Source: Limnohabitans planktonicus II-D5
Lineage (GTDB): Bacteria; Pseudomonadota; Gammaproteobacteria; Burkholderiales; Burkholderiaceae_C
NCBI RefSeq assembly: GCF_001270065.2
Contig: NZ_LFYT02000016.1
Coordinates: 1-64,000, forward strand
Direction: 5' to 3'
Length of the DNA: 64,000 bases
The position numbers and the translations under genes were made by a program. This document shows, one piece after another, positions 1 to 64,000 of this stretch. The notes beneath the pieces are model-generated. The model was given only the letters and a program-made list of their open reading frames with translations, made no database searches and was not told the DNA's origin. Within the stretch, counting starts at the first letter, position 1, and each line of letters starts with the position of its first letter.

Positions 1-2
1 CC

Positions 3-1010
3 CGCGCTCAACAGGCCTGCGCCCAAATTGGCATGAGCGTTCGCACCTTGCAGCGCTGGGTACACCCTTGTGGGCACGAAGGAGACCGGCGTGTCAGCAC
101 GCTACGTGCGCACAGCGTGCCGCCAAACCAGCTCAGTCAAGCTGAGCGAGAGGCCGCGATGAGCGTGCTTAACAGCGAGGAGTTCAAAGATTTGCCACCC
201 AGCCAAATCGTGCCTCGCTTGGCCGACCAGGGCAAGTACGTGTGCAGTGAATCGACGATGTACCGACTGCTCCATTGCGCCCAGCAGATGGGCCATCGCC
301 GCCTGGAGCGTGTGCCGCGCAAGGTGAGCAAGCCGCGCGCATTGGTCGCTACCGAGCCCGATCAAGTCTATTGTTGGGACATTACCTATTTGCCCACTCA
401 GGTGCGAGGAATGCATTTCTACCTCTACCTTTTTGTGGATATCTTCAGCCGAAAAATTGTCGGCTGGCAGGTATTTGATTGTGAGAGCGCACAGCTGGCC
501 GCCGATTTGCTTCGTGATATCTGCGAGCGCCAATGCATTCCCGAAGGGCAGCTCACGGTGCATTCAGACAATGGCTCGCCGATGAAGGGTGAGACCATGC
601 TGGCGACAATGTGGCGCTTGGGTATCACGCCTTCGCGCAGTCGGCCCTCAGTCAGCAATGACAACCCCTACTCGGAATCGCTGTTCCGAACTCTCAAGTT
701 CCGCCCGCAGCTACCTCTGGGGCCCTTTACCGACATCTTGCATGCGCGCCGCTGGGTGACAGATTTGGTCCATTGGTACAACACCGAGCACAGGCACAGT
801 GCCATTCGTTTTGTAACCCCAACTCAGCGCCACGCAGGGCTTGACGGGCCAATGCTTGCAAAGCGCGAGGATGTTTACGCTGCTGCCCGACAGGCCAATC
901 CGAACCGATGGTCCGCAACTGCACGCAATTGGCACCCGGTCAACGAAGTCCACCTCAATCCCCATACCCCTAAACCCACGGAGAATAAAAACTTACGAAA
1001 ACCAGCCTGA
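3..1010 (+). CDS. IS3-family transposase (OrfB, DDE integrase), 5' end outside window
   Basis: The reading frame is open from the first bases of the window, so the true start lies upstream; the first ATG inside is at 33. The beginning encodes a helix-turn-helix-like stretch (ACAQIGMSVRTLQRWV). The rest is an rve/DDE integrase core: first Asp in YCWDITYL, second Asp in HSDNG, and the Glu in NPYSESLFRTLK. That order and the HSDNG/SESLFRTLK motifs are typical of IS3-group OrfB transposases, which cut and join the ends of their insertion sequence. No clear terminal inverted repeat was found after the stop before a REP cluster begins about 40 bp later. The catalytic triad looks intact; whether the element is active cannot be judged. 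Confidence 0.85.
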   Translation, partial: RAQQACAQIGMSVRTLQRWVHPCGHEGDRRVSTLRAHSVPPNQLSQAEREAAMSVLNSEEFKDLPPSQIVPRLADQGKYVCSESTMYRLLHCAQQMGHRRLERVPRKVSKPRALVATEPDQVYCWDITYLPTQVRGMHFYLYLFVDIFSRKIVGWQVFDCESAQLAADLLRDICERQCIPEGQLTVHSDNGSPMKGETMLATMWRLGITPSRSRPSVSNDNPYSESLFRTLKFRPQLPLGPFTDILHARRWVTDLVHWYNTEHRHSAIRFVTPTQRHAGLDGPMLAKREDVYAAARQANPNRWSATARNWHPVNEVHLNPHTPKPTENKNLRKPA

Positions 1011-1050
1011 ACCACCAAAATAAATGCGACAACTAGCTTGAAAACGGCCG

Positions 1051-1512
1051 GTAGGTCGGCGGTCGAAGACCCCGACATTGGGCTTGATGGACCACCTTCG
1101 GCGGCAGCCAGCGCTTTGGGTCAAGCTTGCAGCGTCGGACTCTTCGAGTACCGACCTACAAATACCCATCCCCCGTAGGTCGGTGGTCGAAGACCCCGAC
1201 GTTGGGCCTGATGGACCACCTTCGCCTGCAGCCAGCGCTTTGTGCCAAGCGTCCAGCGTCGGACTCTTCGAGTACCGACCTACAAATACCCACTCCCCGC
1301 AGGTCGGCGGTCGAAGACCCCGACGTTGGGCTTGATGGACCACCTTCGCCTGCAGCCTGCGCTTTGTGCCAGGCGTGCAGCGTCGGACTCTTCGAGTACC
1401 GACCTACGAATACCCACTCCCCGTAGGTCGGCGGTCGAAGACCCCGACGTTTGCGTGATTTACCCGCCCGCTCGACGCTCCCACCCGTAGGTCGGCGGTC
1501 GCAGACCACGAC
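1051..1512. repeat. REP/BIME cluster, four units with 124-bp period
   Basis: GTAGGTCGG-type repeats start at 1051, 1175, 1299 and 1423, exactly 124 bp apart, with a further single REP at 1487. Each full unit is a forward REP (hairpin with GGTC/GACC inner stem), a long conserved spacer containing GATGGACCACCTTCG and CCAGCGCTTT, and an inverted REP with an ACTC/GAGT inner stem. The fourth unit is degenerate. No gene is seen here. Confidence 0.9.
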
Positions 1513-1519
1513 GTGGGCA

Positions 1520-2383
1520 TCAGCCCAGGCTCAAGACCTGTTGGGCCTGGAAGCGGATTTGTTCGTTCTTGTGTGCGTAGCCCAGCGGGTTGGCGATCAC
1601 GCGGCAGCCTTGGTGGGTGTAGTCGCTGGGGCAGTGCAAATGCCCGTGCAGCCATGCCTGGGCTTGCGGCAGCAGCGTATCGAGCGCATTGCAAAAGCCC
1701 GCAGTGCCGGGGGTTTCGCCATAGCGCGGATCGGCGCTGCGCAGGCTGGGGGCAAAGTGGGTCACGACGACAGTGCGACCTTCAAACGGGGTGCTCAGCG
1801 TGTCACTCAGCCAGCTTTGGCATTGCAGGGCCTGTTCGCGCATGGCCTCGGCCAGCCAGGGCTGGCCTGCACGGGTGGTGCCGGTTTTGCGCAAGTAGTA
1901 GTTGGCCGCGCGAAAGGCCTTGTCACGGGCCTTGAGCTGGCGGGTGTACTGGCTGTTGGGGTGGTTGAAATGGGCAGGCAGTTTTTCGGGCAGCACTTGG
2001 CCCGCCAGGGGCCCCAGTGCGTCAAAGTCTGACCACAGCGTGGTGCCCACAAATCGGATGCCGTGCAAGATTTGCACTTCGCGTTCCAGCCAGGTGATGC
2101 CCAGCCGCTCACAGGTGTCTTGCAACCGGCTGTGGGCCTGGTCAAAGTCCAGGCCATCGTATTCGTGGTTGCCGGGTACAAACAGCACCGGCGTGGGCCA
2201 GCCACGGCTCGGCGAAAACCGGCCCAGGCCAAAATCGGTGTCGCCCGCAGCGCTGAGTGCGGAGTTGCTTTGGTACGAGCCAATGTCTCCGGCCAGCACC
2301 AGCACATCGGCACCCGGAGCGGGCACGGGCATAAAGCCGGGGTTGGATTCCAGGTGTAAATCCGACAGCAATTGGATGTTCAT
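1520..2383 (-). CDS. Calcineurin-like metallophosphoesterase
   Basis: This 287-residue cytoplasmic protein carries the ordered metal-binding motifs of the calcineurin-like phosphoesterase family: SDLHLE near the N-terminus, LAGDIG, PGNHEY, VTHFAPS and the closing HGHLH. Such proteins hydrolyse phosphomono- or diesters with two metal ions; the substrate cannot be told. The ATG at 2383 was chosen because it begins the family fold (MNIQLLSDLHLE) and overlaps the TGA of the upstream LysR gene as ATGA, so the two are translationally coupled. A longer open frame upstream of 2383 is only the antisense of the LysR gene. The stop lies 8 bp from the REP cluster. Confidence 0.85.
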   Translation of the reverse strand: MNIQLLSDLHLESNPGFMPVPAPGADVLVLAGDIGSYQSNSALSAAGDTDFGLGRFSPSRGWPTPVLFVPGNHEYDGLDFDQAHSRLQDTCERLGITWLEREVQILHGIRFVGTTLWSDFDALGPLAGQVLPEKLPAHFNHPNSQYTRQLKARDKAFRAANYYLRKTGTTRAGQPWLAEAMREQALQCQSWLSDTLSTPFEGRTVVVTHFAPSLRSADPRYGETPGTAGFCNALDTLLPQAQAWLHGHLHCPSDYTHQGCRVIANPLGYAHKNEQIRFQAQQVLSLG

Positions 2384-3357
2384 GGTGTCTCTGATTCTGC
2401 GAATGCGCTTTGTGCCACTTGCAGCAATTGGGCACGCAGCCATTGGTGGGCGCTGTCGTGTTGCTGTTTGCGGTGCCACAAAGCCTCTACGTGCACGGGT
2501 GGCACATCCAGCGGCAAGTCGCGCAGCACCAACTGCTCGGTCATGCCCGTGGTGGGCACAAAATGCCGGGGCAACACGGTCAGCAAGTCCGAGTTGACCA
2601 CCACCTGACCCGCCGTGAAGAACTGGTTCACCGTGAGCACGATGCGGCGCTGCCTGCCGATCGAGGCCAGTGCTTCGTCCACAAAGCCATAGGGGCGGCC
2701 TGAAAAACTCACCAACAGATGCCGCGCTGCGCAGTAGGCATCCAGTGTCAGGGGCACATCGGCCAGCGGGTGTCCCTGGCGCATCACACACACATATTCA
2801 CCTGCATAGAGGCGCTGGTGTTCAAAGGCCACCGCTTCACCCGCTTGTGCGCGGCCGGTCAAATCGGTCAGCACCGCCGGAAAGTAGCCCAACGCCATGT
2901 CGGCCGCCCCGTCGCTGAGCAGGCGGCGCGGATCGCGTGTGGTCAGGGGCACCACGCGCATGGACACGCCGGGCGCTTCGGTCTGCATCTGCCGGGCCAG
3001 GCCGCCCATCAACTCTGCGGCGGTGGCATCGGCCATGGCCAGCACAAAAGTGTTGTGAGCCTCGGCCGACACAAAGGCTTGGGGCACCAGGGCTTCTTGC
3101 AACTGGCGCAGCGCCTCGCGCACGCTGGGCCAAAGGGCCAAGGCTCGCGGGGTGGGCTCGATCCCATGGCCCTGTCTGCGCACCAGTTCGTCGTCCAGGG
3201 CATCACGCAGGCGACGCAGTGAATTGCTGACTGCAGGCTGCGTCAGCGACAAATTGCGCGCCGCCTTGGTCAGGCTGCGCTCGGCCATGACCTCATCAAA
3301 GACCCGAAGCAGGTTCAGGTCCAGCGTGCGAAATGCGGGCGGGATGTGCGAGTTCAT
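2380..3357 (-). CDS. LysR-family transcriptional regulator
   Basis: The 325-residue protein has the N-terminal winged helix-turn-helix of LysR regulators at about residues 12-70 (LDLNLLRVFDEVMAERSLTKAA, then LSLTQPAVSNSLRRLRDAL) and a C-terminal substrate-binding domain. The FRTLDLNLLRVFDEV start and the overall pattern resemble the NodD/LinR-type subgroup. It shares an ATGA overlap with the downstream metallophosphoesterase, so LysR and its possible target are cotranscribed, unlike the usual divergent LysR arrangement. The 160-bp AT-rich gap to the next plus-strand gene probably holds its promoter. The effector is unknown. Confidence 0.88.
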   Translation of the reverse strand: MNSHIPPAFRTLDLNLLRVFDEVMAERSLTKAARNLSLTQPAVSNSLRRLRDALDDELVRRQGHGIEPTPRALALWPSVREALRQLQEALVPQAFVSAEAHNTFVLAMADATAAELMGGLARQMQTEAPGVSMRVVPLTTRDPRRLLSDGAADMALGYFPAVLTDLTGRAQAGEAVAFEHQRLYAGEYVCVMRQGHPLADVPLTLDAYCAARHLLVSFSGRPYGFVDEALASIGRQRRIVLTVNQFFTAGQVVVNSDLLTVLPRHFVPTTGMTEQLVLRDLPLDVPPVHVEALWHRKQQHDSAHQWLRAQLLQVAQSAFAESETP

Positions 3358-3393
3358 GGGGTTTTTCTGTCAATCCATCTATCTATCACCAAT

Positions 3394-3412
3394 GTGAATG
3401 ATAACCATCATG
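3394..3412. promoter_or_regulatory. Possible Fur-box-like dyad
   Basis: The 19-mer GTGAATGATAACCATCATG matches 14 of 19 positions of the classical Fur consensus by eye and contains the dyad ATGAT-AACC-ATCAT. It lies 10 bp upstream of the -35 of the promoter for the gene at 3518 and between two divergent genes. Fur binding is inferred, not shown. Confidence 0.35.
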
Positions 3413-3421
3413 AATATAAAG

Positions 3422-3450
3422 TTGAACAATACTCGTATTAACCCTAATAT
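3422..3450 (+). promoter_or_regulatory. Sigma70-type promoter
   Basis: TTGAAC at 3422-3427 and TAATAT at 3445-3450 are separated by exactly 17 bp, in an AT-rich stretch about 70 bp upstream of the start codon at 3518. This is one of the best consensus promoters readable in the window. Confidence 0.6.
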
Positions 3451-3517
3451 TCGGTTCACAAATTTATCAGTTGTTTGCAGAAAAAAACTGAAAGATCTTT
3501 TTAAAAGGAAAAACATC

Positions 3518-3985
3518 ATGACCATGAGCACCAAATCCATGTTGGGCCACCTGCCCGCCCCTGCAGCTGTTGCTGCGCCCGCCAGCTCCACCAAAACCCT
3601 GGCCACCTTCTTGCTGGCTGCCGGCGTCGCCGGTTTGGTCGTCATGGCCGACCAGTTGATCGACGACTGGGCTGAAACGCACGTCATCGCTTCCTGGTTG
3701 GCCTTGTGGGCCGTGGCTGTGCTGGCCATTGGTGCACTGCGCGGTGTGAGCCGCCTGTTTGCACAAAAAATGATGGCCACACTCGATGGCTGGTCTGCCC
3801 GTGTGGCGCGTCGCCGCGCTGACGAGCGCCTGTGGACCATGGCCCAATCGGACGAGCGCCTGATGCACGATTTGCAAACCGCCATGGACCGTGCTGATGT
3901 CACCCAAACAGCGTCCTTGGATATGTCCACCTTGATGGACCGCCGGGCTGCGCGCATTGTGCGCAACCGCCTGTACTACATCTGA
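3518..3985 (+). CDS. Small two-TM membrane protein, function unknown
   Basis: The 155-residue protein starts at ATG 3518 behind a purine-rich AAAAGGAAAA site; an in-frame upstream ATG at 3398 lies before the likely promoter and is not used. After a Pro/Ala-rich N-terminus (residues 10-25) there are two hydrophobic helices, LATFLLAAGVAGLVVMADQL and HVIASWLALWAVAVLAIGAL, and then a basic, Arg-rich cytoplasmic tail with many Met and Asp residues ending RAARIVRNRLYYI. I do not recognise a named family. The gene stands alone, with a strong promoter, a possible Fur site and its own terminator, so it is a regulated single-gene unit. Confidence 0.75.
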   Translation: MTMSTKSMLGHLPAPAAVAAPASSTKTLATFLLAAGVAGLVVMADQLIDDWAETHVIASWLALWAVAVLAIGALRGVSRLFAQKMMATLDGWSARVARRRADERLWTMAQSDERLMHDLQTAMDRADVTQTASLDMSTLMDRRAARIVRNRLYYI

Positions 3986-4010
3986 TCCGCCCTTCGGATT
4001 GGACCCTTCA

Positions 4011-4034
4011 AAGCCTCCTGCGGGAGGCTTTTTT
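4011..4034 (+). terminator. Rho-independent terminator of the 3518 gene
   Basis: The hairpin AAGCCTCC-TGC-GGGAGGCTT is followed by a run of T residues, 25 bp after the stop codon at 3985. Confidence 0.85.
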
Positions 4035-4073
4035 CATAGGCGTCTTGCAGCTGGTTGGGGCCTTTGCATCCAT

Positions 4074-4147
4074 GTCGGACTCTGCGAGTGCCGACCTACA
4101 AGAGGCCCTGCTGTTTCCCTTGTAGGTCGGCACTCGCAGAGTCCGAC
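4074..4147. repeat. REP pair (BIME), both halves ACTC/GAGT type
   Basis: Two inverted REPs of the ACTC-GCA-GAGT hairpin type face each other around a 22-bp linker, giving a near-perfect palindrome. It sits between the terminator at 4011-4034 and the EamA gene. Confidence 0.88.
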
Positions 4148-4253
4148 GTTGGCCCGAACAGCCGCTCTGCTCACCAGGGGGCGGGCGCCAGATCAGTCCT
4201 GAGGACGCTATGTCCATCACCCCTCACCCATCCTCAACGCCCATTCACAGAAC

Positions 4254-4328
4254 GTCGGGGTCTACGACCACCGACCTACGAATACCGCCCGTACTGCGCC
4301 TCGCAGCTCGGTACTCGCAGAATCCGAC
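4254..4328. repeat. REP pair (BIME), partly degenerate
   Basis: An inverted REP (GTCGGGGTCTACGACC then CCGACCTAC) is followed by a forward copy that has lost its GTAG foot (GCAGCTCGGTACTCGCAGAA). It lies about 15 bp beyond the stop codon of the EamA gene. The interval 4148-4253 shows no gene. Confidence 0.75.
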
Positions 4329-4343
4329 GTTTGCCTGCCGGGC

Positions 4344-5261
4344 TCAGGGCTCGGGCGTCTCGGGTGCTTGGCGCGACGCCAGGTAAATGCCGGGCAATAT
4401 CAGCAAGGCCCCCATGAGATGGTGCCAGCCCATGGACTCGCCCAGCACCGCCCAAGCGGCCAGGCCGCCGTACAAAGGCCCCAGGTACAAGCTGGCCGCT
4501 ACCCGGCTGGCGCCCAGCACTTTTTGGCAAAAACCATAAGCCCCATAAGCGCCAATGCCCGGCACCAGGGCTGCGATCAGCACCAGCCAACTGGCCTGAA
4601 AACTCCAGGCCGGGGTATCGGACTGCAGGCCTTCCCAAACGGCAAAGGGCAAGAGCACCAGCACACCGCCCATGCAAATGGCGGCCAGCCGAGCGGTGGC
4701 GCTGAGCGGGCTGGTCCACTTTTTTTGCAACAGGGCATAGGCCGCCCAAGCCACCATGGCCAAGACAATCCAGCCGTCGCCCGCCACCCACTGCACTTGG
4801 CCCAGCGCCAGCCACTGGCCCTTGACCACCACATGAAATACACCCGACAGGGCGATCACAACGCCCAAGCCCTGCCGCCAGGAAAACCGCTCGCCCAGCC
4901 ACAGCACCGCGCCCAGCGCGATCAGCACCGGCGAGGCGGCATAAATCAGCGCGATGTTCATGGCGGCGGTGGTCTGCGCGCCCTTGTAAACCCAGGCCCC
5001 ACAAATGAGCATGCCCAAAGCGCCCAGCACCAGGTACTGCCTTGCAGCCCGCAGCGTGCTGCGCTTTTCACGCCACAGTTCGTGACGCGCCAGAAAACTC
5101 AGGATCAGACCCGCCAAAGCCCAACGGCCCAGCGCCAGCATGTGCGGCTCCACCACGCCGGGCGCGGTGCGGGCCACGAGGTAATTGACCGACCACATGG
5201 CGGGCGTGATCCACAACAGCCACAGGGCCAGGCGGTGACGGGATTCGGCGGTTTTCAACAT
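4344..5261 (-). CDS. EamA/DMT-superfamily permease
   Basis: The 305-residue integral membrane protein has about ten hydrophobic segments arranged as two EamA repeats, beginning LALWLLWITPAMWSVNYLVA and ending with HHLMGALLILPGIYLAS. This family exports metabolites such as amino acids or nucleotides, or imports sugars; the substrate cannot be read from the sequence. The ATG at 5261 leads directly into the first transmembrane segment. It appears to be a single gene; the preceding gene on the same strand is not coupled to it. It ends next to a REP pair. Confidence 0.87.
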   Translation of the reverse strand: MLKTAESRHRLALWLLWITPAMWSVNYLVARTAPGVVEPHMLALGRWALAGLILSFLARHELWREKRSTLRAARQYLVLGALGMLICGAWVYKGAQTTAAMNIALIYAASPVLIALGAVLWLGERFSWRQGLGVVIALSGVFHVVVKGQWLALGQVQWVAGDGWIVLAMVAWAAYALLQKKWTSPLSATARLAAICMGGVLVLLPFAVWEGLQSDTPAWSFQASWLVLIAALVPGIGAYGAYGFCQKVLGASRVAASLYLGPLYGGLAAWAVLGESMGWHHLMGALLILPGIYLASRQAPETPEP

Positions 5262-5305
5262 GGGTTGGATTGAACAGGCGCTTTACAAGGCACCCACCCA
5301 GGCTT

Positions 5306-5764
5306 TCAGTTGACTTCAATGTCCAATTGTCTTTGGCCTTGACGGCCCAGGCTGTCTTCAATGCTCAGCAAGAGCCGGTGGCTGCCCTTGGGCAAATTCG
5401 CGCCTTTGACGGCAATGCCTTGCGCCGTGATGGAAGCTGCGCCCAACAAGCGCTGAGTGATGTCCAGCCTGAGGCGTCCGTACAGCACCTTGAAGGTTTC
5501 AGGCCGCACAGCGCTGGACGCCGAGGCCTGGAAAACCAGCTGAATGCTGGTGGGCGATGTGATGACACTGCCTATGCGGGGCTCCACGATGTCAATCATG
5601 GGCGCGCCCGCCACGGGGTTGGTTTTGGGCGACAACGGTTCAGGCGCAGTCAAGGCCGCCTGCTGCTCCTGGAGTGAAACCAGCTCAAACGCCTGTGCCG
5701 CAGATACACTCAAAGCCACCCCTGCAACAAGGCCTGCGAGCCAAGATGCGCGTGTGGACATCAT
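5306..5764 (-). CDS. Secreted protein related to the 9157-9588 product
   Basis: This protein of about 151 residues has a clean signal peptide (WLAGLVAGVALSVSAAQA) and a mature beta-rich domain. Its C-terminal half (FKVLYGRLRLDITQRL, then LPKGSHRLLLSIEDSLGRQG) aligns by eye with the product of 9157-9588 (IKFEYLKQPVLDLTARF, then VPVGAHPIRVSVRDSEGRE), so the two are probably paralogues, perhaps Ig-like. Two in-frame ATGs are possible (5764 or 5761); AGGA overlaps the first, so 5761 may be used. It follows the caspase/OmpA genes on the same strand but is separated from them by an inverted-repeat element whose arm overlaps the start codon. Role unknown; the location suggests it belongs to the caspase locus. 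Confidence 0.7.
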   Translation of the reverse strand: MMSTRASWLAGLVAGVALSVSAAQAFELVSLQEQQAALTAPEPLSPKTNPVAGAPMIDIVEPRIGSVITSPTSIQLVFQASASSAVRPETFKVLYGRLRLDITQRLLGAASITAQGIAVKGANLPKGSHRLLLSIEDSLGRQGQRQLDIEVN

Positions 5765-6001
5765 CCTAGAAAACGCAGTTGGACGCGCCCGAGGGTGCTG
5801 CGCTGGTGGGCAATGGCCAGGCGCGAGGAGGCCGCAGGCTGCCCCCCTGCAACGACGAGCAACGCCGCCAGTGCCCCCCAGGGCTGTGCCATCGGGTGCG
5901 TAGCGGTGTCACCCACAAGGTGAGCGTCTTCGTGTTCACAGCGTTCAGGGTGCACAGAGGTCTCCAGCGGGTTGAAAGCGGTCAACTGCGTTTTCTAGGA
6001 T
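5763..6001. repeat. 239-bp element with perfect 19-bp terminal inverted repeats
   Basis: The arms ATCCTAGAAAACGCAGTTG (5763-5781) and its exact reverse complement (5983-6001) bound a 201-bp interior. One arm abuts the stop codon of the OmpA-like gene and the other overlaps the start of the 5306-5764 gene. Part of the interior (about 5898-5946) is clearly related to the sequence at about 20189-20236 in opposite orientation, so it contains dispersed repeat material. It could be a miniature inverted-repeat element. No flanking target duplication is obvious. Confidence 0.65.
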
Positions 6002-6492
6002 CATGGGTTCACCGAGATGCGCACGCGGCGGTTGTCGCTGGCCAGTGGCTTGTCGGGCACCAGCAGTTCGCTGGCACCCTTGCCTTCGGCTTGCAGGCGT
6101 TCAGCAGCCACGTTTTGGCTGACCAGGTAAGTCTGCACGGCCTGCGCCCGACGCGCGGAAAGCTCCTGGTTGTAGTCAGGTTTGCCTTTGGCATCGGTGT
6201 GGCCTTCGACCTTGAACTTCAGCACCGACAGGCGCTCGCTGTTCATGGCCTGGGCGAGGTTGTCCAGCAGGGGTTTGCTGCTCGATTGCAGACGGGCCGA
6301 GTCGAAATCGAACTGGATGGACAAATCCACCGTGACCGGTTTGGGTGCGATGTTGCGCAGACTGCGGGTGGTCGGTGGCGCAGGCGGCGTGAGTTTGTCG
6401 ATGAGGTCTTCCTTGGAGGCTTGTTGCACCAATTGCGCCCCCACGGGGGCCAGAGTCAGCAGCAGGGCAAGCGCGAGGCTCAGGTGTTTCAT
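6001..6492 (-). CDS. OmpA-like peptidoglycan-binding protein
   Basis: The 163-residue protein has a signal peptide (LSLALALLLTLAPVGA) and an OmpA C-terminal domain at about residues 50-160: FDFDSARLQ, then VEGHTDAKGKPDYNQELSARRAQAV and the closing SDNRRVRISV. These motifs bind the peptide stem of peptidoglycan, so the protein probably sits in the periplasm against the cell wall. There is no lipobox or beta-barrel. Its ATG overlaps the stop of the caspase-fold gene (ATGA), so the two are made together, and it may anchor that complex to the envelope. Confidence 0.88.
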   Translation of the reverse strand: MKHLSLALALLLTLAPVGAQLVQQASKEDLIDKLTPPAPPTTRSLRNIAPKPVTVDLSIQFDFDSARLQSSSKPLLDNLAQAMNSERLSVLKFKVEGHTDAKGKPDYNQELSARRAQAVQTYLVSQNVAAERLQAEGKGASELLVPDKPLASDNRRVRISVNP

Positions 6493-8309
6493 GGCACTTC
6501 CTTGAGGGTGAGAATTTGGGCGCCGAAGCGCTCGGAGCCGTCACCCGCTTTGTTGTGAACCAAAAACTGGATCAGGTCGGCACGGCCACCGATGTCATTG
6601 AGGGCAAAGGTGAATGGGTTGGTGGCGCTGGGCTCGGCCATGACCAGGCGGTCGATTTGGCGGGGGCTGCTGGCCACCATCACCAACAGGTGATCGGTAC
6701 CCGCAGGCCCGGCCGCCTCCAGCCGCCAGTCGGGACGTGGCAATTGACGGGTCTGCCCCGCCCGGATGCGGTTGTCTCTGTCCAGGCCATTGGGGTAGAG
6801 CACATAAAAGCTCTTGCGATCGCTGCCCAGCATGACCAGGTAGATGTACCCATCATGGCTGGACTGGATGCTCATCTCCAGCGCGTCTTTGCCGATTTTG
6901 AGCACCGGCTTGTTGAGTTTCACGTTCACGGCGATGCGCGGGTCGCGTTGCTGCTCAATGTCTTTCAAGGTGGCCAAAGACGCCAGCAGGGGTTCCGGTG
7001 CGGGGACAGGAACAGAGACTGCGGGTGCTGCGGGTGCTGCGGGTGCTGCAGGCGCTGCCGCAGGTGGGCGCGGTGGGCTGGCAGGTGCAGCCACTGCAGG
7101 GGCTGGCATGGCGGGCGTGTTGCTGGTCACTGCAGCAGGGGATGGACTTGGAGGCTTCACTGGAGATGGGCTGCTTGGCACCTGGGCCAGCGGAGCTGGA
7201 GCTGGAGCTGGAGCTGGAGCTGGAGCTGGAGCTGGAGCTGGAGCCGGAGCCGGTGCCGGTGCCGGTGCCGGTGCCGGTGCCGGTGCCGGTGCCGGTGCCG
7301 GTGCCGGTGCCGGTGCTGGTGCAGGTGTTGGTGCAGGCACCGGAGCCGCCAGCGCGGTCACCACAGCGGGGGCCGCTGCCACGGGGTTGGGCCGCTGCTG
7401 GGCCACAGGGATCAAATTGCGGTTGCCCGACACGGTCACATGGTGGGGCGTGAGGTCTTTGACGCCTTGCAGCTTGCGGTCAATCACGCTCTGGGCGCAT
7501 TGCTGGATTTCAGCGAGCGACACCGCACCGGAGCCATCGGTATCGACCGCTTTGCCCAGCAGACAATCGCGCACGCCCTGTGTGGCCAGGCCGCCTTTAC
7601 CAGGTTCGTCAAAACTCACTTCATCGGGGCGGGAGGAAGTGATTTGCACCACGTTTTCCTGCAAGGCACCCAGACGGGTGACTTCGCCCAGCAGACTGCG
7701 GGTTTTCATGTTCGAGGGCTGCGCGCAGGCATCGGCCGCGCTGCTGGCCTTGAAGCTGAATTTGGGTTTGAGCTCAATGCCGCCCAAAGAGCGTGTGCCC
7801 GCTTTGCCAGAAGCCACACCGCCCGAATGGCAGGCGTCAATCATGGTGATGAGCTTGTCGGCACCGGCGGTGACTTTTTGGGCCGCCTGGGCCAGCTCGG
7901 CATGGGTGATGGCCTGACCGTCATGGGTCAGCAGGCCTTCGACGCAACCCTTGACGCTGGGGTCCCAATACCGGGTGCCGTGGCCCGAAAAGTAAATGAA
8001 ACTGCGACCACCCTCGCGGGTGCGTTCACCCAGCAGCCGGATTTCTTCGAGGATTTGCGCTTTGGTGGCTTGCTGGTCGCGCAACACGCGTGTGTGCTGC
8101 CCGGGTATGCCCATGGCTTTGGCAATACGCTGCGCGCTGTCCACATCGTGGGGCACGCCCTCCAATGTGGCCGCGCCTGTGCTGGCTGCATATTGGCTCA
8201 GACCGATGACCAGTGCCGAACGCGCCGCTGCCGGGGTCTGGGCTTGCGCCCCCGCGCTGGCCATGTGCATGGCCGTCAGTGCCAACAAGGGCCACTTCAT
8301 TGTGTTCAT
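6489..8309 (-). CDS. Exported caspase-family (C14) protein with Pro-Ala stalk
   Basis: This protein of about 606 residues has a signal peptide (LALTAMHMASAGAQA) and a caspase-like fold at about residues 30-290. The catalytic His is in YFSGHG (about residue 110) and the Cys in MIDACHSGG (about residue 160). An EF-hand-like loop follows (DTDGSGAVSLAE, about 256-267), then a long (Ala-Pro)n tract and Pro/Ala/Ser-rich linker, and a C-terminal domain (DGYIYLVMLGSD, VLYPNG) resembling DUF4384. The ATG at 8309 leads straight into the signal peptide; a TTG at 8339 would instead overlap the upstream gene. It shares ATGA with the OmpA-like gene. The EF-hand loop suggests possible calcium control, an inference. 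Substrate unknown. Confidence 0.82.
   Translation of the reverse strand: MNTMKWPLLALTAMHMASAGAQAQTPAAARSALVIGLSQYAASTGAATLEGVPHDVDSAQRIAKAMGIPGQHTRVLRDQQATKAQILEEIRLLGERTREGGRSFIYFSGHGTRYWDPSVKGCVEGLLTHDGQAITHAELAQAAQKVTAGADKLITMIDACHSGGVASGKAGTRSLGGIELKPKFSFKASSAADACAQPSNMKTRSLLGEVTRLGALQENVVQITSSRPDEVSFDEPGKGGLATQGVRDCLLGKAVDTDGSGAVSLAEIQQCAQSVIDRKLQGVKDLTPHHVTVSGNRNLIPVAQQRPNPVAAAPAVVTALAAPVPAPTPAPAPAPAPAPAPAPAPAPAPAPAPAPAPAPAPAPAPAPAPAPAPLAQVPSSPSPVKPPSPSPAAVTSNTPAMPAPAVAAPASPPRPPAAAPAAPAAPAAPAVSVPVPAPEPLLASLATLKDIEQQRDPRIAVNVKLNKPVLKIGKDALEMSIQSSHDGYIYLVMLGSDRKSFYVLYPNGLDRDNRIRAGQTRQLPRPDWRLEAAGPAGTDHLLVMVASSPRQIDRLVMAEPSATNPFTFALNDIGGRADLIQFLVHNKAGDGSERFGAQILTLKEVP
7192..7341. repeat. 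Hexanucleotide repeat encoding the (Ala-Pro)n stalk
   Basis: On the plus strand GGAGCT occurs 8 times in a row, then GGAGCC twice, then GGTGCC 10 times, followed by five imperfect units. The unit length is six, so gain or loss of units changes stalk length without changing the frame of the caspase-family gene on the minus strand. Confidence 0.95.
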
Positions 8310-8335
8310 GGGCGCGTCGCTTTCAAAAGGGGCGG

Positions 8336-9160
8336 TCAATTCGAGAGAAAAATCTTCAGGCCCGAATACAGGGCCGTGCCTGCAGACACGAGCGGCGCGA
8401 CCGCAGCGACCAGGCTTTGCACCTGATGGGTGACCTCGGCGATTTTGTATTTGCCATTGGCATCGCGTGAGAGCAAAACTTTGAGGCTGATTTTCTGGCG
8501 CTGCTCACGCGCCCAGCGGCTGAGCAGGCTATGAATCAAAAAGCCCGTGAAGAAGGCCAAGGTGATCGAAGCCGTGTACTCCAGCGTTTCACGCCAATCC
8601 CTGGGATTGTCTGGCCACAGTGGCACGCCATCCATGTATGCGGTGATCGCCAGCATCAGCCAGACCGAAGCCACCCCCGCCGCGCCTGCAGCCAGCGCCT
8701 GCCACAGCCCCCCAAGACGGCTTTGGCGTGCGCAGATAAATCCCGTCAACACAGGCAGCAAAATGGTCAGCAGCCGCAAAAACAGGGGACGCACGTCATA
8801 AACGAAAAGCAAAACCCAATGGCTCAGGCCGATGGCGGCCGTGGTCAGCTCAACGCTCAGGCTCAAGGCCATCCAGGACGAGGCCTTGGCCAAATGGGCG
8901 GGTTCGGACTGAGGGGGCTGCTCGTGTTCATGGGCATATGACATAGCCGCTGCACCAATCTCCTGAACTGGCATTTGCCCCCATAGCTCAGATTGCTGCT
9001 GAACCTGGGTCTTGAGCTGCGCCACTTCATCGGCCAGATCCTGCAAGCGCAAAGCCAGGGGCTTGAACAGCACCAGATCGCGGGTGCATTGGCTGCACAC
9101 CGAGGCCTGCAGCGGGATGTTGCTGCAGCAATAAGGGCAGTCAAAGGTGCTGCGGCTCAC
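8336..9160 (-). CDS. Zinc-ribbon membrane protein of the caspase operon
   Basis: The 274-residue protein begins with a two-knuckle zinc ribbon (CPYC at about residues 9-12 and CSQC at 22-25), followed by a predicted coiled coil (LRLQDLADEVAQLKTQVQQQ). Four or so hydrophobic segments follow between about residues 95 and 210, then a basic tail and a last hydrophobic stretch (LVAAVAPLVSAGTALYSGL). It starts with GTG, overlapping the TGA of the upstream secreted protein gene as GTGA, so translation is coupled. I do not recognise a named family. A cytoplasmic zinc ribbon joined to a membrane domain, next to an exported caspase-like protein, suggests a sensing or anchoring role, which is only an inference. 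Confidence 0.75.
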   Translation of the reverse strand: MSRSTFDCPYCCSNIPLQASVCSQCTRDLVLFKPLALRLQDLADEVAQLKTQVQQQSELWGQMPVQEIGAAAMSYAHEHEQPPQSEPAHLAKASSWMALSLSVELTTAAIGLSHWVLLFVYDVRPLFLRLLTILLPVLTGFICARQSRLGGLWQALAAGAAGVASVWLMLAITAYMDGVPLWPDNPRDWRETLEYTASITLAFFTGFLIHSLLSRWAREQRQKISLKVLLSRDANGKYKIAEVTHQVQSLVAAVAPLVSAGTALYSGLKIFLSN

Positions 9161-9588
9161 TTGGCGCTCAGCTGGATCACCGTGCTGGCCTCTCGCCCTT
9201 CGCTGTCGCGCACCGATACCCGAATGGGGTGGGCACCCACAGGCACGCTGGCTTGAGGCAGGTTCAACTGGTTGCCATTCAATCCGGATTTGAAGCGTGC
9301 GGTCAAGTCCAGGACTGGTTGTTTGAGGTATTCAAACTTGATCGATGCCGCATCAATTTGGCTGCCGCCACGGGGCTCAAAGGCGATTTTCAAAGCAAAT
9401 GCCTTGGCCTGGACTTCAGCGGACGACAACAGCGTGATGCCCGGCCCACGCGTGATGGCCCGGGTGGAGGGCACTTGCAGGTTCGGGGCTTTGGCTTCTT
9501 CTTCGGTGATCAACTTGACCTGGGCCTGTGCAGCCCAGGGGGTGATCAAGCTCAGTGCAAGACAGGAGGCAATGTAGGACAGGCGCAT
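9157..9588 (-). CDS. Secreted beta-rich protein, first gene of caspase operon
   Basis: The 143-residue protein has a signal peptide (YIASCLALSLITPWAAQA) and a mature domain with alternating hydrophobic strands ending VPVGAHPIRVSVRDSEGREA and IQLSAK. It is related by eye to the product of 5306-5764 over the last 80 residues. It is the first gene of a coupled series (this gene, zinc-ribbon protein, caspase, OmpA) on the minus strand, and its start faces the divergent second caspase-family gene across about 140 bp that should hold both promoters. A periplasmic adaptor or ligand-binding role is possible; function unknown. Confidence 0.72.
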   Translation of the reverse strand: MRLSYIASCLALSLITPWAAQAQVKLITEEEAKAPNLQVPSTRAITRGPGITLLSSAEVQAKAFALKIAFEPRGGSQIDAASIKFEYLKQPVLDLTARFKSGLNGNQLNLPQASVPVGAHPIRVSVRDSEGREASTVIQLSAK

Positions 9589-9730
9589 GGTTCAAGGATC
9601 GTTTTGGCAGGTTTGTCTGTGTGCTGTCTATCAGTGTAACAATCAGAACCATTGAAATTGCGCATCCCAAAGCCCTGCGTTGATCGCGCTGCGTCATCCA
9701 GGGTGCATTCACTCTTCAAGGCCCGTTGGA

Positions 9731-11722
9731 ATGACCCCGAACAAAACCCCTTCATTTCTGCACACGCTTCATGACAAGGCAATGGCCTTTTTGCGATGGG
9801 TGATGCCCGCGTGTCTGGCTTTTTCGCTGTTGCCTGGCCTGGCACAACCCGTGGTCGGTTCGACCTACAAGGATTTCTTGCCGATGGGCGGGGGCGCCAG
9901 CGTGGCCTTGCCTGAAGGCGCCTGGCTGTCCAGCCACAACAGCACGATCACACGCACGGGGTATATCTGGGAAACCTACACCCTGAAAAACACACAGGTC
10001 GATGCGCGTGTACCGTTTTTGGTGGTGCGCCAGGCCACAGGATCGGTGCGATGGGGCAACACGAATTGTCAGTCCAGCACGGCCAATCACTTCCTGGTCA
10101 ACCAACATGGAACTCAAGCCAACCAATTGATCAACAAGTGCTCACGCTTTTTTGCCATGGGTAATTTTGACAATTGGCGAAATGTCAGCGCTTGGACCAA
10201 CGCCACTGACAAAGAGTGGTGGCTTGATGTGGTCAAAGGTTTTGAAGAACCGGGCAAATCCTTCAAATCCAGCATGTTCCTGGCCGAATTGTCGGTTCAG
10301 CAGTTCAACGGCAAGGGCCTGCGCGTTGAAGCCTTCATCTTGCCGCCCAAAGGCATCGGCGCTGGTCAATTCAGGGATGCCGTCAAAGCAGGCGATCCCC
10401 GGCCCGAGCAAACCATGCTCGACACCTGGGCCTCGATTTATATCGAGTCGATGCAACAAAGTTATTTCAACAAAAAGCCTCAACCCATCATGGCGCTGGC
10501 TTATCCGGTGAACGCGGTTGCACAAGCCTCCACGCCCTCCACGCCTTCCACTCCCTCCGCTTTGTCAGCACCCGCCGCTGCGCCGGTGACCACAACGCCG
10601 CCTGCGCCTCCTGCCGTCACCGTTGCTGTGGCCCCAGCGGCTGTGACACCCGTCAAAATTGAGCCCGCACCTGCTGCGGCAGTCAAGCCCGCTCCTGCTG
10701 CGGTGGTGGCCAGCGTCACCGCCCCGGCCAAAACAGAAGCCCCAACTGCCGCCCCCAAGCCCTTGCCCCCGGCCGCTCCACCTGTGGCAGCTGCCCCCGA
10801 CACAGCCGCTCAGCTGCGACTCGATCAAGAGCGCAAAGCCCTGGATGAAGAAAAACGCAAAATGGCCCAGCAACTGGAAGCCATGACGCAAATGCTGGCC
10901 AAACTGCAAAAGGAAAACGCGGCAGCAGCAGCGGCAGCCGCCGCCGCTACGGCCAAAGCCAAAGATGAAGCTGCATCCTTGGCCCAGGCCGAAGCTGCTG
11001 CCAAAACCCCTGTGACTTACGCCAATCGCAAGGCCTTGGTGATCGGCAATGACCTCTACACCGATGTGCCCAAACTCAACAACGCAGGCGCCGATGCCGA
11101 GGCCATGGCCAAGTCGCTGGAGGCGGTGGGCTACAAGGTTTACAAACACCTGAACCTCAACGAAAAGAAATTCAAACAAGCCGTGCGCGATTTCCGGCAG
11201 CAATTGAGCGGAGGCGATGAAGTCTTGTTCTTTTATGCAGGCCACGGGGTGCAGCTGGGCAATGCCAACTATTTGTTGCCCATCGATGTGAAAGGTGATC
11301 AGGAAGACCAGGTCAAGGACGATGCCATCCTCTTGCAAAAAGTGCTGGATGACCTGGAAGAGAAGAAAACCAAGTTTGCGCTGGCCGTGATCGACGCTTG
11401 CCGTGACAACCCCTTCAAAGGCAAAGGCCGCGCCATTGGGGGTCGGGGTCTGGCCCCCACATCGGCTGCCACCGGGCAAATGATCATGTTCTCGGCCGGT
11501 TCGGGCCAGCAGGCGCTGGACCGCTTGGGCGACAACGACAAAGAAAGAAATGGCCTGTTCACCCGCATTTTTGTCAAGGAAATGTTAAAGCCGGGCCTTT
11601 CTGTAGATCGTGTCTTGCGCAATGTGCGCAATGAAGTGGTCCGCCTGGCCCGCTCCGTGGGCCATGAACAAACACCCGCGCTTTATGACCAGGCGATTGG
11701 TGAGTTTTATTTCAAGCAGTGA
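9731..11722 (+). CDS. Second exported caspase-family (C14) protein
   Basis: Counting from ATG 9731 this is 663 residues; ATG 9782, behind AAGG, would start closer to the signal peptide (MAFLRWVMPACLAFSLLPGLAQP) and is equally likely. The N-terminal exported region of about 260 residues contains Trp- and Asn-rich segments of unknown fold. A Pro/Ala/Val linker and an Ala-rich coiled coil (DQERKALDEEKRKMAQQLEA) follow, then a caspase domain with His in FFYAGHGVQ (about residue 505) and Cys in VIDACRDNP (about 557). The domain order is reversed compared with the neighbour at 6489-8309, whose caspase domain is N-terminal. It is transcribed divergently from that operon, so the two caspases may be co-regulated. 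Confidence 0.85.
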   Translation: MTPNKTPSFLHTLHDKAMAFLRWVMPACLAFSLLPGLAQPVVGSTYKDFLPMGGGASVALPEGAWLSSHNSTITRTGYIWETYTLKNTQVDARVPFLVVRQATGSVRWGNTNCQSSTANHFLVNQHGTQANQLINKCSRFFAMGNFDNWRNVSAWTNATDKEWWLDVVKGFEEPGKSFKSSMFLAELSVQQFNGKGLRVEAFILPPKGIGAGQFRDAVKAGDPRPEQTMLDTWASIYIESMQQSYFNKKPQPIMALAYPVNAVAQASTPSTPSTPSALSAPAAAPVTTTPPAPPAVTVAVAPAAVTPVKIEPAPAAAVKPAPAAVVASVTAPAKTEAPTAAPKPLPPAAPPVAAAPDTAAQLRLDQERKALDEEKRKMAQQLEAMTQMLAKLQKENAAAAAAAAAATAKAKDEAASLAQAEAAAKTPVTYANRKALVIGNDLYTDVPKLNNAGADAEAMAKSLEAVGYKVYKHLNLNEKKFKQAVRDFRQQLSGGDEVLFFYAGHGVQLGNANYLLPIDVKGDQEDQVKDDAILLQKVLDDLEEKKTKFALAVIDACRDNPFKGKGRAIGGRGLAPTSAATGQMIMFSAGSGQQALDRLGDNDKERNGLFTRIFVKEMLKPGLSVDRVLRNVRNEVVRLARSVGHEQTPALYDQAIGEFYFKQ

Positions 11723-11764
11723 TATTTATCGGTTCGATACGCAGCTCTTTTGACCCGGGGTCTC

Positions 11765-11840
11765 GTAGGTCGGTACTCGCAGAGTCCGACAGTGTTGGTT
11801 CGGCACAGGACCCTGTCGGGGTCTTCGACCACCGACCTGC
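11765..11840. repeat. REP pair (BIME)
   Basis: A forward REP (ACTC/GAGT stem) and an inverted REP (GGTC/GACC stem) are joined by TTGGTTCGGCACAGGACC. The pair lies between the converging caspase gene and pckG. Confidence 0.88.
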
Positions 11841-11890
11841 AAGCTCTCTGAGCATTGAATACTTCACAGGATCGAATCAATCAGACGCGT

Positions 11891-11925
11891 AAAAAAACCG
11901 CCCCGGTTTGTAGCCGGGGCGGTTT
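11891..11925 (-). terminator. Rho-independent terminator of pckG
   Basis: Read on the minus strand, AAACCGCCCCGG and CCGGGGCGGTTT form a 12-bp GC-rich stem followed by seven T residues, 38 bp downstream of the pckG stop. Confidence 0.9.
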
Positions 11926-11962
11926 CAAGACTCGACGCCGCTTGGGCGCAGACCCTGCTTTT

Positions 11963-13828
11963 TTAACCCAAGCGTGCTTCCAGCGCGGCCTTGGTGTCCA
12001 GCAATGCCTTGGGCATGTTGTAGGCCAGTTGCTCGAAATGGGTGTCGTGCAATTTGAATTCGGCTTGCCATGCGCCTGGGTCGATGCTGGTCACCGCCTT
12101 GAACTGCTCGGCACTGAAATCCAGACCGGTCCAATTGATTTCGCCGTACGTGGGGGCCACGCCGAACATGGTTTGCTCGCCCTGAGCCTTGCCTTCCAGG
12201 CGGTCGATCATCCACTTCAAAACGCGCATGTTGTCGCCGTAGCCGGGCCAGACAAACGAGCCGTCTTCGCCCTTGCGGAACCAGTTCACGCAGTACATGG
12301 CGGGCAACTTGTGGCCAGCGGCGGTGGCTTTAGCGCCAGTGTCCAGCCAGTGCTGGAAGTAGTCGCTCATGTTGTAGCCGCAAAACGGCAGCATGGCGAA
12401 GGGGTCACGGCGCACCACGCCTTGTGCGCCAAAAGCGGCAGCAGTGGTCTCAGAGCCCATGGTTGCGGCCATGTACACGCCTTCGGTCCAGCTGCGTGCC
12501 TCAGTCACCAAGGGCACGGTGGTCGAGCGGCGGCCACCAAACATGAAGGCGTCGATCGGCACGCCCGCAGCGTCGTCCCAAGCGGGGTCCAGGGCCGGGT
12601 TGTTGGTTGCGGCCACGGTAAAGCGGGCGTTGGGGTGGGCGGCTTTGGCACCCGTCTCTTTGGCGATCTGGGGCGTCCAGTCCTTGCCTTGCCAGTCGAT
12701 CAGATGGTCTGGCAGCTTGCCGGTGTCTTTTTCCATGCCTTCCCACCACACGTCGCCGTCGTCCGTGAGGGCCACGTTGGTGAAGATCACGTCCTTGTGC
12801 AGGCTAAGCATGCAGTTGGGGTTGGTCTTCATGTTGGTGCCGGGGGCGACGCCAAAGTAACCGGCTTCGGGGTTGATGGCGTACATCTTGCCATCGGTGT
12901 GCGGCTTGACCCAGGCGATGTCGTCGCCGATGGTGGTCACGCTCCAGCCTTCAAAGGCCTTGGGTGGCACCAGCATCGAGAAGTTGGTCTTGCCGCAAGC
13001 GCTGGGGAAGGCCGCTGCGACGTGGTATTTCTTGCCCTCGGGGTTGGTCACGCCCAGAATCAGCATGTGCTCAGCCAACCAACCCTGGTCTTTGCCCATG
13101 TTGGAGGCAATGCGCAGCGCAAAGCACTTCTTGCCCAGCAGCGCATTTCCGCCGTAGCCTGAACCGTAAGACCAGATTTCGCGGGTCTCAGGGAAATGCA
13201 CGATGTACTTGGTGCTGGGGTTGCAAGGCCAAGCGGTCTTGTCTTTTTCACCCGCTGCCAAGGGCGCGCCCACGGTGTGCATGCAAGGCACGAAGTCGCC
13301 GTCGGTGCCCAGCACGTCGTACACGGCTTTGCCCATGCGGGTCATGATCTTCTGGTTCACGGCCACGTAAGCGCTGTCACTGAGTTCGATGCCGATGTGG
13401 CTGATGTGTGAGCCCAATGGGCCCATGGAGAAAGGCACCACGTACATGGTGCGGCCGGCCATGCAGCCGTCAAACAGCGGGTTCAGGGTGGCGCGCATTT
13501 GCGCGGGTTCCATCCAGTTGTTGGTCGGGCCGGCGTTTTCTTTTTGGGCCGAGCAAATGTAGGTGCGGTCTTCCACGCGGGCCACGTCCGACGGGTCAGA
13601 GCAAGCCAGGAAAGAGTTGGCGCGCTTGGCGGGGTTGAGCTTTTTGAAGGTGCCGGCCGCCACCAGTTCAGCGCACAGGCGGTCGTATTCTTCTTGGCTG
13701 CCGTCACACCAGTGGATATTGGCGGGCTTGCACAGGGCGACCATTTCGGCGACCCAGGCGATCAGCTTGGCGTTTTTGACGTAACTGGGTGTATTGAGGT
13801 TCAGGCCCTGCATCACGGGTGAGTTCAT
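11963..13828 (-). CDS. pckG: Phosphoenolpyruvate carboxykinase (GTP)
   Basis: The 621-residue cytoplasmic enzyme converts oxaloacetate and GTP to PEP, GDP and CO2 for gluconeogenesis. The GTP-type kinase-1 loop is [12 protein letters not shown], with further family motifs GDDIAWV and [12 protein letters not shown]; the length fits GTP-type enzymes (about 600-620) and not the ATP type (about 530). The ATG at 13828 is preceded by GGAG at a normal distance and begins the known N-terminus; an open frame extending to 14077 covers a palindrome and is not coding. It has its own terminator. The leader carries a terminator-like hairpin (see 13853-13892), so expression may be attenuated. Confidence 0.96.
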
Positions 13829-13852
13829 GGGAAGTGCTCCAAGTTTAAAAAT

Positions 13853-13892
13853 CGTTTTTTCAAAACCCCTGCACAGGGGCTTTGAAAAAACG
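13853..13892. promoter_or_regulatory. Long perfect-arm hairpin in the pckG leader
   Basis: CGTTTTTTCAAA and TTTGAAAAAACG flank an inner CCCCTG-CA-CAGGGG stem, with one unpaired base on each side. It ends 25 bp upstream of the pckG ATG. T-rich arms lie on both strands, so it could be a bidirectional terminator, an attenuator, or a protein-binding site. Confidence 0.6.
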
Positions 13893-14023
13893 GCTGGGGT
13901 GCTGAGATACTGGGCGATGAAGCCGGATTCGGGTTGTAACGGCTTGGTAACCAGCGGGGTCTCGATTTTAGGGAGCCTGCTGCTTGTGTGCCTGTCAGTT
14001 GTGGCCAAAACACCTTTATATCT

Positions 14024-14863
14024 ATGCAAAAGAAGCATGACGTTATGCACGCTGGTTTCTCGGACCGCTTGCGACAAGACCGACGCGCAAGCACCTTGCT
14101 GCTTGGTGCGCTGCTCGCATCAGCAACCCTGTTCCCGTTTTCTGCTCAGGCCCAAGGCCAGGGGCCTGTGCGCCTCAAAATCGCCGCAGCCAGTAACCTG
14201 AAGTTTGTGCTGGCTGACTTGACAACCCAATACAAGCAACAAACAGGCGTTCAGGTTGAAGTGAATTTGGGCGCTTCGGGCAACCTGGCGCGGCAGATTT
14301 TGCAGGGCTTGCCGGTCGAGCAATTCATCTCCGCCGACGAGGTTTGGGTGGCCGAACTGGTCAAAGCCGGTCGCACGGTGGACGCAGGTCAGCGTTATGC
14401 CACGGGTCGCCTGGCGCTGGTCGTGCCTAAAAATTCAGCACTGCCACTCGCCCAAGGCTTGGCGGCGGTGGTGCGCGCTCTGAAACCGGGTGACAAATTC
14501 GCCATCGCCAACCCGGCGTTGGCCCCTTATGGCGTGGCGGCGGTTGAGGCTTTACAGCGTGCAGGCGTCATGTCGCTGCCTGCGCACCAGAAAGTGCTGG
14601 GCGACAACATCGGCCAAGCCACCCAATTTGTGGCCACGGGCGCGGCGCAGGCGGGCATCACCGCTCTGGCGCTGGCCCAAGCCCCCGAGATCGCCACCAG
14701 CTTGCAGGTCTTGGCCTTGCCCAGCGACTTGCACGCCCCCCTGCACCAGCGCATGGTGCTGCTCCGGGGCGCGAGTGCGACGGCGACAAACTGGCACCGG
14801 TTTTTGCTCAGCGCGCCTGCGCAGGCGGTGTTTGTGCGGCACGGCTACGCCTTGCCGCAATAA
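14024..14863 (+). CDS. modA: Molybdate ABC transporter, periplasmic binding protein
   Basis: The 279-residue protein (from ATG 14024; ATG 14045 is also possible) has a basic N-terminus, a hydrophobic signal segment ([20 protein letters not shown]), and the ModA fold beginning [43 protein letters not shown] and [12 protein letters not shown] are typical oxyanion-binding segments. It captures molybdate or tungstate in the periplasm for ModBC. modB begins 48 bp downstream and modB and modC overlap, so the three form an operon. No clear ModE site was recognised upstream. Confidence 0.93.
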
Positions 14864-14911
14864 TCCCGCCCAACACCCCACATTTCAGCTGAACCTTCAA
14901 AACCCCACCCC

Positions 14912-15589
14912 ATGGATTGGTCCGCCCTTCACGTTTCGCTCACTTTGGCGGTTTTGACCACCCTGGCGCTGCTGCCGGTGGGTCTGGCCCTGGCCCGCTG
15001 GCTGGCCGTGACCGCCTGGGCCGGGCGGCCGGTGGTCGAGGCTTTGCTGCTGCTGCCCTTGCTGCTGCCGCCCACGGTGATCGGCTTTTACTTTTTGGTG
15101 GCCTTTGGCCAGGGCAGTGCTTGGGGCGCGTGGCTCGCGGCCTCGGGCATTCGGCTGGTGTTCACGCTCGAAGGCTTGCTGCTGGTGAGCGTGCTGGTCA
15201 ACCTGCCCTTTATGGTGCAACCGATTCAGCGTGCGTTTGCAGCGGTGCCGCACAGCCTGCGCGAAGCGGCTTGGGTCTCGGGCCTGTCAAGCTGGCAGAC
15301 GTTTTGGCGCATCGAGCTGCCGCTGGCCTGGCCCGGTTTGCTGGCCGGCATGGCGCTCACGGTGGCGCACACGCTGGGCGAGTTTGGCGTGGTGCTCATG
15401 GTGGGCGGCAACATCGAGGGCGAAACCCGCACCTTGTCGGTGTCGCTCTACGACAAGGTGCAGGGCATGGATTTGCAGTCGGCCCATGTGATGGCGCTGG
15501 CGCTGGTGGGCATTTCCTTGCTGGCGCTCAGCCTCGTGCTGGCTTTTGACCGGGTGGGCCAGCGTGGCCGCGCCCTGCAGGAGCGCTGA
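14912..15589 (+). CDS. modB: Molybdate ABC transporter permease
   Basis: The 225-residue inner-membrane protein has about five transmembrane helices and the ABC permease EAA-type loop (EAAWVSGLSSWQTFWRIELPLAWPG) that docks on ModC. LLPLLLPPTVIGFYFLVAFG and HTLGEFGVVLMVGGNI are typical of ModB. Its TGA overlaps the modC ATG (TGATG), so translation is coupled. Confidence 0.95.
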   Translation: MDWSALHVSLTLAVLTTLALLPVGLALARWLAVTAWAGRPVVEALLLLPLLLPPTVIGFYFLVAFGQGSAWGAWLAASGIRLVFTLEGLLLVSVLVNLPFMVQPIQRAFAAVPHSLREAAWVSGLSSWQTFWRIELPLAWPGLLAGMALTVAHTLGEFGVVLMVGGNIEGETRTLSVSLYDKVQGMDLQSAHVMALALVGISLLALSLVLAFDRVGQRGRALQER

Positions 15590-16773
15590 TGACCGGCTTG
15601 CAAGTGCAATTGCGCTCAAGCAGCCCGATTCGGCTGGAGGCCGAATTTGACTGCGGCGCAGGCGAGTTGGTGGCGCTCGTCGGCCCGTCGGGCAGCGGCA
15701 AAACCAGCATGCTGCGCGCCATCGCGGGGCTGTGGACGCCCGCCGATGTGCAAGGCCACATTCGGGTGGCGGGCCAGGCTTGGCTGGACACGGCGGCGGG
15801 CGTGCAGCTCAGCCCGCAGCAGCGCCGGGCGGGTCTGGTGTTCCAGCATTACGCGCTGTTTCCGCACATGACGGCGCAGGCCAATGTGGCGCTGGCCGCC
15901 GGGCCGGGCTGGACGGGCGCGGATGTGCATGCCTTGTTGTCCCGCTTGGGTTTGGCAACGCTGAGCCAGCGCAGGCCCTCGCAACTGTCTGGCGGTCAGC
16001 AGCAACGCGTGGCGCTGGCGCGGGCGCTGGTGCGGGTCATGCCCACGCCCTCTTTGACAGCAACCCGGGCCCAGGCTGCGACGCCAGAAGCTTGGCCCGG
16101 CGTGTTGTTGCTGGACGAGCCCTTTTCTGCGGTGGACGCGCCCACGCGCCAAACGCTCTACCGCGAATTGGCCGCCTTGCGCCAAAAGGTCTCGGTGCCC
16201 ATGGTGCTGGTCACGCACGACTTGGCAGAGGCCCGCCGCCTGGCCGACCGGGTGGTGATCGTGGACGCAGGCCAGACCCTGCAAACCGGCGAGCCATCTC
16301 GTGTGTTTGCCAGCCCGCGCAACGCCCGGGTGGCCGAGCTGGTGGGCATTCAAAACCACTTTGAAGGGCGTTTTTTCAAGGCCCAGTCGGGCTGGGGTCG
16401 CTTGCGCTGGACCGATGCCACGCAGTCCGACCTGGGCCTGGACCTGGCTGTGTTCGACAAAAACAAAATCGACGACGGCACCCCCGTGACCTGGGTGCTC
16501 AATGGCGAACAGGTGGACGTGATGGCCGATAACGGGCTGTTGAGTGCAGCCGAGCCCGGCCACACCCGCTTGCGCTGCCAGCTGCTGGAGGTCTTGTCGC
16601 TGGGCGAAATCAGTTTGTGCACGCTCCGGCCCGAAGCCCTGCCCAGCCAAACCATCACCTTGAACCTGACCACACGCCTGCTGGGCCGCTTGCAGGCGCA
16701 AGCCGGGGGTTGGGTGCAGTTGCTGATCGCGCCGCAGGCGCTGCACATCATGCCGGTGCGAACCGGGCATTGA
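15589..16773 (+). CDS. modC: Molybdate ABC transporter ATPase
   Basis: The 394-residue ATP-binding subunit shows Walker A (GPSGSGKTS), the Q-loop region, signature LSGGQQQRVALARAL, Walker B (VLLLDEPFSAVDA) and the H-loop (VTHDLAEA). The C-terminal 120 residues correspond to a molybdate-binding TOBE/Mop region. It is at the upper end of ModC length (usually about 350-360) because of an insert before Walker B (VMPTPSLTATRAQAATPEAW). It energises molybdate import with ModAB and could supply cofactor metal to the Mo-hydroxylase at 58-60 kb. Confidence 0.94.
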   Translation: MTGLQVQLRSSSPIRLEAEFDCGAGELVALVGPSGSGKTSMLRAIAGLWTPADVQGHIRVAGQAWLDTAAGVQLSPQQRRAGLVFQHYALFPHMTAQANVALAAGPGWTGADVHALLSRLGLATLSQRRPSQLSGGQQQRVALARALVRVMPTPSLTATRAQAATPEAWPGVLLLDEPFSAVDAPTRQTLYRELAALRQKVSVPMVLVTHDLAEARRLADRVVIVDAGQTLQTGEPSRVFASPRNARVAELVGIQNHFEGRFFKAQSGWGRLRWTDATQSDLGLDLAVFDKNKIDDGTPVTWVLNGEQVDVMADNGLLSAAEPGHTRLRCQLLEVLSLGEISLCTLRPEALPSQTITLNLTTRLLGRLQAQAGGWVQLLIAPQALHIMPVRTGH

Positions 16774-16973
16774 ATCTGACCAACAGGTTCCCTGATTGTT
16801 CCGGCCCTGTGAAGTTTGAAGTGAACAGCTTGTCTTGGGCACAGTGATCAGCCATGCGATGCGTGTGTGAGCCCCGCCTGGGCGATGTGTGGTGGTCTGC
16901 AAGACTGCCCTCGCAGCGCGGTCAACGTTTCTCAAAATAGCGTTCATGCCAAAAACATCCGGCCGGATCAACA

Positions 16974-17045
16974 GTGAGCAGACCGCCGATCACGACGATC
17001 GCCGGGGTTGGTCTGAAACTCGCATCGGCCGCGCACCAGCCCACT
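16974..17045 (-). pseudogene. Short remnant of an RND efflux permease gene
   Basis: The minus strand here reads GWCAADASFRPTPAIVVIGG and then LLT, closely matching the C-terminal part of the intact RND permease of this window (GWGAADASFRSPMAIAVIGG, LLT). The nucleotide match to about 21075-21147 is roughly 80 percent by eye. Nothing on either side can be aligned, so it is a relic of about 24 codons. It lies in the 365-bp gap between modC and the SbtA-type gene, which otherwise shows no gene. Confidence 0.6.
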
Positions 17046-17052
17046 GCAAATG

Positions 17053-17070
17053 CATAGATTTTTATCTATG
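17053..17070. promoter_or_regulatory. Perfect palindrome upstream of SbtA-type gene, possible operator
   Basis: CATAGAT-TTTT-ATCTATG is a perfect 7-bp inverted repeat about 70 bp upstream of the start codon at 17139. Its spacing (T-N11-A type) would suit a LysR-type regulator. A direct repeat CAAATGCAT lies on each side (about 17047 and 17096). The regulator is not in the window. Confidence 0.45.
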
Positions 17071-17138
17071 GTCAATCATTGAAGAATCGATTTTACAAAT
17101 GCATGGTCCATTTCTATGATCAGTCCAAGGAATACCCC

Positions 17139-18146
17139 ATGCAAAATCTGATCGACCCCGCCATCCTCTTTTTCATCTTTGGCGTGCTCGCCGGCACCGT
17201 CAAATCCAACCTCGAAATCCCGCCCGCCATATCCCGCTTTTTGTCGCTGTACCTCTTGATGGCTCTGGGCCTCAAAGGCGGCTTTGCGCTGTCGCAATCG
17301 GGCCTGACGGCCAGCGTGGGCATCAGCCTGGCCGCCGCCGTGTTGTTGGCCATCGTCATTCCGCTCATCGGTTACGCCGTGCTGCGCCGTTTTGTCTCGG
17401 GTTTTGACGCAGCGGCGGTGGCGGCCACTTATGGTTCGGTGAGCGCGGTGACCTTTGTCACGGCAGTGCAGACACTGGAAAACCAGGGCGTGCCTTATGG
17501 CGGACACATGGCTGCAGCCATGGCGCTGATGGAATCGCCCGCGATCATCCTGGCGGTGGTGTTGGCCAATTCGCTGCGGCAAAAGCAGGCCTCGGGTGTG
17601 GTGCTGCAAGCAGGTGGTGTGGCCGCACTGGGCGGGCCTACCGCTCCTCATGGTGCGTCGGTGGGCAAGATCCTGCACGAGTCCTTCACCGATGGGGCGC
17701 AGTTGCTGCTCTTGGGAGCCATGGTGATCGGACTGGTCACGGGTGAAGCCGGAAAGGCCGCGATGGCACCCTTCTCTGTGGACCTCTTCAAAGGCATGTT
17801 GGCCTTCTTCCTGCTCGACATGGGCTTGATGGCGGCGCGCAACCTGCCGCAGGTCAAAGGCCAATCGCCCGTGCTGATCGCCTATGCCGTGCTCGGGCCA
17901 GTCGTGCATGCAGCACTGGCTCTGGGTGTGGCTGTCGTCTTGAAACTGAGCGCGGGCAACGGGGCTTTGCTCATGGTGCTGGCCGCCAGCGCCTCATACA
18001 TCGCCGTGCCCGCCGTGCTGCGCACCGCTTTGCCCGAAGCCAAACCCGCGTTGTATTTCGGGCTCAGCCTGGGGTTGACCTTTCCCTTGAACATTGTGCT
18101 GGGCATTCCGGTTTATTTGGCGGTGGCGCAGGCGGTGCTGACATGA
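17139..18146 (+). CDS. Sodium-dependent bicarbonate transport family (SbtA-type) permease
   Basis: The 335-residue membrane protein has about ten hydrophobic segments and follows the SbtA/DUF897 pattern: LIDPAILFFIFGVLAGTVKS at the N-terminus, LMALGLKGG, AATYGSVSAVTFVTA, ALMESPAIILA, LFKGMLAFFLLDMGLMAARN and AASASYIAVPAVLRTALPEA. Cyanobacterial SbtA imports bicarbonate with sodium; proteobacterial members are less studied, so the substrate is inferred. ATG 17139 has AAGGA in front; an upstream ATG at 17100 is out of the conserved region. It overlaps the next gene by ATGA, and cyanobacterial sbtA is also followed by a small regulator (sbtB), although this partner is not PII-like. Confidence 0.85.
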   Translation: MQNLIDPAILFFIFGVLAGTVKSNLEIPPAISRFLSLYLLMALGLKGGFALSQSGLTASVGISLAAAVLLAIVIPLIGYAVLRRFVSGFDAAAVAATYGSVSAVTFVTAVQTLENQGVPYGGHMAAAMALMESPAIILAVVLANSLRQKQASGVVLQAGGVAALGGPTAPHGASVGKILHESFTDGAQLLLLGAMVIGLVTGEAGKAAMAPFSVDLFKGMLAFFLLDMGLMAARNLPQVKGQSPVLIAYAVLGPVVHAALALGVAVVLKLSAGNGALLMVLAASASYIAVPAVLRTALPEAKPALYFGLSLGLTFPLNIVLGIPVYLAVAQAVLT

Positions 18147-19000
18147 GCACAGCAGCGCCTCTTTTTTACCAAGGTCGCCAAGTCTCGCTCTTAACGCAAC
18201 ATGGCAAGCAGGACCTGGTGCGCGCACCGCTGGAAGCCGCCCTGGGCTGCCAGCTGGTGCACACCGACGGCTATGACACCGACCAGTTGGGCACTTTCAC
18301 GCGTGAACTGACCCGCGCTGGCTCACAGCTGGATGCAGCCAGAAAAAAGGCAGCCATTGGCATGGCACTGACAGACACGTCTGTGGGCATGGCCAGCGAG
18401 GGTTCGTTTGGCCCTGACCCCTTTGGCGCTTTCATGCCCTGGAACACCGAAGTGGTGCTGTGGGTCGATCGCTTGTCCGGGATTGAAGTGACGGGCTTTG
18501 CACACGGCCCTGCCCAAAGCTTGCACCGAATGGTGTCGAGCCTGCAAGAGTTGGAGCGCTTTGCGGCAGAGGCTGGATTTCCAGAACACCATCTGGTGCT
18601 GCGACCCGAACACCCCGAGCACCCCGACATGGACAAAGGCATCCGCGATCGCGAGACATTGCTCAAGGCCTTTCATCTGGCCCAAGCCAAGTCCGCCAAC
18701 GGGGCGGTATTCGTCGAAAACGATCTGCGATCTTTTTGCAATCCGACACGCCAAAAAACCATCCTCAAGGCGACCGGGGACCTGATTCAAAAATTGCTTT
18801 CGGCATGCCCAAGGTGTGAGACACCGGGCTACTGGCTCAGCCAGCAGATACCGGGTTTACCCTGCCGCGACTGCGGTCTGTTGACCCGATTGCCCAAAGC
18901 AGAGGTTTGGAGCTGCAAAAAATGTGGCCACGAAGAACACCGGGCCGTGCACACCCAACTCTGGGCCGATCCGGCCCGGTGTGATTTCTGCAACCCTTGA
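18143..19000 (+). CDS. Double zinc-ribbon protein coupled to SbtA-type permease (DUF6671-like)
   Basis: The 285-residue cytoplasmic protein has an N-terminal alpha/beta domain (residues 1-210) with GMALTDTSVGMASEGSFGP and NGAVFVENDLRSFCNPTR. A C-terminal pair of zinc sites follows: CPRC with CRDC, and CKKCGHEEHR with CDFC at the very end. I associate this layout with the DUF6671 group but cannot confirm it without a search. The start ATG overlaps the permease stop (ATGA), so the two are made in fixed ratio. A regulatory or accessory function for the transporter is an inference. Confidence 0.7.
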   Translation: MSTAAPLFYQGRQVSLLTQHGKQDLVRAPLEAALGCQLVHTDGYDTDQLGTFTRELTRAGSQLDAARKKAAIGMALTDTSVGMASEGSFGPDPFGAFMPWNTEVVLWVDRLSGIEVTGFAHGPAQSLHRMVSSLQELERFAAEAGFPEHHLVLRPEHPEHPDMDKGIRDRETLLKAFHLAQAKSANGAVFVENDLRSFCNPTRQKTILKATGDLIQKLLSACPRCETPGYWLSQQIPGLPCRDCGLLTRLPKAEVWSCKKCGHEEHRAVHTQLWADPARCDFCNP

Positions 19001-19044
19001 ACATTTTGATACGGCATGTGAAGTTTTCAAAGCTCAAAGATGTT

Positions 19045-20131
19045 GTAGGTCGGCGGTCGAAGACCCCGACAGGGGCCTGTGCCTAAACTAAAAACGTCGG
19101 ACTCTGAGAGTGCCGACCTACGGGATGGCATCACTCAAAGTTGTTGTAGGTCGGCGGTCGAAGACCCCGACTGGGGCCTGTGCCGAAACCAAAAATGTCG
19201 GACTCTGCGAGTGCCGACCTACGGGATGACAGGTCTCAAAGTTGTTGTAAGTCGACGGTCGAAGACCCCGACAGGGGCCTGTGCCAAAACCAACAATGTC
19301 GGACTCTGCGAGTGCCGACCTACGGGATTGCATCACTCAAAGTTGTCGTAGGTCGGCGGTCGAAGACCCCGACAGGGGCCTGTGCCGAAACCAAAAATGT
19401 CGGACTCTGCGAGTGCCGACCTACGGGATGACAGGTCTCAAAGTTGTTGTAAGTCGACGGTCGAAGACCCCGACAGGGGCCTGTGCCAAAACCAACAATG
19501 TCGGACTCTGCGAGTGGCGACCTACGGGATTGCATCACTCAAAGTTGTCCTAGGTCGGCGGTCGAAGAACCCGACAGGGGCCTGTGCTTAAACTAAAAAC
19601 GTCGGACTCTGCGAGTACCGACCTACGAGATGACAGGTCTCAAAGTTTTTGTAGGTCGGCGGTCACAGACCACGACAGGAGCCTGTGCCAAAACCAAAAT
19701 CGTCGGACTCTGCGAGTGCCGACCTACGAGATGACAGGTCTCAAAGTTGTTGTAGGTCGGCGGTCGAAGACCCCGACAGGGGCCTGTGCCAAAACCAACA
19801 ATGTCGGACTCTGCGAGTACCGACCTACGAGGTGACAGGTCTCAAAGTTGTTGTAGGTCGGCGGTCGAAGACCCCGACAGGGGCCTGTGCCAAAACCAAA
19901 ATCGTCGGACTCTGCGAGTGCCGACCTACGAGATGACAGGTCTCAAAGTTGTCGTAGGTCGGCGGTCGAAGACCCCGACATGGGCCTATGCCAAAACCAA
20001 AAACGTCGCACTCTGCGAGTACCGACCAACGGGATGGCATCACTCAAAGTTGTTGTAGGTCGGCGGTCGAAGACCCCGACAGGGGCCTGTGTCGAAACCA
20101 AAAACGTCGGACTCTGCGAGTGCCGACCTGC
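19045..20131. repeat. Tandem BIME array, 11 units of 101 bp
   Basis: REP starts fall at 19045 and then exactly every 101 bp (19146, 19247, 19348 and so on to 20055). Each unit is a forward REP (GGTC/GACC stem), the linker AGGGGCCTGTGCC-AAAACCAAAA, an inverted REP (ACTC/GAGT stem), and one of two spacers: GGCATCACTCAAAGTT or GACAGGTCTCAAAGTT. Units 2-3 and 4-5 are almost identical 202-bp blocks sharing GTAAGTCGACGG, so expansion went partly by doubles. No gene lies here; short open frames in every phase are a by-product of the repeat. Confidence 0.95.
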
Positions 20132-20141
20132 GAGATGACAG

Positions 20142-20240
20142 GTCTCACACATTTCAAACTTCAAAGTACCGTATCCATAGAAAACGCAGAACGTTGTGAG
20201 CACGAAGCCGCTCACCTTATGGGTGACACCGCTAGGCAGG
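20142..20240. repeat. Dispersed repeat copy between BIME array and SDR gene
   Basis: The segment contains ATTTCAAACTTCAAAGTACC and TCCATAGAAAACGCAG, then a stretch related to the interior of the element at 5763-6001 (in opposite orientation). Partial copies of its first part are visible near 38015-38040, 45443-45475 and 16798-16825. No gene is seen in 20132-20262. Confidence 0.5.
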
Positions 20241-20262
20241 CGATGAGCCTGCCAGCAGACGT

Positions 20263-20964
20263 TCACACCGAGCGCATCAAGCCGCCGTCTACGCGGATGT
20301 TCTGGCCCGTGATGTAGGCCGCGCCTTCTGAGGCCAAAAAGGCGATGGTCGCGGCCACTTCTTCGCTGGTGCCGTAACGCTGCATGGGCACACTTTGACG
20401 GCGCTGCTCTTGGGCGGGCAAGCTGTCGATCCAGCCAGGCAGCACATTGTTCATGCGCACGTTGTGCGCGGCGTGTTCATCGGCAAACAGCTTGGTGAAA
20501 GCAGCCAAGCCAGCGCGCGCCACCGCTGAGGTCGGGAACATCGCGCTGGGCTCGACCACCCAAGCGGTGGAGATGTTGACGATGGACCCCGATTTTTGCT
20601 GGACCATGATGGGTGCCACCAGACGCACGGCGCGCACCACGTTCAAGAAATACATTTCGAGCCCCAAGTGCCATTGCGCATCGGTCAACTCCAGCACCGG
20701 GCCTTTGGGGCCGTGGCCTGCGCTGTTGACCAGCACGTCGATGCGGCCCCAGCGGGCCATGGTTTGATCGACCAACTTTTGCAGGTCTTCGCTCGACTGG
20801 TTCGATCCGGTCAGCCCCAAGCCGCCCAACTCGCGGCCCAGCGCCTCGCCCTTGCCGGACGAGGACAACACCGCCACCTGAAAACCATCTTGCGCCAGCT
20901 TGCGGGCCACCGCAGCGCCCATGCCACTGCCACCACCCACCACCACCGCCACTTTGTTGCTCAT
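20263..20964 (-). CDS. SDR-family oxidoreductase with altered active site
   Basis: The 233-residue protein has the Rossmann cofactor motif VVGGGSGMGAAVARKL, the NSAGHG motif and the active-site Ser region VNISTAW. The usual YxxxK is replaced: the segment reads FPTSAVARAGLAAFTK, so the Tyr position is Ser and the Lys position is Arg. C-terminal LPGWIDS and ITGQNIRVDGG are normal for FabG-like SDRs. It may bind NAD(P) with altered or no reductase activity. Its ATG overlaps the TGA of the RND permease (ATGA), so it is the last gene of the efflux operon, an unusual partner. Confidence 0.85.
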   Translation of the reverse strand: MSNKVAVVVGGGSGMGAAVARKLAQDGFQVAVLSSSGKGEALGRELGGLGLTGSNQSSEDLQKLVDQTMARWGRIDVLVNSAGHGPKGPVLELTDAQWHLGLEMYFLNVVRAVRLVAPIMVQQKSGSIVNISTAWVVEPSAMFPTSAVARAGLAAFTKLFADEHAAHNVRMNNVLPGWIDSLPAQEQRRQSVPMQRYGTSEEVAATIAFLASEGAAYITGQNIRVDGGLMRSV

Positions 20965-23900
20965 GCTTTGCTCCTTGTTTGTGTGAGTTTTCTAAACATG
21001 CGGCCAGACCACTGGCCCAAATCATCCAGGTAGGTGAACACCACCGGAATCACCAGCAAGCTGAGCACCGTGCTGGTGAGCAGGCCGCCGATCACGGCAA
21101 TCGCCATGGGTGAGCGGAAACTCGCGTCGGCCGCGCCCCAGCCCACGGCAATGGGCAGCATGCCCGCGCCCATGGCAATCGTGGTCATGACAATCGGACG
21201 GGCGCGCTTGTGGCAAGCGTCCAGTAGCGCGTCCCAGCGGCTCATGGGCGGCACGGAGGGGTGATCGCCCTCGGCGGGTTTACCGCGCCGCGCCTCAATC
21301 GCGTACTCCACCAGCAAGATCGAGTTTTTGGTGGCGATGCCCATGAGCATGATCAGGCCAATGAGCGAGGGCATGGAAAAGCTTTTGTCCGCGATCAACA
21401 AGCCGACAAACGCGCCGCCCAAAGACAAGGGCAAAGCGGCCAAGATGGTGATGGGGTGCAAGAAGCCTTTGAACAGCAGCACCAACACGATGTAGATGCA
21501 CAGCACGCCAATCATCATGGCCAGGCCAAAGCTGGCAAAGAGCTCGCCCATGACTTCGGCGTCGCCCACTTCCACCACCTTCACGCCCGGTGGCAAGCTT
21601 TGCAGGGCAGGCAGCTTTTGCACTGCCGCCGTCACATCACCCAGCGGCATGCCCGACAGCTCGATCTCGAAGTTGATGTTGCGCTGGCGGTCATAACGGT
21701 CGATCACCGCCGGGCCGCCCGCCACCTCGATGCTGGCCACCTGGCCCAGCATAACGGGGCCACGGCTGCCGGGCACCATCAGGCGCTCGAGGGTGGTCAG
21801 TTCGTGCCGGGACTCGTCGCCCAACTTCACGACGATGGGCACCTGGCGCTCGGACAAATTGAGCTTGGGCAGAGCCGCGTCGTAATCGCCCAAAGTGGCC
21901 ACACGCAAGGTGTCGCTGATCGCCGCGCTGGTCACACCCAAATCGGCGGCTTTGGCAAAGTCGGGGCGCACCGCGATCTCGGGGCGCACCAGGCTGGCGG
22001 TGGACGCAATCGAGCCCAAGCCCTGGATGGTGCGCAGGTCGCGCTCCACGGCCATGGCGGCGGTTTGCAGGGCCTGCGGGTCTTCGCCGGTGAGCACCAG
22101 CACGTATTTCTCGCCCGAACCACCCAAGCCCACTTTGCTGCGCACGCCGGGCAGTTGTTGCAACTTTGTGCGGATGTCGTTTTCAATCACCTGCTTGCGC
22201 GGCCGTGTGCCGCGCTCGCTCAATTGGATGGTGAGCGTGGCCTTGCGCACCTCGGCCGCGCCACCACCCGCAAACGGGTCGCTGCCCGCGCTACCGCCAC
22301 CAATCGTGGTGTAAACGCTTTTCACGTCGTTCACCGTCATGAGCAGTGTGCGGGCATGCTCGGCACTGGCCTGGGTTTGCGCCAAGGTCGATCCCGGTGG
22401 CAGCTCCACATAGACCTGGGTTTGCGAGTTGTCGTCCGGCGGAATGAAGCCCTTGGGCAGCAAAGGCACCAGCATGATGGAGCCGATGAAAAACAGCGTG
22501 GCCAACACCATGGTGACCAGGCGGTGCTTCATGCACCAAGTGGCCCAGACCATGTAGCGCTTGAGCCAACCCGGCTCGTGCGCGGCCGTGACGATGGGCT
22601 TCAAGATGTACGCCGCCATCATGGGCGTGAGCACCCGCGCCACCACCAGCGAGGCGAACACCGCGAGCGACGCCGTCCAGCCAAACTGTTTAAAGAACTT
22701 GCCCGGAATGCCGCTCATGAAAGCCGTGGGCAAAAACACCGCAATCAAGGTGAAGGTGGTGGCGATCACGGCCAGACCGATTTCGTCGGCCGCTTCCATG
22801 GCCGCCTGGTAGGGCGACTTGCCCATGCGCAAATGGCGCACGATGTTTTCCACCTCGACAATCGCGTCGTCCACCAGCACGCCGATCACCAAGGACAGCG
22901 CCAGCAATGTCACCACGTTGATGGAAAAGCCCAAGTAAGCCATGCCAATGAAGGCCGGGATGACCGACAGCGGCAGCGCCACGGCCGACACAAAGGTGGC
23001 CCGCCAGTCGCGCAAAAACAGCCACACCACCAGCACCGCCAAAATCGCGCCTTCGTACAGCAGCACGAGTGAGCCGTTGTATTCCTCTTCCACCGGGGTC
23101 ACAAAGTCGAAGGATTCGGTGATTTCGATGTCCGGGTTTTGCAAGCGGTATTCGGCCAGCGCCTGGCGCACCAAACGTCCCACAGCCACTTCGCTCTCGC
23201 CTTTGCTGCGCACCACCTCAAAGCCCACCACGGGCACACCATTGAGGCTGGCTGCTGAGCGGGCATCGGCCAGCGTGTCGCTCACGGTGGCCACTTGGTC
23301 CAGGCGAACACGCCCACCTCGCGATGTGGCCAGCTCAATTTGGCCCACCTCTTGCGCCGTTTTGACCGTAGCCAAAGTGCGCACAGGCTGCTCGCCCGCG
23401 CCCAAATCCATGCGCCCGCCCGAGCCTTCTTGCTGCACCTGTTTGAGCTGGCGCGACACCTCGGCCGCTGTGATGCCGAGCGATTGCAAGCGGTTCACAT
23501 CGAGGGCCACACGCACTTCGCGCGTCACGCCGCCCACGCGGTTCACGGCACCCACACCGCGCAACGACAGGAGCTTGCGGGTGATGTCTTTGTCGACCAA
23601 CCACGACAAGGCCTCGTCGTCCATGCGCGACGAGCGCACGGTGTAGGCCAGCACGGGCGAGCCCGCCAGGTTGAGCTTTTGCACCACCGGGTCGCGCAGG
23701 TCGCCGGGCAAGTCGGCCCGCACGCCCTGAATGGCCGAGCGCACATCGTCCACCGCCTCCTGGCTGGGCTTTTCCATGCGGAACTCGGCGGTGATGGACA
23801 CCACGCCGTCTTGCACCTTGGTGGTGATGTGTTTGAGGCCTTGCAGCGGGGCCAACGCGTTTTCGAGCTTGCGGGCCACATCGGTTTCGAGCTGCGAGGG

Positions 23901-24068
23901 CGCGACACCGGGCAGGCTGGCAGTCACCGAGATGGTGGGCACGTCCAGGTCCGGAAAGTTTTGCACTTTCATGGACCCAAAGGCGATGAAGCCGGCCACC
24001 GTCAGCAGCACAAACAGCATGACCGCCGGAATCGGGTTGCGGATCGACCAGGAAGAGACGTTGATCAT
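20961..24068 (-). CDS. RND-family efflux permease
   Basis: The 1035-residue inner-membrane proton antiporter starts with the first transmembrane helix (IRNPIPAVMLFVLLTVAGFI) followed by the porter domain (PDLDVPTISVTASLPGVAPS). The TM4 proton-relay motif GVLVDDAIVEVENIVRHL carries the Asp-Asp pair. The length and two-fold repeat are typical of the HAE1/AcrB-MdtB class, which pumps drugs, detergents or aromatic compounds from periplasm to outside. It works with the adaptor encoded just upstream (9-bp gap). No outer-membrane channel gene is adjacent, so a TolC-type partner must be encoded elsewhere. Confidence 0.95.
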   Translation of the reverse strand: MINVSSWSIRNPIPAVMLFVLLTVAGFIAFGSMKVQNFPDLDVPTISVTASLPGVAPSQLETDVARKLENALAPLQGLKHITTKVQDGVVSITAEFRMEKPSQEAVDDVRSAIQGVRADLPGDLRDPVVQKLNLAGSPVLAYTVRSSRMDDEALSWLVDKDITRKLLSLRGVGAVNRVGGVTREVRVALDVNRLQSLGITAAEVSRQLKQVQQEGSGGRMDLGAGEQPVRTLATVKTAQEVGQIELATSRGGRVRLDQVATVSDTLADARSAASLNGVPVVGFEVVRSKGESEVAVGRLVRQALAEYRLQNPDIEITESFDFVTPVEEEYNGSLVLLYEGAILAVLVVWLFLRDWRATFVSAVALPLSVIPAFIGMAYLGFSINVVTLLALSLVIGVLVDDAIVEVENIVRHLRMGKSPYQAAMEAADEIGLAVIATTFTLIAVFLPTAFMSGIPGKFFKQFGWTASLAVFASLVVARVLTPMMAAYILKPIVTAAHEPGWLKRYMVWATWCMKHRLVTMVLATLFFIGSIMLVPLLPKGFIPPDDNSQTQVYVELPPGSTLAQTQASAEHARTLLMTVNDVKSVYTTIGGGSAGSDPFAGGGAAEVRKATLTIQLSERGTRPRKQVIENDIRTKLQQLPGVRSKVGLGGSGEKYVLVLTGEDPQALQTAAMAVERDLRTIQGLGSIASTASLVRPEIAVRPDFAKAADLGVTSAAISDTLRVATLGDYDAALPKLNLSERQVPIVVKLGDESRHELTTLERLMVPGSRGPVMLGQVASIEVAGGPAVIDRYDRQRNINFEIELSGMPLGDVTAAVQKLPALQSLPPGVKVVEVGDAEVMGELFASFGLAMMIGVLCIYIVLVLLFKGFLHPITILAALPLSLGGAFVGLLIADKSFSMPSLIGLIMLMGIATKNSILLVEYAIEARRGKPAEGDHPSVPPMSRWDALLDACHKRARPIVMTTIAMGAGMLPIAVGWGAADASFRSPMAIAVIGGLLTSTVLSLLVIPVVFTYLDDLGQWSGRMFRKLTQTRSKA

Positions 24069-24077
24069 GACGTCCCT

Positions 24078-25193
24078 TTACTTGGTGGCGGGGGCAGCTG
24101 GCGCGGCTTGAGCGGCTGGCGCATCCACCACGCGCACCGTGTCGCCATGATTCAGGAATGCACCGCCACTGGCCACCACGCGGGCATCGGCTTTGAGGCC
24201 ACTGACCACCTCGACGCGTCCTGCGCTTTGGCGTCCGGTTTGCACCTTGAGCTGGCTGACCTTTTGGTCGGCCCCCACGGTGTACACATAACTGAAGCCA
24301 TCGCGCACCACCACCGCCGCTTGCGGCACGGTGAGCGCCTGGCTTTGGCCCAGCGCGATCTCGCCTTGGGCGTACATGCCTGCGCGGGCGCTGCCGGTTT
24401 GCGCGGGCAAGTCGACATAGACCAGTGCGTTTCGGGTTTGCGCATCGACCGACGGAGCCACCATGCGCACCTTGCCTTGCAGCAGCTGGCCACTGGCGGC
24501 TTTGATTTGCACGGGCGCACCCACCTGGATGCGGCCAATTTCGGCAGCCGTCACTTCAGCCCGCCACTCGATGCGGCCCTGGCGAATCAAGCGAAACAAC
24601 TCCGTGCCCGCACCCACCACGCTGCCCACCGTGGCTTGCCGCGCCGAGATCACACCCGCATCGGGCGCACGCACCTGGGTTTGCGCCAAGCGCACGTTTT
24701 GCAGCTGCACCATGGCGCGGGCGGACTGCACGCGGGCCACAGAAGAGGCCTCGGCGGCCAGCGCCTGGCTCAGCTGCGCATTGCTGAAAAAGCCTTGCTG
24801 CTGCAGGCTGCGGGCGCGATCGGCTTGTGATTTGGCCTCTTGGCTGCTGGCCGTGGCTTCGGCCAAAGCGCCTTCGGCCTGCGCCAGCTCGGCACGCAAG
24901 CTGTCGGCCTGCAACACCGCCAGCACGTCACCGCGCTGCACCCGGTCGCCCACGTTCACCCGCACCTCGGTGATCTTCAGGCCATTGGCCTCGGCCCCAA
25001 CGATGGCTTCCTGCCAGGCGGCCAGGTTGCCATTGGCGCTGATTTTTTGCGCCAGGCTGGCCGTTTGGGGGGTGGTCACGGTGACGGTCAGACTGGGTTT
25101 GGGGGGCGGCGTGGCCTTGCCTTTTTCATCGGCAGCCCAAGCTGCACCCCAAACACCCCCCAACAAACAGACCATCCACACAGTTTTTTTCAT
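24078..25193 (-). CDS. RND efflux periplasmic adaptor (membrane fusion protein)
   Basis: The 371-residue protein has a signal peptide (MKKTVWMVCLLGGVWGAAWA), the lipoyl/barrel-sandwich halves (AEANGLKITEVRVNVGDRVQ and VRAPDAGVISARQATVGSVV), a coiled-coil hairpin in between (LAQAEGALAEATASSQEAKS) and a C-terminal beta-barrel. It links the inner-membrane pump to an outer-membrane channel. ATG 25193 gives the signal peptide directly; an earlier in-frame start would add a non-signal extension. It is the first gene of the adaptor-pump-SDR operon. Confidence 0.92.
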   Translation of the reverse strand: MKKTVWMVCLLGGVWGAAWAADEKGKATPPPKPSLTVTVTTPQTASLAQKISANGNLAAWQEAIVGAEANGLKITEVRVNVGDRVQRGDVLAVLQADSLRAELAQAEGALAEATASSQEAKSQADRARSLQQQGFFSNAQLSQALAAEASSVARVQSARAMVQLQNVRLAQTQVRAPDAGVISARQATVGSVVGAGTELFRLIRQGRIEWRAEVTAAEIGRIQVGAPVQIKAASGQLLQGKVRMVAPSVDAQTRNALVYVDLPAQTGSARAGMYAQGEIALGQSQALTVPQAAVVVRDGFSYVYTVGADQKVSQLKVQTGRQSAGRVEVVSGLKADARVVASGGAFLNHGDTVRVVDAPAAQAAPAAPATK

Positions 25194-25544
25194 GATTGAC
25201 TCACAGACCCAAGATGGGCGTGAGTTTATCGGGGCGCACAAAATCCAAGGGTATCAAAGCCCAATGTTCAGCAAAGCACATCCTTCGACGTATCCGACAA
25301 TATTGGATGTTGGCCGCTCATTGGCGGCGTCGATGACAGTTGGCACTGCAATGCCCTTGGCCCCATGGTCTCCACGGTTACAAACATGCTCATCGCTTGG
25401 CGTGAGCGGTTCCTTGCTGGCATTCCACCGGTTCAGGATGAACGTTCAATACACCCAATTTATGTAATTCTTTTTTATCGTTCAAAATGGCTAATTGATG
25501 TCTTATTGATGAAATTTATCTTCCCATCGCACAGGAACATTGAC
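25194..25544. promoter_or_regulatory. Intergenic region with possible promoter for TonB-dependent receptor
   Basis: No gene is supported in these 351 bp between divergent genes. The part from about 25440 is AT-rich, and TTGATG (25495-25500) with TATCTT (25517-25522), 16 bp apart, could form a promoter for the receptor. AGGA at about 25532 is its likely ribosome-binding site. No Fur-like dyad was seen. Confidence 0.3.
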
Positions 25545-28325
25545 ATGCCGCATCCCCAGCTGATTTCTACCCCTTGTGTTTGGCTCTCCTTGCTGTCGCT
25601 GAGTCCATCTCTGCACGCACAAACAAGCACAGGAACAAGCTATCCGCCTGTGCAAGTCGTGGAATCGCCGCTGGAGTACAGGCAGTTTGACAAGGTGGAG
25701 ATCACAGGATCATCGATTGTGCGTAAGGCGCAAACACAGGCGCTGCCGGTGCAAGTTTATACACGCGAGGAGTTGTTTCGCAGTGGCTTGCGCACGGTGG
25801 CAGAGGTTCTGCAGAAATTGCCCGAGATGGGGCAGATGGTGGAATCTGGTCAATTGACGCAAATCGTCGGCAATTATTCAGCCGCGTCTATCCACGGATT
25901 GCCCAATGGGACCTTGGTATTGGTCAATGGTCTACGTGTGGCACCATTTGGAAGACCGACCATGGTCGGACCCGAGCGCTCTTCAGTAGATCTGAACACC
26001 CTACCCATGGCCGACTTGGATCGCATTGAAATACTGACCGACGGCGCATCATCACTTTACGGCACTGATGCCATCGCAGGGGTAGTCAACATCATCTTGC
26101 GGCAGGAACGCCGTGGATTTGAAATCACCGCCGATAAAACCATGCCCAAGGGTGGCGTTGGGCAAAGCTACAACACCAGCCTGTCATGGGGCGCGGGTGA
26201 GGTTCGACGCGACGGCTATAGTTTTTTAGTGACAGCAGAACTTGCACAAAAAAATGAATTGAGCGGCGCTGATCGCGCCTACGCGAGCCCAGGCCGCTAT
26301 ACGTTCGAACAAGATGGAAAAACCTGGGTAGCCGATGGTCCATTCAGGACCAATTACACCTCCCCGGCCATGCTTCAACAAAGGGCAACACCGACGAGCC
26401 CCATGCGCCGCAGCAATGTGTTTTATCAGGATGGCCAATGCATTGCTAACACGTTAAAACTCACAGGCCAACCAGCCTGCGCCCAAACAGCATATGCAGA
26501 CTTGGGCATCTACCCTGAAGAAGACAGCAAGCGTTTACACGCTCGGGGGCAATGGGCCTTGCAAAATGCAACGGTATTTGCCGACTTACTTTATGGTCAA
26601 CAACAATCATCCATTGGAGCGCAGTTTTGGTCTGCAAGCTGGAGTGATTATGGTCAACCTGTCGGAAGCCCAGGTTACAAAGCAGCGCAAGCAGCTGGCT
26701 TGGACCCTGCCAATACCTTGCTGTTGTGGCGTCCGAATTTACCGCCAATACGTGAACGTCACGACATTGAAAATGGACGTGTGTCTGTCGGCATCAAAGG
26801 GGAATGGAATGACTGGAGCTATCAATCATCCGCGTATTTGGCCCAGAACAAAGCCACAATACTGAACCAAGCTCCATCGGGCTTGTTTTATGACAGTCTG
26901 GGTCTAGGGGCTTGGGGTAAATGGACACGACCTGAAGTACTCCAACCCCTGACGGCAGGCAACCCATTACGTGATGAACTCTTTGCATTTCGAGGAGATT
27001 ACAAAGCACTCAACCGTGGTCGCTCTGATCTTCATGCCATGGAACTTCGGGCTTCTAGAGCTCTGGGCGAAATTGACGGCAAGGATGTGCTGTTAGGCGT
27101 TGGTCTAGATGGACGAAAGGAGTTTTTAAATTACGAACAGCTGAACAATGAGACGCTGTTTCAGCAACCAAGTTTCAAGACGAGTCGAAACATCTATGCG
27201 GCCTACGCAGAACTGCAAATTCCAGTGACAGCAGATTTTGAAATCAATGGCGCATTACGGTCCGATAAATACAGTGACGTTGGAACGACAAACAACGGAA
27301 AGCTATCGACACGCTGGGCCATCACACCACAATGGGCGGTCCGTGGATCAGTAGGCACCGGATTCAGGGCACCATCACTGGCACAGGTGAATGAAACGGC
27401 TAATCCATTCAGTTTTGCACAAGCCGATGTTCAACTTGCTTGCAATTCCGAGCAACAAAAAATAGCCGCAAATCTCAAGACAGAAACTGGCGCAAGTGGA
27501 CAGTGTTTTTCCATGAATCCAGTGGTTTTCGGCAATGGAAATTCACAATTGCGCCCGGAGACTTCAAAGCAAGAAAGTTTAGGCTTGGCCTTTGTGCCTC
27601 ATGCCAATTTACGTTTGGCTTTGGATTTATGGCGTGTTCGCATCAATGACACCATCCGTTTTATCTCGGAAGCTGCCATCTTGGGTGACCCATTGCGCTA
27701 CGCAAGCAACTACATGTTGATGCCTCAAAGTATGGCCAGTCAAGGCTATACGACCGGTGATCTGGCCCTTTATACGAAGCAAGTTAACGTGGGTCGCTCC
27801 GAAAAATCAGGTCTGGACATGGAAATTCAATGGCGTCAACCCACCGATTGGGGACGTTTTAATCTCTCTGCAAAAGCAACTTATATGCTCCGATCCAACG
27901 ACCAAGCCGACGCGACATCAGAACAAAGCTCCGACATAGGTCGCTTTAATGCCGCAACGGGAACAGTAACGCCCCGTGTACAAGCGCGAATCACAGGCGG
28001 TTTGACCAATGGTGCCTGGAGCACTACTTTGGTGCTCCAGCACGTTTCTGGCTATTTAGACGCGAGTGTGTTGGCCACGGACGTTGCCACAGGCACAAAA
28101 GAATTGGTTGGTGGCAAACCAGTTCGTTCATTCACGACTCTGGATGCCTTTGCCTCATGGGCGATTCAACGCAATGTATCGCTCCATCTGGGCGTGCGAA
28201 ACGTTTTCGATCAGGATGCACCTCAAACCTTTGCATCCTCATCGATACAGGTGTTCGGCGCCAATACGCGCTACGCCAACCTCTGGGGCCGCACGCTGCA
28301 ATTGGGCATGACAGCAAGATTCTGA
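25545..28325 (+). CDS. TonB-dependent outer-membrane receptor
   Basis: From ATG 25545 the product has 926 residues, with a signal peptide (PCVWLSLLSLSPSLHA). The plug domain spans about residues 45-190 (VEITGSSIVRKAQTQALPVQ; ADLDRIEILTDGASSLYGTD; AIAGVVNIIL), followed by a 22-strand barrel ending in the usual aromatic residue (LQLGMTARF). The plug type (SSLYGTDAIAGVVNI with VEITGS start) is common in receptors for siderophores, vitamin B12-like compounds or glycans; the ligand is unknown. Codon and base use are clearly more AT-rich than the surrounding genes, which suggests transfer. It has no transporter or regulator next to it. Confidence 0.9.
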   Translation: MPHPQLISTPCVWLSLLSLSPSLHAQTSTGTSYPPVQVVESPLEYRQFDKVEITGSSIVRKAQTQALPVQVYTREELFRSGLRTVAEVLQKLPEMGQMVESGQLTQIVGNYSAASIHGLPNGTLVLVNGLRVAPFGRPTMVGPERSSVDLNTLPMADLDRIEILTDGASSLYGTDAIAGVVNIILRQERRGFEITADKTMPKGGVGQSYNTSLSWGAGEVRRDGYSFLVTAELAQKNELSGADRAYASPGRYTFEQDGKTWVADGPFRTNYTSPAMLQQRATPTSPMRRSNVFYQDGQCIANTLKLTGQPACAQTAYADLGIYPEEDSKRLHARGQWALQNATVFADLLYGQQQSSIGAQFWSASWSDYGQPVGSPGYKAAQAAGLDPANTLLLWRPNLPPIRERHDIENGRVSVGIKGEWNDWSYQSSAYLAQNKATILNQAPSGLFYDSLGLGAWGKWTRPEVLQPLTAGNPLRDELFAFRGDYKALNRGRSDLHAMELRASRALGEIDGKDVLLGVGLDGRKEFLNYEQLNNETLFQQPSFKTSRNIYAAYAELQIPVTADFEINGALRSDKYSDVGTTNNGKLSTRWAITPQWAVRGSVGTGFRAPSLAQVNETANPFSFAQADVQLACNSEQQKIAANLKTETGASGQCFSMNPVVFGNGNSQLRPETSKQESLGLAFVPHANLRLALDLWRVRINDTIRFISEAAILGDPLRYASNYMLMPQSMASQGYTTGDLALYTKQVNVGRSEKSGLDMEIQWRQPTDWGRFNLSAKATYMLRSNDQADATSEQSSDIGRFNAATGTVTPRVQARITGGLTNGAWSTTLVLQHVSGYLDASVLATDVATGTKELVGGKPVRSFTTLDAFASWAIQRNVSLHLGVRNVFDQDAPQTFASSSIQVFGANTRYANLWGRTLQLGMTARF

Positions 28326-28460
28326 CTCTTGACCGACATTCGCCATAAAACCTACAACCTTCCAGAACTCAAGGCCGCATACAATTTGTAAGCCGACCAA
28401 GACCAAGTGCTGATCGGGCATTGGCCCCTTGCCGCATTCACTGGATTGCCGCGCTTGCCT

Positions 28461-28520
28461 CCATGACGGTGGGGAAGGCGCAATGACTGTGGGCCATATG
28501 CAATGACGGTGAGGTCGCTG
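28461..28520. repeat. Three 20-bp direct repeats in the gap before glnE end
   Basis: CCATGACGGTGGGG, CAATGACTGTGGGC and CAATGACGGTGAGG start at 28461, 28481 and 28501, exactly 20 bp apart. They lie in the 223-bp gap between the converging receptor gene and glnE, where no gene is seen. Confidence 0.5.
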
Positions 28521-28548
28521 CCAATGCAAGCGCCGACAGGAAAACAAC

Positions 28549-31287
28549 TCAGCCCATGACCGACGCCCACAGCGCCAGCACCGCGTCGCGTTCCGCTGCC
28601 AGGTTGTCGGGGTCAACCTGGGTGGGCTCTTCGTTCAGGCGGGCGCGGTGTTGCAGGCGGCGCATTTCTCGGTAGGCGTTGGCAGCGGCCTGGCCCACGC
28701 CAGCAGGCAGCAAGCCTGCGGCTTCTGCGCGGATCAGCAAAGCAATGTTGCCCACGTTGTCGGCCAGCTCGGGGTGAGCGGCGGTGTGCAGCAGCACCAG
28801 GTATTGCACGGCAAACTCGGCGTCCACCATGCCGCCAGGGCTGTGTTTGACGTCGAAAAAGTCGGCTTTGACCGGGTGGCCCTGGCGCACGCGTTCACGC
28901 ATGGCGACGATTTCAGCCTTCAGGCTGGCGGCGTCGCGTGGGGCGCTGATGACGGCGTGGCGCACGGCGTCAAAGCGGGGGGCCAGGCTTTGCAGGCCCA
29001 TGACAAAACGGGCGCGGGTCATGGCCTGGTGTTCCCAGGTCCAGGCGGTGTTGCTGCCGCGCTGCTGCTGGTAGTCGGCATAGGCTTCAAAGCGGGTGAC
29101 CAGCAGGCCTGAGTTGCCGTTGGGGCGCAAGGCGGTGTCGATTTCGTAGACATCGCCGTCGGCGGTTTTCACCGTCATCCAGTTGATCATTTTGCGCACG
29201 TAAGCGGCATAGATTTCCTGGGCGCGTTTATCTTCGTCGTCATACACAAACACGATGTCCAGGTCGCTGCCGTAGCCCAGCTCTTTGCCGCCCAGCTTGC
29301 CGTAGCCAATGATGGCAATGGCCGGTTCTTCGCGGTGGCGGTTTTTCAGGCGGTCCCAACACCAGCGGGCGGTCACGCGCAGCACGGCGTCGGCCAGGGC
29401 GCTCAGGTCGTCGGCCACTTGTTCGACGGTGAGCACGCCTTCCACGTCCCGCGCTAGCGTTCGAAACTGCTCGGCGTGGTGGGCACGGCGAAGCAAATTG
29501 AGCAGGCTTTCTTCGTCGTCTTCGCCGGTGCGTTGCAGGGCCGTCAGGCGGGCTTGCAATTCGCCTTCAAATTCGGCGGCATCAAAGCGGCTGTCAAACA
29601 GGTTGCCGCCGGCCAGCTCGTCGATCACGCCGGGGTGTTGCAGCAGGTAGCGGGCCGGCCACTTGGCCGCGCCCAGCAGGCGCAGCAGGCGTTCGTGCAC
29701 CGAGGGGCGCTCGAGCATGAGGGCCAGGTAGCTTTCGCGGCGCAGCAGGGGTTCGATCCAGTCGACCATGCGCAGCACGGCTTCTTCGCTGACGCGGCCG
29801 TCTTGCAGCCACTGGGCGGTGCGTTGCAGCAGGCGCATCAGGCGGCCCCGGGCGTCGTCGCGCAAAGCTTGCACGCGGGGGTTGCCCGGCCATTGGGCCA
29901 GGCGCTCGCCAATACGGCCGGTGAACACACCGGCAATGCCGTCCAGCTCAGCGGGTTCGCGCTGGCCGTTTTTGCCGTTGCAGCCTTTGCACTCCCGGTC
30001 ACCGCCCAGCAGGATGTCAAATTCTTGGGCCACCACTTCGCGGTGGGCGTCCAGGGCACTCAAAAACTCGCAGGTGTTGGCGTGGCCCAGGGTCTGGGCG
30101 ATCCAGGCCAGGTCGGCATCGGCGGTGGGCAAGATGTGGGTTTGCTGGTCGTCCAGGTACTGGATGCGGTGTTCGACCTGGCGCAAAAACACATAAGCCG
30201 CGCTCAAGGCGTCGGCCGTGGCCTGGGGCATGAGGCCAGCTTTGGCCACGCGTTGCAGGGCGTCCAACGTGGGGCGGGTGCGCAGTTCGGGAAACTGCCC
30301 GCCGCGCACGACTTGCAGCAGCTGCACGGTGAATTCAATTTCGCGGATGCCGCCACGCGACAGCTTCACGTCGTTGGCGCGTTCGGGGTGGCCCGCGCTG
30401 CGTTTGGACGCGTGGTCGCGGATTTGCTGGTGCAAGGTGCGCAGCGATTCAAAGACGTTGTAGTCGAGGTAGCGGCGAAACACAAAGGGCAGCACCACGG
30501 CCCGCAGGGCCTGGGCCGAGCCGTTGACCACCGCGCTGCGCGGGGCGATGACGCGGCTTTTCATCCAGGCAAAGCGTTCCCATTCGCGGCCTTGGATGAG
30601 CAAGTAGTTTTCCAGCGCATCCAGCGAAACCACGCTGGGGCCGGAGTTGCCATTGGGGCGCAGGGCCAGGTCGACGCGGAACACAAAGCCGTGCTCGGTG
30701 GTGTCGCCAATCAGGGTGTACATGCGTTTGACGGCGCGGCTGAAGTATTCCTGGCACGAGACTTTGTGGCGGCCTTCGCTGTTGCCTGTGGTTTCGCCGT
30801 CTTCGTCATAGACGTAGATCAGGTCGATGTCGCTGGACACATTCAGTTCGCGGGCGCCCAACTTGCCCATGCCGATGATCCACATCTCGGCGCGCTGGCC
30901 ATCGGGCTTGGTGGGCACGCCATGCAGGGCGTCCAGGTCGGTCATGACGTGTTGCCAGGCGATGTCAAGGGTGACTTCGGCCAGCCACGTCATGCTGTGG
31001 GTGACCACGTCCAAACTCGGGCGATGGTTGCAGTCCAGGCCAATCAACCGCTCCAGCGTGAGCTGGCGCAGCACCCGCAAGGAGGCGCTGGTGTCCAGGC
31101 CCTTGTCGCTCAGCGTCTTGAAGGCGGCGTACAGGCTGTCACGGCTGGGTTGGCCCGGGGGCAACAGGGCCAGCCAGTCGGCATAACGGCGTTGCAGTCG
31201 CTGCACAAAGCGGGAATACGAGGCCCCTGAATCGGGGAATGCACCAAGGCGCGATGGGTCACTGCCTGGGGTTGGACTGCCGGTCAT
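28549..31287 (-). CDS. glnE: Glutamine synthetase adenylyltransferase/deadenylylase
   Basis: The 912-residue enzyme attaches AMP to, and removes it from, glutamine synthetase in response to PII. Both nucleotidyltransferase halves are visible: GKLGARELNVSSDIDLIYVYD (N-terminal half, deadenylylation) written here in part as ELNVSSDIDLIYVYD, and GKLGGKELGYGSDLDIVFVY in the C-terminal half (adenylylation). Each is followed by its GlnD-UR/PII-linking helical region, with DTALRPNGNSG and DLALRPNGNSG present. The length is slightly below the E. coli form (946). It is divergent from yhdP with only 32 bp between the start codons, so the promoters must overlap neighbouring coding sequence. Confidence 0.96.
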   Translation of the reverse strand: MTGSPTPGSDPSRLGAFPDSGASYSRFVQRLQRRYADWLALLPPGQPSRDSLYAAFKTLSDKGLDTSASLRVLRQLTLERLIGLDCNHRPSLDVVTHSMTWLAEVTLDIAWQHVMTDLDALHGVPTKPDGQRAEMWIIGMGKLGARELNVSSDIDLIYVYDEDGETTGNSEGRHKVSCQEYFSRAVKRMYTLIGDTTEHGFVFRVDLALRPNGNSGPSVVSLDALENYLLIQGREWERFAWMKSRVIAPRSAVVNGSAQALRAVVLPFVFRRYLDYNVFESLRTLHQQIRDHASKRSAGHPERANDVKLSRGGIREIEFTVQLLQVVRGGQFPELRTRPTLDALQRVAKAGLMPQATADALSAAYVFLRQVEHRIQYLDDQQTHILPTADADLAWIAQTLGHANTCEFLSALDAHREVVAQEFDILLGGDRECKGCNGKNGQREPAELDGIAGVFTGRIGERLAQWPGNPRVQALRDDARGRLMRLLQRTAQWLQDGRVSEEAVLRMVDWIEPLLRRESYLALMLERPSVHERLLRLLGAAKWPARYLLQHPGVIDELAGGNLFDSRFDAAEFEGELQARLTALQRTGEDDEESLLNLLRRAHHAEQFRTLARDVEGVLTVEQVADDLSALADAVLRVTARWCWDRLKNRHREEPAIAIIGYGKLGGKELGYGSDLDIVFVYDDEDKRAQEIYAAYVRKMINWMTVKTADGDVYEIDTALRPNGNSGLLVTRFEAYADYQQQRGSNTAWTWEHQAMTRARFVMGLQSLAPRFDAVRHAVISAPRDAASLKAEIVAMRERVRQGHPVKADFFDVKHSPGGMVDAEFAVQYLVLLHTAAHPELADNVGNIALLIRAEAAGLLPAGVGQAAANAYREMRRLQHRARLNEEPTQVDPDNLAAERDAVLALWASVMG

Positions 31288-31319
31288 AATTCCTGCTGAC
31301 TTTCTGATTTAAAAAATTT

Positions 31320-34300
31320 GTGCTGTCTTCGACCCGATTTCCCCGTTTGAGCGCTGTGCTGGCCCGCTGTGGGCGGGCTGTGGGATGGGGTTTGCTGAGC
31401 CTGGGTCTGCTGCTGGGCATGGCCTGGGGGGTGCTGCATTTTTGGATTGTGCCGCGAATCAGCGAGTACCGCCCCGCCCTGGAACGCTTGGCCGGGCAAA
31501 GCATCGGGGTACCGGTGCGCATCGGTCAGTTGACGGCCGAATCGACCGGCTGGGCCCCTTCTTTTGAGTTGCGCGAGATTGAGCTGCTGGACACGCAGGG
31601 GCGCACCGCCTTGCGCCTGCCCCGGGTGTTGGTGGCCATCAGCGTGCGCTCGGTGCTGAGCCTGAGCCTGGAGCAACTGGTGCTGGACAGACCCGAACTG
31701 GAGGTGCGTCGCACGGCCCAGGGCCATTGGCAGGTGGCCGGGCTGGAACTCCAGCTCAGCCCACAAGGCGACAGCCAAAGCGCCGATTGGCTGTTTGCGC
31801 AGCGCGAGGTGATCGTGCGCGGCGGCACGGTGCACTGGACCGATGAGCTGGCCGCAAGATCCCCATCCTTGCCACAGACCGCCGCCCAAACCCTGGCCCT
31901 GCGCGAGCTGGACCTGGTGCTGCGCAATTCGAGTCGGCACCACGATCTGCGCCTGGACGCCACGCCGCCCGAGGCCTGGGGCGCGCGCTTTGTGGCCATG
32001 GCCCACATGCGGCGCGGCATTTTGTCGACCCACCCCGGACGCATGGCTGACTGGTCGGGCCAGGTGTATGCCTATTTTTCGCACGTCGATTTGCCCCAAT
32101 TGCAGCAGCAACTGGGCCCACAACTGCAGCGCGCCCTGCCCCAGGGTCTGCAGATCCTCAGTGGACAAGGGGCTGTGCGACTGTGGAGCGATGTGGCGCT
32201 GGGCCAATGGACCGGGGGCACAGCCGATGTGAACCTGACGGATTTGCAGGTGAACGTGCAGGCGCAAGCAGCGACACATCTACAAGCGCCAGTGCCCGCC
32301 CCACCCCCCGTGGCGCGCAGCCCCTTGGTGTTTGAGCACCTTTCAGGGCGCGTGGCCGGACGGCTGAGCGCCAGCGGTTTTGAGGTGTCCACCCGCGACC
32401 TGGCCTTGGCCAGTTCACACATCAGCGCGCACGACCTGGCCTGGCCGGGTGGCAACATGGCCCTGGCCTACAGCTACCCCCAAGGCAGCACCCCGGCACG
32501 GGGCCGTTTGCAGGCCGACCATCTGGACTTGCAGGCCCTGCGTGAGGTGGCCCTGCACCTGCCCTTGCCCGAGGTGTTGGCCACATCCCTGGCCCAGCAC
32601 GAGATCAGTGGCGAATTGGCCGCCTTGCAACTGCGCTGGCAGGGCGACTGGCAAGCGCCCAGCACCTACAGCGCTCAAGCCAGCCTGAACCGCCTGCACC
32701 TGCCGCCAGGGGCATTGGATATGACCCATGGCTCTGGGCATGCCCAAGGTGCCTTGAGCGGGCCAGCTCAACCAGCTTCCACTTCCGCATCAACCGCAGC
32801 GACCAGCCCCACCACAGCCACGGCACCACTGCCAGCCTGGCCAGGTCTGCGCGGCGCACAAGTCAAGCTGGACCTGAGCGAAGCAGGTGGTCGTGTGCAG
32901 CTGAACATGGGTGAGGGCTCGGCCCTGTTTCTGCCCGGCGTGCTCGAAGAGGCCGAGGTGCCTGTGCGCAGCCTGAAAGCCGACGCCACCTGGAAACGAT
33001 TGAACGCGCGCTGGGACGTGCCGCAGTGGCAGCTCAAATTTGCCAATGCCGACCTGCAAGGCCAATGGCATGGCCAGTGGCACAGTGCCCCCCAGCTCAA
33101 AATGCCAGGACCCGCCCATGTACCCAAGCAAAAACAAGCCCCAGGGCCGGCCCCGGAGCAAGGCGCAGGCGTGCTGGATTTGCAAGGCCAGTTCACGCAA
33201 ATCCATGCAGCCCGTGCCCACCGCTATTTGCCCACCATGCTGCCTGTGCAGGTGCGCCACTATGTGCGCGATGCGCTGCTCAAGGGCAGCTACAACAACG
33301 TGCAGGTCAAGATCAAGGGCGATGTGTCGCGCCTGCCCTTTGCCAACGCCAAAGACGGCGAGTTCCGTATTGCCGGGCGGCTGCGCGATGTCGATTTTGA
33401 CTATGTGCCTGCGGCCTTCACCCCCGCTTCCGTCCCGCCCAAAAGCTTGCCCTGGCCGCGCCTGACAGGCCTCAGTGGCCAGCTGGTGTTTGACCGCCTG
33501 GGGCTCAAGCTGTCCGATGCGTCAGCACGCTTTGGCGAAGGCCGCGCAGCGCCCGTGCTGAGCGGGGGGCAAGCCGAGATCGCTGACCTGTTGCACAACG
33601 CCACGGTGAATGTGTCCCTGGACAGCAAAGGCCCGGCGACCCCGATGCTGGCGGCGGTGCAACAGTCGCCGCTGGATCGCCTGCTGGGCGGCGTGCTGCA
33701 CGAGGCACAGGCAACAGGCACGCTGCAAACCCGTCTGAAACTCAGCCTTCCACTGCATGACCTGGCCACCAGCAAGGTGCAAGGCAGCGTGCAACTGGCA
33801 GGCAACGATGTGCGCCTGATGCCCACCACACCCCTGCTCGGCAAGGCACAGGGCACGCTGCAGTTTTCCGAAAGCGGCTTTACCCTGCAAGGCGTGCAAG
33901 CACGGCTTTTGGGCGGGCCGGTGCGCATTGAAGGCGGCATGCGCCCGGTGGCCGACAACACCGGTGAGCCTGCCGTGCTGCTGCGCCTGCAGGGCCAAAT
34001 CAGCGCCGAGGGCCTGCGCGAAGCCAAGGAGATGCCCTTGGCGGGCCTGCTGGCCCAACACGCCAGCGGCAGCACCAGTTACAACGTCACGCTGGGCTGG
34101 CGTCACGGCCAACCCGAGGTTTCGCTGCACAGCACGCTCGAGGGTCTGGCGCTGAAGCTGCCCACGCCGCTGGGCAAGACAGCCGCCAGCAGCTTGCCGC
34201 TGTCGCTGCGCACCCAGGTGCTGGGCCAAGGGGTGGGCCAAGGGGGCCAGCTGCGCGACCAAATCCAGCTGGAGCTGGGGCGTATCGCTTCGGTCCATTA

Positions 34301-35768
34301 CCTGCGCGACCTGTCGGGCCCGGCTCCGGTGGTCTTGCGCGGCAGCTTGAGCTTGGGCACCACGGCCGCACCGGCGCAGGCGACAGCCCCGGCTCCGGCC
34401 TCATCCCAAACCCTGGCCCAAACCCTGGCCCAGGCCCTGCCCGATGCGGGCGTCTTGGCCACAGTGGCACTGGACAAGTTGTCGGTGGACGAGTGGCAAG
34501 CGCTGTGGGCCGGGGCAAGAAGTCCAAGCAGTGCGACTGTGGCGTCTGTCCCTTCTGCGGGGTCAAGCGCCACCGCTCCTCCCACCGTACCCCCCGCCCT
34601 GCCCGCTGACATGCAAAGTTATGTGCCCACCCGCATCACACTGCAAGCGGGCACGCTCACGGCCGATGGGCGCAGCTTGCACCAGGTCGTGGCCGGGGCC
34701 ACACGCGAGAACCTGACCTGGCGGGTCAACCTAGACGCCCGCGAACTGAGCGGGCATTTGACCTATCGCCAGGCCACCGAAGAACAGCCCGGCCAGTTGT
34801 ATGCGCGGTTGGCTCGGCTGAACCTGCCGCCCTCCAGCGTGGTCGACGTGGAATCCTTGCTGGAATCCCCGCCCGTCAACCTGCCTGCGCTGGACATCGT
34901 GGTCGAACAGCTGGAATTGCGCGGCAAAAAACTCGGCCGCGTGGAGATTGAAGCCGTCAACAGCGCCCCCACCCGCACGCGCAGCAAATTGCAGCCCGAA
35001 TCGGTGCGCGAATGGCAGCTCAACAAATTCAACCTGAGCGTGCCCGAGGCCACGCTGCGCAGTTCCGGTAAATGGCTCACAGCGGCCGACGGCAAAAGCG
35101 CTCGCCAAACCGAGATGAATTTCCACCTGGACGTGAACAACGCGGGTGCCCTGCTCACGCGCCTGGGCACCCCCGAGGCCTTGCGCGGGGGCAGCGGCCA
35201 GCTCGAAGGCCGCATCGGCTGGCAAGGTTCTCCCCTGGCGCCGCATTACCCCAGCATGAACGGGCAATTCGCCATCAAGATGGGGCGCGGCCAGTTCCTC
35301 AAGGCCGACGCGGGCGCGGCCAAGCTGCTGGGCGTGCTGAGCTTGCAGGCTTTGCCCCGGCGCTTGTTGCTGGATTTTCGGGACGTGTTTTCCGAGGGCT
35401 TTGCCTTCGATTCGGTGCAAGGTGACGTGCGCATTTTGCAAGGCATCGCGCACACCCGAAACCTGCAAATCAAGGGCGTCAACGCGGTGGTGCAGCTCGA
35501 AGGCCTGGCCGACATCGCCCACGAAACGCAAAAACTGCATGTGCTGATCCTGCCCGAGCTGGATGCGGGCACGGCGTCTTTGGTGGCAGGCATTGCGGTC
35601 AACCCGGTGGTGGGCCTGACCTCGTATTTGGCGCAGCTGTTTTTGCAAACCCCGCTGACCCGCGCCAACACGCAGGAATTCCTGATCGACGGCAGCTGGG
35701 CCGAGCCCCGCGTCACGCGCCTGGAAACGCCCGTGCCCCCCCCCACCTCCACACCGCGCACGCCATGA
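31320..35768 (+). CDS. yhdP: YhdP-family AsmA-like envelope lipid-transport protein
   Basis: The 1482-residue protein has one N-terminal transmembrane helix (GLLSLGLLLGMAWGVLHFWI) and a long periplasmic AsmA-like/TIGR02099 region. The C-terminal block is the most conserved part of the family (GQFLKADAGAAKLLGVLSLQ; FRDVFSEGFAFDSVQGDVRI). YhdP helps move phospholipid between inner and outer membrane. Several low-complexity Ala/Pro/Thr segments (about residues 480-500, 600-620 and 1015-1100) interrupt the beta structure. The GTG at 31320 has no clear ribosome-binding site, so the exact start is uncertain. Position next to glnE is common in Burkholderiales. Confidence 0.93.
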   Translation: MLSSTRFPRLSAVLARCGRAVGWGLLSLGLLLGMAWGVLHFWIVPRISEYRPALERLAGQSIGVPVRIGQLTAESTGWAPSFELREIELLDTQGRTALRLPRVLVAISVRSVLSLSLEQLVLDRPELEVRRTAQGHWQVAGLELQLSPQGDSQSADWLFAQREVIVRGGTVHWTDELAARSPSLPQTAAQTLALRELDLVLRNSSRHHDLRLDATPPEAWGARFVAMAHMRRGILSTHPGRMADWSGQVYAYFSHVDLPQLQQQLGPQLQRALPQGLQILSGQGAVRLWSDVALGQWTGGTADVNLTDLQVNVQAQAATHLQAPVPAPPPVARSPLVFEHLSGRVAGRLSASGFEVSTRDLALASSHISAHDLAWPGGNMALAYSYPQGSTPARGRLQADHLDLQALREVALHLPLPEVLATSLAQHEISGELAALQLRWQGDWQAPSTYSAQASLNRLHLPPGALDMTHGSGHAQGALSGPAQPASTSASTAATSPTTATAPLPAWPGLRGAQVKLDLSEAGGRVQLNMGEGSALFLPGVLEEAEVPVRSLKADATWKRLNARWDVPQWQLKFANADLQGQWHGQWHSAPQLKMPGPAHVPKQKQAPGPAPEQGAGVLDLQGQFTQIHAARAHRYLPTMLPVQVRHYVRDALLKGSYNNVQVKIKGDVSRLPFANAKDGEFRIAGRLRDVDFDYVPAAFTPASVPPKSLPWPRLTGLSGQLVFDRLGLKLSDASARFGEGRAAPVLSGGQAEIADLLHNATVNVSLDSKGPATPMLAAVQQSPLDRLLGGVLHEAQATGTLQTRLKLSLPLHDLATSKVQGSVQLAGNDVRLMPTTPLLGKAQGTLQFSESGFTLQGVQARLLGGPVRIEGGMRPVADNTGEPAVLLRLQGQISAEGLREAKEMPLAGLLAQHASGSTSYNVTLGWRHGQPEVSLHSTLEGLALKLPTPLGKTAASSLPLSLRTQVLGQGVGQGGQLRDQIQLELGRIASVHYLRDLSGPAPVVLRGSLSLGTTAAPAQATAPAPASSQTLAQTLAQALPDAGVLATVALDKLSVDEWQALWAGARSPSSATVASVPSAGSSATAPPTVPPALPADMQSYVPTRITLQAGTLTADGRSLHQVVAGATRENLTWRVNLDARELSGHLTYRQATEEQPGQLYARLARLNLPPSSVVDVESLLESPPVNLPALDIVVEQLELRGKKLGRVEIEAVNSAPTRTRSKLQPESVREWQLNKFNLSVPEATLRSSGKWLTAADGKSARQTEMNFHLDVNNAGALLTRLGTPEALRGGSGQLEGRIGWQGSPLAPHYPSMNGQFAIKMGRGQFLKADAGAAKLLGVLSLQALPRRLLLDFRDVFSEGFAFDSVQGDVRILQGIAHTRNLQIKGVNAVVQLEGLADIAHETQKLHVLILPELDAGTASLVAGIAVNPVVGLTSYLAQLFLQTPLTRANTQEFLIDGSWAEPRVTRLETPVPPPTSTPRTP

Positions 35769-35825
35769 AGCACCGGGTGCTCGATTTTTCTTGTCTTTCA
35801 GGAGCCCGCCCAGCTGGCCATATTG

Positions 35826-35864
35826 CGCCTGCAGTCCGCAGGCGTTTCGCTTGCAGGGCAAGCG
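35826..35864 (+). terminator. Two consecutive hairpins after yhdP
   Basis: CGCCTGC-AGTCC-GCAGGCG (35826-35844) and CGCTTGC-AGG-GCAAGCG (35848-35864) form two 7-bp stems about 60-95 bp after the yhdP stop. There is no T run, so factor-independent termination is uncertain. Confidence 0.45.
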
Positions 35865-35951
35865 CCTACAGAACACCCTCTTACAGATCACACACCTGTA
35901 TGACAAACCTTGACGCTGGGCACGACCTTCGACCCTCACCGGATCGCAGCC

Positions 35952-38000
35952 ATGCGTGACAGGCTGGGCCATCTTCTGCGCAGCGCTCTGGCGTCCTGGA
36001 CCGCCACTGACAGCGCATCGCCTTGGAGCTTGAGGCGGCGCTCTTTGTGGGCGGCGCTGATTGCCCTGGTGATTGCCGTGCTGGTGACCCTGGTGTGGCT
36101 GGCCGGGCGCTATGAGACCAGCCAGGTGCAGGCCGAGCTGGAACGCGACGGTGCCGATGCGGTGAGTGATTTGCGCAGCAGTCTGTCGCGCCATGTGCAG
36201 GCGCTGCAGGCCCTGCAATCGGAGCCTTATGCGTTGAGCGCGTGGTTGCCTTCGGCGCTGGGCCTGTTGCGTGAAAACCGCGATTGGCTGCGGGTGGAAT
36301 GGCGCGACCCACGCTGGCAGTTGCTGGCCCACGCCGATTCGCCGCTGCGCGCACCGGCTTTTGAACGCACGCCGCGCAGTGAGGTCGCCAACGACGCGCT
36401 GCAGGCCTGCCAGCGGGCGCAGCGTTTCAATGGCCCTTCCTATTCGAACACCTATTACCTGCCCCAGTCCGACGGACTGGGCATGGAAGTGATGGAGCTG
36501 TGCTTGCCACAAGTGCAACTGGGCCAATTGGTGGGCTTCACGGTGGTCACCTACGGTCTGCAAGAGCTGTTGGCTGAACGCGTGGGGACCGCTTTCGGGC
36601 GGCGCAACGAGGTGTCGTTTGTCGAGCCCGATGGCACACGGCTGGCCATCACCGGTGCACAACGCCGGGGTTTGCGCATGTTCACCACCCAGCAACTGCT
36701 GGATTTGCCGGGCCACACCCTGGTGCTGCGCATGGACGGGCGGCGCGCCGAGCCGGACCTGTTTCCCAACGTGCTCACCGCGCTGGTGACGGGCATGTCG
36801 ATTGCGCTGATCACGGTGATGGTGCTGCTGGTCAAGGACTCGCGCCGGCGTCTGAAGGCCGAGCGCGACCTGGCCGAGGCCCTGGCTTTTCGCAAAGCCA
36901 TGGAGGATTCGCTGGTCACCGGCCTGCGCGCGCGTGACCAGCAAGGGCGCATCACCTATGTGAATCCGGCGTTTTGCCAGATGGTGGGCTGGGAAGCCGA
37001 AGACTTGCTGGGCCGCAACGCGCCCATGCCCTATTGGCCCCCCGAGATGGTGGACGAATACCAGCAGCGCCAGGCCATCCGGCTGGCGGGCAATGCACCG
37101 CCGCGTGAAGGCTTCGAGTCGGTGTTCATGCGCCAGGACGGCACGCACTTTCCAGTGCTGATCATCGAGGCACCGCTCATCAGCGTGCAAGGCGAGCAGA
37201 CCGGCTGGATGGGCGCGGTCATCGACATCAGCGAGCAGCGCCGGGTGGAAGAACTTTCACGCGCCAGCCAGGAACGCCTGCAGGCCACCGCCCGCCTGGC
37301 CACCGTGGGCGAGATGGCCTCTCTGCTGAGCCACGAGCTGAACCAGCCGCTGGCGGCCATTGCCAGCTATGCCAACGGCTCGCTCAACCTGCTGCGCGAC
37401 CCCGGTGCACAGCCGCAAACCCTGGAAGACGTGCACATGGCGCTGCGCCGCATTGCCGAGCAGGCAGGCCGGGCGGGGCGCGTGATCAACAGCGTGCACG
37501 ACTTCGTGCGCCGCCGCGATCAGGCCCGCGAAGCTGTGGCCCCGCAAGCCTTGCTGGACGCGATTGCACCCTTGGTCAACCTGCAAGCGCGCAAGCTGCA
37601 AGTGCGGGTGCTGACACGCGTGGAGCCCAAACTGCCCGCCTTGTGGTGCGACCGCACCATGGTCGAGCAGGTGCTGCTGAACCTGGCGCGCAACGGCATG
37701 CAAGCCATGGACCACCCCGATTGCCCCGAGCGGGTACTGGTGGTGCAGGCCAAACGCACACATTCGAATGCCCAGAAAAGCTGGGTCGAATTTGCCGTGA
37801 CCGATGTGGGCACCGGTATTGATGCAGACGTGGCCACGCAGCTGTTCACCCCGTTTTTCACGACCAAAGCCGAAGGCATGGGCCTGGGCCTGAGCCTGTG
37901 CCGCACGGTGGTCGAACAGCACGGCGGTCACCTCGAATTTGAAGCCCAGCAACCCAAAGGCACCGTCTTCAGATTCACCCTGCCAGTGGTCGCCCCGTAA
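35952..38000 (+). CDS. PAS-domain sensor histidine kinase without adjacent regulator
   Basis: Counting from ATG 35952 the protein has 682 residues; a TTG at 35910 is an alternative start. Order: transmembrane helix (LWAALIALVIAVLVTLVWLAG), a periplasmic sensor region of about 220 residues, a second helix (VTGMSIALITVMVLLV), a PAS domain (ITYVNPAFCQMVGWEAEDLL), HisKA with the phospho-accepting His at about 461 (LLSHELNQPLAAIASYANGS), and HATPase with N-box (LNLARNGMQAM), G1 (VTDVGTGID) and FFTTKAEGMGLGLSL. The LSHELNQPLAAI box is the FixL/DctB type. The next gene is an Hsp70-like gene on the other strand, so its response regulator is encoded elsewhere. Confidence 0.92.
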   Translation: MRDRLGHLLRSALASWTATDSASPWSLRRRSLWAALIALVIAVLVTLVWLAGRYETSQVQAELERDGADAVSDLRSSLSRHVQALQALQSEPYALSAWLPSALGLLRENRDWLRVEWRDPRWQLLAHADSPLRAPAFERTPRSEVANDALQACQRAQRFNGPSYSNTYYLPQSDGLGMEVMELCLPQVQLGQLVGFTVVTYGLQELLAERVGTAFGRRNEVSFVEPDGTRLAITGAQRRGLRMFTTQQLLDLPGHTLVLRMDGRRAEPDLFPNVLTALVTGMSIALITVMVLLVKDSRRRLKAERDLAEALAFRKAMEDSLVTGLRARDQQGRITYVNPAFCQMVGWEAEDLLGRNAPMPYWPPEMVDEYQQRQAIRLAGNAPPREGFESVFMRQDGTHFPVLIIEAPLISVQGEQTGWMGAVIDISEQRRVEELSRASQERLQATARLATVGEMASLLSHELNQPLAAIASYANGSLNLLRDPGAQPQTLEDVHMALRRIAEQAGRAGRVINSVHDFVRRRDQAREAVAPQALLDAIAPLVNLQARKLQVRVLTRVEPKLPALWCDRTMVEQVLLNLARNGMQAMDHPDCPERVLVVQAKRTHSNAQKSWVEFAVTDVGTGIDADVATQLFTPFFTTKAEGMGLGLSLCRTVVEQHGGHLEFEAQQPKGTVFRFTLPVVAP

Positions 38001-38062
38001 ATTCTTGATCCAGTACGTTGAAGTTTGAAATGGGTGTGAGCCATGTCCTCTCGCAGGCCAAC

Positions 38063-38318
38063 GTCGGACTCTGCGAGTGCCGACCTACGAGATGTTATGG
38101 TGCGAAGGCAAATGCCGCCTTGTAGGTCGGTGGTCAAAGACCCCGATAACGGCATGCGAGCCAATGTGCTCCGCAACGAGGCTACTGGCCTGCATACAAC
38201 GTCGGACTCTGCGAGTGCCGACCTACAAAAGATGGGACTTCGCAGGTCGGCACTCGCAGAGTCCGACATTTTTGGTTTCTGCACAGGCCCCCGTCGGAGT
38301 CTTCGACCACCGACCTGC
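38063..38318. repeat. REP cluster, five REPs in two or three BIMEs
   Basis: Inverted and forward REPs of the ACTC/GAGT and GGTC/GACC types alternate from 38063 to 38318; one forward copy carries GGTC-AAA-GACC with CCGAT instead of CCGAC. They fill most of the 393-bp gap between the kinase and the Hsp70-type gene. Confidence 0.88.
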
Positions 38319-38393
38319 GCGACAGGCATCTGGTGCCATTTTGTGCAGGCGCCCGACGCGCAGACCCCCCGCCCCCGCCCTTGCCCTTGCCGC

Positions 38394-39647
38394 TCAGCGG
38401 CTGTAAGCCAGGCCGGAGGCCACGCCGCCAAACAGATCGCCTTCCACCAGCGGTACGCCCGCAAATTCGCTTTGCAAGGCACGTTGAAAGGTGCGCAGCG
38501 CCGAAGACCCGCCGGTCAAGTAGATGGCGTCGATCTGCTGCACTTGCAAACCGGCACGCGCCACACAGTCACGCGCACACGCCACGGTGCGTGCCAGCAA
38601 GGGGGCCAGATGGGCTTGCATGTCGGCCACGCCCAGGGGCGCTTGCAAATCACGCGCCAGGCAGCTCAGGTCAATGGCCGTGTCGGCATCTGACATAGAG
38701 CCGCGAATTTTGGCCTGCTCGACCTCATGCGCGATGTGATGCCCGTGCCGCTCGCTCAGCACCTGCATCAGGCGCTCGTGCAGACGCAGGTCGGTGTAAT
38801 TGCTGCGCAGGGTTTTGGCATGGGCGATGGCCTTGGGTTGGTATTGCCAGTGGATCAGGTGCCAGGTCGACAGGTCAAAAAACACCCCGCTGGGCACTTC
38901 GCGCAGCCCGGGGCCGATGTGCCGGTAACCCAGCAAGGGCATGACCTGCTCCAGGCTCAGCTTCTGGTCGTAATCGGTGCCGCCAATGTGCACACCTGTG
39001 GTGGCCAAAATGTCGGCGCTGCGGTCGGCCTGGTGCATGCGCTCAGGCCCCAGTCGCACCACGGTGAAGTCAGACGTGCCTCCCCCTAAGTCCACCACCA
39101 GCACGGTGCTGTCTTGGGTCAAGCGTCGTTCGTAATCCAGGGCTGCGGCAATCGGCTCCAGCTGAAACGACACGTTTTCAAAACCCACGGCTTGCGCCGC
39201 CTGGCGCAGCGAGGCTTCGGCCTGTGCGTCGCGCTCAGCGTCATCGTCCACAAAGTGCACAGGCCTGCCCATGACCACCTGGGTGGGCGCAAAGCCCAGC
39301 GCCCCGGTGGCGCGTTCACGCAGCGCCGTCAAAAAAGTGCCGATGATGTCCTGGAAGCTGATGTGCTGGTGGTTGATGAGCGTGGTCTCTTGCAGCAAAG
39401 GGCTGCCCAGCAGGCTTTTGAGCGAACGCATCAAGCGGCCCTCGGTGCCCTCCAGATAGTGGCCAATGGCCTCGCGCCCGAAGTGCGTGCTGCCCTCTTC
39501 GGCGTTGTAAAACACGGCGGTGGGCATGGCCAGGGCCTGGCCTTCCAATGGAATCAGACGGGCCTTGTCCTGCGGGTTGGCCCAGGCGATGGCCGAGTTG
39601 GAGGTGCCGAAATCAATGCCGAGCGTGCCGGAAAACGTGGGGGTCAT
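38394..39647 (-). CDS. Hsp70-family (YegD-type) chaperone-like ATPase
   Basis: The 417-residue protein is essentially the Hsp70 nucleotide-binding domain: LGIDFGTSNSAIAWAN (phosphate 1), VVMGRPVHFVDDD, LEPIAAALDYE, VVDLGGGTSDFTVVRL (phosphate 2) and TGGSSALRTFQRAL (adenosine). There is no classical substrate-binding domain, as in YegD. The ATG at 39647 was preferred because the preceding in-frame codons give only a TTG two codons earlier. No co-chaperone gene is adjacent, and its client is unknown. Confidence 0.88.
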   Translation of the reverse strand: MTPTFSGTLGIDFGTSNSAIAWANPQDKARLIPLEGQALAMPTAVFYNAEEGSTHFGREAIGHYLEGTEGRLMRSLKSLLGSPLLQETTLINHQHISFQDIIGTFLTALRERATGALGFAPTQVVMGRPVHFVDDDAERDAQAEASLRQAAQAVGFENVSFQLEPIAAALDYERRLTQDSTVLVVDLGGGTSDFTVVRLGPERMHQADRSADILATTGVHIGGTDYDQKLSLEQVMPLLGYRHIGPGLREVPSGVFFDLSTWHLIHWQYQPKAIAHAKTLRSNYTDLRLHERLMQVLSERHGHHIAHEVEQAKIRGSMSDADTAIDLSCLARDLQAPLGVADMQAHLAPLLARTVACARDCVARAGLQVQQIDAIYLTGGSSALRTFQRALQSEFAGVPLVEGDLFGGVASGLAYSR

Positions 39648-39821
39648 GAGCAAAACAAACGAAGCACGGGCCGGTGCTGCAAAGCGGAATGCAGCAACGC
39701 CCAGCGGACGCCCTGCATTTTGAGGACCGGCGATTGTGCCACCTCAAGGCACACGGCCCGCCGTGGCAGCGGAGTAAATGGTGGAAAATCAGGACTCATT
39801 TCTATTCCACCCTCATTCCCC

Positions 39822-40070
39822 ATGACCGAAGCCACCCAGCGCCCCGAATTGCCCGATCACCTGTCCATTGACGCGCGCAGCCCTTTTCACAACCGCGCCG
39901 TGTTCGAGCACGACATCGGCATCCGCTTCAACGGCAAAGACCGCACCGACGTCGAGGAATACTGCATCAGCGAAGGCTGGGTCAAAGTGCCCGCAGGCAA
40001 AACGCTGGACCGCAAAGGCCAGCCGCTGCTGATCAAGCTCAAGGGGCAGGTCGAAGCGTTTTACCGCTGA
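39822..40070 (+). CDS. DUF3297 family protein
   Basis: The 82-residue soluble protein matches the DUF3297 pattern: LPDHLSIDARSPFHNRAVFE, then GIRFNGKDRTDVEEYCISEG, WVKVPAGKTLDRKGQPL and an ending in LKGQVEAFYR. The family is widespread in proteobacteria with no established function. It starts 174 bp from the divergent Hsp70-type gene. Confidence 0.88.
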   Translation: MTEATQRPELPDHLSIDARSPFHNRAVFEHDIGIRFNGKDRTDVEEYCISEGWVKVPAGKTLDRKGQPLLIKLKGQVEAFYR

Positions 40071-40148
40071 GGTGTTCAGAACCTGCATCAGCTGCAGGCG
40101 ATCCAATACAGCTGGAGCAGGACGCTAAGGACCCGCCCCAGCGAGGCA

Positions 40149-41576
40149 TCACCAGTCTTTATCTTTAGGCTTTTCAGCCGCTGGTGCACTGGTTTTTTCA
40201 GCAGGCGCACTCGGCCTGGCTTTGGGTTTGTCGCTTGAGACGGCGGCATGCTGACTTGGATCTGCAGGCTTGGCATGCACCTTGCCCCTGACCTGCAAGA
40301 CACCTGGCTCAACGCCATCGAGTTTCACCTTGACGCTGGTGAGCTGACCGTATGACATTTTTTCAGTGACCCGAGTAACGATCACATGGCAACACTCCGT
40401 CTCCATGTTGCCCAATGATTGACCGGTTTGCGGATCTTTCAGTTCCTTGCCCAGCTTGACCAACTTGTACTGACCGCCCTCCACCACTGCCCCTTCCCCT
40501 TGGCTCAGGACCACCGACTCACCGTCCATGCTCACCACCGAAATCGGAAAGGTTTTTTGCATGATGGACTCTGTGGCCTTCTTGACCACTTCGGATTGCA
40601 CATTGGCGACCGATGTTTTTTCATTGATGGAAGCCCCCAATGTCGTGGGTGATACGCTCGGGAAATCTCCTTTGAAGGTGTCAGACAGCATCACTTGACG
40701 GGTAGTCAAATTCACCAAGCGTTGCGTGATGGACCAGCTGCCAGAATAACTGACCAATTCCCTGTCAGATGTTTTCAGCTGACGAGCCATCCTGTCATAC
40801 GACAAGGCGTTCACTGCCCCCACCCAAATCACGTCTGCGCTGAGCGCTTGGTTCAGTTTGGCCAAATCATTCTGATGGGTTTGACCGCTACCGATCATCA
40901 TCAATTCACTCTCGATCTCGCTGTTAAAGTCGCGATCGAGCACCGTGAAACGCCCTGTTTTGGTCAGTGACTCGATGATTTGCTGCCGAATCGGCTCCAG
41001 CACTTCATGGGCGGGTACGTTTCGCCCGCCAATGTTGAAGCTTTGCTGCGTTGATTTGATCGGTGCCACAACAATCTTGACTTTTGCAGCATCGACAGGT
41101 GCTTTGAATTTGGCAATTTTTGCGGTGATGTCCACCACATACACGCCGCCATTGCTCTTAGGAGGCGTCAATTTGTCAACCTTGAATGTCGAGACCACGC
41201 CATTCGATTGCGTCACCACCGACTCAGCAAACGCTTGACTGTTCAGCACTTCAGTGGCCTTGACAGAATCCGAGCCATTTTTGCTCTGCACGTCCAGTTG
41301 TGCTGTGGCTTTGGCAGAAATGTTGACGCTGGCCGACGATGCATCCACCGCAGTGCCATTCACCTGCATGACGGCCGATTTCAAGGCCTCACTCACTGCA
41401 GCTGAGGGTGTCAAGCCTGTGCCCGTGGTTTTGACTTCCACTTGTTCGACTTTTCCCACATCAGGGGTATTTGTCAGATTCGGTTTGTCGCTGTCGACTT
41501 TGACCTCCTCTTGTTTTTTGTCACCGCACGCGACCAAGACCACCGACAAGATGACCCATGACATCCAATTTTTCAT
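40149..41576 (-). CDS. Lipoprotein with FlgT/LPP20-like and CsgG-like regions
   Basis: The 475-residue protein has a lipoprotein signal (MKNWMSWVILSVVLVACGDK, acylated Cys at about 17). The next region (GTGLTPSAAVSEALKSAVMQ) resembles the N-terminal domain of FlgT/LPP20-type proteins. A middle domain (PIRQQIIESLTKTGRFTVLD, then LNQALSADVIWVGAVNALSY) has the pattern of CsgG/LpoB-like outer-membrane lipoproteins. A Lys/Pro/Ala-rich tail ends in KPKDKDW. The start codon directly follows a terminator stem and T run and lacks a nearby ribosome-binding site, so expression is probably controlled. It may form or stabilise an envelope assembly with the upstream products; this is inferred. Confidence 0.72.
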   Translation of the reverse strand: MKNWMSWVILSVVLVACGDKKQEEVKVDSDKPNLTNTPDVGKVEQVEVKTTGTGLTPSAAVSEALKSAVMQVNGTAVDASSASVNISAKATAQLDVQSKNGSDSVKATEVLNSQAFAESVVTQSNGVVSTFKVDKLTPPKSNGGVYVVDITAKIAKFKAPVDAAKVKIVVAPIKSTQQSFNIGGRNVPAHEVLEPIRQQIIESLTKTGRFTVLDRDFNSEIESELMMIGSGQTHQNDLAKLNQALSADVIWVGAVNALSYDRMARQLKTSDRELVSYSGSWSITQRLVNLTTRQVMLSDTFKGDFPSVSPTTLGASINEKTSVANVQSEVVKKATESIMQKTFPISVVSMDGESVVLSQGEGAVVEGGQYKLVKLGKELKDPQTGQSLGNMETECCHVIVTRVTEKMSYGQLTSVKVKLDGVEPGVLQVRGKVHAKPADPSQHAAVSSDKPKARPSAPAEKTSAPAAEKPKDKDW

Positions 41577-41604
41577 AAAAAAAGAGTGCCGTCACTGGCA
41601 CTCT
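41577..41604 (-). terminator. Intrinsic terminator abutting the lipoprotein start codon
   Basis: On the minus strand AGAGTGCC-AGTGAC-GGCACTCT forms an 8-bp stem followed by seven T residues and then immediately the ATG of the lipoprotein gene. GGAG lies upstream of the stem, about 30 nt from the ATG. This separates the first three genes from the fourth and could act as an attenuator. Confidence 0.75.
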
Positions 41605-41621
41605 CTCCTGCTTTTTTTTGA

Positions 41622-42251
41622 TTAAACAAGACCAGCCAATGATTTGGTTGGATCTTCGCTAGGTGCCGGAATTTTGTTTTCCTTGGCATAGGCTGCAACC
41701 GCTTTGTAGGTGGCCAGCAAGTTCTTGGTGTCTTCGGGAACACGAGGAACGATGGCAGCCAGAGCCAAAGCCGAAGCACCGATCGAAGTCACGCTGGGTT
41801 TGAATTCCTTCACATCCTTGATGAACACGATATAGGCCAAAGAGCCTGCGGCCAAACTCAAATAGCCATCACCCATTTGTTTTTTGGCCGCATCGTCCAA
41901 TTTCAAATTCTTGTCTGCTAATTTTTCCTGAATCAGTTTGGAGCTTTCAGTTTGTACTTTCTCAGCCTCTTTGATTGCGTCTGTGGTGGCACCTGTTTTC
42001 ATGTTGGCGGCGTTTGAAGCAGCTGCATCAGCCGCTTCTTTCATACCCAAAGCTGTCAGGATTTTCGAATTTGCATTCAAGATCGCTGCTGTGCCCACGA
42101 AATATTCAGCCAACAATTTATCTGGTGCTGGGCCAGAGCCACCACCCCCACCACCCAACAGGCCGCCCAATCCACCGAGTCCACCCAGTTGAGCATTCGA
42201 CACCAACGAAAATGTGGCTGCAAATGCGAATGCAATGACTTTCTTAAACAT
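41622..42251 (-). CDS. Secreted Gly-rich-start protein of unknown function
   Basis: The 209-residue protein has a signal peptide (FKKVIAFAFAATFSLVSNA), a Gly/Leu-rich stretch (QLGGLGGLGGLLGGGGGG) and then a helical, Ala/Lys-rich body (residues 50-200) including DKLLAEYFVGTAAILNANSK and LAYIVFIKDVKEFKPS. I do not recognise a family. It begins 18 bp after the stop of the upstream FlgT-like gene and is followed by a terminator, so it probably ends the main transcript. The Gly-rich start could form flexible or surface-associated structure. Confidence 0.7.
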   Translation of the reverse strand: MFKKVIAFAFAATFSLVSNAQLGGLGGLGGLLGGGGGGSGPAPDKLLAEYFVGTAAILNANSKILTALGMKEAADAAASNAANMKTGATTDAIKEAEKVQTESSKLIQEKLADKNLKLDDAAKKQMGDGYLSLAAGSLAYIVFIKDVKEFKPSVTSIGASALALAAIVPRVPEDTKNLLATYKAVAAYAKENKIPAPSEDPTKSLAGLV

Positions 42252-42269
42252 CTGATTTCCCTTTTTTAA

Positions 42270-43391
42270 TCACTTGATTCCATTGTTGTTCAGCTGGGCA
42301 ATGATCTCTCGACTTGCTACCTCAGCGCCTTTTTTGAGTGCTGCAGTTCTGGCGGCACCATCATCAACACCCAAACTTGCTTGTTGAACGGGAGGCACCG
42401 ACGCAATCTCGCGTGGAATATTCCCCTCAACACCTAAAACACGGCCAGAGACTTCCACACCAATACGCCTCATGCCAGAACTTCCATCTACCGAACCCAA
42501 ACCCACATCTATGGTTGCAATCACCAAAAACTTGATTTTTTCTTGTGATGCTTTGAGTGTCTTGAACACATTTCTCAATGTTGTTGGGGAAATGTCATTA
42601 CCATTTGCATAATCTGCATTGATGCTTTTGATATCGGCTTCAGTCAACACAAAATCAGAATCCAGAGCGACAAATCCAGATTGCGTGAAGATGGACGTCA
42701 CAGCAGGTTTATAACCCCCCATTGGCAAAACCTGGTAACCAATTTCATCTGATTTACTGGTCACACTGCCACCACTTTCCCTCTTTACTGTGGCGTTTCC
42801 ATCCATTCGTGCATTCACTGATTTACCAGTGTTGGTGGACACTTGATTTCCCGAAATTTTTTCGCCTTCGGTTCCGCTGACTTTCGAGTTCGCATTCACT
42901 TCACGTTGAACACTCACCTGATTGATTCTGACCACACGGTCATCAAATTGCTTGACGCTGTTGGCTTGACGGGCCGTGAACAAATAAACAATATTGGATT
43001 TCTCACCCTCTCCTGACATGGTTGCTGCAGTGCCTTGTTTCACCAAATTTTTCAATCTGGCTTCATTCAGCTCCACCCTGACAGTCACTTGGTATCGTTT
43101 TGTATCCTGCATCACCTGTTCGGATAAAACGGCTGTGTTTTGAACCAGTCTTTCGAGTGCTTTTTCTATTTTTTCACGACTGCTTTCGAACACTTGATCT
43201 TGCGCTTCGCCTTTTTCGGAAAAATAGCGCTCAATCGCATTCATGGAAGCGGCCGTGATGGCTCGCTCTTTATCGTCTCCCGTGAGTGTGGTTTGAAATT
43301 TGATGCTTGCACCACCTTTCAAATTCACATATTGCGCATTCACGCTGAATGACAGCATAACTGCCGCCATTAAAAGTATAAATTTTTTCAT
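42270..43391 (-). CDS. Exported FlgT/LPP20-like protein
   Basis: The 373-residue protein has a signal peptide (FILLMAAVMLSFSVNA). The next region (ERAITAASMNAIERYFSEKG, then SEQVMQDTKRYQVTVRVELN) resembles the flagellar-assembly T/LPP20 N-terminal domain, in which a helix is followed by strands. The C-terminal half (SIFTQSGFVALDSDFVLTEA, then KFLVIATIDVGLGSVDGSSG) could be a CsgG-like second domain. Its ATG follows the TAA of the upstream gene without a gap, and AAGGAAA inside that gene's end serves as ribosome-binding site. Function unknown. Confidence 0.7.
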   Translation of the reverse strand: MKKFILLMAAVMLSFSVNAQYVNLKGGASIKFQTTLTGDDKERAITAASMNAIERYFSEKGEAQDQVFESSREKIEKALERLVQNTAVLSEQVMQDTKRYQVTVRVELNEARLKNLVKQGTAATMSGEGEKSNIVYLFTARQANSVKQFDDRVVRINQVSVQREVNANSKVSGTEGEKISGNQVSTNTGKSVNARMDGNATVKRESGGSVTSKSDEIGYQVLPMGGYKPAVTSIFTQSGFVALDSDFVLTEADIKSINADYANGNDISPTTLRNVFKTLKASQEKIKFLVIATIDVGLGSVDGSSGMRRIGVEVSGRVLGVEGNIPREIASVPPVQQASLGVDDGAARTAALKKGAEVASREIIAQLNNNGIK

Positions 43392-44582
43392 TTAATTTCC
43401 TTTTCCATCCAACAGATTGCTGACTTTTTTCATTTGTTCCGATGTTTTTTCTGATCCAGTGGCCACATTGACCCATTTGTAATCTCGACTTTTTAATGCA
43501 ATCGAGAATTTCTTGAACAGACCATTGATGACATCGTAATATGCAGGATAGTCATCCTGCGTGATCTTGTTTATTGGGCTGATGGATACTGCGCCGTTTC
43601 TAAAAACCGACTCCAGGAAAACTGTCTTGCTGAATGGCTCAATCACCTGAATTGACGCATTAACACCATAAATATATGAAACTTCAGAATTTGTTTGCTG
43701 CTGCTTGGCCTTGGCCAATTTATTGACTTCAACATTGAAAATATAGTCACCATCACCAATTTTCAATTCGATTTGCTCGCCTGTATCTTCCAGCTGCATG
43801 GTCATCACCCCAACGACGCTGTTAAATTTGGCAGGCATCAAAGAAATGCTGGTTTGGCCAGACAATTCGCTGGCCAGTGCATCAGCCACGATGTCTTTGA
43901 CTGCTGAATCATTGCTTCTGATTTCTGCTGGGAATTTATCCATAGCCTCAGGCTTGATCGTGATATTTCCAATCTGGAAGATCTTGTCGGTTTTTTTATC
44001 TAAAATTGCATTTGAAATCTTGTCCACAAACTGTGATATCAGTCCTTCTTTTTTCGATGTGTATATATTTTCCCTGATTAAATTTAATATTTTTAAATTA
44101 GAAGGTTGCTGTTGCCCTTCTACGGCATCAAAGATTGCCAGATTCAATGGATATGTTTTGATTATTTTTTTCCCCTTGTAATCAAATAACAAGGCGTCAC
44201 CGCGAAGATTAACAAATATTTTCCAGTAATCACCATAGTTTTCTACGAGTACCGTTTCAGCTGTCATTACCAGGACAGCATTCAAAGGCGAGTCTTCATT
44301 TTTTGTTGAAAATGTTCTGCCAGTTACAATATTGAAGTTTTTACCTTCAATATTTTTTAATCTTTTTACAATCTCTGTTGAAATGGATATATTGGATTTT
44401 TTGAATTCTTTTTCAAGATAACTTGTATAGTGAAAACGATCTTCTTTATTGGCGTGATCTCCAGCGTATGCGAATCCTGCGATCAGCATTTCCTGTCCTG
44501 AATTTTGAGCCATGATGGCTTTTGCACAAACAATTATTAAAAAGCCAATGAAGGTTTTTTTTATGATTCTAAAAATATGCAT
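43392..44582 (-). CDS. Exported protein of unknown function (possibly DUF6175-like)
   Basis: The 396-residue protein has a signal segment (TFIGFLIIVCAKAIMAQ) and a mature region rich in Lys, Asn and Ile. Recurring strand-like segments include MLIAGFAYAGDHAN, AVLVMTAETVLVENYGDYWK and MTMQLEDTGEQIELKIGDGD. It is the first gene of the three-gene transcript that continues with the FlgT-like and Gly-rich proteins. It is far more AT-rich than the rest of the window, which suggests recent acquisition. I do not recognise it firmly; DUF6175 is only a guess. Confidence 0.65.
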   Translation of the reverse strand: MHIFRIIKKTFIGFLIIVCAKAIMAQNSGQEMLIAGFAYAGDHANKEDRFHYTSYLEKEFKKSNISISTEIVKRLKNIEGKNFNIVTGRTFSTKNEDSPLNAVLVMTAETVLVENYGDYWKIFVNLRGDALLFDYKGKKIIKTYPLNLAIFDAVEGQQQPSNLKILNLIRENIYTSKKEGLISQFVDKISNAILDKKTDKIFQIGNITIKPEAMDKFPAEIRSNDSAVKDIVADALASELSGQTSISLMPAKFNSVVGVMTMQLEDTGEQIELKIGDGDYIFNVEVNKLAKAKQQQTNSEVSYIYGVNASIQVIEPFSKTVFLESVFRNGAVSISPINKITQDDYPAYYDVINGLFKKFSIALKSRDYKWVNVATGSEKTSEQMKKVSNLLDGKGN

Positions 44583-44690
44583 TTTTATAAATTTTGAATA
44601 ACAAAGAGCTACAATAGTGTAACACCTTATGTTTACAATTTTATTGTTTCTGCATCAATTTGAATTCTTAAGAACCCGAAAGATTCACCC

Positions 44691-45023
44691 ATGTTTGACT
44701 CCAGAGCCCTGACCACATTCACACTCCTTGTCGCAACTTTGAGCGGCTGCCAAACCGCCCCGCCCCTTCCTGTTCCGGTGGCCATCACCTCTATACAAGA
44801 CAGGTTTGATGGACCTGGGGGGACTGCTGTGCATGATTTCGTCAACGCCAGCAATGCCTGCCAACGCGAGACTTCACGCATGAACCAGTACAACAACGCA
44901 CCCGTGATCCCGACCTGCAGCTCGGTCATTCGTTGCCTGGCGGGCAAGGGCTATGTCTCCAGCCCATCGGGCAAATTTGATGCGGAAGAACTTCGCATAG
45001 GCGCAACTTGCACGGCCCAATGA
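44691..45023 (+). CDS. Small lipoprotein, function unknown
   Basis: The 110-residue protein has a lipoprotein signal with lipobox LSGC (Cys at about residue 20: LTTFTLLVATLSGCQTAP). The mature part has four further cysteines (ACQRE, PTCSSVIRCLAGKG and CTAQ at the end), which may form disulfides in the periplasm. It is divergent from the AT-rich exported-protein operon, from which it is separated by 108 bp. No family recognised. Confidence 0.65.
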   Translation: MFDSRALTTFTLLVATLSGCQTAPPLPVPVAITSIQDRFDGPGGTAVHDFVNASNACQRETSRMNQYNNAPVIPTCSSVIRCLAGKGYVSSPSGKFDAEELRIGATCTAQ

Positions 45024-45646
45024 GGTCTTGATTTGGCAAGCTGTTTGGCCCCCCTTTATTGAGACTGCGCCCTGCCTGGCGATCCGCTGTCATCTCAGGC
45101 TGCGTGCAGGGGTCACGGCATATCCTCCAAAAGTCAGCATGTGCCACGCCTGCGCGATCGTCACCACAGTCGGCAGCCTGGCCAGCCAGACTTGGCCCGA
45201 ACCTGAGTGGCACTGAGCATTGCGCCTGATGGCGCTCACCCTGATCAGCGCTGCAGCGGTCAACGAACTCGAGCATCAGTGGGCACAGCCCCTCCCCGAT
45301 TGATCCGGCCCCATGAAGTTTGCACGGCCCGTCATCTGTATGAGCGGCGCCTTCGCCGCGATCCACCCTCTCAGTCCAACACCCGTCGCCCAGGCGGGGG
45401 CACCCAAACTTTCCGAACCGCTTTCCCAATAATCCAATCGCTCGATCTTTGCTTCAGACTTCAAAGGGCCGCATCCATAGACATGCAAAATGCGCAATGC
45501 CATGCGCTTTTCGACCTCGGCATCGATTTCGATAAGCTCAAGGCTTTGCGCGACCGATTGGCGCGCTGGCTCGCAGGCGAATGTCTGCTCGGCACGATCG
45601 CGCAGGCGGGTTTGCCCAAGAAACTGCGCGCACCAGAAGTAATGGC
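45024..45646. other. 623-bp stretch without a supported gene
   Basis: No convincing gene is present. The frame ending at 45650 (possible ATG 45483, about 55 codons) overlaps the CoA-transferase ATG as ATGA, which is the only argument for it; its sequence (FDFDKLKALRDRLARWLAGE-like) is not recognised. The stretch 45443-45475 resembles the dispersed repeat at 20142-20180, and 45300-45320 resembles 16798-16818. Confidence 0.4.
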
Positions 45647-46846
45647 ATGAACAATTCCGACAAAAAACTCCCCCTCGAAGGCCTGCGCGTCGTCGAGTTC
45701 ACCCACATGGTCATGGGCCCCACCTGCGGCATGGTGCTGGCCGACATGGGGGCCGAGGTCATCAAGGTCGAGCCCATCGAGGGTGACCGCACACGGCATT
45801 TGCTGGGCTCGGGCGCGGGTTTTTTCCCCATGTTCAACCGCAACAAAAAGAGCATCCAACTCAACCTGCAGTCACCCGAAGGCGCCGAGGTGGCTCGCCG
45901 CTTGTGTGCCACAGCCGATGTGGTGGCCGAGAACTTCAAGCCCGGCTCCATGGCCAAGTACGGCCTGGACTACGCCAGCTTGTCGGCCAGCAACCCCAAG
46001 CTGATTTACGCCAGCCTCAAGGGCTTTTTGCCGGGGCCGTATGACCACCGCACAGCGCTCGACGAAGTCGTGCAGATGATGGGGGGCCTGGCCTACATGA
46101 CCGGGCGTCCGGGCGATCCGCTGCGTGCAGGCACCAGCGTGAACGACATCATGGGCGGCATGTTTGGTGCGATTGGCGTGCTGGGCGCACTCATCCAGCG
46201 CGGCATCACCGGGCGCGGGCAAGAAATCCAGTCGGCCTTGTTTGAGAACAATGTGTTTTTGGTGGGCCAGCACATGCTGCAGTACGCCATCACCGGCAAG
46301 GCGGCCGAGCCCATGCCCAACCGCATCTCGGCCTGGGCGGTGTATGACGTGTTCACGGTCAAACACGGCGAGCAAATCTTTTTGGCAGCGGTGAGCGATG
46401 CGCAGTGGGCCACTTTCTGTGACGTGCTCGGCTTTGCAGACCTGAAAGCCGATGCGCGCTACTTTGACAACAACGCCCGCGTGTCTTTGCGCGCCGAGCT
46501 GATCCCCGAACTGCGTCGTCGTCTGGAGGCCTTCACGGCGGCCGAGCTCACAGCCATTTTTGAACAAGCCGGTCTGCCCTTTGCGCCCATCGTCAAGCCT
46601 GAAGAACTGTTTGACGACCCGCACCTGCAAGCCACCGGAGGCTTGGCAGATGTGCGCCTGACCGATGGTGCCAAAGCCGGGCAAAGCGCCCCTGCCGCCT
46701 TGCTGCCTTTCACCATGGATGGCCAGCGTTTGGGGGTACGTCGCCAACCACCCCATCAAGGTGAAAACACCGACGAGCTGCTGCAGGGCCTGGGCCTGAG
46801 TGCTGCAGAAATTGATGAACTGCGTACTCTGAAAGCAGTAGCTTGA
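45647..46846 (+). CDS. CaiB/BaiF-type CoA transferase (family III)
   Basis: The 399-residue cytoplasmic enzyme moves CoA between carboxylic acids through an aspartyl-CoA adduct. Family features are the start GLRVVEFTHMVMGPTCGMVL, KVEPIEGDRTR, FNRNKKSIQLNL, YASLKGFLPGPYD, and the region TALDEVVQMMGGLAYMTG that carries the catalytic Asp, followed by VNDIMGGMFGAIGVL. ATG 45647 begins the conserved fold. The physiological acids cannot be deduced. Neighbouring hpd and indolepyruvate genes suggest aromatic or amino-acid breakdown, but they are not in one operon. Confidence 0.92.
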   Translation: MNNSDKKLPLEGLRVVEFTHMVMGPTCGMVLADMGAEVIKVEPIEGDRTRHLLGSGAGFFPMFNRNKKSIQLNLQSPEGAEVARRLCATADVVAENFKPGSMAKYGLDYASLSASNPKLIYASLKGFLPGPYDHRTALDEVVQMMGGLAYMTGRPGDPLRAGTSVNDIMGGMFGAIGVLGALIQRGITGRGQEIQSALFENNVFLVGQHMLQYAITGKAAEPMPNRISAWAVYDVFTVKHGEQIFLAAVSDAQWATFCDVLGFADLKADARYFDNNARVSLRAELIPELRRRLEAFTAAELTAIFEQAGLPFAPIVKPEELFDDPHLQATGGLADVRLTDGAKAGQSAPAALLPFTMDGQRLGVRRQPPHQGENTDELLQGLGLSAAEIDELRTLKAVA

Positions 46847-46986
46847 AACTTGTTTTCTTGCTAATCCCCTCGTTGCCCCTCACAATCGCCGTATGTCCAT
46901 CCAGGTTTTGATTTTCGGTATTCACCTCGCGCGCAGCACGCGGGGCAAGCCCTGCGCTCCGCCGCAACTGGGCTGAACCTTTCCTT

Positions 46987-47058
46987 GTAGGTCGGCGGCT
47001 TCAGCCCCGACTTGTGGGTGCTCAACAAGCACCACTTCGGATTTGAAGGTCGACCTAC
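46987..47058. repeat. REP pair with GGCT/AGCC inner stem
   Basis: A forward REP with GGCT-TC-AGCC inner stem and a degenerate inverted arm (GGTCGACCTAC) enclose a GTGGGTGCTCAACAAGCACC hairpin. It lies in the leader region of hpd. Confidence 0.7.
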
Positions 47059-47140
47059 AAAAGCCCCGTTTCCTTTGACCGATTTCAATTCGGGCCGCGC
47101 TCAATCAGCAGTGCGGTCCCGATCCTTGCTGGAGATTTTC

Positions 47141-48232
47141 ATGACCGATCTGTTTGACAACCCCATGGGTTTGTGTGGTTTCGAATTTGTGGAGTTCGCC
47201 TCGCCCGTGGCGGGCATGTTGGAGCCCCTGTTCGAGATGATGGGCTTTTCGCTGGTGGCCAAGCACCGCTCCAAAAACGTGGTGCTTTACCGCCAGGGCG
47301 ACATCAACTTCATCGTCAACCGCGAACCCAAAAGCCTGGCCGGCTACTTTGCAGCCGAGCATGGGCCTTGCGCCTGTGCGCTGGCGTTTCGGGTGAAGGA
47401 TTCGCACAAGGCGTATGAACGCGCACTCGAGATGGGTGCGCAACCGGTGGAAGTGCCCACCGGTCCGATGGAGTTGCGCCTGCCCGCCATCAAGGGCATT
47501 GGTGGTGCACCGCTGTATTTGATTGACCGTTTTGAAGACGGCAAGAGCATTTACGACATCGACTTTGAGTTCATCGAAGGCGTGGACCGCCACCCGCCGG
47601 GTCACGGCTTCAAGATCATCGACCACCTCACGCACAACGTCTACAAAGGCCGCATGGCGTTTTGGGGTGGCTTTTACGAGAAGATTTTCAACTTCCGCGA
47701 GATCCGTTACTTCGACATCCAGGGTGCCCACACGGGCCTGACCAGCCGCGCCATGACCGCGCCCGATGGCCTGATCCGCATCCCGCTCAACGAAGAGTCT
47801 GGCAAGACCGGCGGGCAGATCGAAGAATTCCTGATGCAGTTCAACGGCGAAGGCATCCAGCACATTGCGCTCTTGACCGACGACCTCTTGAAGAGTGTCG
47901 ATGCCTTGCAGATGGCAGGGGTTCAGCTCATGACCGCGCCCAACGACATCTATTACGAGATGCTGCAAGAACGACTGCCTGGCCACGGCGAGCCGGTGCC
48001 CGAATTGCAGGCGCGTGGCATCTTGATGGACGGATCGACGGCCAATGGCGACAAGCGTTTGCTGCTGCAAATTTTCAGCCAGACCCTGCTCGGCCCGGTG
48101 TTCTTCGAGTTCATCCAGCGCAAAGCTGACGAGGGTTTTGGCGAGGGCAACTTCAAGGCTTTGTTTGAAAGTCTGGAGCGCGACCAAATCCGCCGCGGGG
48201 TGATTCAAGTCGACAAGCCAGCCCTCCATTGA
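47141..48232 (+). CDS. hpd: 4-Hydroxyphenylpyruvate dioxygenase
   Basis: The 363-residue non-heme iron enzyme turns 4-hydroxyphenylpyruvate into homogentisate in tyrosine breakdown. The iron ligands of the family are visible: His in [12 protein letters not shown], His in [11 protein letters not shown] and Glu in [20 protein letters not shown]. The N-terminal half is the first vicinal-oxygen-chelate repeat ([10 protein letters not shown]). ATG 47141 follows GGAG at 47131. No homogentisate dioxygenase gene is in the window. Confidence 0.95.
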
Positions 48233-48268
48233 TCCAGCCTCGTAAAGGCTTCCATCTTCATACCCGTC

Positions 48269-48590
48269 GTAGGTCAGCGGCAAAAGCGCCTACATGGACC
48301 TGAGCCGGAGCGGTCAAGCGTCGGACTCTTCGAGTACCGACCTACGAAGGCTTTTGTAGGTCGGCGGCAACAGCGCCGACATGGGCCTGTGCCGGAGCCA
48401 CCCATGTCGGAGCTGGAGCTACCGACCTACGGGGGACACGGTATGCGTAGGTCGGCGGTCGAAGACCCCGACGTTTGGCCTGATGGACCACCTTTGCCTG
48501 TAGCCAGCGCTTTGAGCTAGGCGTGCAACGTCGGACTCTTCGAGTACCGACCTACGAAGGCTTTTGTAGGTCGGTGGCAACAGCGCCGAC
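48269..48590. repeat. REP cluster with mixed stem types
   Basis: Forward and inverted REPs include AGCT-GG-AGCT, GGTC/GACC, ACTC/GAGT and shortened GGCAACAGCGCC hairpins. One unit has the long CCAGCGCTTT spacer seen in the clusters at 1051 and 56646. The cluster fills the gap between hpd and the next gene. Confidence 0.88.
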
Positions 48591-48646
48591 ATGGGCCTGT
48601 GCCGGAGCCTCGATGCAAGATGGAATGAACAGCGCGCTCTGACGCT

Positions 48647-49921
48647 TTAGGGTCCTTCTGGGACGGTGGCGCCTGCGGGCCATTCGTACACCGGCGCAAA
48701 GCCACCGCCCGGTGTTCTGAAATTGGTGGTCTGGCCCTGATAGACCCGGGCGGCCGACCACAACACCTTGGCGTCATACACATACTGGCGCACGTCGAAT
48801 TTCATCACCCGTTCGCTGCCCGGATCACCCGGGATGCGCATCTGCCCGGGCGTCACCCTGTGCTGCGCGATGTAACCCCCTGCGGCAATGTCTTGCCAAA
48901 CCCGGTGTGTGAGCTTGTCGCCCCGATAGGCCGCACGCCCGCCATAACCTGCAAAGGGCTTGAAAAACAGCTGCTTGCGCTGGGCCCACAGGCGCTCAGC
49001 ATTGGAGACGTCCACCGTCTCGGATTTGGGAATCATCTCCAGCAAGGCCTGCTGGTGCTGGGGTGGCAGCGCCAGCCTTTGCAAAAATGCCGCATTCGAC
49101 AGCAGCCCCAAATTGCGTTTGTCGGCATACAAGGCATGCGCCCGGGGGTGAGGCGTCAGCACAATGGCCTGTCGTTGGTAGGCCTGACGCAAGGCTGCAC
49201 AGTCGGGGCTTTCGAGATAAAAGTCCGTGAGCCGGTTGTACACCAGATCAATGGTCACATCGCCTGCACGCAACACCCCCTGGTCGTAGCGCAGTTCAGC
49301 CGGATCGGCAATCACGGTGCGCAAGCCATGCTGCTCAAACAGGTATTTGAAAAGCAGGAACTCCGGGTACAGGTATTGCGCTTGCGGCTGCTCGTCCACA
49401 ATGGCCACCGTGCGCAGGGGCCGGGGCATCCTGGCCAGCGCCCATTCCTGCTGGAACATCTGGACAAATCGCGTTTCGAGCGCATGCACAGCTTGCGCTG
49501 TGGGTATGAACGGGGCCATCTTGTCGCAGCAGGCCCGCTGAGACCGCGCCAGCACCGCATTGAGCATGGCCCCACCGGCGTTGGTGTTGATTTCGATCAG
49601 GCCCATGCCCGCGTCGGACACATGAAAGTCATAGCCCAGAAACACCCCTTTGGCACCGCCATCCGACCAGCTGGCAATGTGAGGCGCCCGCGCCAGCACG
49701 GTTTGTTGATAGATCGGATGGGCAACGGCCGCCTCCACCGCTTCGATCAGCGCCTGCATGCGCTGCAAGTGGGCGCTGGCCACAAACACCGGGGACGCTG
49801 AAAACAGGTAGTCGCAACGCTCACGCACCAGCGCAAACACCTCCGGGTGGCCCATCTCCTGCTCCAGGGCATGGCAGACCGCATCCCGGTCCAGGCTGAC
49901 GCAAAAGGAATCCTGAATCAT
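48647..49921 (-). CDS. ATP-grasp-like / glutathionylspermidine-synthase-like protein
   Basis: The 424-residue cytoplasmic protein has LIEINTNAGGAMLN (resembling the metal/ATP-site Asn-Asn segment of ATP-grasp ligases), LVYNRLTDFYLE, and RKQLFFKPFAGYGGRAAYRG. The last has the Lys and glycine loop expected of the ATP-lid region in circularly permuted ATP-grasp proteins. Such enzymes join a carboxylate to an amine using ATP; the substrate is unknown. It is divergent from the pair at 50050-50852 across 128 bp. Confidence in the fold is moderate and in the reaction low. Confidence 0.65.
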   Translation of the reverse strand: MIQDSFCVSLDRDAVCHALEQEMGHPEVFALVRERCDYLFSASPVFVASAHLQRMQALIEAVEAAVAHPIYQQTVLARAPHIASWSDGGAKGVFLGYDFHVSDAGMGLIEINTNAGGAMLNAVLARSQRACCDKMAPFIPTAQAVHALETRFVQMFQQEWALARMPRPLRTVAIVDEQPQAQYLYPEFLLFKYLFEQHGLRTVIADPAELRYDQGVLRAGDVTIDLVYNRLTDFYLESPDCAALRQAYQRQAIVLTPHPRAHALYADKRNLGLLSNAAFLQRLALPPQHQQALLEMIPKSETVDVSNAERLWAQRKQLFFKPFAGYGGRAAYRGDKLTHRVWQDIAAGGYIAQHRVTPGQMRIPGDPGSERVMKFDVRQYVYDAKVLWSAARVYQGQTTNFRTPGGGFAPVYEWPAGATVPEGP

Positions 49922-50049
49922 GAAGCTCCGATCAGTGACAACAGCTGTGCATTGTTGAGCAACTGGCCATCCACCAAAGTGTCTGAACGAACCGACAGGC
50001 CCAGACGGTCTGACCAGTATGGGAACTTTCCATCAGAAAGGAGCACGTC

Positions 50050-50352
50050 ATGCACCTGTATACCCGCAGCGTCCACGTCAAAAACGATGCATCCATCAGT
50101 GCAGCCATTCGTTTTGCCACCGAGGTGTGTGCCTACGTGAACAAAACCTACAGCACCAAAATGCGCTTTGGCATTGAGGCTTTCGGTCACGCCAAAGTCC
50201 ATTGGTTCATGGACTTTGACAGTGTGGATCAGTCCCTGGCCATGCACCAGAAAATGTTGCTGGACCACGATTTCCAGTCTTTGCTGGGCAAAGGCAAAGA
50301 CCTGTGGGTCGAAGGCAGCTTGAAAGACCGTTTGGTGAGGATGGTGCCATGA
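50050..50352 (+). CDS. Small soluble protein coupled to CBS gene, function unknown
   Basis: The 100-residue protein begins behind AAAGGAG at 50036. It has alternating strands and helices (VNKTYSTKMRFGIEAFGHAK, then VHWFMDFDSVDQSLAMHQKM), like a small ferredoxin-like or Dabb-type alpha/beta fold. No family recognised. It overlaps the CBS gene by ATGA, so the two probably act together. Confidence 0.7.
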   Translation: MHLYTRSVHVKNDASISAAIRFATEVCAYVNKTYSTKMRFGIEAFGHAKVHWFMDFDSVDQSLAMHQKMLLDHDFQSLLGKGKDLWVEGSLKDRLVRMVP

Positions 50353-50852
50353 ACCTGTCGAGCCTGTGTCAACGTGACATCCTCTCTGTCAGCTCTGAAG
50401 CCTCGGTGCAAAAAGCCGCCGAACTCATGCGCGTCAACCATGTGGGGGCCTTGGCCCTGACCGACCCGGAAGACCCGGCCCGCGTCGTGGGGGTGGTGAC
50501 CGACCGCGATCTGGTGGTCAACTTGCTGGCGCAAGGGCGCTTACCGGGCGAGCTGCCTGTTGGGGCATACAGCCATGCACAGCTCATTGGCGTGCCCGGC
50601 AGCGCGACGGTTCATGAGGCGATTGCGGCCATGCACAAGCACGGCGTGCGGCGTGTGTTTGTGACCGAACCCAATGGCCGCTTGTTGGGCCTGCTGTCCC
50701 TGGACGATGTGCTCAAAACGCTGGCCGAAGACCTGAGCGGCCTGTCTCAGGCGCTGCGCATGGGCATCGACCTGGAAAACACCCGCACCTCGCCCATGTT
50801 CAACCCCAACGAGCTGGGCGGGAACATGTATCTGGCGCAGCACGAGCCGTGA
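50349..50852 (+). CDS. Two-CBS-domain protein
   Basis: The 167-residue protein contains two CBS repeats: DILSVSSEASVQKAAELMRV with VGVVTDRDLVVNLL (first), and GVPGSATVHEAIAAMHKHGV with LLGLLSLDDVLKTLAEDL (second). CBS pairs bind adenine nucleotides and sense energy or redox state. It has no output domain, so it presumably works on a partner, most likely the small protein whose gene overlaps it. Confidence 0.88.
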   Translation: MNLSSLCQRDILSVSSEASVQKAAELMRVNHVGALALTDPEDPARVVGVVTDRDLVVNLLAQGRLPGELPVGAYSHAQLIGVPGSATVHEAIAAMHKHGVRRVFVTEPNGRLLGLLSLDDVLKTLAEDLSGLSQALRMGIDLENTRTSPMFNPNELGGNMYLAQHEP

Positions 50853-50877
50853 CCTCATCGGCTCGAACAAGCCCCAC

Positions 50878-50904
50878 GTCGGGGTCTTCGACCACCGACT
50901 TACA
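50878..50904. repeat. Single inverted REP
   Basis: One copy of the GGTC/GACC hairpin with the foot CTTAC (one base changed) lies just after the CBS gene. It is a solitary REP, not a pair. The remaining space to 51139 has a hairpin at 50953-50978 and no gene. Confidence 0.8.
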
Positions 50905-50952
50905 AGTGCGACATTTGCCCACGGCTGAAAAAAACCAGGCCCACAAATGACA

Positions 50953-50978
50953 AGCCCGACCGGCGAACCGGTCGGGCT
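50953..50978. terminator. Hairpin terminator between converging genes
   Basis: GCCCGACCGG-CGAA-CCGGTCGGGC is a perfect 10-bp stem with a stable CGAA loop. It lacks a clear T run, so its termination strength is uncertain. It may serve the CBS gene or aroG. Confidence 0.6.
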
Positions 50979-51139
50979 GATGGGCGTGTCACGAGAGGAT
51001 CACCCCCAAAAATGCCCAAAAGAAGAATTGTCGTTCTGATGGGCGGGGCGCATGAATGCTCCCCAAAAATGCTTCAGTCAGTTTCCCGACGTCAGCGCTT
51101 TCACTTTAATCCTGTCCACCGATCACGGTCAAGCTGTTG

Positions 51140-52246
51140 TTACATGTTTTGCAGGACTTCATGGCTGCCCACGCCGCATTTTCCCCGCCGCATTTGCACC
51201 GCCTGCGCCAGGGCCTGCAGCACCGGCGTGGTCTGCGCAAAGCTGATGCAGGCGTCGGTGATGGACACGCCGTGTGCCAGGGGCTGGCCTTCTTTCAGGT
51301 CTTGTCGGCCCTCGTTCAGATGGCTTTCAATCATCAGGCCCATGATGCGTGGGTCGCCCGCAGCAATTTGCGCGGCCACATCGTGCGACACCTCAATTTG
51401 CTTGGCGTGCTGCTTGCTGCTGTTGGCGTGCGACACGTCCACCATCACCTGCGGCGCAATGCCTGAGGCTTGTAGCGCTTTGCAGGCGGCATCGACATCG
51501 GCGGCCGAGTAGTTGGGGGTCTTGCCGCCGCGCAAGATGATGTGCACGTCCCGGTTGCCGCGTGTCTCAAAAATCGCCGCTTGGCCCATCTTGGTCATGC
51601 CCATGAAAGCGTGGGGTGCCTTGGCCGCCACGACCGCATCGGCTGCCACTTTGACACCGCCATCGGTGCCATTTTTGAAACCCACCGGGCACGACAGGCC
51701 GCTGGCCAGCTGGCGGTGGCTTTGGCTTTCGGTGGTGCGTGCGCCAATCGCGCCCCAGGTGACCAGGTCGCTGATGTATTGCGGGCTGAGCAAGTCCAGA
51801 AACTCGGTGCCCACGGGCAGGCCCAGGTCCAGGATGTCCAGCAACAACTTGCGCGCCATCTCCAGGCCTTCGTTCATGGCAAAGCTGCCGTCCAAGTGCG
51901 GGTCGTTGATGTAGCCCTTCCAGCCCACGGTGGTGCGGGGTTTTTCAAAATACACGCGCATCACGATCTGCAGGTCTTGGGCGTGCTGGTCGGCCTCTGC
52001 CTTGAGCAGCCTGGCGTAAGCAATGGCCTGGTCGTGGTCATGGATCGAGCACGGGCCGACCACCACGACCAGTCGGTCATCTTGGCCCTGCAACACGTTC
52101 GAGATGTCCTGGCGCGAACGCTCGACCAGCGCCAGTTGCGCGGACGATGCGGGCAGCCGCTCTTCAAGCAGCGCGGGCGTCATGAGGGGGCGCACTGAGG
52201 CAATGCGGGTGTCAACGATGCGGGTTTTGTCTGGGGTGGAAAGCAT
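51140..52246 (-). CDS. aroG: 3-Deoxy-7-phosphoheptulonate synthase (class I)
   Basis: The 368-residue enzyme condenses PEP with erythrose 4-phosphate to start the shikimate pathway. Family segments are VVVGPCSIHDHDQAIAYARL, MRVYFEKPRTTVGWKGYIND, GTEFLDLLSPQY, ARTTESQSHRQLASGLSCPV, GFKNGTDGG and MVDVSHANSSK. The class I (AroFGH) layout is clear; which amino acid inhibits it cannot be read reliably. An Lrp-type regulator gene ends the same strand 38 bp upstream. Confidence 0.95.
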   Translation of the reverse strand: MLSTPDKTRIVDTRIASVRPLMTPALLEERLPASSAQLALVERSRQDISNVLQGQDDRLVVVVGPCSIHDHDQAIAYARLLKAEADQHAQDLQIVMRVYFEKPRTTVGWKGYINDPHLDGSFAMNEGLEMARKLLLDILDLGLPVGTEFLDLLSPQYISDLVTWGAIGARTTESQSHRQLASGLSCPVGFKNGTDGGVKVAADAVVAAKAPHAFMGMTKMGQAAIFETRGNRDVHIILRGGKTPNYSAADVDAACKALQASGIAPQVMVDVSHANSSKQHAKQIEVSHDVAAQIAAGDPRIMGLMIESHLNEGRQDLKEGQPLAHGVSITDACISFAQTTPVLQALAQAVQMRRGKCGVGSHEVLQNM

Positions 52247-52284
52247 GGGGGGTCAGCGTCAAATCGCCAAAGTGTAAAGCCCCA

Positions 52285-52740
52285 TCACAGCGGCAAACCC
52301 GCCTCTTGCTTGATGTCGCGCAGCACGATGCTCGAGCGCACATGCGAGACGGCGGGCAATTTGAACAGGGTCTGCATCAGGAAATGTTCATACACATCAA
52401 TGTCTTGCACCATGACGGTCAGCACATAGTCGGCTGTTCCGGTGGTGGAGTAGCAATTCACGATTTGCGGTGTGGCTTGCACAGCGGCAATGAATTCGGC
52501 CACGGCTTTTTCGGTGTGTTGGGTCACATTGATCTCGGCCAGCACCATCAGACCCAGACCCACTTTTTTGCGGTCCACCCGCACCGTGTAGCCGGTGATG
52601 ATGCCTTGCGCCTCCATCTCCTTGATGCGTTTCCAGCAAGGCGTGGTGGACAAGCCCACGCGTTCTGAAATTTGCTGCACGGTCATGCGGGCGTCTTCTT
52701 GCAGGGCTTCGAGGATTTTTTGGCTGTAAATGTCTTTCAT
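52285..52740 (-). CDS. Lrp/AsnC-family transcriptional regulator
   Basis: The 151-residue protein has the N-terminal helix-turn-helix (ILEALQEDARMTVQQISERV, GLSTTPCWKRIKEMEAQGII) and a C-terminal RAM ligand-binding domain (VNCYSTTGTADYVLTVMVQD). Regulators of this type next to an indolepyruvate ferredoxin oxidoreductase are common and respond to amino acids such as phenylalanine; that link is inferred. It is divergent from the truncated oxidoreductase across 120 bp of AT-rich DNA. Confidence 0.92.
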   Translation of the reverse strand: MKDIYSQKILEALQEDARMTVQQISERVGLSTTPCWKRIKEMEAQGIITGYTVRVDRKKVGLGLMVLAEINVTQHTEKAVAEFIAAVQATPQIVNCYSTTGTADYVLTVMVQDIDVYEHFLMQTLFKLPAVSHVRSSIVLRDIKQEAGLPL

Positions 52741-52860
52741 TCTTCGATTCTAAATATTTATGGTGCTTTATTCTCAAAAACAAGGTAACAAAGAGTCAAT
52801 CAAGAGGTTTATTCCTGGGGTATAGGCCTATTCTTATCCCACTCTATTTGGGAAAACCTC

Positions 52861-54213
52861 ATGCCGCACACCTGCCCTGACCACACCCCTGACGATGCCC
52901 CTGTTGCCCCTGGGCTGCACGATGAACGGCTGAACGACCACATCTGGACGCAACAAGGCCAGGTCTTCTTATCCGGCACACAGGCCTTGGTGCGCTTGAT
53001 GCTGACCCAGCGTCAGCACGACGAGCGCCGGCACTTGAACACCCGGGGCTTGATCAGCGGCTACCGCGGCTCGCCACTGGGCATGCTGGAGCAAGTCATT
53101 TGGCAGCAAGGCGTGCAATTCAAAAACGCGGGCATCGAATTTGTGCCCGCCATCAATGAATCCTTGGGGGCCACGCAATTGATGGACACGCAGCGGTCGG
53201 CGCCCAACACCACGCGCACGGTTGATGGCGTGTTTGCCCTGTGGTGCGGCAAGGGGCCTGGGGACGAACGGGCCAGCGAAGCGCTCAAACACGGCAACGC
53301 CTTCGGCGTCTCCCCCCACGGCGGCGTGTTGGTGGTGGCGGGCGAAAAGCGCGCCAGCGAGTCATCCGCCAAACCCGCGCACAGCGACCAGGTGTTCCAG
53401 TCCTCGCACATGCCTGTGCTCTCGCCCGCCGATGTGTCGGAGCTGATGAGTTTTGGCCTGTATGGTTTTGCGCTGTCGCGTTACACCGGTGCCTGGGTGG
53501 GCATGACGACCTTGTCGGAAGTGGTGGACAGCAGCGCCACGGTAGATCTGGCCGCGATCCACATCCAAGTGAACGCTTGGAAAAGCCCGCCAGTCGTACA
53601 GACCCAGACCGGGCATGTCGCCCCTGAGCAGCACAAGCGCTGGCCCGATCTGCCTGCACTGCGCAGCGCACCGCGTCAGCAAGACAAACTGGCTGCCGTG
53701 GCCGCGTTTGCAAAGGTCAACAGCATTGACTGCAGGGTGATCGACAGCCCGATGGCCCACATCGGCATCGTCACGGCAGGCAAGGCGCACCACGACCTGA
53801 TGGGGGTGTTTCGCCGCCTGGGCCTGAGCGAAGAGGCGCTCTCGGCAGCGGGCGTGCGCGTGCTCAAACTGGGCCTGACCTACCCCATCGACAGCCCACG
53901 CATGCACGCCTTTGCACAAGATTTGCGCGAGGTCTTGGTGATTGAAGAAAACGCCCCCATCGTGGCGCAGCAAATGCGCGAGCTGTTCAAGGACGAAACT
54001 GCACGGCCCAACATCGTTGGCCAACACGACGCCCTGCCCCAACTGTCCACGCGGGGTGACATGCAGCCATCTGCGCTGATCGTGCAAGTGGCGCAGTGGC
54101 TGCAGCAACACACAGGCAGCGCATTGGGCATCCCACACCTCCCATATGAAGGGCTTCGGCGTGGGCAACTGTCGGGGCTGAAGCCACCGACCTACGCATA
54201 CCTGCCTTCGTAG
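52861..54213 (+). pseudogene. Indolepyruvate ferredoxin oxidoreductase, 3' truncated by REP insertion
   Basis: The frame encodes 450 residues, of which about the first 425 match the N-terminal part of the large fused IorA/IorB protein of betaproteobacteria (usually about 1150 residues): LNTRGLISGYRGSPLGMLEQ, VPAINESLGATQLMDTQ, KGPGDERASEALKHGN, AHSDQVFQSSHMPVLSPADV. The thiamine-binding pyrophosphate and gamma domains are missing. The last residues are read from REP sequence ([15 protein letters not shown]). The fragment cannot carry out the 2-oxoacid oxidation of the full enzyme. An alternative is that it is still translated as a partial protein. Confidence 0.75.
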
Positions 54214-54480
54214 GTCGGTAGATTTAGCTCCGACATGGGTGGCTCCGGCACAGGCCCATGTCGGGGCTAAAGCCACCGACCTACGCATACCTTGGCACTC
54301 GTAGGTCGGTACTCGAAGAGTCCGACGCTGCACGCATGGCTCAAAGCGCCGGATGCAGGCGATGATGGTCAATCAAACAAAACGTCGGGGTCTTCGACCG
54401 CCGACCTACGCATACCGTGTCCCCCGTAGGTCGGTAGCTTTAGCTCCGACATGGGTGGCTCCGGCACAGGCCCATGTCGG
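54171..54480. repeat. REP cluster replacing the end of the oxidoreductase gene
   Basis: REPs of GGCT/AGCC, AGCT/AGCT, ACTC/GAGT and GGTC/GACC types alternate in both orientations, with linkers such as GGGTGGCTCCGGCACAGGCC occurring twice. The first REP begins inside the reading frame of the truncated oxidoreductase. Confidence 0.9.
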
Positions 54481-54507
54481 CCCCCTTTTCAGGAGACCCG
54501 CGCCACA

Positions 54508-55746
54508 TCAACCAAAGCGCGCTGGCAAATAGGGGGCCGGGTCGATCCAGGGGTGCTGGCCGTGGACCATTTCTGCCAGCAGGCGCCCGGCCACGGGCCC
54601 CAGCGTGAAGCCTTGGTGGGCGTGGCCGAAGTTGAACCACAGCCCTTTGTGGCGCGGCGCTGGACCCATGACGGGCAGCATGTCGGCGGTGCAAGGGCGT
54701 GCGCCCATCCAAGGCGGCTCGGGCAGGGGCTCGCCCAAGTCCAGCAGTTGGCGTGCCAGGGCTTCGGCTTTGGCCAGTTGCACAGGCGTGGGCGGGGCAT
54801 CCAGCGGGGCAAACTCTGCGCCCGTGGTCAGGCGCAGGCCGCGCTGCATGGGGGCCAGCACATAGCCACGCTCGGCATCGAGCAGCGGCTGGCGCAGCGC
54901 AACAGGTGCCCGGTAATGCTGGTGATAACCGCGTTTGACGAACAGTGGAAAGCGATAACCCAGCGTGCGGATCACGCCATCGGCCCAAGGCCCCAGCGCC
55001 AGCACGGCTTGTTCGGCCTGCACGCGGCCCTCAGGGGTCTGCACCGACCAGCCTGCGCCCTGCGCCTGAAAGCCCGTCGCCTCGCCCTTCAACAAACGAC
55101 CGCCTCGGGCGACAAAGAGATCGGCATAGCGCTGCACCAAAGCACCCGGGTCTTGCACGGCCCAGGGATCGAGCCAGTGCACCGCCCCTGCCAAAGGCAA
55201 GCGCAAGGCGGGCTCGGCTTGCGCCAGCTGGGCGCTGCTCTCGGCTTGGTGGCGCACGCCAAAACGCGCTTGCAGCAAGGCCGCCCGCTGCACGGCTTCA
55301 TCGAGCGCCTGGTGCGTGTGAAACACCAACCTGAAACCGTCGCGCTTAACGAGGTCCTGGGCAACCGCCGCGTTCAACAGCAGCTCGTGTTCATCCGTGG
55401 CGTGGGCAATGAGGCGGCTGTAGGCCTCGGTGGCGCGTGCATGCGCGGCAGGCGAAGACTGGCGAAAGTAGCGCAGCAGAGAGCCGCCCATTTGCCACAA
55501 ACCCCGGGCATGCCAATTCACTTCGGCACCCCGCCCCAAGGCGGCGTTCAGCAAAAAACCCGGCTCACGCGGAAAGGCATAGGGCTCCACCGCCTCGCGC
55601 TGGATCAGGCCCGCGTTGCCAAATGAGGTCTCCTGGCCCGGTGCCCGCCGGTCCAGCAGCAGCACCTCAAAGCCGCGCTGCTGCAAATGCAAAGCCGTGC
55701 AGGTGCCGACCATGCCGGCGCCCACAACAAGGATGGAAGAAGTCAT
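54508..55746 (-). CDS. FAD-dependent D-amino-acid dehydrogenase-like oxidoreductase
   Basis: The 412-residue flavoprotein has the FAD dinucleotide motif at the N-terminus (SSILVVGAGMVGTCTALHLQ, then LLLDRRAPGQETSFGNAGLI) and the DAO C-terminal segment (ACTADMLPVMGPAPRHKGLW, HQGFTLGPVAGRLLAEMV in part). This matches the DadA subgroup, which oxidises D-amino acids and passes electrons to quinones. ATG 55746 begins the Rossmann fold. The exact substrate is unknown. It ends next to a REP cluster. Confidence 0.88.
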   Translation of the reverse strand: MTSSILVVGAGMVGTCTALHLQQRGFEVLLLDRRAPGQETSFGNAGLIQREAVEPYAFPREPGFLLNAALGRGAEVNWHARGLWQMGGSLLRYFRQSSPAAHARATEAYSRLIAHATDEHELLLNAAVAQDLVKRDGFRLVFHTHQALDEAVQRAALLQARFGVRHQAESSAQLAQAEPALRLPLAGAVHWLDPWAVQDPGALVQRYADLFVARGGRLLKGEATGFQAQGAGWSVQTPEGRVQAEQAVLALGPWADGVIRTLGYRFPLFVKRGYHQHYRAPVALRQPLLDAERGYVLAPMQRGLRLTTGAEFAPLDAPPTPVQLAKAEALARQLLDLGEPLPEPPWMGARPCTADMLPVMGPAPRHKGLWFNFGHAHQGFTLGPVAGRLLAEMVHGQHPWIDPAPYLPARFG

Positions 55747-55893
55747 GCGGTACCCCGTTGCGGTTCGTGCGTGCTCGCAGGCCTCAGGCGCTGCGACACA
55801 TCCCCATGAAAATGGCCAGTATAGAGACCCGCCCATGCCCCATCGACCGCTGCCCGCGCGCAAGGGGATGCCCCCTGTTTAAACTCACGCCCC

Positions 55894-56307
55894 ATGAGCA
55901 CCATCACCACTGACACCCTCCAACAATCCCTGACCGAGCTGTTTGCCCCCTGGGTTCAAGCCCTGAATCTGAAAGTGGAGCGCTTCGATGCCGACAGCGT
56001 GACGCTTCGGCTGCCACAAAGCGACCAATTGTCGCGGGTGGGCGGCATGCTGTGCGGCCAGGCCATGATGGCTGCGGCCGACACGGCCATGGTCTTGGCC
56101 CTGATCGCGCAGTTTGGCGCGTTTCGCCCCTGCAGCACGGTGCAACTGTCAAGCACCTTCATGAAGCCGCTGTCTGGGCAAGATGCCCTCATCACCGCCC
56201 GGGTGCTGCGCGCAGGCAAGGCCATGGCCTTTGGCGAGATTGACCTGGCCGGGGCCGACGACGGCAAGAGCGTTTTTCGGGCCAGCACGACCTACGCCTT
56301 GATGTAG
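55894..56307 (+). CDS. PaaI-type hotdog thioesterase
   Basis: The 137-residue protein has the hotdog fold pattern GGMLCGQAMMAAADTAMVLA, with the Asp on the central helix, and strands such as CSTVQLSSTFMKPLSGQDAL. Such proteins hydrolyse acyl-CoA thioesters, often as housekeeping in aromatic or fatty acid breakdown. It is a single gene divergent from the DadA-like gene. Confidence 0.85.
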   Translation: MSTITTDTLQQSLTELFAPWVQALNLKVERFDADSVTLRLPQSDQLSRVGGMLCGQAMMAAADTAMVLALIAQFGAFRPCSTVQLSSTFMKPLSGQDALITARVLRAGKAMAFGEIDLAGADDGKSVFRASTTYALM

Positions 56308-56363
56308 GGCGAGCGCCGGACGGGCTTGGCTACAATACGCGCATTCTTGTTTTGAGGTTCCTC

Positions 56364-56498
56364 ATGTCTGCTCACAACGACGCCCCTGCTTCTGACGATC
56401 CCGTTGAAAACGTGGTCAAGCACATCCCCGTGGTCATTCCGGCTGCTGGCGCATTGCTGATTTTCCTGCTGGCCTTCATCGCCGTCTTCATGGCCTGA
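56364..56498 (+). CDS. 44-residue single-TM protein
   Basis: The short frame encodes an acidic N-terminus (MSAHNDAPASDDPVENVVKH) and one C-terminal transmembrane helix (VIPAAGALLIFLLAFIAVFM). It has a start context with GAGG upstream and is followed by a rho-independent terminator 56 bp later. That makes it a likely real small membrane protein, possibly cotranscribed with the thioesterase gene 56 bp before it. Function unknown. Confidence 0.65.
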   Translation: MSAHNDAPASDDPVENVVKHIPVVIPAAGALLIFLLAFIAVFMA

Positions 56499-56553
56499 AG
56501 CTTTTGCACTCTGCGGTGCCCGCCCCTCTGGGCAGCCCCATTGAGCCCCACAC

Positions 56554-56585
56554 AACCCGCAACAGCTCACGCTTTGCGGGTTTTG
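56554..56585 (+). terminator. Rho-independent terminator
   Basis: AACCCGCAA and TTGCGGGTT form a stem around CAGCTCACGC-type loop sequence, followed by TTTGTTTT. It ends the transcript of the thioesterase and the 44-residue protein. Confidence 0.75.
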
Positions 56586-56645
56586 TTTTGGGCGGGCGTT
56601 GAATGCAGGGGCTGCTGTGGACGTCGTCTCATGCGGATGGCCCCT

Positions 56646-57012
56646 GTAGGTCGGCGGTCGAAGACCCCGACGTTTGGCTGATGGAACCCCTTCGCTTGCT
56701 GCCAGCGCTTTCTGTAATGCGGGCAACGTCGGACTCTTCGAGTACCGACCTACGGGGACAGGCATTTGTTATGGCGGGCATTGACCGTTTCGGACCTACA
56801 GGGGCCACGGTACTCGTAGGTCGGTGGTCGAAGACCCCGACGATTCGCTTGATGGGCCTCATTCGCCTGCTGCCAGCGCTTGGTGCCAAACGGGCAGCGT
56901 CGGACTCTTCGAGTGCCGACCTACGGGGACAGGCATTTGTTATGGCGGGCATTGACCATTTCGGACCGACAGGGGCCACGGTATTCGTAGGTCGGCGGTC
57001 GAAGACCCCGAC
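56646..57012. repeat. REP cluster with about 170-bp repeat units
   Basis: Forward REPs start at 56646, 56816 and 56987. The two full units are each followed by an inverted REP and the duplicated linker GACAGGCATTTGTTATGGCG. Units share the long CCAGCGCTTT spacer seen at 1051. No gene in 56586-57047. Confidence 0.9.
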
Positions 57013-57047
57013 GTTTTGGCTGATGGACCCCCTTCGCCTGAAGCTCG

Positions 57048-57143
57048 TCACACGCCGTTGCACACCCGCAGCACCTGCGGGCCATAGGCTTTGAGCTTTT
57101 TGACGCCCAGCCCGCTGATGCCTTGCAGCTGCACCAAGCCTCG
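57048..57143 (-). pseudogene. Possible 3' remnant of an HRDC-domain (RecQ-type) gene
   Basis: The minus strand reads RGLVQLQGISGLGVKKLKAY and then GPQVLRVCNGV before a stop codon. This resembles the end of an HRDC domain (the pattern L-x-x-I-x-G-[IVL]-G-x-x-K-x-x-x-YG), as in RecQ helicases. No upstream part of such a gene is found, so it is at most a relic next to a REP cluster. Confidence 0.4.
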
Positions 57144-57238
57144 ACTCAAGCCAGAGATTAGGGTTTGTACGGGGATTATTTGCACTGCGCGCGCTGTGCT
57201 GGAAAATTGCTTCATGCAACAAACATCAGGAGAACGAA

Positions 57239-57652
57239 GTGCCAAGAGCTGTCAAGACGTGGGCCGACAAGAAGCGTGCGAAGCCCCCGCACACCGTGAC
57301 GCTGGACAAGGATTTTGCGGGTGTACCGGCCGGATCGCGACTGCTCATCTCATGCCCGATGGAGCTTGAGGACTATTTGAAAAGACATGTGCCGTACGGA
57401 ACAAGGAAAGAAATCCAGCAGGTACGGCGTGAGCTTGCTTCGCTTCATGGTGCGGACGCCACTTGCCCAGTCTCCACTGCGATCTTTTTGAGGACAGTGG
57501 CTGAGGCTGCTTGGGACGAGATTTGCGGTGGCAAGGCCACGACCGACGTGGCACCGTTTTGGCGGGTGATTGATCCGAAGTCACCGCTGGCCAAAAAGCT
57601 CCGCGCTGGCGTTCAGTGGATTGAGCAACAGCGGCTTGCGGAGCAGGCGTAG
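57239..57652 (+). CDS. Conserved hypothetical protein, weakly MGMT-like
   Basis: The 137-residue protein starts with GTG 57239 behind CAGGAGAA. It has KTWADKKRAKPPHTVTLDKD, LEDYLKRHVPYGTRKEIQQV, ATCPVSTAIFLRTVAEAAWD and FWRVIDPKSPLAKKLRAGVQ. The last part recalls the RVI segment of O6-methylguanine-DNA methyltransferase-like folds, but the active-site PCHR Cys motif is absent, so alkyltransferase activity is not expected. I have a sense of having seen related hypothetical proteins in other proteobacteria but cannot name the family. Confidence 0.65.
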   Translation: MPRAVKTWADKKRAKPPHTVTLDKDFAGVPAGSRLLISCPMELEDYLKRHVPYGTRKEIQQVRRELASLHGADATCPVSTAIFLRTVAEAAWDEICGGKATTDVAPFWRVIDPKSPLAKKLRAGVQWIEQQRLAEQA

Positions 57653-57910
57653 TTTGGCGGCTATCTGCATATGCTGCGATGTGCAAGATCAAATCCAGGT
57701 GGCCCGCATTCGGCACCAGCGCGAAGCCGGGTACCAAGACGGAGAGGTTTGAAGCGGCGCCACTGGCTTTCAGATGCGCGCGAAGCAAAAGTCTCGGATG
57801 TGACTTGGTCAGGGCTGTTTCGCAAGCTTTGGGTTGTTTCCCGGTTGCACAAAAGGGGGCTTCTCGCCACAGTGCAAAGCTGTTGCTGAGCACACAAGGA
57901 GTCCCCCGTC

Positions 57911-58369
57911 ATGAAACTGAACGTCAACGGCAAATCCCACGCGCTGGATGTCGAACCCGAAATGCCCTTGTTGTGGGCTTTGCGCGACGAGCTCGACATC
58001 AAAGGGCCTAAATTTGGCTGTGGCGTGGCCCAGTGCGGATCGTGCACGGTGCTGCTCAATGGCGAGCCGGTGCGCTCTTGTGTTTACCCGGTTTCGGGCG
58101 CTGCGGGGCAAAAGGTCATCACCATCGAAGGCTTGGCCGACAAGGGCCGCTTGCACGCGATTCAGCAAGCCTGGATTGACCACCAAGTGCCGCAGTGCGG
58201 TTACTGTCAGGGCGGGCAGATGCTCGCGGCCGTGGCCTTGCTCAAGAAAAAGCCCAAACCCACCGATGAAGACATCGATGCGGCCATGACCAACATTTGC
58301 CGTTGTGGCACCTATGCCCGCATCCGCACCGCCATCCACGCCGCTGCCAAGAAAGGGACCCGCGCATGA
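57911..58369 (+). CDS. [2Fe-2S] small subunit of Mo-hydroxylase (isoquinoline oxidoreductase alpha-like)
   Basis: The 152-residue protein has the plant-type [2Fe-2S] site ([20 protein letters not shown]) and the second cluster site ([10 protein letters not shown] and [15 protein letters not shown]). It carries electrons from the molybdenum subunit. It overlaps the large subunit gene by ATGA and opens the operon that continues into soxXYZA. Confidence 0.93.
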
Positions 58370-60534
58370 GCACCCCAGACCTGACCTCCGGCATGGACCG
58401 TCGCCACTTCTTGAAGATTTCCAGCACCGCCGCCGCAGGCTTGTCGGTGGGGTTCTTTGTGCCGCAAAGCGCGCAGGCTGCCAACACGCCCCAACTGAAT
58501 GTGTGGGTCGAAATCGAGCCCAACGACACCATTGTCATCCGCTACGCCCGCGCTGAAATGGGCCAAGGCAGCATGACTTCTGCGCCCATGATGATCGCCG
58601 AGGAGTTGGAGGCCGATTGGAAAAAAGTGCGCGTCGAGTACGCCACAGCGCATGAAAACCTGCGCACCAAACGTGCCTATGGCGACATGGCTTCGGTGGG
58701 CAGCCGCACCATCCGCAATTCACAGGAATACCTGCGCAAAGCCGGTGCCACCGGTCGCGAGATGCTGATTGCCGCTGCCGCTCAGCAGTGGGGCGTGCCA
58801 GCCAGCGAGTGCAAGGCAGCGCTGAGCAAAGTCACCCATGTGCCCAGCAAGCGAACACTCAGCTACGGCAAACTGGCCGCAGCGGCTGCCAAGCTGGAAG
58901 CCCCCAAAGACGTCAAGCTCAAAGACCCCAAAGACTGGACATTGATCGGCAAGTCCATCCCCCGTGTGGACATTCCCGACATCGTGACCGGTCGCGTGAA
59001 GTACGGCATCGACGCGCAAGTGCCTGGCATGCTGCACGCGGCCATTGCCGCTTGCCCGGTGTTCAACGGCACCGTCAAAAGCATGGACGCCTCCAAGGTG
59101 GAAAATCGCAGGGGCATCGTCAAGGTGTTGAATTTGGGCACCTTTGTGGCCGTGGTAGCCGACAACTGGTGGCGCGCCAAAGAAGCGCTGCGCGATGTGG
59201 CGGTGGACTGGGATGTGGGCGAGCACGGCACCTTGAGCAGCGCCGCGATCATGGCCCACTTCAAAGCCGGTATGGATCAGCCAGAACTGGCGGTGGCACG
59301 CAACGATGGCAACACGGCTGATGCGCTGAGCAAGTCTGCCAAGGTCATTGAGGCTGAATACTTCACGCCCTATTTGGCGCACGCCACCATGGAGCCCATG
59401 GTGTGCACCGCTTGGCTGCAGGGTGACCAACTCGATGTGTGGTGCTCAACGCAAAACCCGGAATCCACCTTGGCCGTGGCGGCGGCGACTGCGGGCGTGC
59501 CTCAGGCCAATGTGAAAGTGCACCCCATGCAATTGGGTGGAGGTCTCGGGCGCAAAAGCCCGCAAGATTTCACGCGCCAAGCCGTCACGATTGCCAAGGC
59601 CATGCCCGGCAAGCCCATCAAAATGCTGTGGTCTCGTGAAGAGGAAATCCAGCACGGCTTGTACCGCCCAGCCAGCCTGATGCGTTTCAAGGCGGGCTTG
59701 AGTGCCACGGGCAAAGCCGAGGCACTGCACATCCGCGTCAGTGCCCCATCCATCTTGGCCACCTTGCTGAAGCTGCCCTTGCCCAAAGGGGTGGACGGTC
59801 AGGCGGTGGCTTGTTTCAACGACCACCCCTACGACATCCCGAACACCTTGGTGGACTATGCCCAGCGCAACACCAATGTGCCCGTGGGTTTTTGGCGCAC
59901 TGTGGGGCATTCGCAAAACCCGTTTGGGCGTGAGTGCTTCATCGACGAGATGGCCCAGGCTGCAGCGCAAGACCCGGTGGCGTACCGCTTGGCCATGCTG
60001 CCCAACAATGAAAAAGCCAACCGCGACCGTGCGATCTTGCTGGCCGTGACCAAAGCGGCCGGGTGGGACAAAAAACCTGCGCCGGGTGTGTTCCGGGGCG
60101 TGGCCGCCACCGACGGTTATGGCAGCTGGACGGCGTGCGTGTGCGATGTCTCCATCAACGCCAAAAACGAGGTCAAGATCCACCGCATCGTGATCGGCAT
60201 TGACCCCGGTTATGCCGTCAACCCCGACAACATCGTGGCCCAGTTCCAGGGCAGCGTGGTGCACGGTTTGACCGCCATTTTCTGGGGTGAAAACACCATC
60301 AAGGATGGGCGTGTGGAGCAATCCAACTTCCACGATTACCGCATGATGCGTTTGAACGAAATGCCCAAGGTGGACGTGGTGATTGCGCCCACGGGCGGCT
60401 TCTGGGGCGGGGTGGGCGAGCCCGCTCAGGCGCCTTTGGCACCGGCGGTGGCCAACGCCATTTCGGCCGCTTTGGGCAAACGCATCCGCAGCTTGCCCTT
60501 GAAGAACCATGGTTTGACTTTGGCACGCGCATGA
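58366..60534 (+). CDS. Molybdopterin-binding large subunit of Mo-hydroxylase (isoquinoline oxidoreductase beta-like)
   Basis: The 722-residue protein has a twin-arginine signal ([20 protein letters not shown]), so the enzyme is exported folded to the periplasm. It has the xanthine-oxidase-family Mo-binding segments, for example [20 protein letters not shown] and [20 protein letters not shown] (read with the preceding His), and the catalytic Glu in [20 protein letters not shown]. Substrate is unknown; relatives act on aldehydes and N-heterocycles. Periplasmic location, the downstream SoxX-type cytochrome as possible electron acceptor, and ATGA overlaps on both sides suggest a joint system with Sox proteins. 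Confidence 0.92.
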
Positions 60535-60947
60535 CGGTGCTGGGCTTGGCGCGGGTGTGGGCCTTGGTGTTCAGCGCTGGCTGGGGCTGGGCCGCTGCGC
60601 AAACGCCTGATGTCCTTCAATCTGGCTCGCCGGAGCGGGGCAAAGCCTTGCTTTTGCAAAGACAAGACAGCGGCTGTGTGCTGTGCCACCAAGTGCAGGG
60701 TTTGCCTGCGGGTGGCGCACTCGGCCCGTCTTTGGTCGGTTTGCCCGAGCGCAGCACCAAAGATCAAGCCCGCGAGCGCATCGCCGATGCCCGGCGCTTC
60801 AACCCGCAAACCATCATGCCCGCCTATTTCAGTACCGAGGGTTTGTACAAAGTGGCGACCCCCTACAAGGGGCAAACCATTTTGACGGCGCAGGGACTTG
60901 AAGACATCTTGAGTTACTTGTTCTTGCCCAGCAAGGCCACGCCATGA
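60531..60947 (+). CDS. soxX: SoxX, monoheme c-type cytochrome of thiosulfate oxidation
   Basis: The 138-residue periplasmic protein has a signal peptide (VWALVFSAGWGWAAA) and one heme site (CVLCHQ, residues 49-54). A likely axial Met lies in NPQTIMPAYF (about residue 96), and YKGQTILTAQGLEDILSYLF resembles the SoxX C-terminus. SoxX pairs with SoxA to attach thiosulfate to the SoxY cysteine. The ATG overlaps the stop of the Mo-subunit gene. Confidence 0.88.
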   Translation: MTVLGLARVWALVFSAGWGWAAAQTPDVLQSGSPERGKALLLQRQDSGCVLCHQVQGLPAGGALGPSLVGLPERSTKDQARERIADARRFNPQTIMPAYFSTEGLYKVATPYKGQTILTAQGLEDILSYLFLPSKATP

Positions 60948-61429
60948 AGTGGCCCACATTGACCCGTCGTGAAGGCTTGCGGCAAGCGCTGCGGGCCGGA
61001 CTTTATGGGGCTGCTGTTCAGCTGTGGCCCAGCCAAGCCCAAGACATGGCATCGGGCCAGTTGTTGAGTGTGGCGAAAATGATCGAGCCCCTGACCCAAG
61101 GCGCTCGTGTGTTGGAGCAAGACGTGAAATGGGTGGCCCCCGTGTTGGCCGACAACGGCACTTTGGTGCCTGTCACGGTGCAAGTGCAAAGCCCCATGAC
61201 GCCCCAAGACCATGTGACGCATGTGTACCTGTTGTCTCAGCGCAATCCGGTGACGCGCATGGCGGTTTTCCATTTGGGCCCTTGGAACGGACGTGCCGAA
61301 GTCAGCACGCGCCTGCGCTTGGCGGGCACCCAGCAAGTGGTCGCGTTGGCACGCTTGTCCAATGGTGAGTTTCGTTATGGTCAGATGGAAATCATCGTCA
61401 CCGAGTCGGCTTGCGTCGACGCTTCATGA
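60944..61429 (+). CDS. soxY: SoxY-type sulfur carrier, variant C-terminus
   Basis: The 161-residue protein has a Tat-like signal (TLTRREGLRQALRAGLYGAA) and the SoxY core (VTHVYLLSQRNPVTRMAVFH; AGTQQVVALARLSNGEFRYG). Known SoxY proteins end in a GGCGG-type motif whose Cys carries the sulfur substrate. Here the end reads VTESACVDAS: the Cys is kept (residue 157 of 161) but the flanking glycines are lost. The protein may hold substrate in a less flexible arm, or carry something else. It overlaps soxX and soxZ by ATGA. Confidence 0.82.
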   Translation: MKWPTLTRREGLRQALRAGLYGAAVQLWPSQAQDMASGQLLSVAKMIEPLTQGARVLEQDVKWVAPVLADNGTLVPVTVQVQSPMTPQDHVTHVYLLSQRNPVTRMAVFHLGPWNGRAEVSTRLRLAGTQQVVALARLSNGEFRYGQMEIIVTESACVDAS

Positions 61430-61767
61430 ACATGGCATTTACACGCATCCAATGGCCTGAACGCGTCTTGGCGGGGGATGTGGTCAAAGTTCGTCTGCTG
61501 GTGCAACACCCCATGGACACGGGTTATCTGCAAGACCTGTTGGGCAAGTTGGTGCCGCGCAACGTGATCCAGTCACTGACTTGCACTTGGGGCCAGCAAG
61601 TGGTGTTTCGCGTGGAGCCTTCTTCGGGTATTTCGGCCAATCCTTTATTCGAATTTTTTGTGCGAGCAGAACAAACGGCCGAAATGCATGTGGAGTGGAC
61701 CGATGACCGGGGTGTCAAAGGCAGCTTGCGGCAAATTCTGCCGGTCTTGCCCAAAAGCAGCCCCTGA
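61426..61767 (+). CDS. soxZ: SoxZ, sulfur carrier partner
   Basis: The 113-residue Ig-like protein matches SoxZ: WPERVLAGDVVKVRLLVQHP, MDTGYLQDLLGKLVPRNVIQ, SSGISANPLFEFFVRAEQTA and VEWTDDRGVKGSLRQILPV. SoxZ forms a heterodimer with SoxY. It has no signal peptide, as expected for co-export with the Tat-signalled SoxY. ATG 61426 overlaps the soxY stop. Confidence 0.9.
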   Translation: MNMAFTRIQWPERVLAGDVVKVRLLVQHPMDTGYLQDLLGKLVPRNVIQSLTCTWGQQVVFRVEPSSGISANPLFEFFVRAEQTAEMHVEWTDDRGVKGSLRQILPVLPKSSP

Positions 61768-61771
61768 GCGC

Positions 61772-62629
61772 ATGCGCATTCGAGCGTTCGCGTCGATGTT
61801 AGCAGCAGGGTGTGAGCGCACCGTGATCAAGGTGTGCTTGTTGGTCCTTATGTTCCTTGCGTTGTGGGGGGGCAGTGGGTACGCCGTTGCGCAGACGCCA
61901 GAGCCACCCGCGCGCAGCTTGCCTTTGTCGCAGATCAAATCGGGCCTGCATTATTCGGGCAAGGATGTGCAAGCCTTGCAAGCCGATGAGTTTGCCAACC
62001 CCGCCCAACTCTGGCTGAGCCAAGGGGCGCAGGCTTGGGCCCAGCCCAGTGCCGCCAATGGCAAATCGTGCGTGAGTTGTCACGGCGCAGTGGCCACCAG
62101 CATGAAAGGCGTCGCCACGCGTTATCCCGCCATCGACGCTGCCAGTGGGCGACTGTTCAACCTCGAAGACCGCATCAACCAATGCACCACGCGCCACCAG
62201 CAAGCGGCGGCCATGCCCCCTGAATCAGATGCCCTGCTAGGCTTGAGTTTGCTGGTGACGCAGGCCTCCAAAGGCATGCCTTTGAGTGTAGACATTGGCG
62301 GTGCGGCGCGCGGCCACTGGCAAGCCGGGGCGACCCTGTTTTCACAACGTCAAGGCCAAATGAATTTGTCATGCGCCCAATGTCATGACCAAAATTTTGG
62401 GCAACGCCTGTACACCGACCTGCTGAGTCAAGGGCAGCCCAATGGCTACCCGGTGTACCGTCTGGAATGGCAAAAGCCAGGATCGCTGGAGCGGCGCTTG
62501 CGCAGTTGTTATGCCGGTATTCGCGCCGAAGTTCCGCCTTGGGGTGCTTTGGAGATGCGGCAATTGGCGCTGTACCTGATGTGGCGCGGCGAGGGCTTGC
62601 CCATCGAGGTGCCGGCTGTGCGCAAGTGA
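61772..62629 (+). CDS. soxA: SoxA, diheme c-type cytochrome
   Basis: The 285-residue protein (from ATG 61772; ATG 61796 possible) has a hydrophobic signal (VCLLVLMFLALWGGSGYAVA) and two heme sites, CVSCHG (about 100-105) and CAQCHD (about 201-206). The SoxA cysteine near RRLRSCYAGIRAEVPPWG (about residue 246) acts as active-site heme ligand, and the end reads ALYLMWRGEGLPIEVPAVRK. This is the diheme class. SoxXA forms the disulfide bond between thiosulfate and SoxY. It starts 5 bp after soxZ and is the last gene of the operon; soxB, soxC and soxD are absent. Confidence 0.92.
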   Translation: MRIRAFASMLAAGCERTVIKVCLLVLMFLALWGGSGYAVAQTPEPPARSLPLSQIKSGLHYSGKDVQALQADEFANPAQLWLSQGAQAWAQPSAANGKSCVSCHGAVATSMKGVATRYPAIDAASGRLFNLEDRINQCTTRHQQAAAMPPESDALLGLSLLVTQASKGMPLSVDIGGAARGHWQAGATLFSQRQGQMNLSCAQCHDQNFGQRLYTDLLSQGQPNGYPVYRLEWQKPGSLERRLRSCYAGIRAEVPPWGALEMRQLALYLMWRGEGLPIEVPAVRK

Positions 62630-62741
62630 TCAAACAACCCGTTGCAAGAGGCAACCTCAGCTGGAAAGCAAACGGAAGCCCGAGGCCAAACAACGAAGCG
62701 AGCAAAGTTCCATCGATCCGGCGCGTTCTCATCGAGGAGTG

Positions 62742-62799
62742 TTTCAACGTAAAGCCCATCGGACCGCCGTAGGCGGTCCGATGGGCCGTAAAGTTAAGT
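62742..62799 (-). other. attC site of GNAT cassette (integron)
   Basis: On the minus strand ACTTAAC (R'' box, fits RYYYAAC) and GTTGAAA (near-fit to R' GTTRRRY) flank an almost perfect 15-bp inverted repeat (GCCCATCGGACCGCC and its complement). Unpaired TTTACG and CTTTAC lie between stem and boxes. The TAA stop of the GNAT gene lies inside the R'' box, the usual arrangement in gene cassettes. Confidence 0.75.
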
Positions 62800-63195
62800 T
62801 TCATTGCGCATTTCACGTTTTCGCTCCATGGCTGTAACCGACACAGAGAAGCAGAGCTTTTCGAAGAACTGACGCGCCCCTGGGCGCTCCGCTCTGAGTA
62901 CCCAGGTGACACTTGGCTCACCTTCCACGAGCGAGCGCACAAGACGAGAACCAATTCCGCCACGCCGATGCTCCTCGGAAACGACAAGCATGGAAAGGTA
63001 CCCGTTGGACAGGTCATCGGTTACCCCGCGGCAGAATCCGACCACTTCCCCTGCGTTTACCGCCACCACGCATTTGGAGCGCTTCACAAGCTTCTGAAGC
63101 CACGCTGCGTCCGGCACCCGATGCACCCACCCATTTTCAGAAAGGAGAGCATGGATGGAGGAAATTTCGGTTGGTAGTGGCGCGCGGAATTCCAT
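62794..63195 (-). CDS. GNAT acetyltransferase, integron cassette gene
   Basis: From ATG 63195, just after the cassette boundary, the product has 133 residues; an earlier in-frame start would lie in the preceding attC. The acetyl-CoA loop is seen in YLSMLVVSEEHRRGGIGSRL (RGGIG) and the fold continues with VLRAERPGARQFFEKLCFSV. Such enzymes acetylate amino groups of antibiotics, proteins or metabolites; the substrate is unknown. The stop codon lies in the R'' box of the downstream attC. Confidence 0.85.
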   Translation of the reverse strand: MEFRAPLPTEISSIHALLSENGWVHRVPDAAWLQKLVKRSKCVVAVNAGEVVGFCRGVTDDLSNGYLSMLVVSEEHRRGGIGSRLVRSLVEGEPSVTWVLRAERPGARQFFEKLCFSVSVTAMERKREMRNET

Positions 63196-63198
63196 GTG

Positions 63199-63268
63199 AC
63201 TTAACGTAGAAGTCACCGGCGCTGCGCGGCCTTATCGCGAAGCGTCCGTGTGGACTGCCGGGTTAGCG
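63199..63268 (-). other. attC site between two cassettes (integron)
   Basis: On the minus strand CGCTAAC (R'', stop codon TAA of the upstream cassette gene inside it) and GTTAAGT (R', fits GTTRRRY) lie 70 bp apart. AGTC and GACT next to them can pair as the L''/L' stem, leaving CCGGC and TCTAC unpaired, as in known attC sites. The GNAT gene starts 3 bp after R'. Confidence 0.75.
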
Positions 63269-63718
63269 CTTTCCAAAGACTTCATCCATCACTGAGTAAA
63301 ACGTGAGTTCGCGGGGTTTGTCGATGTTGTCAAGCATCGCTTGGATGTCGATGTGTCCCGGTGCGTACTCAGTGATCTTGATGCGCTTCTTTGTTGCTGC
63401 TTCTTCAAATACTGGCTCGGTGCCTTTGACTTTCCAGCCGGGGTCTATGGACTCGATTTGCTGAATAAGGGCAGAGGTTAAGTTTTCCCCGTCAGGAGTG
63501 AAATGCTCCGGCCCCAGCTTTATCGTCTGATGCTTGTGGTTGAAGTTCAGGTACAGACTCCAAGGCTCGACCGGCCTGCCACCATCGGCAAAGTAACCCA
63601 TAACGTAGCCGAGCATCCGCATGACTGAATGCTCGTGCATGGCATACGCCAAATGGTTGCCGTTTTGGACAAGGTAAAGGCTCCAGCGGAACCCGAACAG
63701 TTTATTGAGAAAGCCCAT
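63263..63718 (-). CDS. Integron cassette protein, function unknown
   Basis: The 151-residue protein (MGFLNKLFGFRWSLYLVQNG at the start) has mixed alpha/beta character and many aromatic residues, and no recognised family. TTAGGAG before ATG 63718 is a good ribosome-binding site and lies directly after a possible recombination point (GTTAGCG on the minus strand). The stop lies in the R'' box of the next attC. Proteins of unknown function are the norm for cassettes. Confidence 0.8.
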   Translation of the reverse strand: MGFLNKLFGFRWSLYLVQNGNHLAYAMHEHSVMRMLGYVMGYFADGGRPVEPWSLYLNFNHKHQTIKLGPEHFTPDGENLTSALIQQIESIDPGWKVKGTEPVFEEAATKKRIKITEYAPGHIDIQAMLDNIDKPRELTFYSVMDEVFGKR

Positions 63719-63732
63719 TTGAAGCTCCTAAG

Positions 63733-63853
63733 CGCTAACGTGATGTAGATCGCAAAATCCGGTGGATACATCCGGGACAAGTCGATACATCCTGTGAAAG
63801 AAATTGCGGCAAATGACGTGCAGCAAGGCTTTGGGACTTGGGTGTTGTTAAAT
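63733..63853 (-). other. Possible further attC or attI boundary
   Basis: On the minus strand ATTTAAC (fits R'') at 63853-63847 and GTTAGCG (near-fit to R') at 63739-63733 would give a 121-bp attC, within the known size range, but no clear L''/L' stem is visible. It might instead be an attI-type junction. From 63874 to the end only short frames are seen (a 25-codon frame overlapping a frame from 63948 that runs off the window); neither is supported. Confidence 0.35.
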
Positions 63854-64000
63854 CATGCAGGTATAAATTTCCCATGAAACCAGGTGCTCCTTTTCTATTC
63901 CACCTGCTGGCCGACCCAACTGTGCGAATGGATTCTGGGTACGCAATATGAGTAAAAAAACAAATTCTACTTTTATTCGATTCTTTTTATGCAATTCAAT

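What the first reader, a model, noticed from the sequence alone, without database searches (positions are those of the whole stretch)
57911..62629. Molybdenum hydroxylase fused by operon to SoxXYZA
Six genes overlap or nearly touch (ATGA at four junctions): [2Fe-2S] subunit, Tat-exported Mo subunit, SoxX, SoxY, SoxZ, SoxA. Canonical sox operons need SoxB and often SoxCD (also a molybdenum enzyme, but of the sulfite-oxidase family). Here a xanthine-oxidase-type enzyme takes that position. The Sox carrier may shuttle a substrate to the Mo-hydroxylase, or the SoxXA cytochromes may accept its electrons. I know of no described system of this form.
Basis: partly seen in the sequence, partly recalled or inferred. 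Interest (0 to 1): 0.75.

Follow-up and report, generated by a model that had tools for sequence, protein, structure and literature searches.

The report
Molybdenum enzyme paired with Sox carrier
A freshwater bacterium carries, besides its ordinary sulfur-oxidation genes, a second set in which the sulfur-carrier proteins are teamed with a molybdenum enzyme of a kind that usually oxidises carbon compounds; many related bacteria keep the same team, but what it feeds on is not known.

Summary
The six-gene operon is real: [2Fe-2S] subunit, Tat-type molybdenum subunit, SoxX, SoxY, SoxZ, SoxA, with four ATGA overlaps. The host is Limnohabitans or a very near relative. It has a canonical sox operon elsewhere, but the window genes are no decayed copy: dN/dS is 0.02-0.38 in 37 computed comparisons. 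The unit recurs widely (Methylobacterium, Neorhizobium, Roseomonas and others; 22 of 397 sampled genomes of the phylum, a lower bound), often with a sulfide-dehydrogenase flavoprotein gene. In unrooted quick trees its molybdenum subunit, SoxY and SoxA each fall on one side of a well-supported branch. Its SoxY has another swinging arm (T-x-x-A-C-[LVT]-[DE]; 0 of 43 have GGCGG, against 27 of 27 SoxB-linked SoxY). SoxB is absent from 10 of 46 genomes with this SoxY; in 9 of those 10 the only SoxA is of the molybdenum-linked type. Best reading: a SoxB-independent periplasmic pathway in which SoxXA loads a sulfur compound, probably an organic thiol, onto the modified carrier and the molybdenum hydroxylase oxidises it there. 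The substrate is unproven. Prior art: a 2013 Starkeya novella paper mentions such a cluster and doubts its function; NCBI has a family for this SoxY. I found no functional assignment in the papers seen.

The parts
57911..58369 (+). [2Fe-2S] subunit (MoS) of a xanthine-oxidase-family enzyme, 152 aa
   Evidence: PF01799 8e-29, PF00111 1e-6; cysteine motifs read from the sequence printed
58366..60534 (+). Molybdenum subunit (MoL), 722 aa, twin-arginine signal (DRRHFLK, read by eye), catalytic-Glu motif GVGEP
   Evidence: MoCoBD_1 3e-36 and MoCoBD_2; GxGE motif in 37 of 37 SoxY-linked rows; ATGA overlap
60531..60947 (+). SoxX, c-type cytochrome, 138 aa, CVLCH haem motif
   Evidence: TIGR04485 62.2 bits over cut-off 61
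60944..61429 (+). SoxY paralogue, 161 aa, Tat-like signal (read by eye), arm TESACVDAS instead of GGCGG
   Evidence: PF13501 1e-26; TIGR04487 123.9 bits, under its cut-off; arm statistics
61426..61767 (+). SoxZ, 113 aa from ATG 61426
   Evidence: TIGR04490 83.6 bits over cut-off 76; ATGA overlap
61772..62629 (+). SoxA, dihaem cytochrome, 285 aa, CVSCH and CAQCH, cysteine haem-ligand motif RLRSCY
   Evidence: TIGR04484 204 bits; PDB 1h31 4e-47 with an aligned cysteine

Best explanation
The operon encodes one periplasmic unit that does not need SoxB. The SoxXA cytochromes oxidatively attach a sulfur substrate to the cysteine at the end of a specialised SoxY arm. The carrier presents the bound substrate to the molybdenum hydroxylase, which oxidises it, most likely at a carbon next to the sulfur (hydroxylation with water, then release of an aldehyde or acid, leaving sulfane on the carrier or a free thiol). 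Electrons pass through the [2Fe-2S] subunit to c-type cytochromes. The likely substrate class is a small organic thiol or related C-S compound. Shown: gene content, conserved linkage, shared lineage of the parts, the altered arm, intact catalytic residues, purifying selection, presence in SoxB-less genomes. Inferred: periplasmic assembly (from signal peptides), loading by SoxXA (from homology), action of the molybdenum enzyme on the carrier-bound substrate, and the nature of the substrate.
For: Linkage: in the stretches read, no SoxY beside the molybdenum genes has soxB, C or D within 9 kb. In the non-redundant set of 90 SoxY, 43 are molybdenum-linked; 0 of 43 have GGCGG, against 27 of 27 SoxB/SoxC-linked (1 of 15 fcc-linked). 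42 of 43 have Ala before the Cys and 40 of 43 Asp/Glu at +2. Trees (quick, unrooted): all 37 SoxY-linked molybdenum subunits lie in one group of 42 (SH-aLRT 98). With the arm left out, the other 46 SoxY are parted from the molybdenum-type ones by a 98 branch; 37 molybdenum-linked SoxA plus 5 unlinked (4 orphan, 1 contig edge) form one 100 group. The link survives rearrangement: divergent in L034, convergent in L133, L134, L142, L143, L146. SoxB is missing in 10 of 46 genomes, 8 of the 10 at least 96% complete; SoxA of any kind is in 46 of 46, and in 9 of the 10 SoxB-less genomes the single SoxA is in such a cluster or its tree group. Active residues: SoxY Cys 43 of 43; two SoxA haem motifs and a ligand-region Cys 37 of 37; MoL GxGE 37 of 37. 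dN/dS 0.02-0.38. The flavoprotein of the Methylobacterium cluster matches flavocytochrome c sulfide dehydrogenase at 8e-129, pointing to sulfur. Thiosulfate is unlikely: the S. novella Sox proteins of this cluster were undetected and transcripts very low on it (PMC3797975).
Against: No neighbour gene names a substrate. SoxXA is absent from the cluster in some Limnohabitans loci (L035, L036, L041, L057-L061). Three of those genomes (G001, G030, G035) keep a SoxA of the same tree group elsewhere, but G051 (no SoxXA in its cluster) and G058 (cluster cut by a contig end) have only a SoxA of another lineage. Five members of the molybdenum-subunit group lack SoxY nearby, one of them with SoxXA, so the enzyme can exist without the carrier gene beside it. 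The organic-thiol guess has weak and mixed support: an SBP56-family gene lies 5.6-9.9 kb away in 3 related genomes but scores far under the methanethiol-oxidase cut-off, and there is no genus-level enrichment (1 of 8 against 28 of 223). The haem-cysteine mechanism of SoxAX is itself disputed in the paper used. In S. novella one flavocytochrome subunit of the cluster was seen at low level except on glucose. I found no data showing activity.
Confidence: 0.45

Rival explanations
1. Aldehyde-oxidation unit: the molybdenum enzyme oxidises a small aldehyde captured as a thiohemiacetal on the SoxY thiol, or the Sox parts only protect or repair it. SoxYZ is a thiol cofactor, not a sulfur carrier.
For: Closest solved structure of MoL is an aldehyde dehydrogenase large subunit (8gy3, 1.5e-64). 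A fused SoxYZ-like carrier is associated with PQQ alcohol dehydrogenases in Pseudomonas putida (PMC12997753 passages). One orphan SoxXA pair (L130) sits by genes that look like aromatic-acid degradation (read by eye).
Against: The 8gy3 match does not discriminate: the two unlinked relatives tested match it better (3e-89 and 5e-92). It does not explain the retained SoxA cysteine or the linked sulfide-dehydrogenase-type flavoprotein.
Confidence: 0.2
2. The molybdenum enzyme is an alternative sulfane dehydrogenase replacing SoxCD: it oxidises inorganic sulfur bound to SoxY.
For: Same partners (SoxXA, SoxYZ), sulfide-dehydrogenase-type flavoprotein in many clusters, no SoxCD nearby.
Against: SoxB, needed to release sulfate in the known pathway, is absent from the cluster and from 10 of 46 genomes. 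Known enzymes of this family act mostly on carbon (recalled). S. novella did not express the Sox proteins of the cluster on thiosulfate.
Confidence: 0.15
3. SoxXA merely accepts electrons from the molybdenum enzyme, and SoxYZ is carried along without a catalytic role.
For: Relatives of this family use c-type cytochrome partners (recalled); SoxXA without SoxYZ beside the molybdenum genes was found in L147.
Against: Among the loci read, SoxYZ without SoxXA beside the molybdenum genes is commoner (10 loci, several near-copies, one cut by a contig end) than the reverse (1 locus); the SoxY cysteine is kept in 43 of 43.
Confidence: 0.1
4. Redundant duplicate of sox genes with no function, as suggested for Starkeya novella.
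For: Undetected Sox proteins and very low transcripts of the cluster in S. novella (PMC3797975); a canonical sox operon is present in the window's genome.
Against: dN/dS 0.02-0.38, separate lineage, presence in genomes that lack SoxB.
Confidence: 0.05

Closest known systems
Second sox cluster of Starkeya novella (soxX2Y2Z2A2F2 with XO-family enzyme Snov_1975/1976; PMC3797975, passages and section 16 seen)
   Same: Same gene content: SoxXYZA, flavocytochrome c and an XO-family molybdenum enzyme; no SoxB or SoxCD
   Different: The Limnohabitans operon lacks flavocytochrome genes; orthology was not tested at sequence level here. In what I read the paper proposes no function and suggests no functional significance, other conditions allowed
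NCBIfam TIGR04487, SoxY-related AACIE arm protein
   Same: Best NCBIfam model for the window SoxY (123.9 bits); 15 of 397 sampled genomes have a match over its cut-off, all 15 places molybdenum-linked
   Different: The window protein is below the cut-off of 172; its arm is SACVDAS. The model names a protein, not the system
Canonical Sox thiosulfate pathway (SoxXA, SoxYZ, SoxB, SoxCD)
   Same: Homologous SoxXA and SoxYZ, reactive cysteines kept
   Different: No SoxB or SoxCD, other arm, other molybdenum-enzyme family
Tat-exported IorB/AldH-type molybdenum hydroxylases (structure 8gy3; type names recalled)
   Same: Tat signal, separate [2Fe-2S] subunit, GxGE motif, full-length match to 8gy3
   Different: Linked to SoxYZ and SoxXA; forms its own group in the tree
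Quinoprotein-dehydrogenase-associated SoxYZ-like carrier (TIGR04557; ped cluster, PMC12997753 passages)
   Same: A SoxYZ-type carrier associated with a dehydrogenase of carbon compounds
   Different: Fused YZ, PQQ enzyme, SoxH-like hydrolase; no SoxXA or molybdenum enzyme named in the passages seen

Membership tests
Canonical Sox thiosulfate-oxidising system | SoxB present with the carrier | tested here: not met
   Not within 9 kb of any molybdenum-linked SoxY in the stretches read; absent from 10 of 46 genomes; present elsewhere in the window's genome
Canonical Sox thiosulfate-oxidising system | SoxY with GGCGG swinging arm | tested here: not met
   0 of 43 against 27 of 27 SoxB/SoxC-linked
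Canonical Sox thiosulfate-oxidising system | SoxA with haem motifs and the ligand cysteine | tested here: met
   Cys in the ligand region and two CxxCH in 37 of 37; window SoxA aligned with 1h31
Canonical Sox thiosulfate-oxidising system | Thiosulfate oxidation activity | not testable with these tools
   Indirect: S. novella Sox proteins of its cluster not detected on thiosulfate
TIGR04487 SoxY-related AACIE arm protein | Score over curated cut-off (172 bits) | tested here: not met
   123.9 bits; other members of the same lineage pass
Xanthine-oxidase family, Tat-exported IorB/AldH-type | MoCoBD domains, [2Fe-2S] partner, Tat signal, GxGE motif | tested here: met
   (Tat signal by eye)
Mo-hydroxylase/SoxXYZA cluster as in S. 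novella | XO-family enzyme with soxXYZA, without soxB and soxCD | tested here: met
   Gene content compared with the text of PMC3797975; sequences not compared

The most novel reading that the evidence does not exclude
A carrier-tethered organosulfur pathway: in evolution the Sox swinging arm has been remodelled to hold an organic thiol, and a molybdenum hydroxylase oxidises the bound carbon, making Sox a general covalent-carrier chemistry and not only a thiosulfate pathway.
Probability: 0.33. Interest if true: 0.78.

Novelty: new variant of a known kind. Interest (0 to 1): 0.58.

Why it matters
Genomes with these genes are easily counted as thiosulfate oxidisers because annotation names them soxX, soxZ and soxA. 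The evidence says they are a distinct system that occurs without SoxB, in soil and freshwater bacteria. If the molybdenum enzyme works on carrier-bound substrate, it would be a new use of the Sox carrier and perhaps an unknown route for organic sulfur turnover. The arm motif gives a simple marker to tell the two systems apart.

Tried and rejected
Degenerate duplicate: rejected by dN/dS, trees and presence in SoxB-less genomes. Aldehyde dehydrogenase by structure match: not discriminating, since the two unlinked relatives tested match 8gy3 better. Methanethiol oxidase partner: SBP56 is in 0 of 36 genomes of the genus, and in 3 of 6 cluster-bearing against 0 of 18 other genomes of the order (Fisher 0.0099); in the phylum sample 6 of 22 against 36 of 375, all six in one genus, so 1 of 8 against 28 of 223 genera. 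Over the MtoX cut-off are only G051 and G057 among the 60 relatives and 0 of 21 cluster-bearing phylum genomes; the two over it in that call, G260 and G223, have molybdenum relatives without SoxY nearby. Kept only as a weak lead. Neighbour genes: 144 of 275 flanking ORFs were scanned; no further family reached more than 8 of 144 (aldo-keto reductases 8, XdhC-type maturation genes 2); which loci these came from was not resolved. Structure prediction was not used: a single-chain model would not show carrier docking.

Papers: searches for 'AACIE arm' and 'SoxY-related' gave 0; soxYZ with xanthine dehydrogenase gave 1, judged irrelevant from its title; the S. novella paper came up in the listing for 'soxY-like' and was then opened. 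A SoxY-expansion paper (PMC11237559) held none of six terms on this topic. Masuda 2010 was not held, so whether soxY2 of Bradyrhizobium diazoefficiens, said not to be essential for thiosulfate oxidation (PMC5748708 passage), is this type stays open. The molybdoproteome paper by Kappler and Nouwens was not seen.
Full report
OBSERVATION. The window's genome has 4.87 Mb in 152 contigs. The same SoxY at 98-100% identity is found in Limnohabitans, Comamonadaceae and Burkholderiales records, and contig lengths identify two genomes of the window's own genus as Limnohabitans sp. 2KL-51 and Rim11 (159,288 and 924,826 bases). Six genes run on the + strand from 57911 to 62629: MoS, MoL, SoxX, SoxY, SoxZ, SoxA. 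Four junctions are ATGA; SoxA starts in the fifth base after the SoxZ stop. HMM identities are in the observation check. MoL carries a twin-arginine signal, SoxY a twin-arginine-like one, and SoxX and SoxA have hydrophobic leaders (read by eye), so the products are expected in the periplasm.

THE REST OF THE GENOME. A second, canonical operon lies on contig C11 (L023): SoxC (589 bits), SoxY with GGCGG (163.8), SoxZ (135.5), SoxA (232.7), SoxX (85.8), SoxB (854) and a SoxH-like hydrolase under its cut-offs. SoxD was assigned by position and sequence; NCBIfam gave it no match. Of the 42 possible, four lacked a partner gene (SoxX and SoxA in L059 and L057) and one had saturated dS.

CONSERVATION. 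Among 36 genomes of the genus sample (own included), 19 have a SoxY of this type at 109 bits or more. For 15 of these its neighbourhood was read; 14 show the molybdenum gene beside it and one (L032) ends at a contig edge. In an even draw of 397 genomes of the phylum, TIGR04487 at E<=1e-20 rang at 84 places in 75 genomes. I read 61 of the 84 places (60 fetched plus the window). 22 genomes have a molybdenum-linked SoxY, all among the 38 best-scoring places; the 23 unread places score 99.0 bits or less. Since the divergent second type below scores lower still, 22 of 397 is a lower bound. Two loci (L075, L091) first seemed to lack SoxY because of ORF overlap; on inspection L075 is molybdenum-linked and L091 SoxB-linked. 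Named carriers: Methylobacterium, Neorhizobium and Roseomonas plasmids and Elioraea, Paucibacter, Beijerinckiaceae, Rhodospirillales and Betaproteobacteria GR16-43 records.

REVERSE TEST. Of 17 weaker matches whose surroundings I read, none has SoxY nearby.

ARCHITECTURE. Of 17 molybdenum-linked clusters from other classes in the phylum sample, 15 add a flavoprotein gene, often with a small cytochrome c; the Methylobacterium one is FccB-like (5n1t, 8e-129). None of the loci of the window's order showed it. One Limnohabitans relative has SoxX and SoxA fused (L030). Some Limnohabitans clusters are only MoS-MoL-SoxY-SoxZ; three of those genomes (G001, G030, G035) have a SoxXA pair elsewhere whose SoxA belongs to the cluster group, as has G031, whose cluster I did not read (L130, L131, L137, L136). 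A second, divergent type in Limnohabitans has arms STACLDD or STACLDG and, where fully seen, a convergent layout (L132-L135, L142, L143, L146). Linkage kept through rearrangement speaks for joint function.

LINEAGES. Of 96 MoL sequences, 58 remained after removing those at 90% identity or more: 37 SoxY-linked, 1 linked to SoxXA only, 20 unlinked. All 37 and the one fall in a group of 42 (98) with 4 unlinked rows, three of them on fairly long branches. Of 123 SoxY, 90 remained at 85%; with the arm left out, the 43 molybdenum-linked rows and one contig-edge row are parted from the other 46 by a 98 branch, though 116 columns resolve little else and the root is unknown. Of 96 SoxA, 67 remained; 37 molybdenum-linked and 5 unlinked (4 orphan, 1 contig edge) form one group (100) without any of the 22 SoxB-linked. 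These are quick trees with SH-aLRT only.

THE ARM. SoxB/SoxC-linked SoxY: T-[ILA]-G-G-C-G-G in 27 of 27. Molybdenum-linked: Thr in 40 of 43 at -4, Ala in 42 of 43 at -1, Leu/Val/Thr in 39 of 43 at +1, Asp/Glu in 40 of 43 at +2. The reactive cysteine is kept in all 43, but the glycines next to it in the canonical arm are mostly gone. A different arm is what one expects if the partner enzyme that must receive it is different (inference).

INDEPENDENCE FROM SoxB. Of 46 genomes with this SoxY (linkage to the molybdenum genes read in 45, not in G031), SoxB is missing in 10; 8 of the 10 are at least 96% complete. Some SoxA is found in all 46. Each of the 10 SoxB-less genomes has a single SoxA, and in 9 it is in such a cluster or its tree group. 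In the tenth, G051, it is of another lineage beside a fused SoxYZ; G058, whose cluster runs to a contig end, also has only a SoxA of that other lineage. So one lineage may run the molybdenum-SoxYZ pair without its own SoxXA.

MECHANISM. SoxA-family enzymes are thought to form a disulfide between a sulfur substrate and a thiol through a haem-ligand cysteine; this is supported for TsdA and inferred for SoxAX, where the paper also reports a conflicting claim that the cysteine is dispensable (PMC4423706, abstract and passages). The cysteine region and both haem motifs are kept in 37 of 37, and the GxGE motif of the molybdenum subunit in 37 of 37. The parts thus look catalytically competent. The FccB-like gene points to sulfur. 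A usually carbon-hydroxylating enzyme (recalled) plus a sulfur-loading cytochrome and a thiol carrier is best explained by a substrate holding both sulfur and carbon: an organic thiol. This last step is inference and no substrate is shown.

WHAT IS IN PRINT. The S. novella paper (PMC3797975; passages and section 16 seen) describes a second sox cluster soxX2Y2Z2A2F2 with an XO-family molybdenum enzyme and no SoxB or SoxCD. Its SoxAX and SoxYZ were undetected, one flavocytochrome subunit was seen at low level except on glucose, and transcripts were very low on glucose, methanol and thiosulfate; the authors suggest no functional significance but allow other conditions. The Polynucleobacter paper (PMC3308952; passages and section 12) notes SOX genes closer to Bradyrhizobium than to Cupriavidus. 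The Bradyrhizobium paper (PMC5748708; passages) says two soxY exist and only soxY1 is essential for thiosulfate oxidation. The ped-cluster paper (PMC12997753; passages) gives a precedent for SoxYZ-like carriers beside carbon-oxidising dehydrogenases. In ten searches of the held open-access library I saw no functional assignment, but of most hits I saw only the listing, and subscription papers are mostly not held.

VERDICT. A real, widespread, selected variant of Sox chemistry, already glimpsed in print. New here, as far as these searches show: its breadth, the arm signature, the shared lineage of its parts and its presence without SoxB.

Noticed in passing
window, 24 places, e.g. 1052-1513, 19046-20081 and 56642-57020: A 26-base element (up to 3 mismatches) occurs 24 times in the window and 1186 times in the 4.87-Mb genome (602 forward, 584 reverse; reversed control 0), with arrays at regular spacing and inverted partner arms.
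   Followed up: partly
L132-L135, L142, L143, L146: A second, divergent molybdenum-SoxXYZA cluster in Limnohabitans with convergent layout and arms STACLDD or STACLDG.
   Followed up: partly
L130, L131, L136, L137: Orphan SoxX-SoxA pairs; in L130 beside genes that look like aromatic-acid ring-cleavage genes (read by eye).
   Followed up: no
L115, L118, L119, L121, L125, L127-L129: Flavocytochrome-SoxYZ clusters with GGC[AVS]G arms and no SoxB nearby, another Sox variant.
   Followed up: no
G242:C1:5275233-5276609, G231:C99:31885-33261, G288:C1:2133659-2135035: SBP56-family gene 5.6-9.9 kb from the SoxY of the molybdenum-Sox cluster in three related genomes; below the methanethiol-oxidase cut-off.
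   Followed up: partly
window 52861-54213: 450-aa ORF without a Pfam match that resembles part of an indolepyruvate ferredoxin oxidoreductase (recalled); may be a fragment.
   Followed up: no
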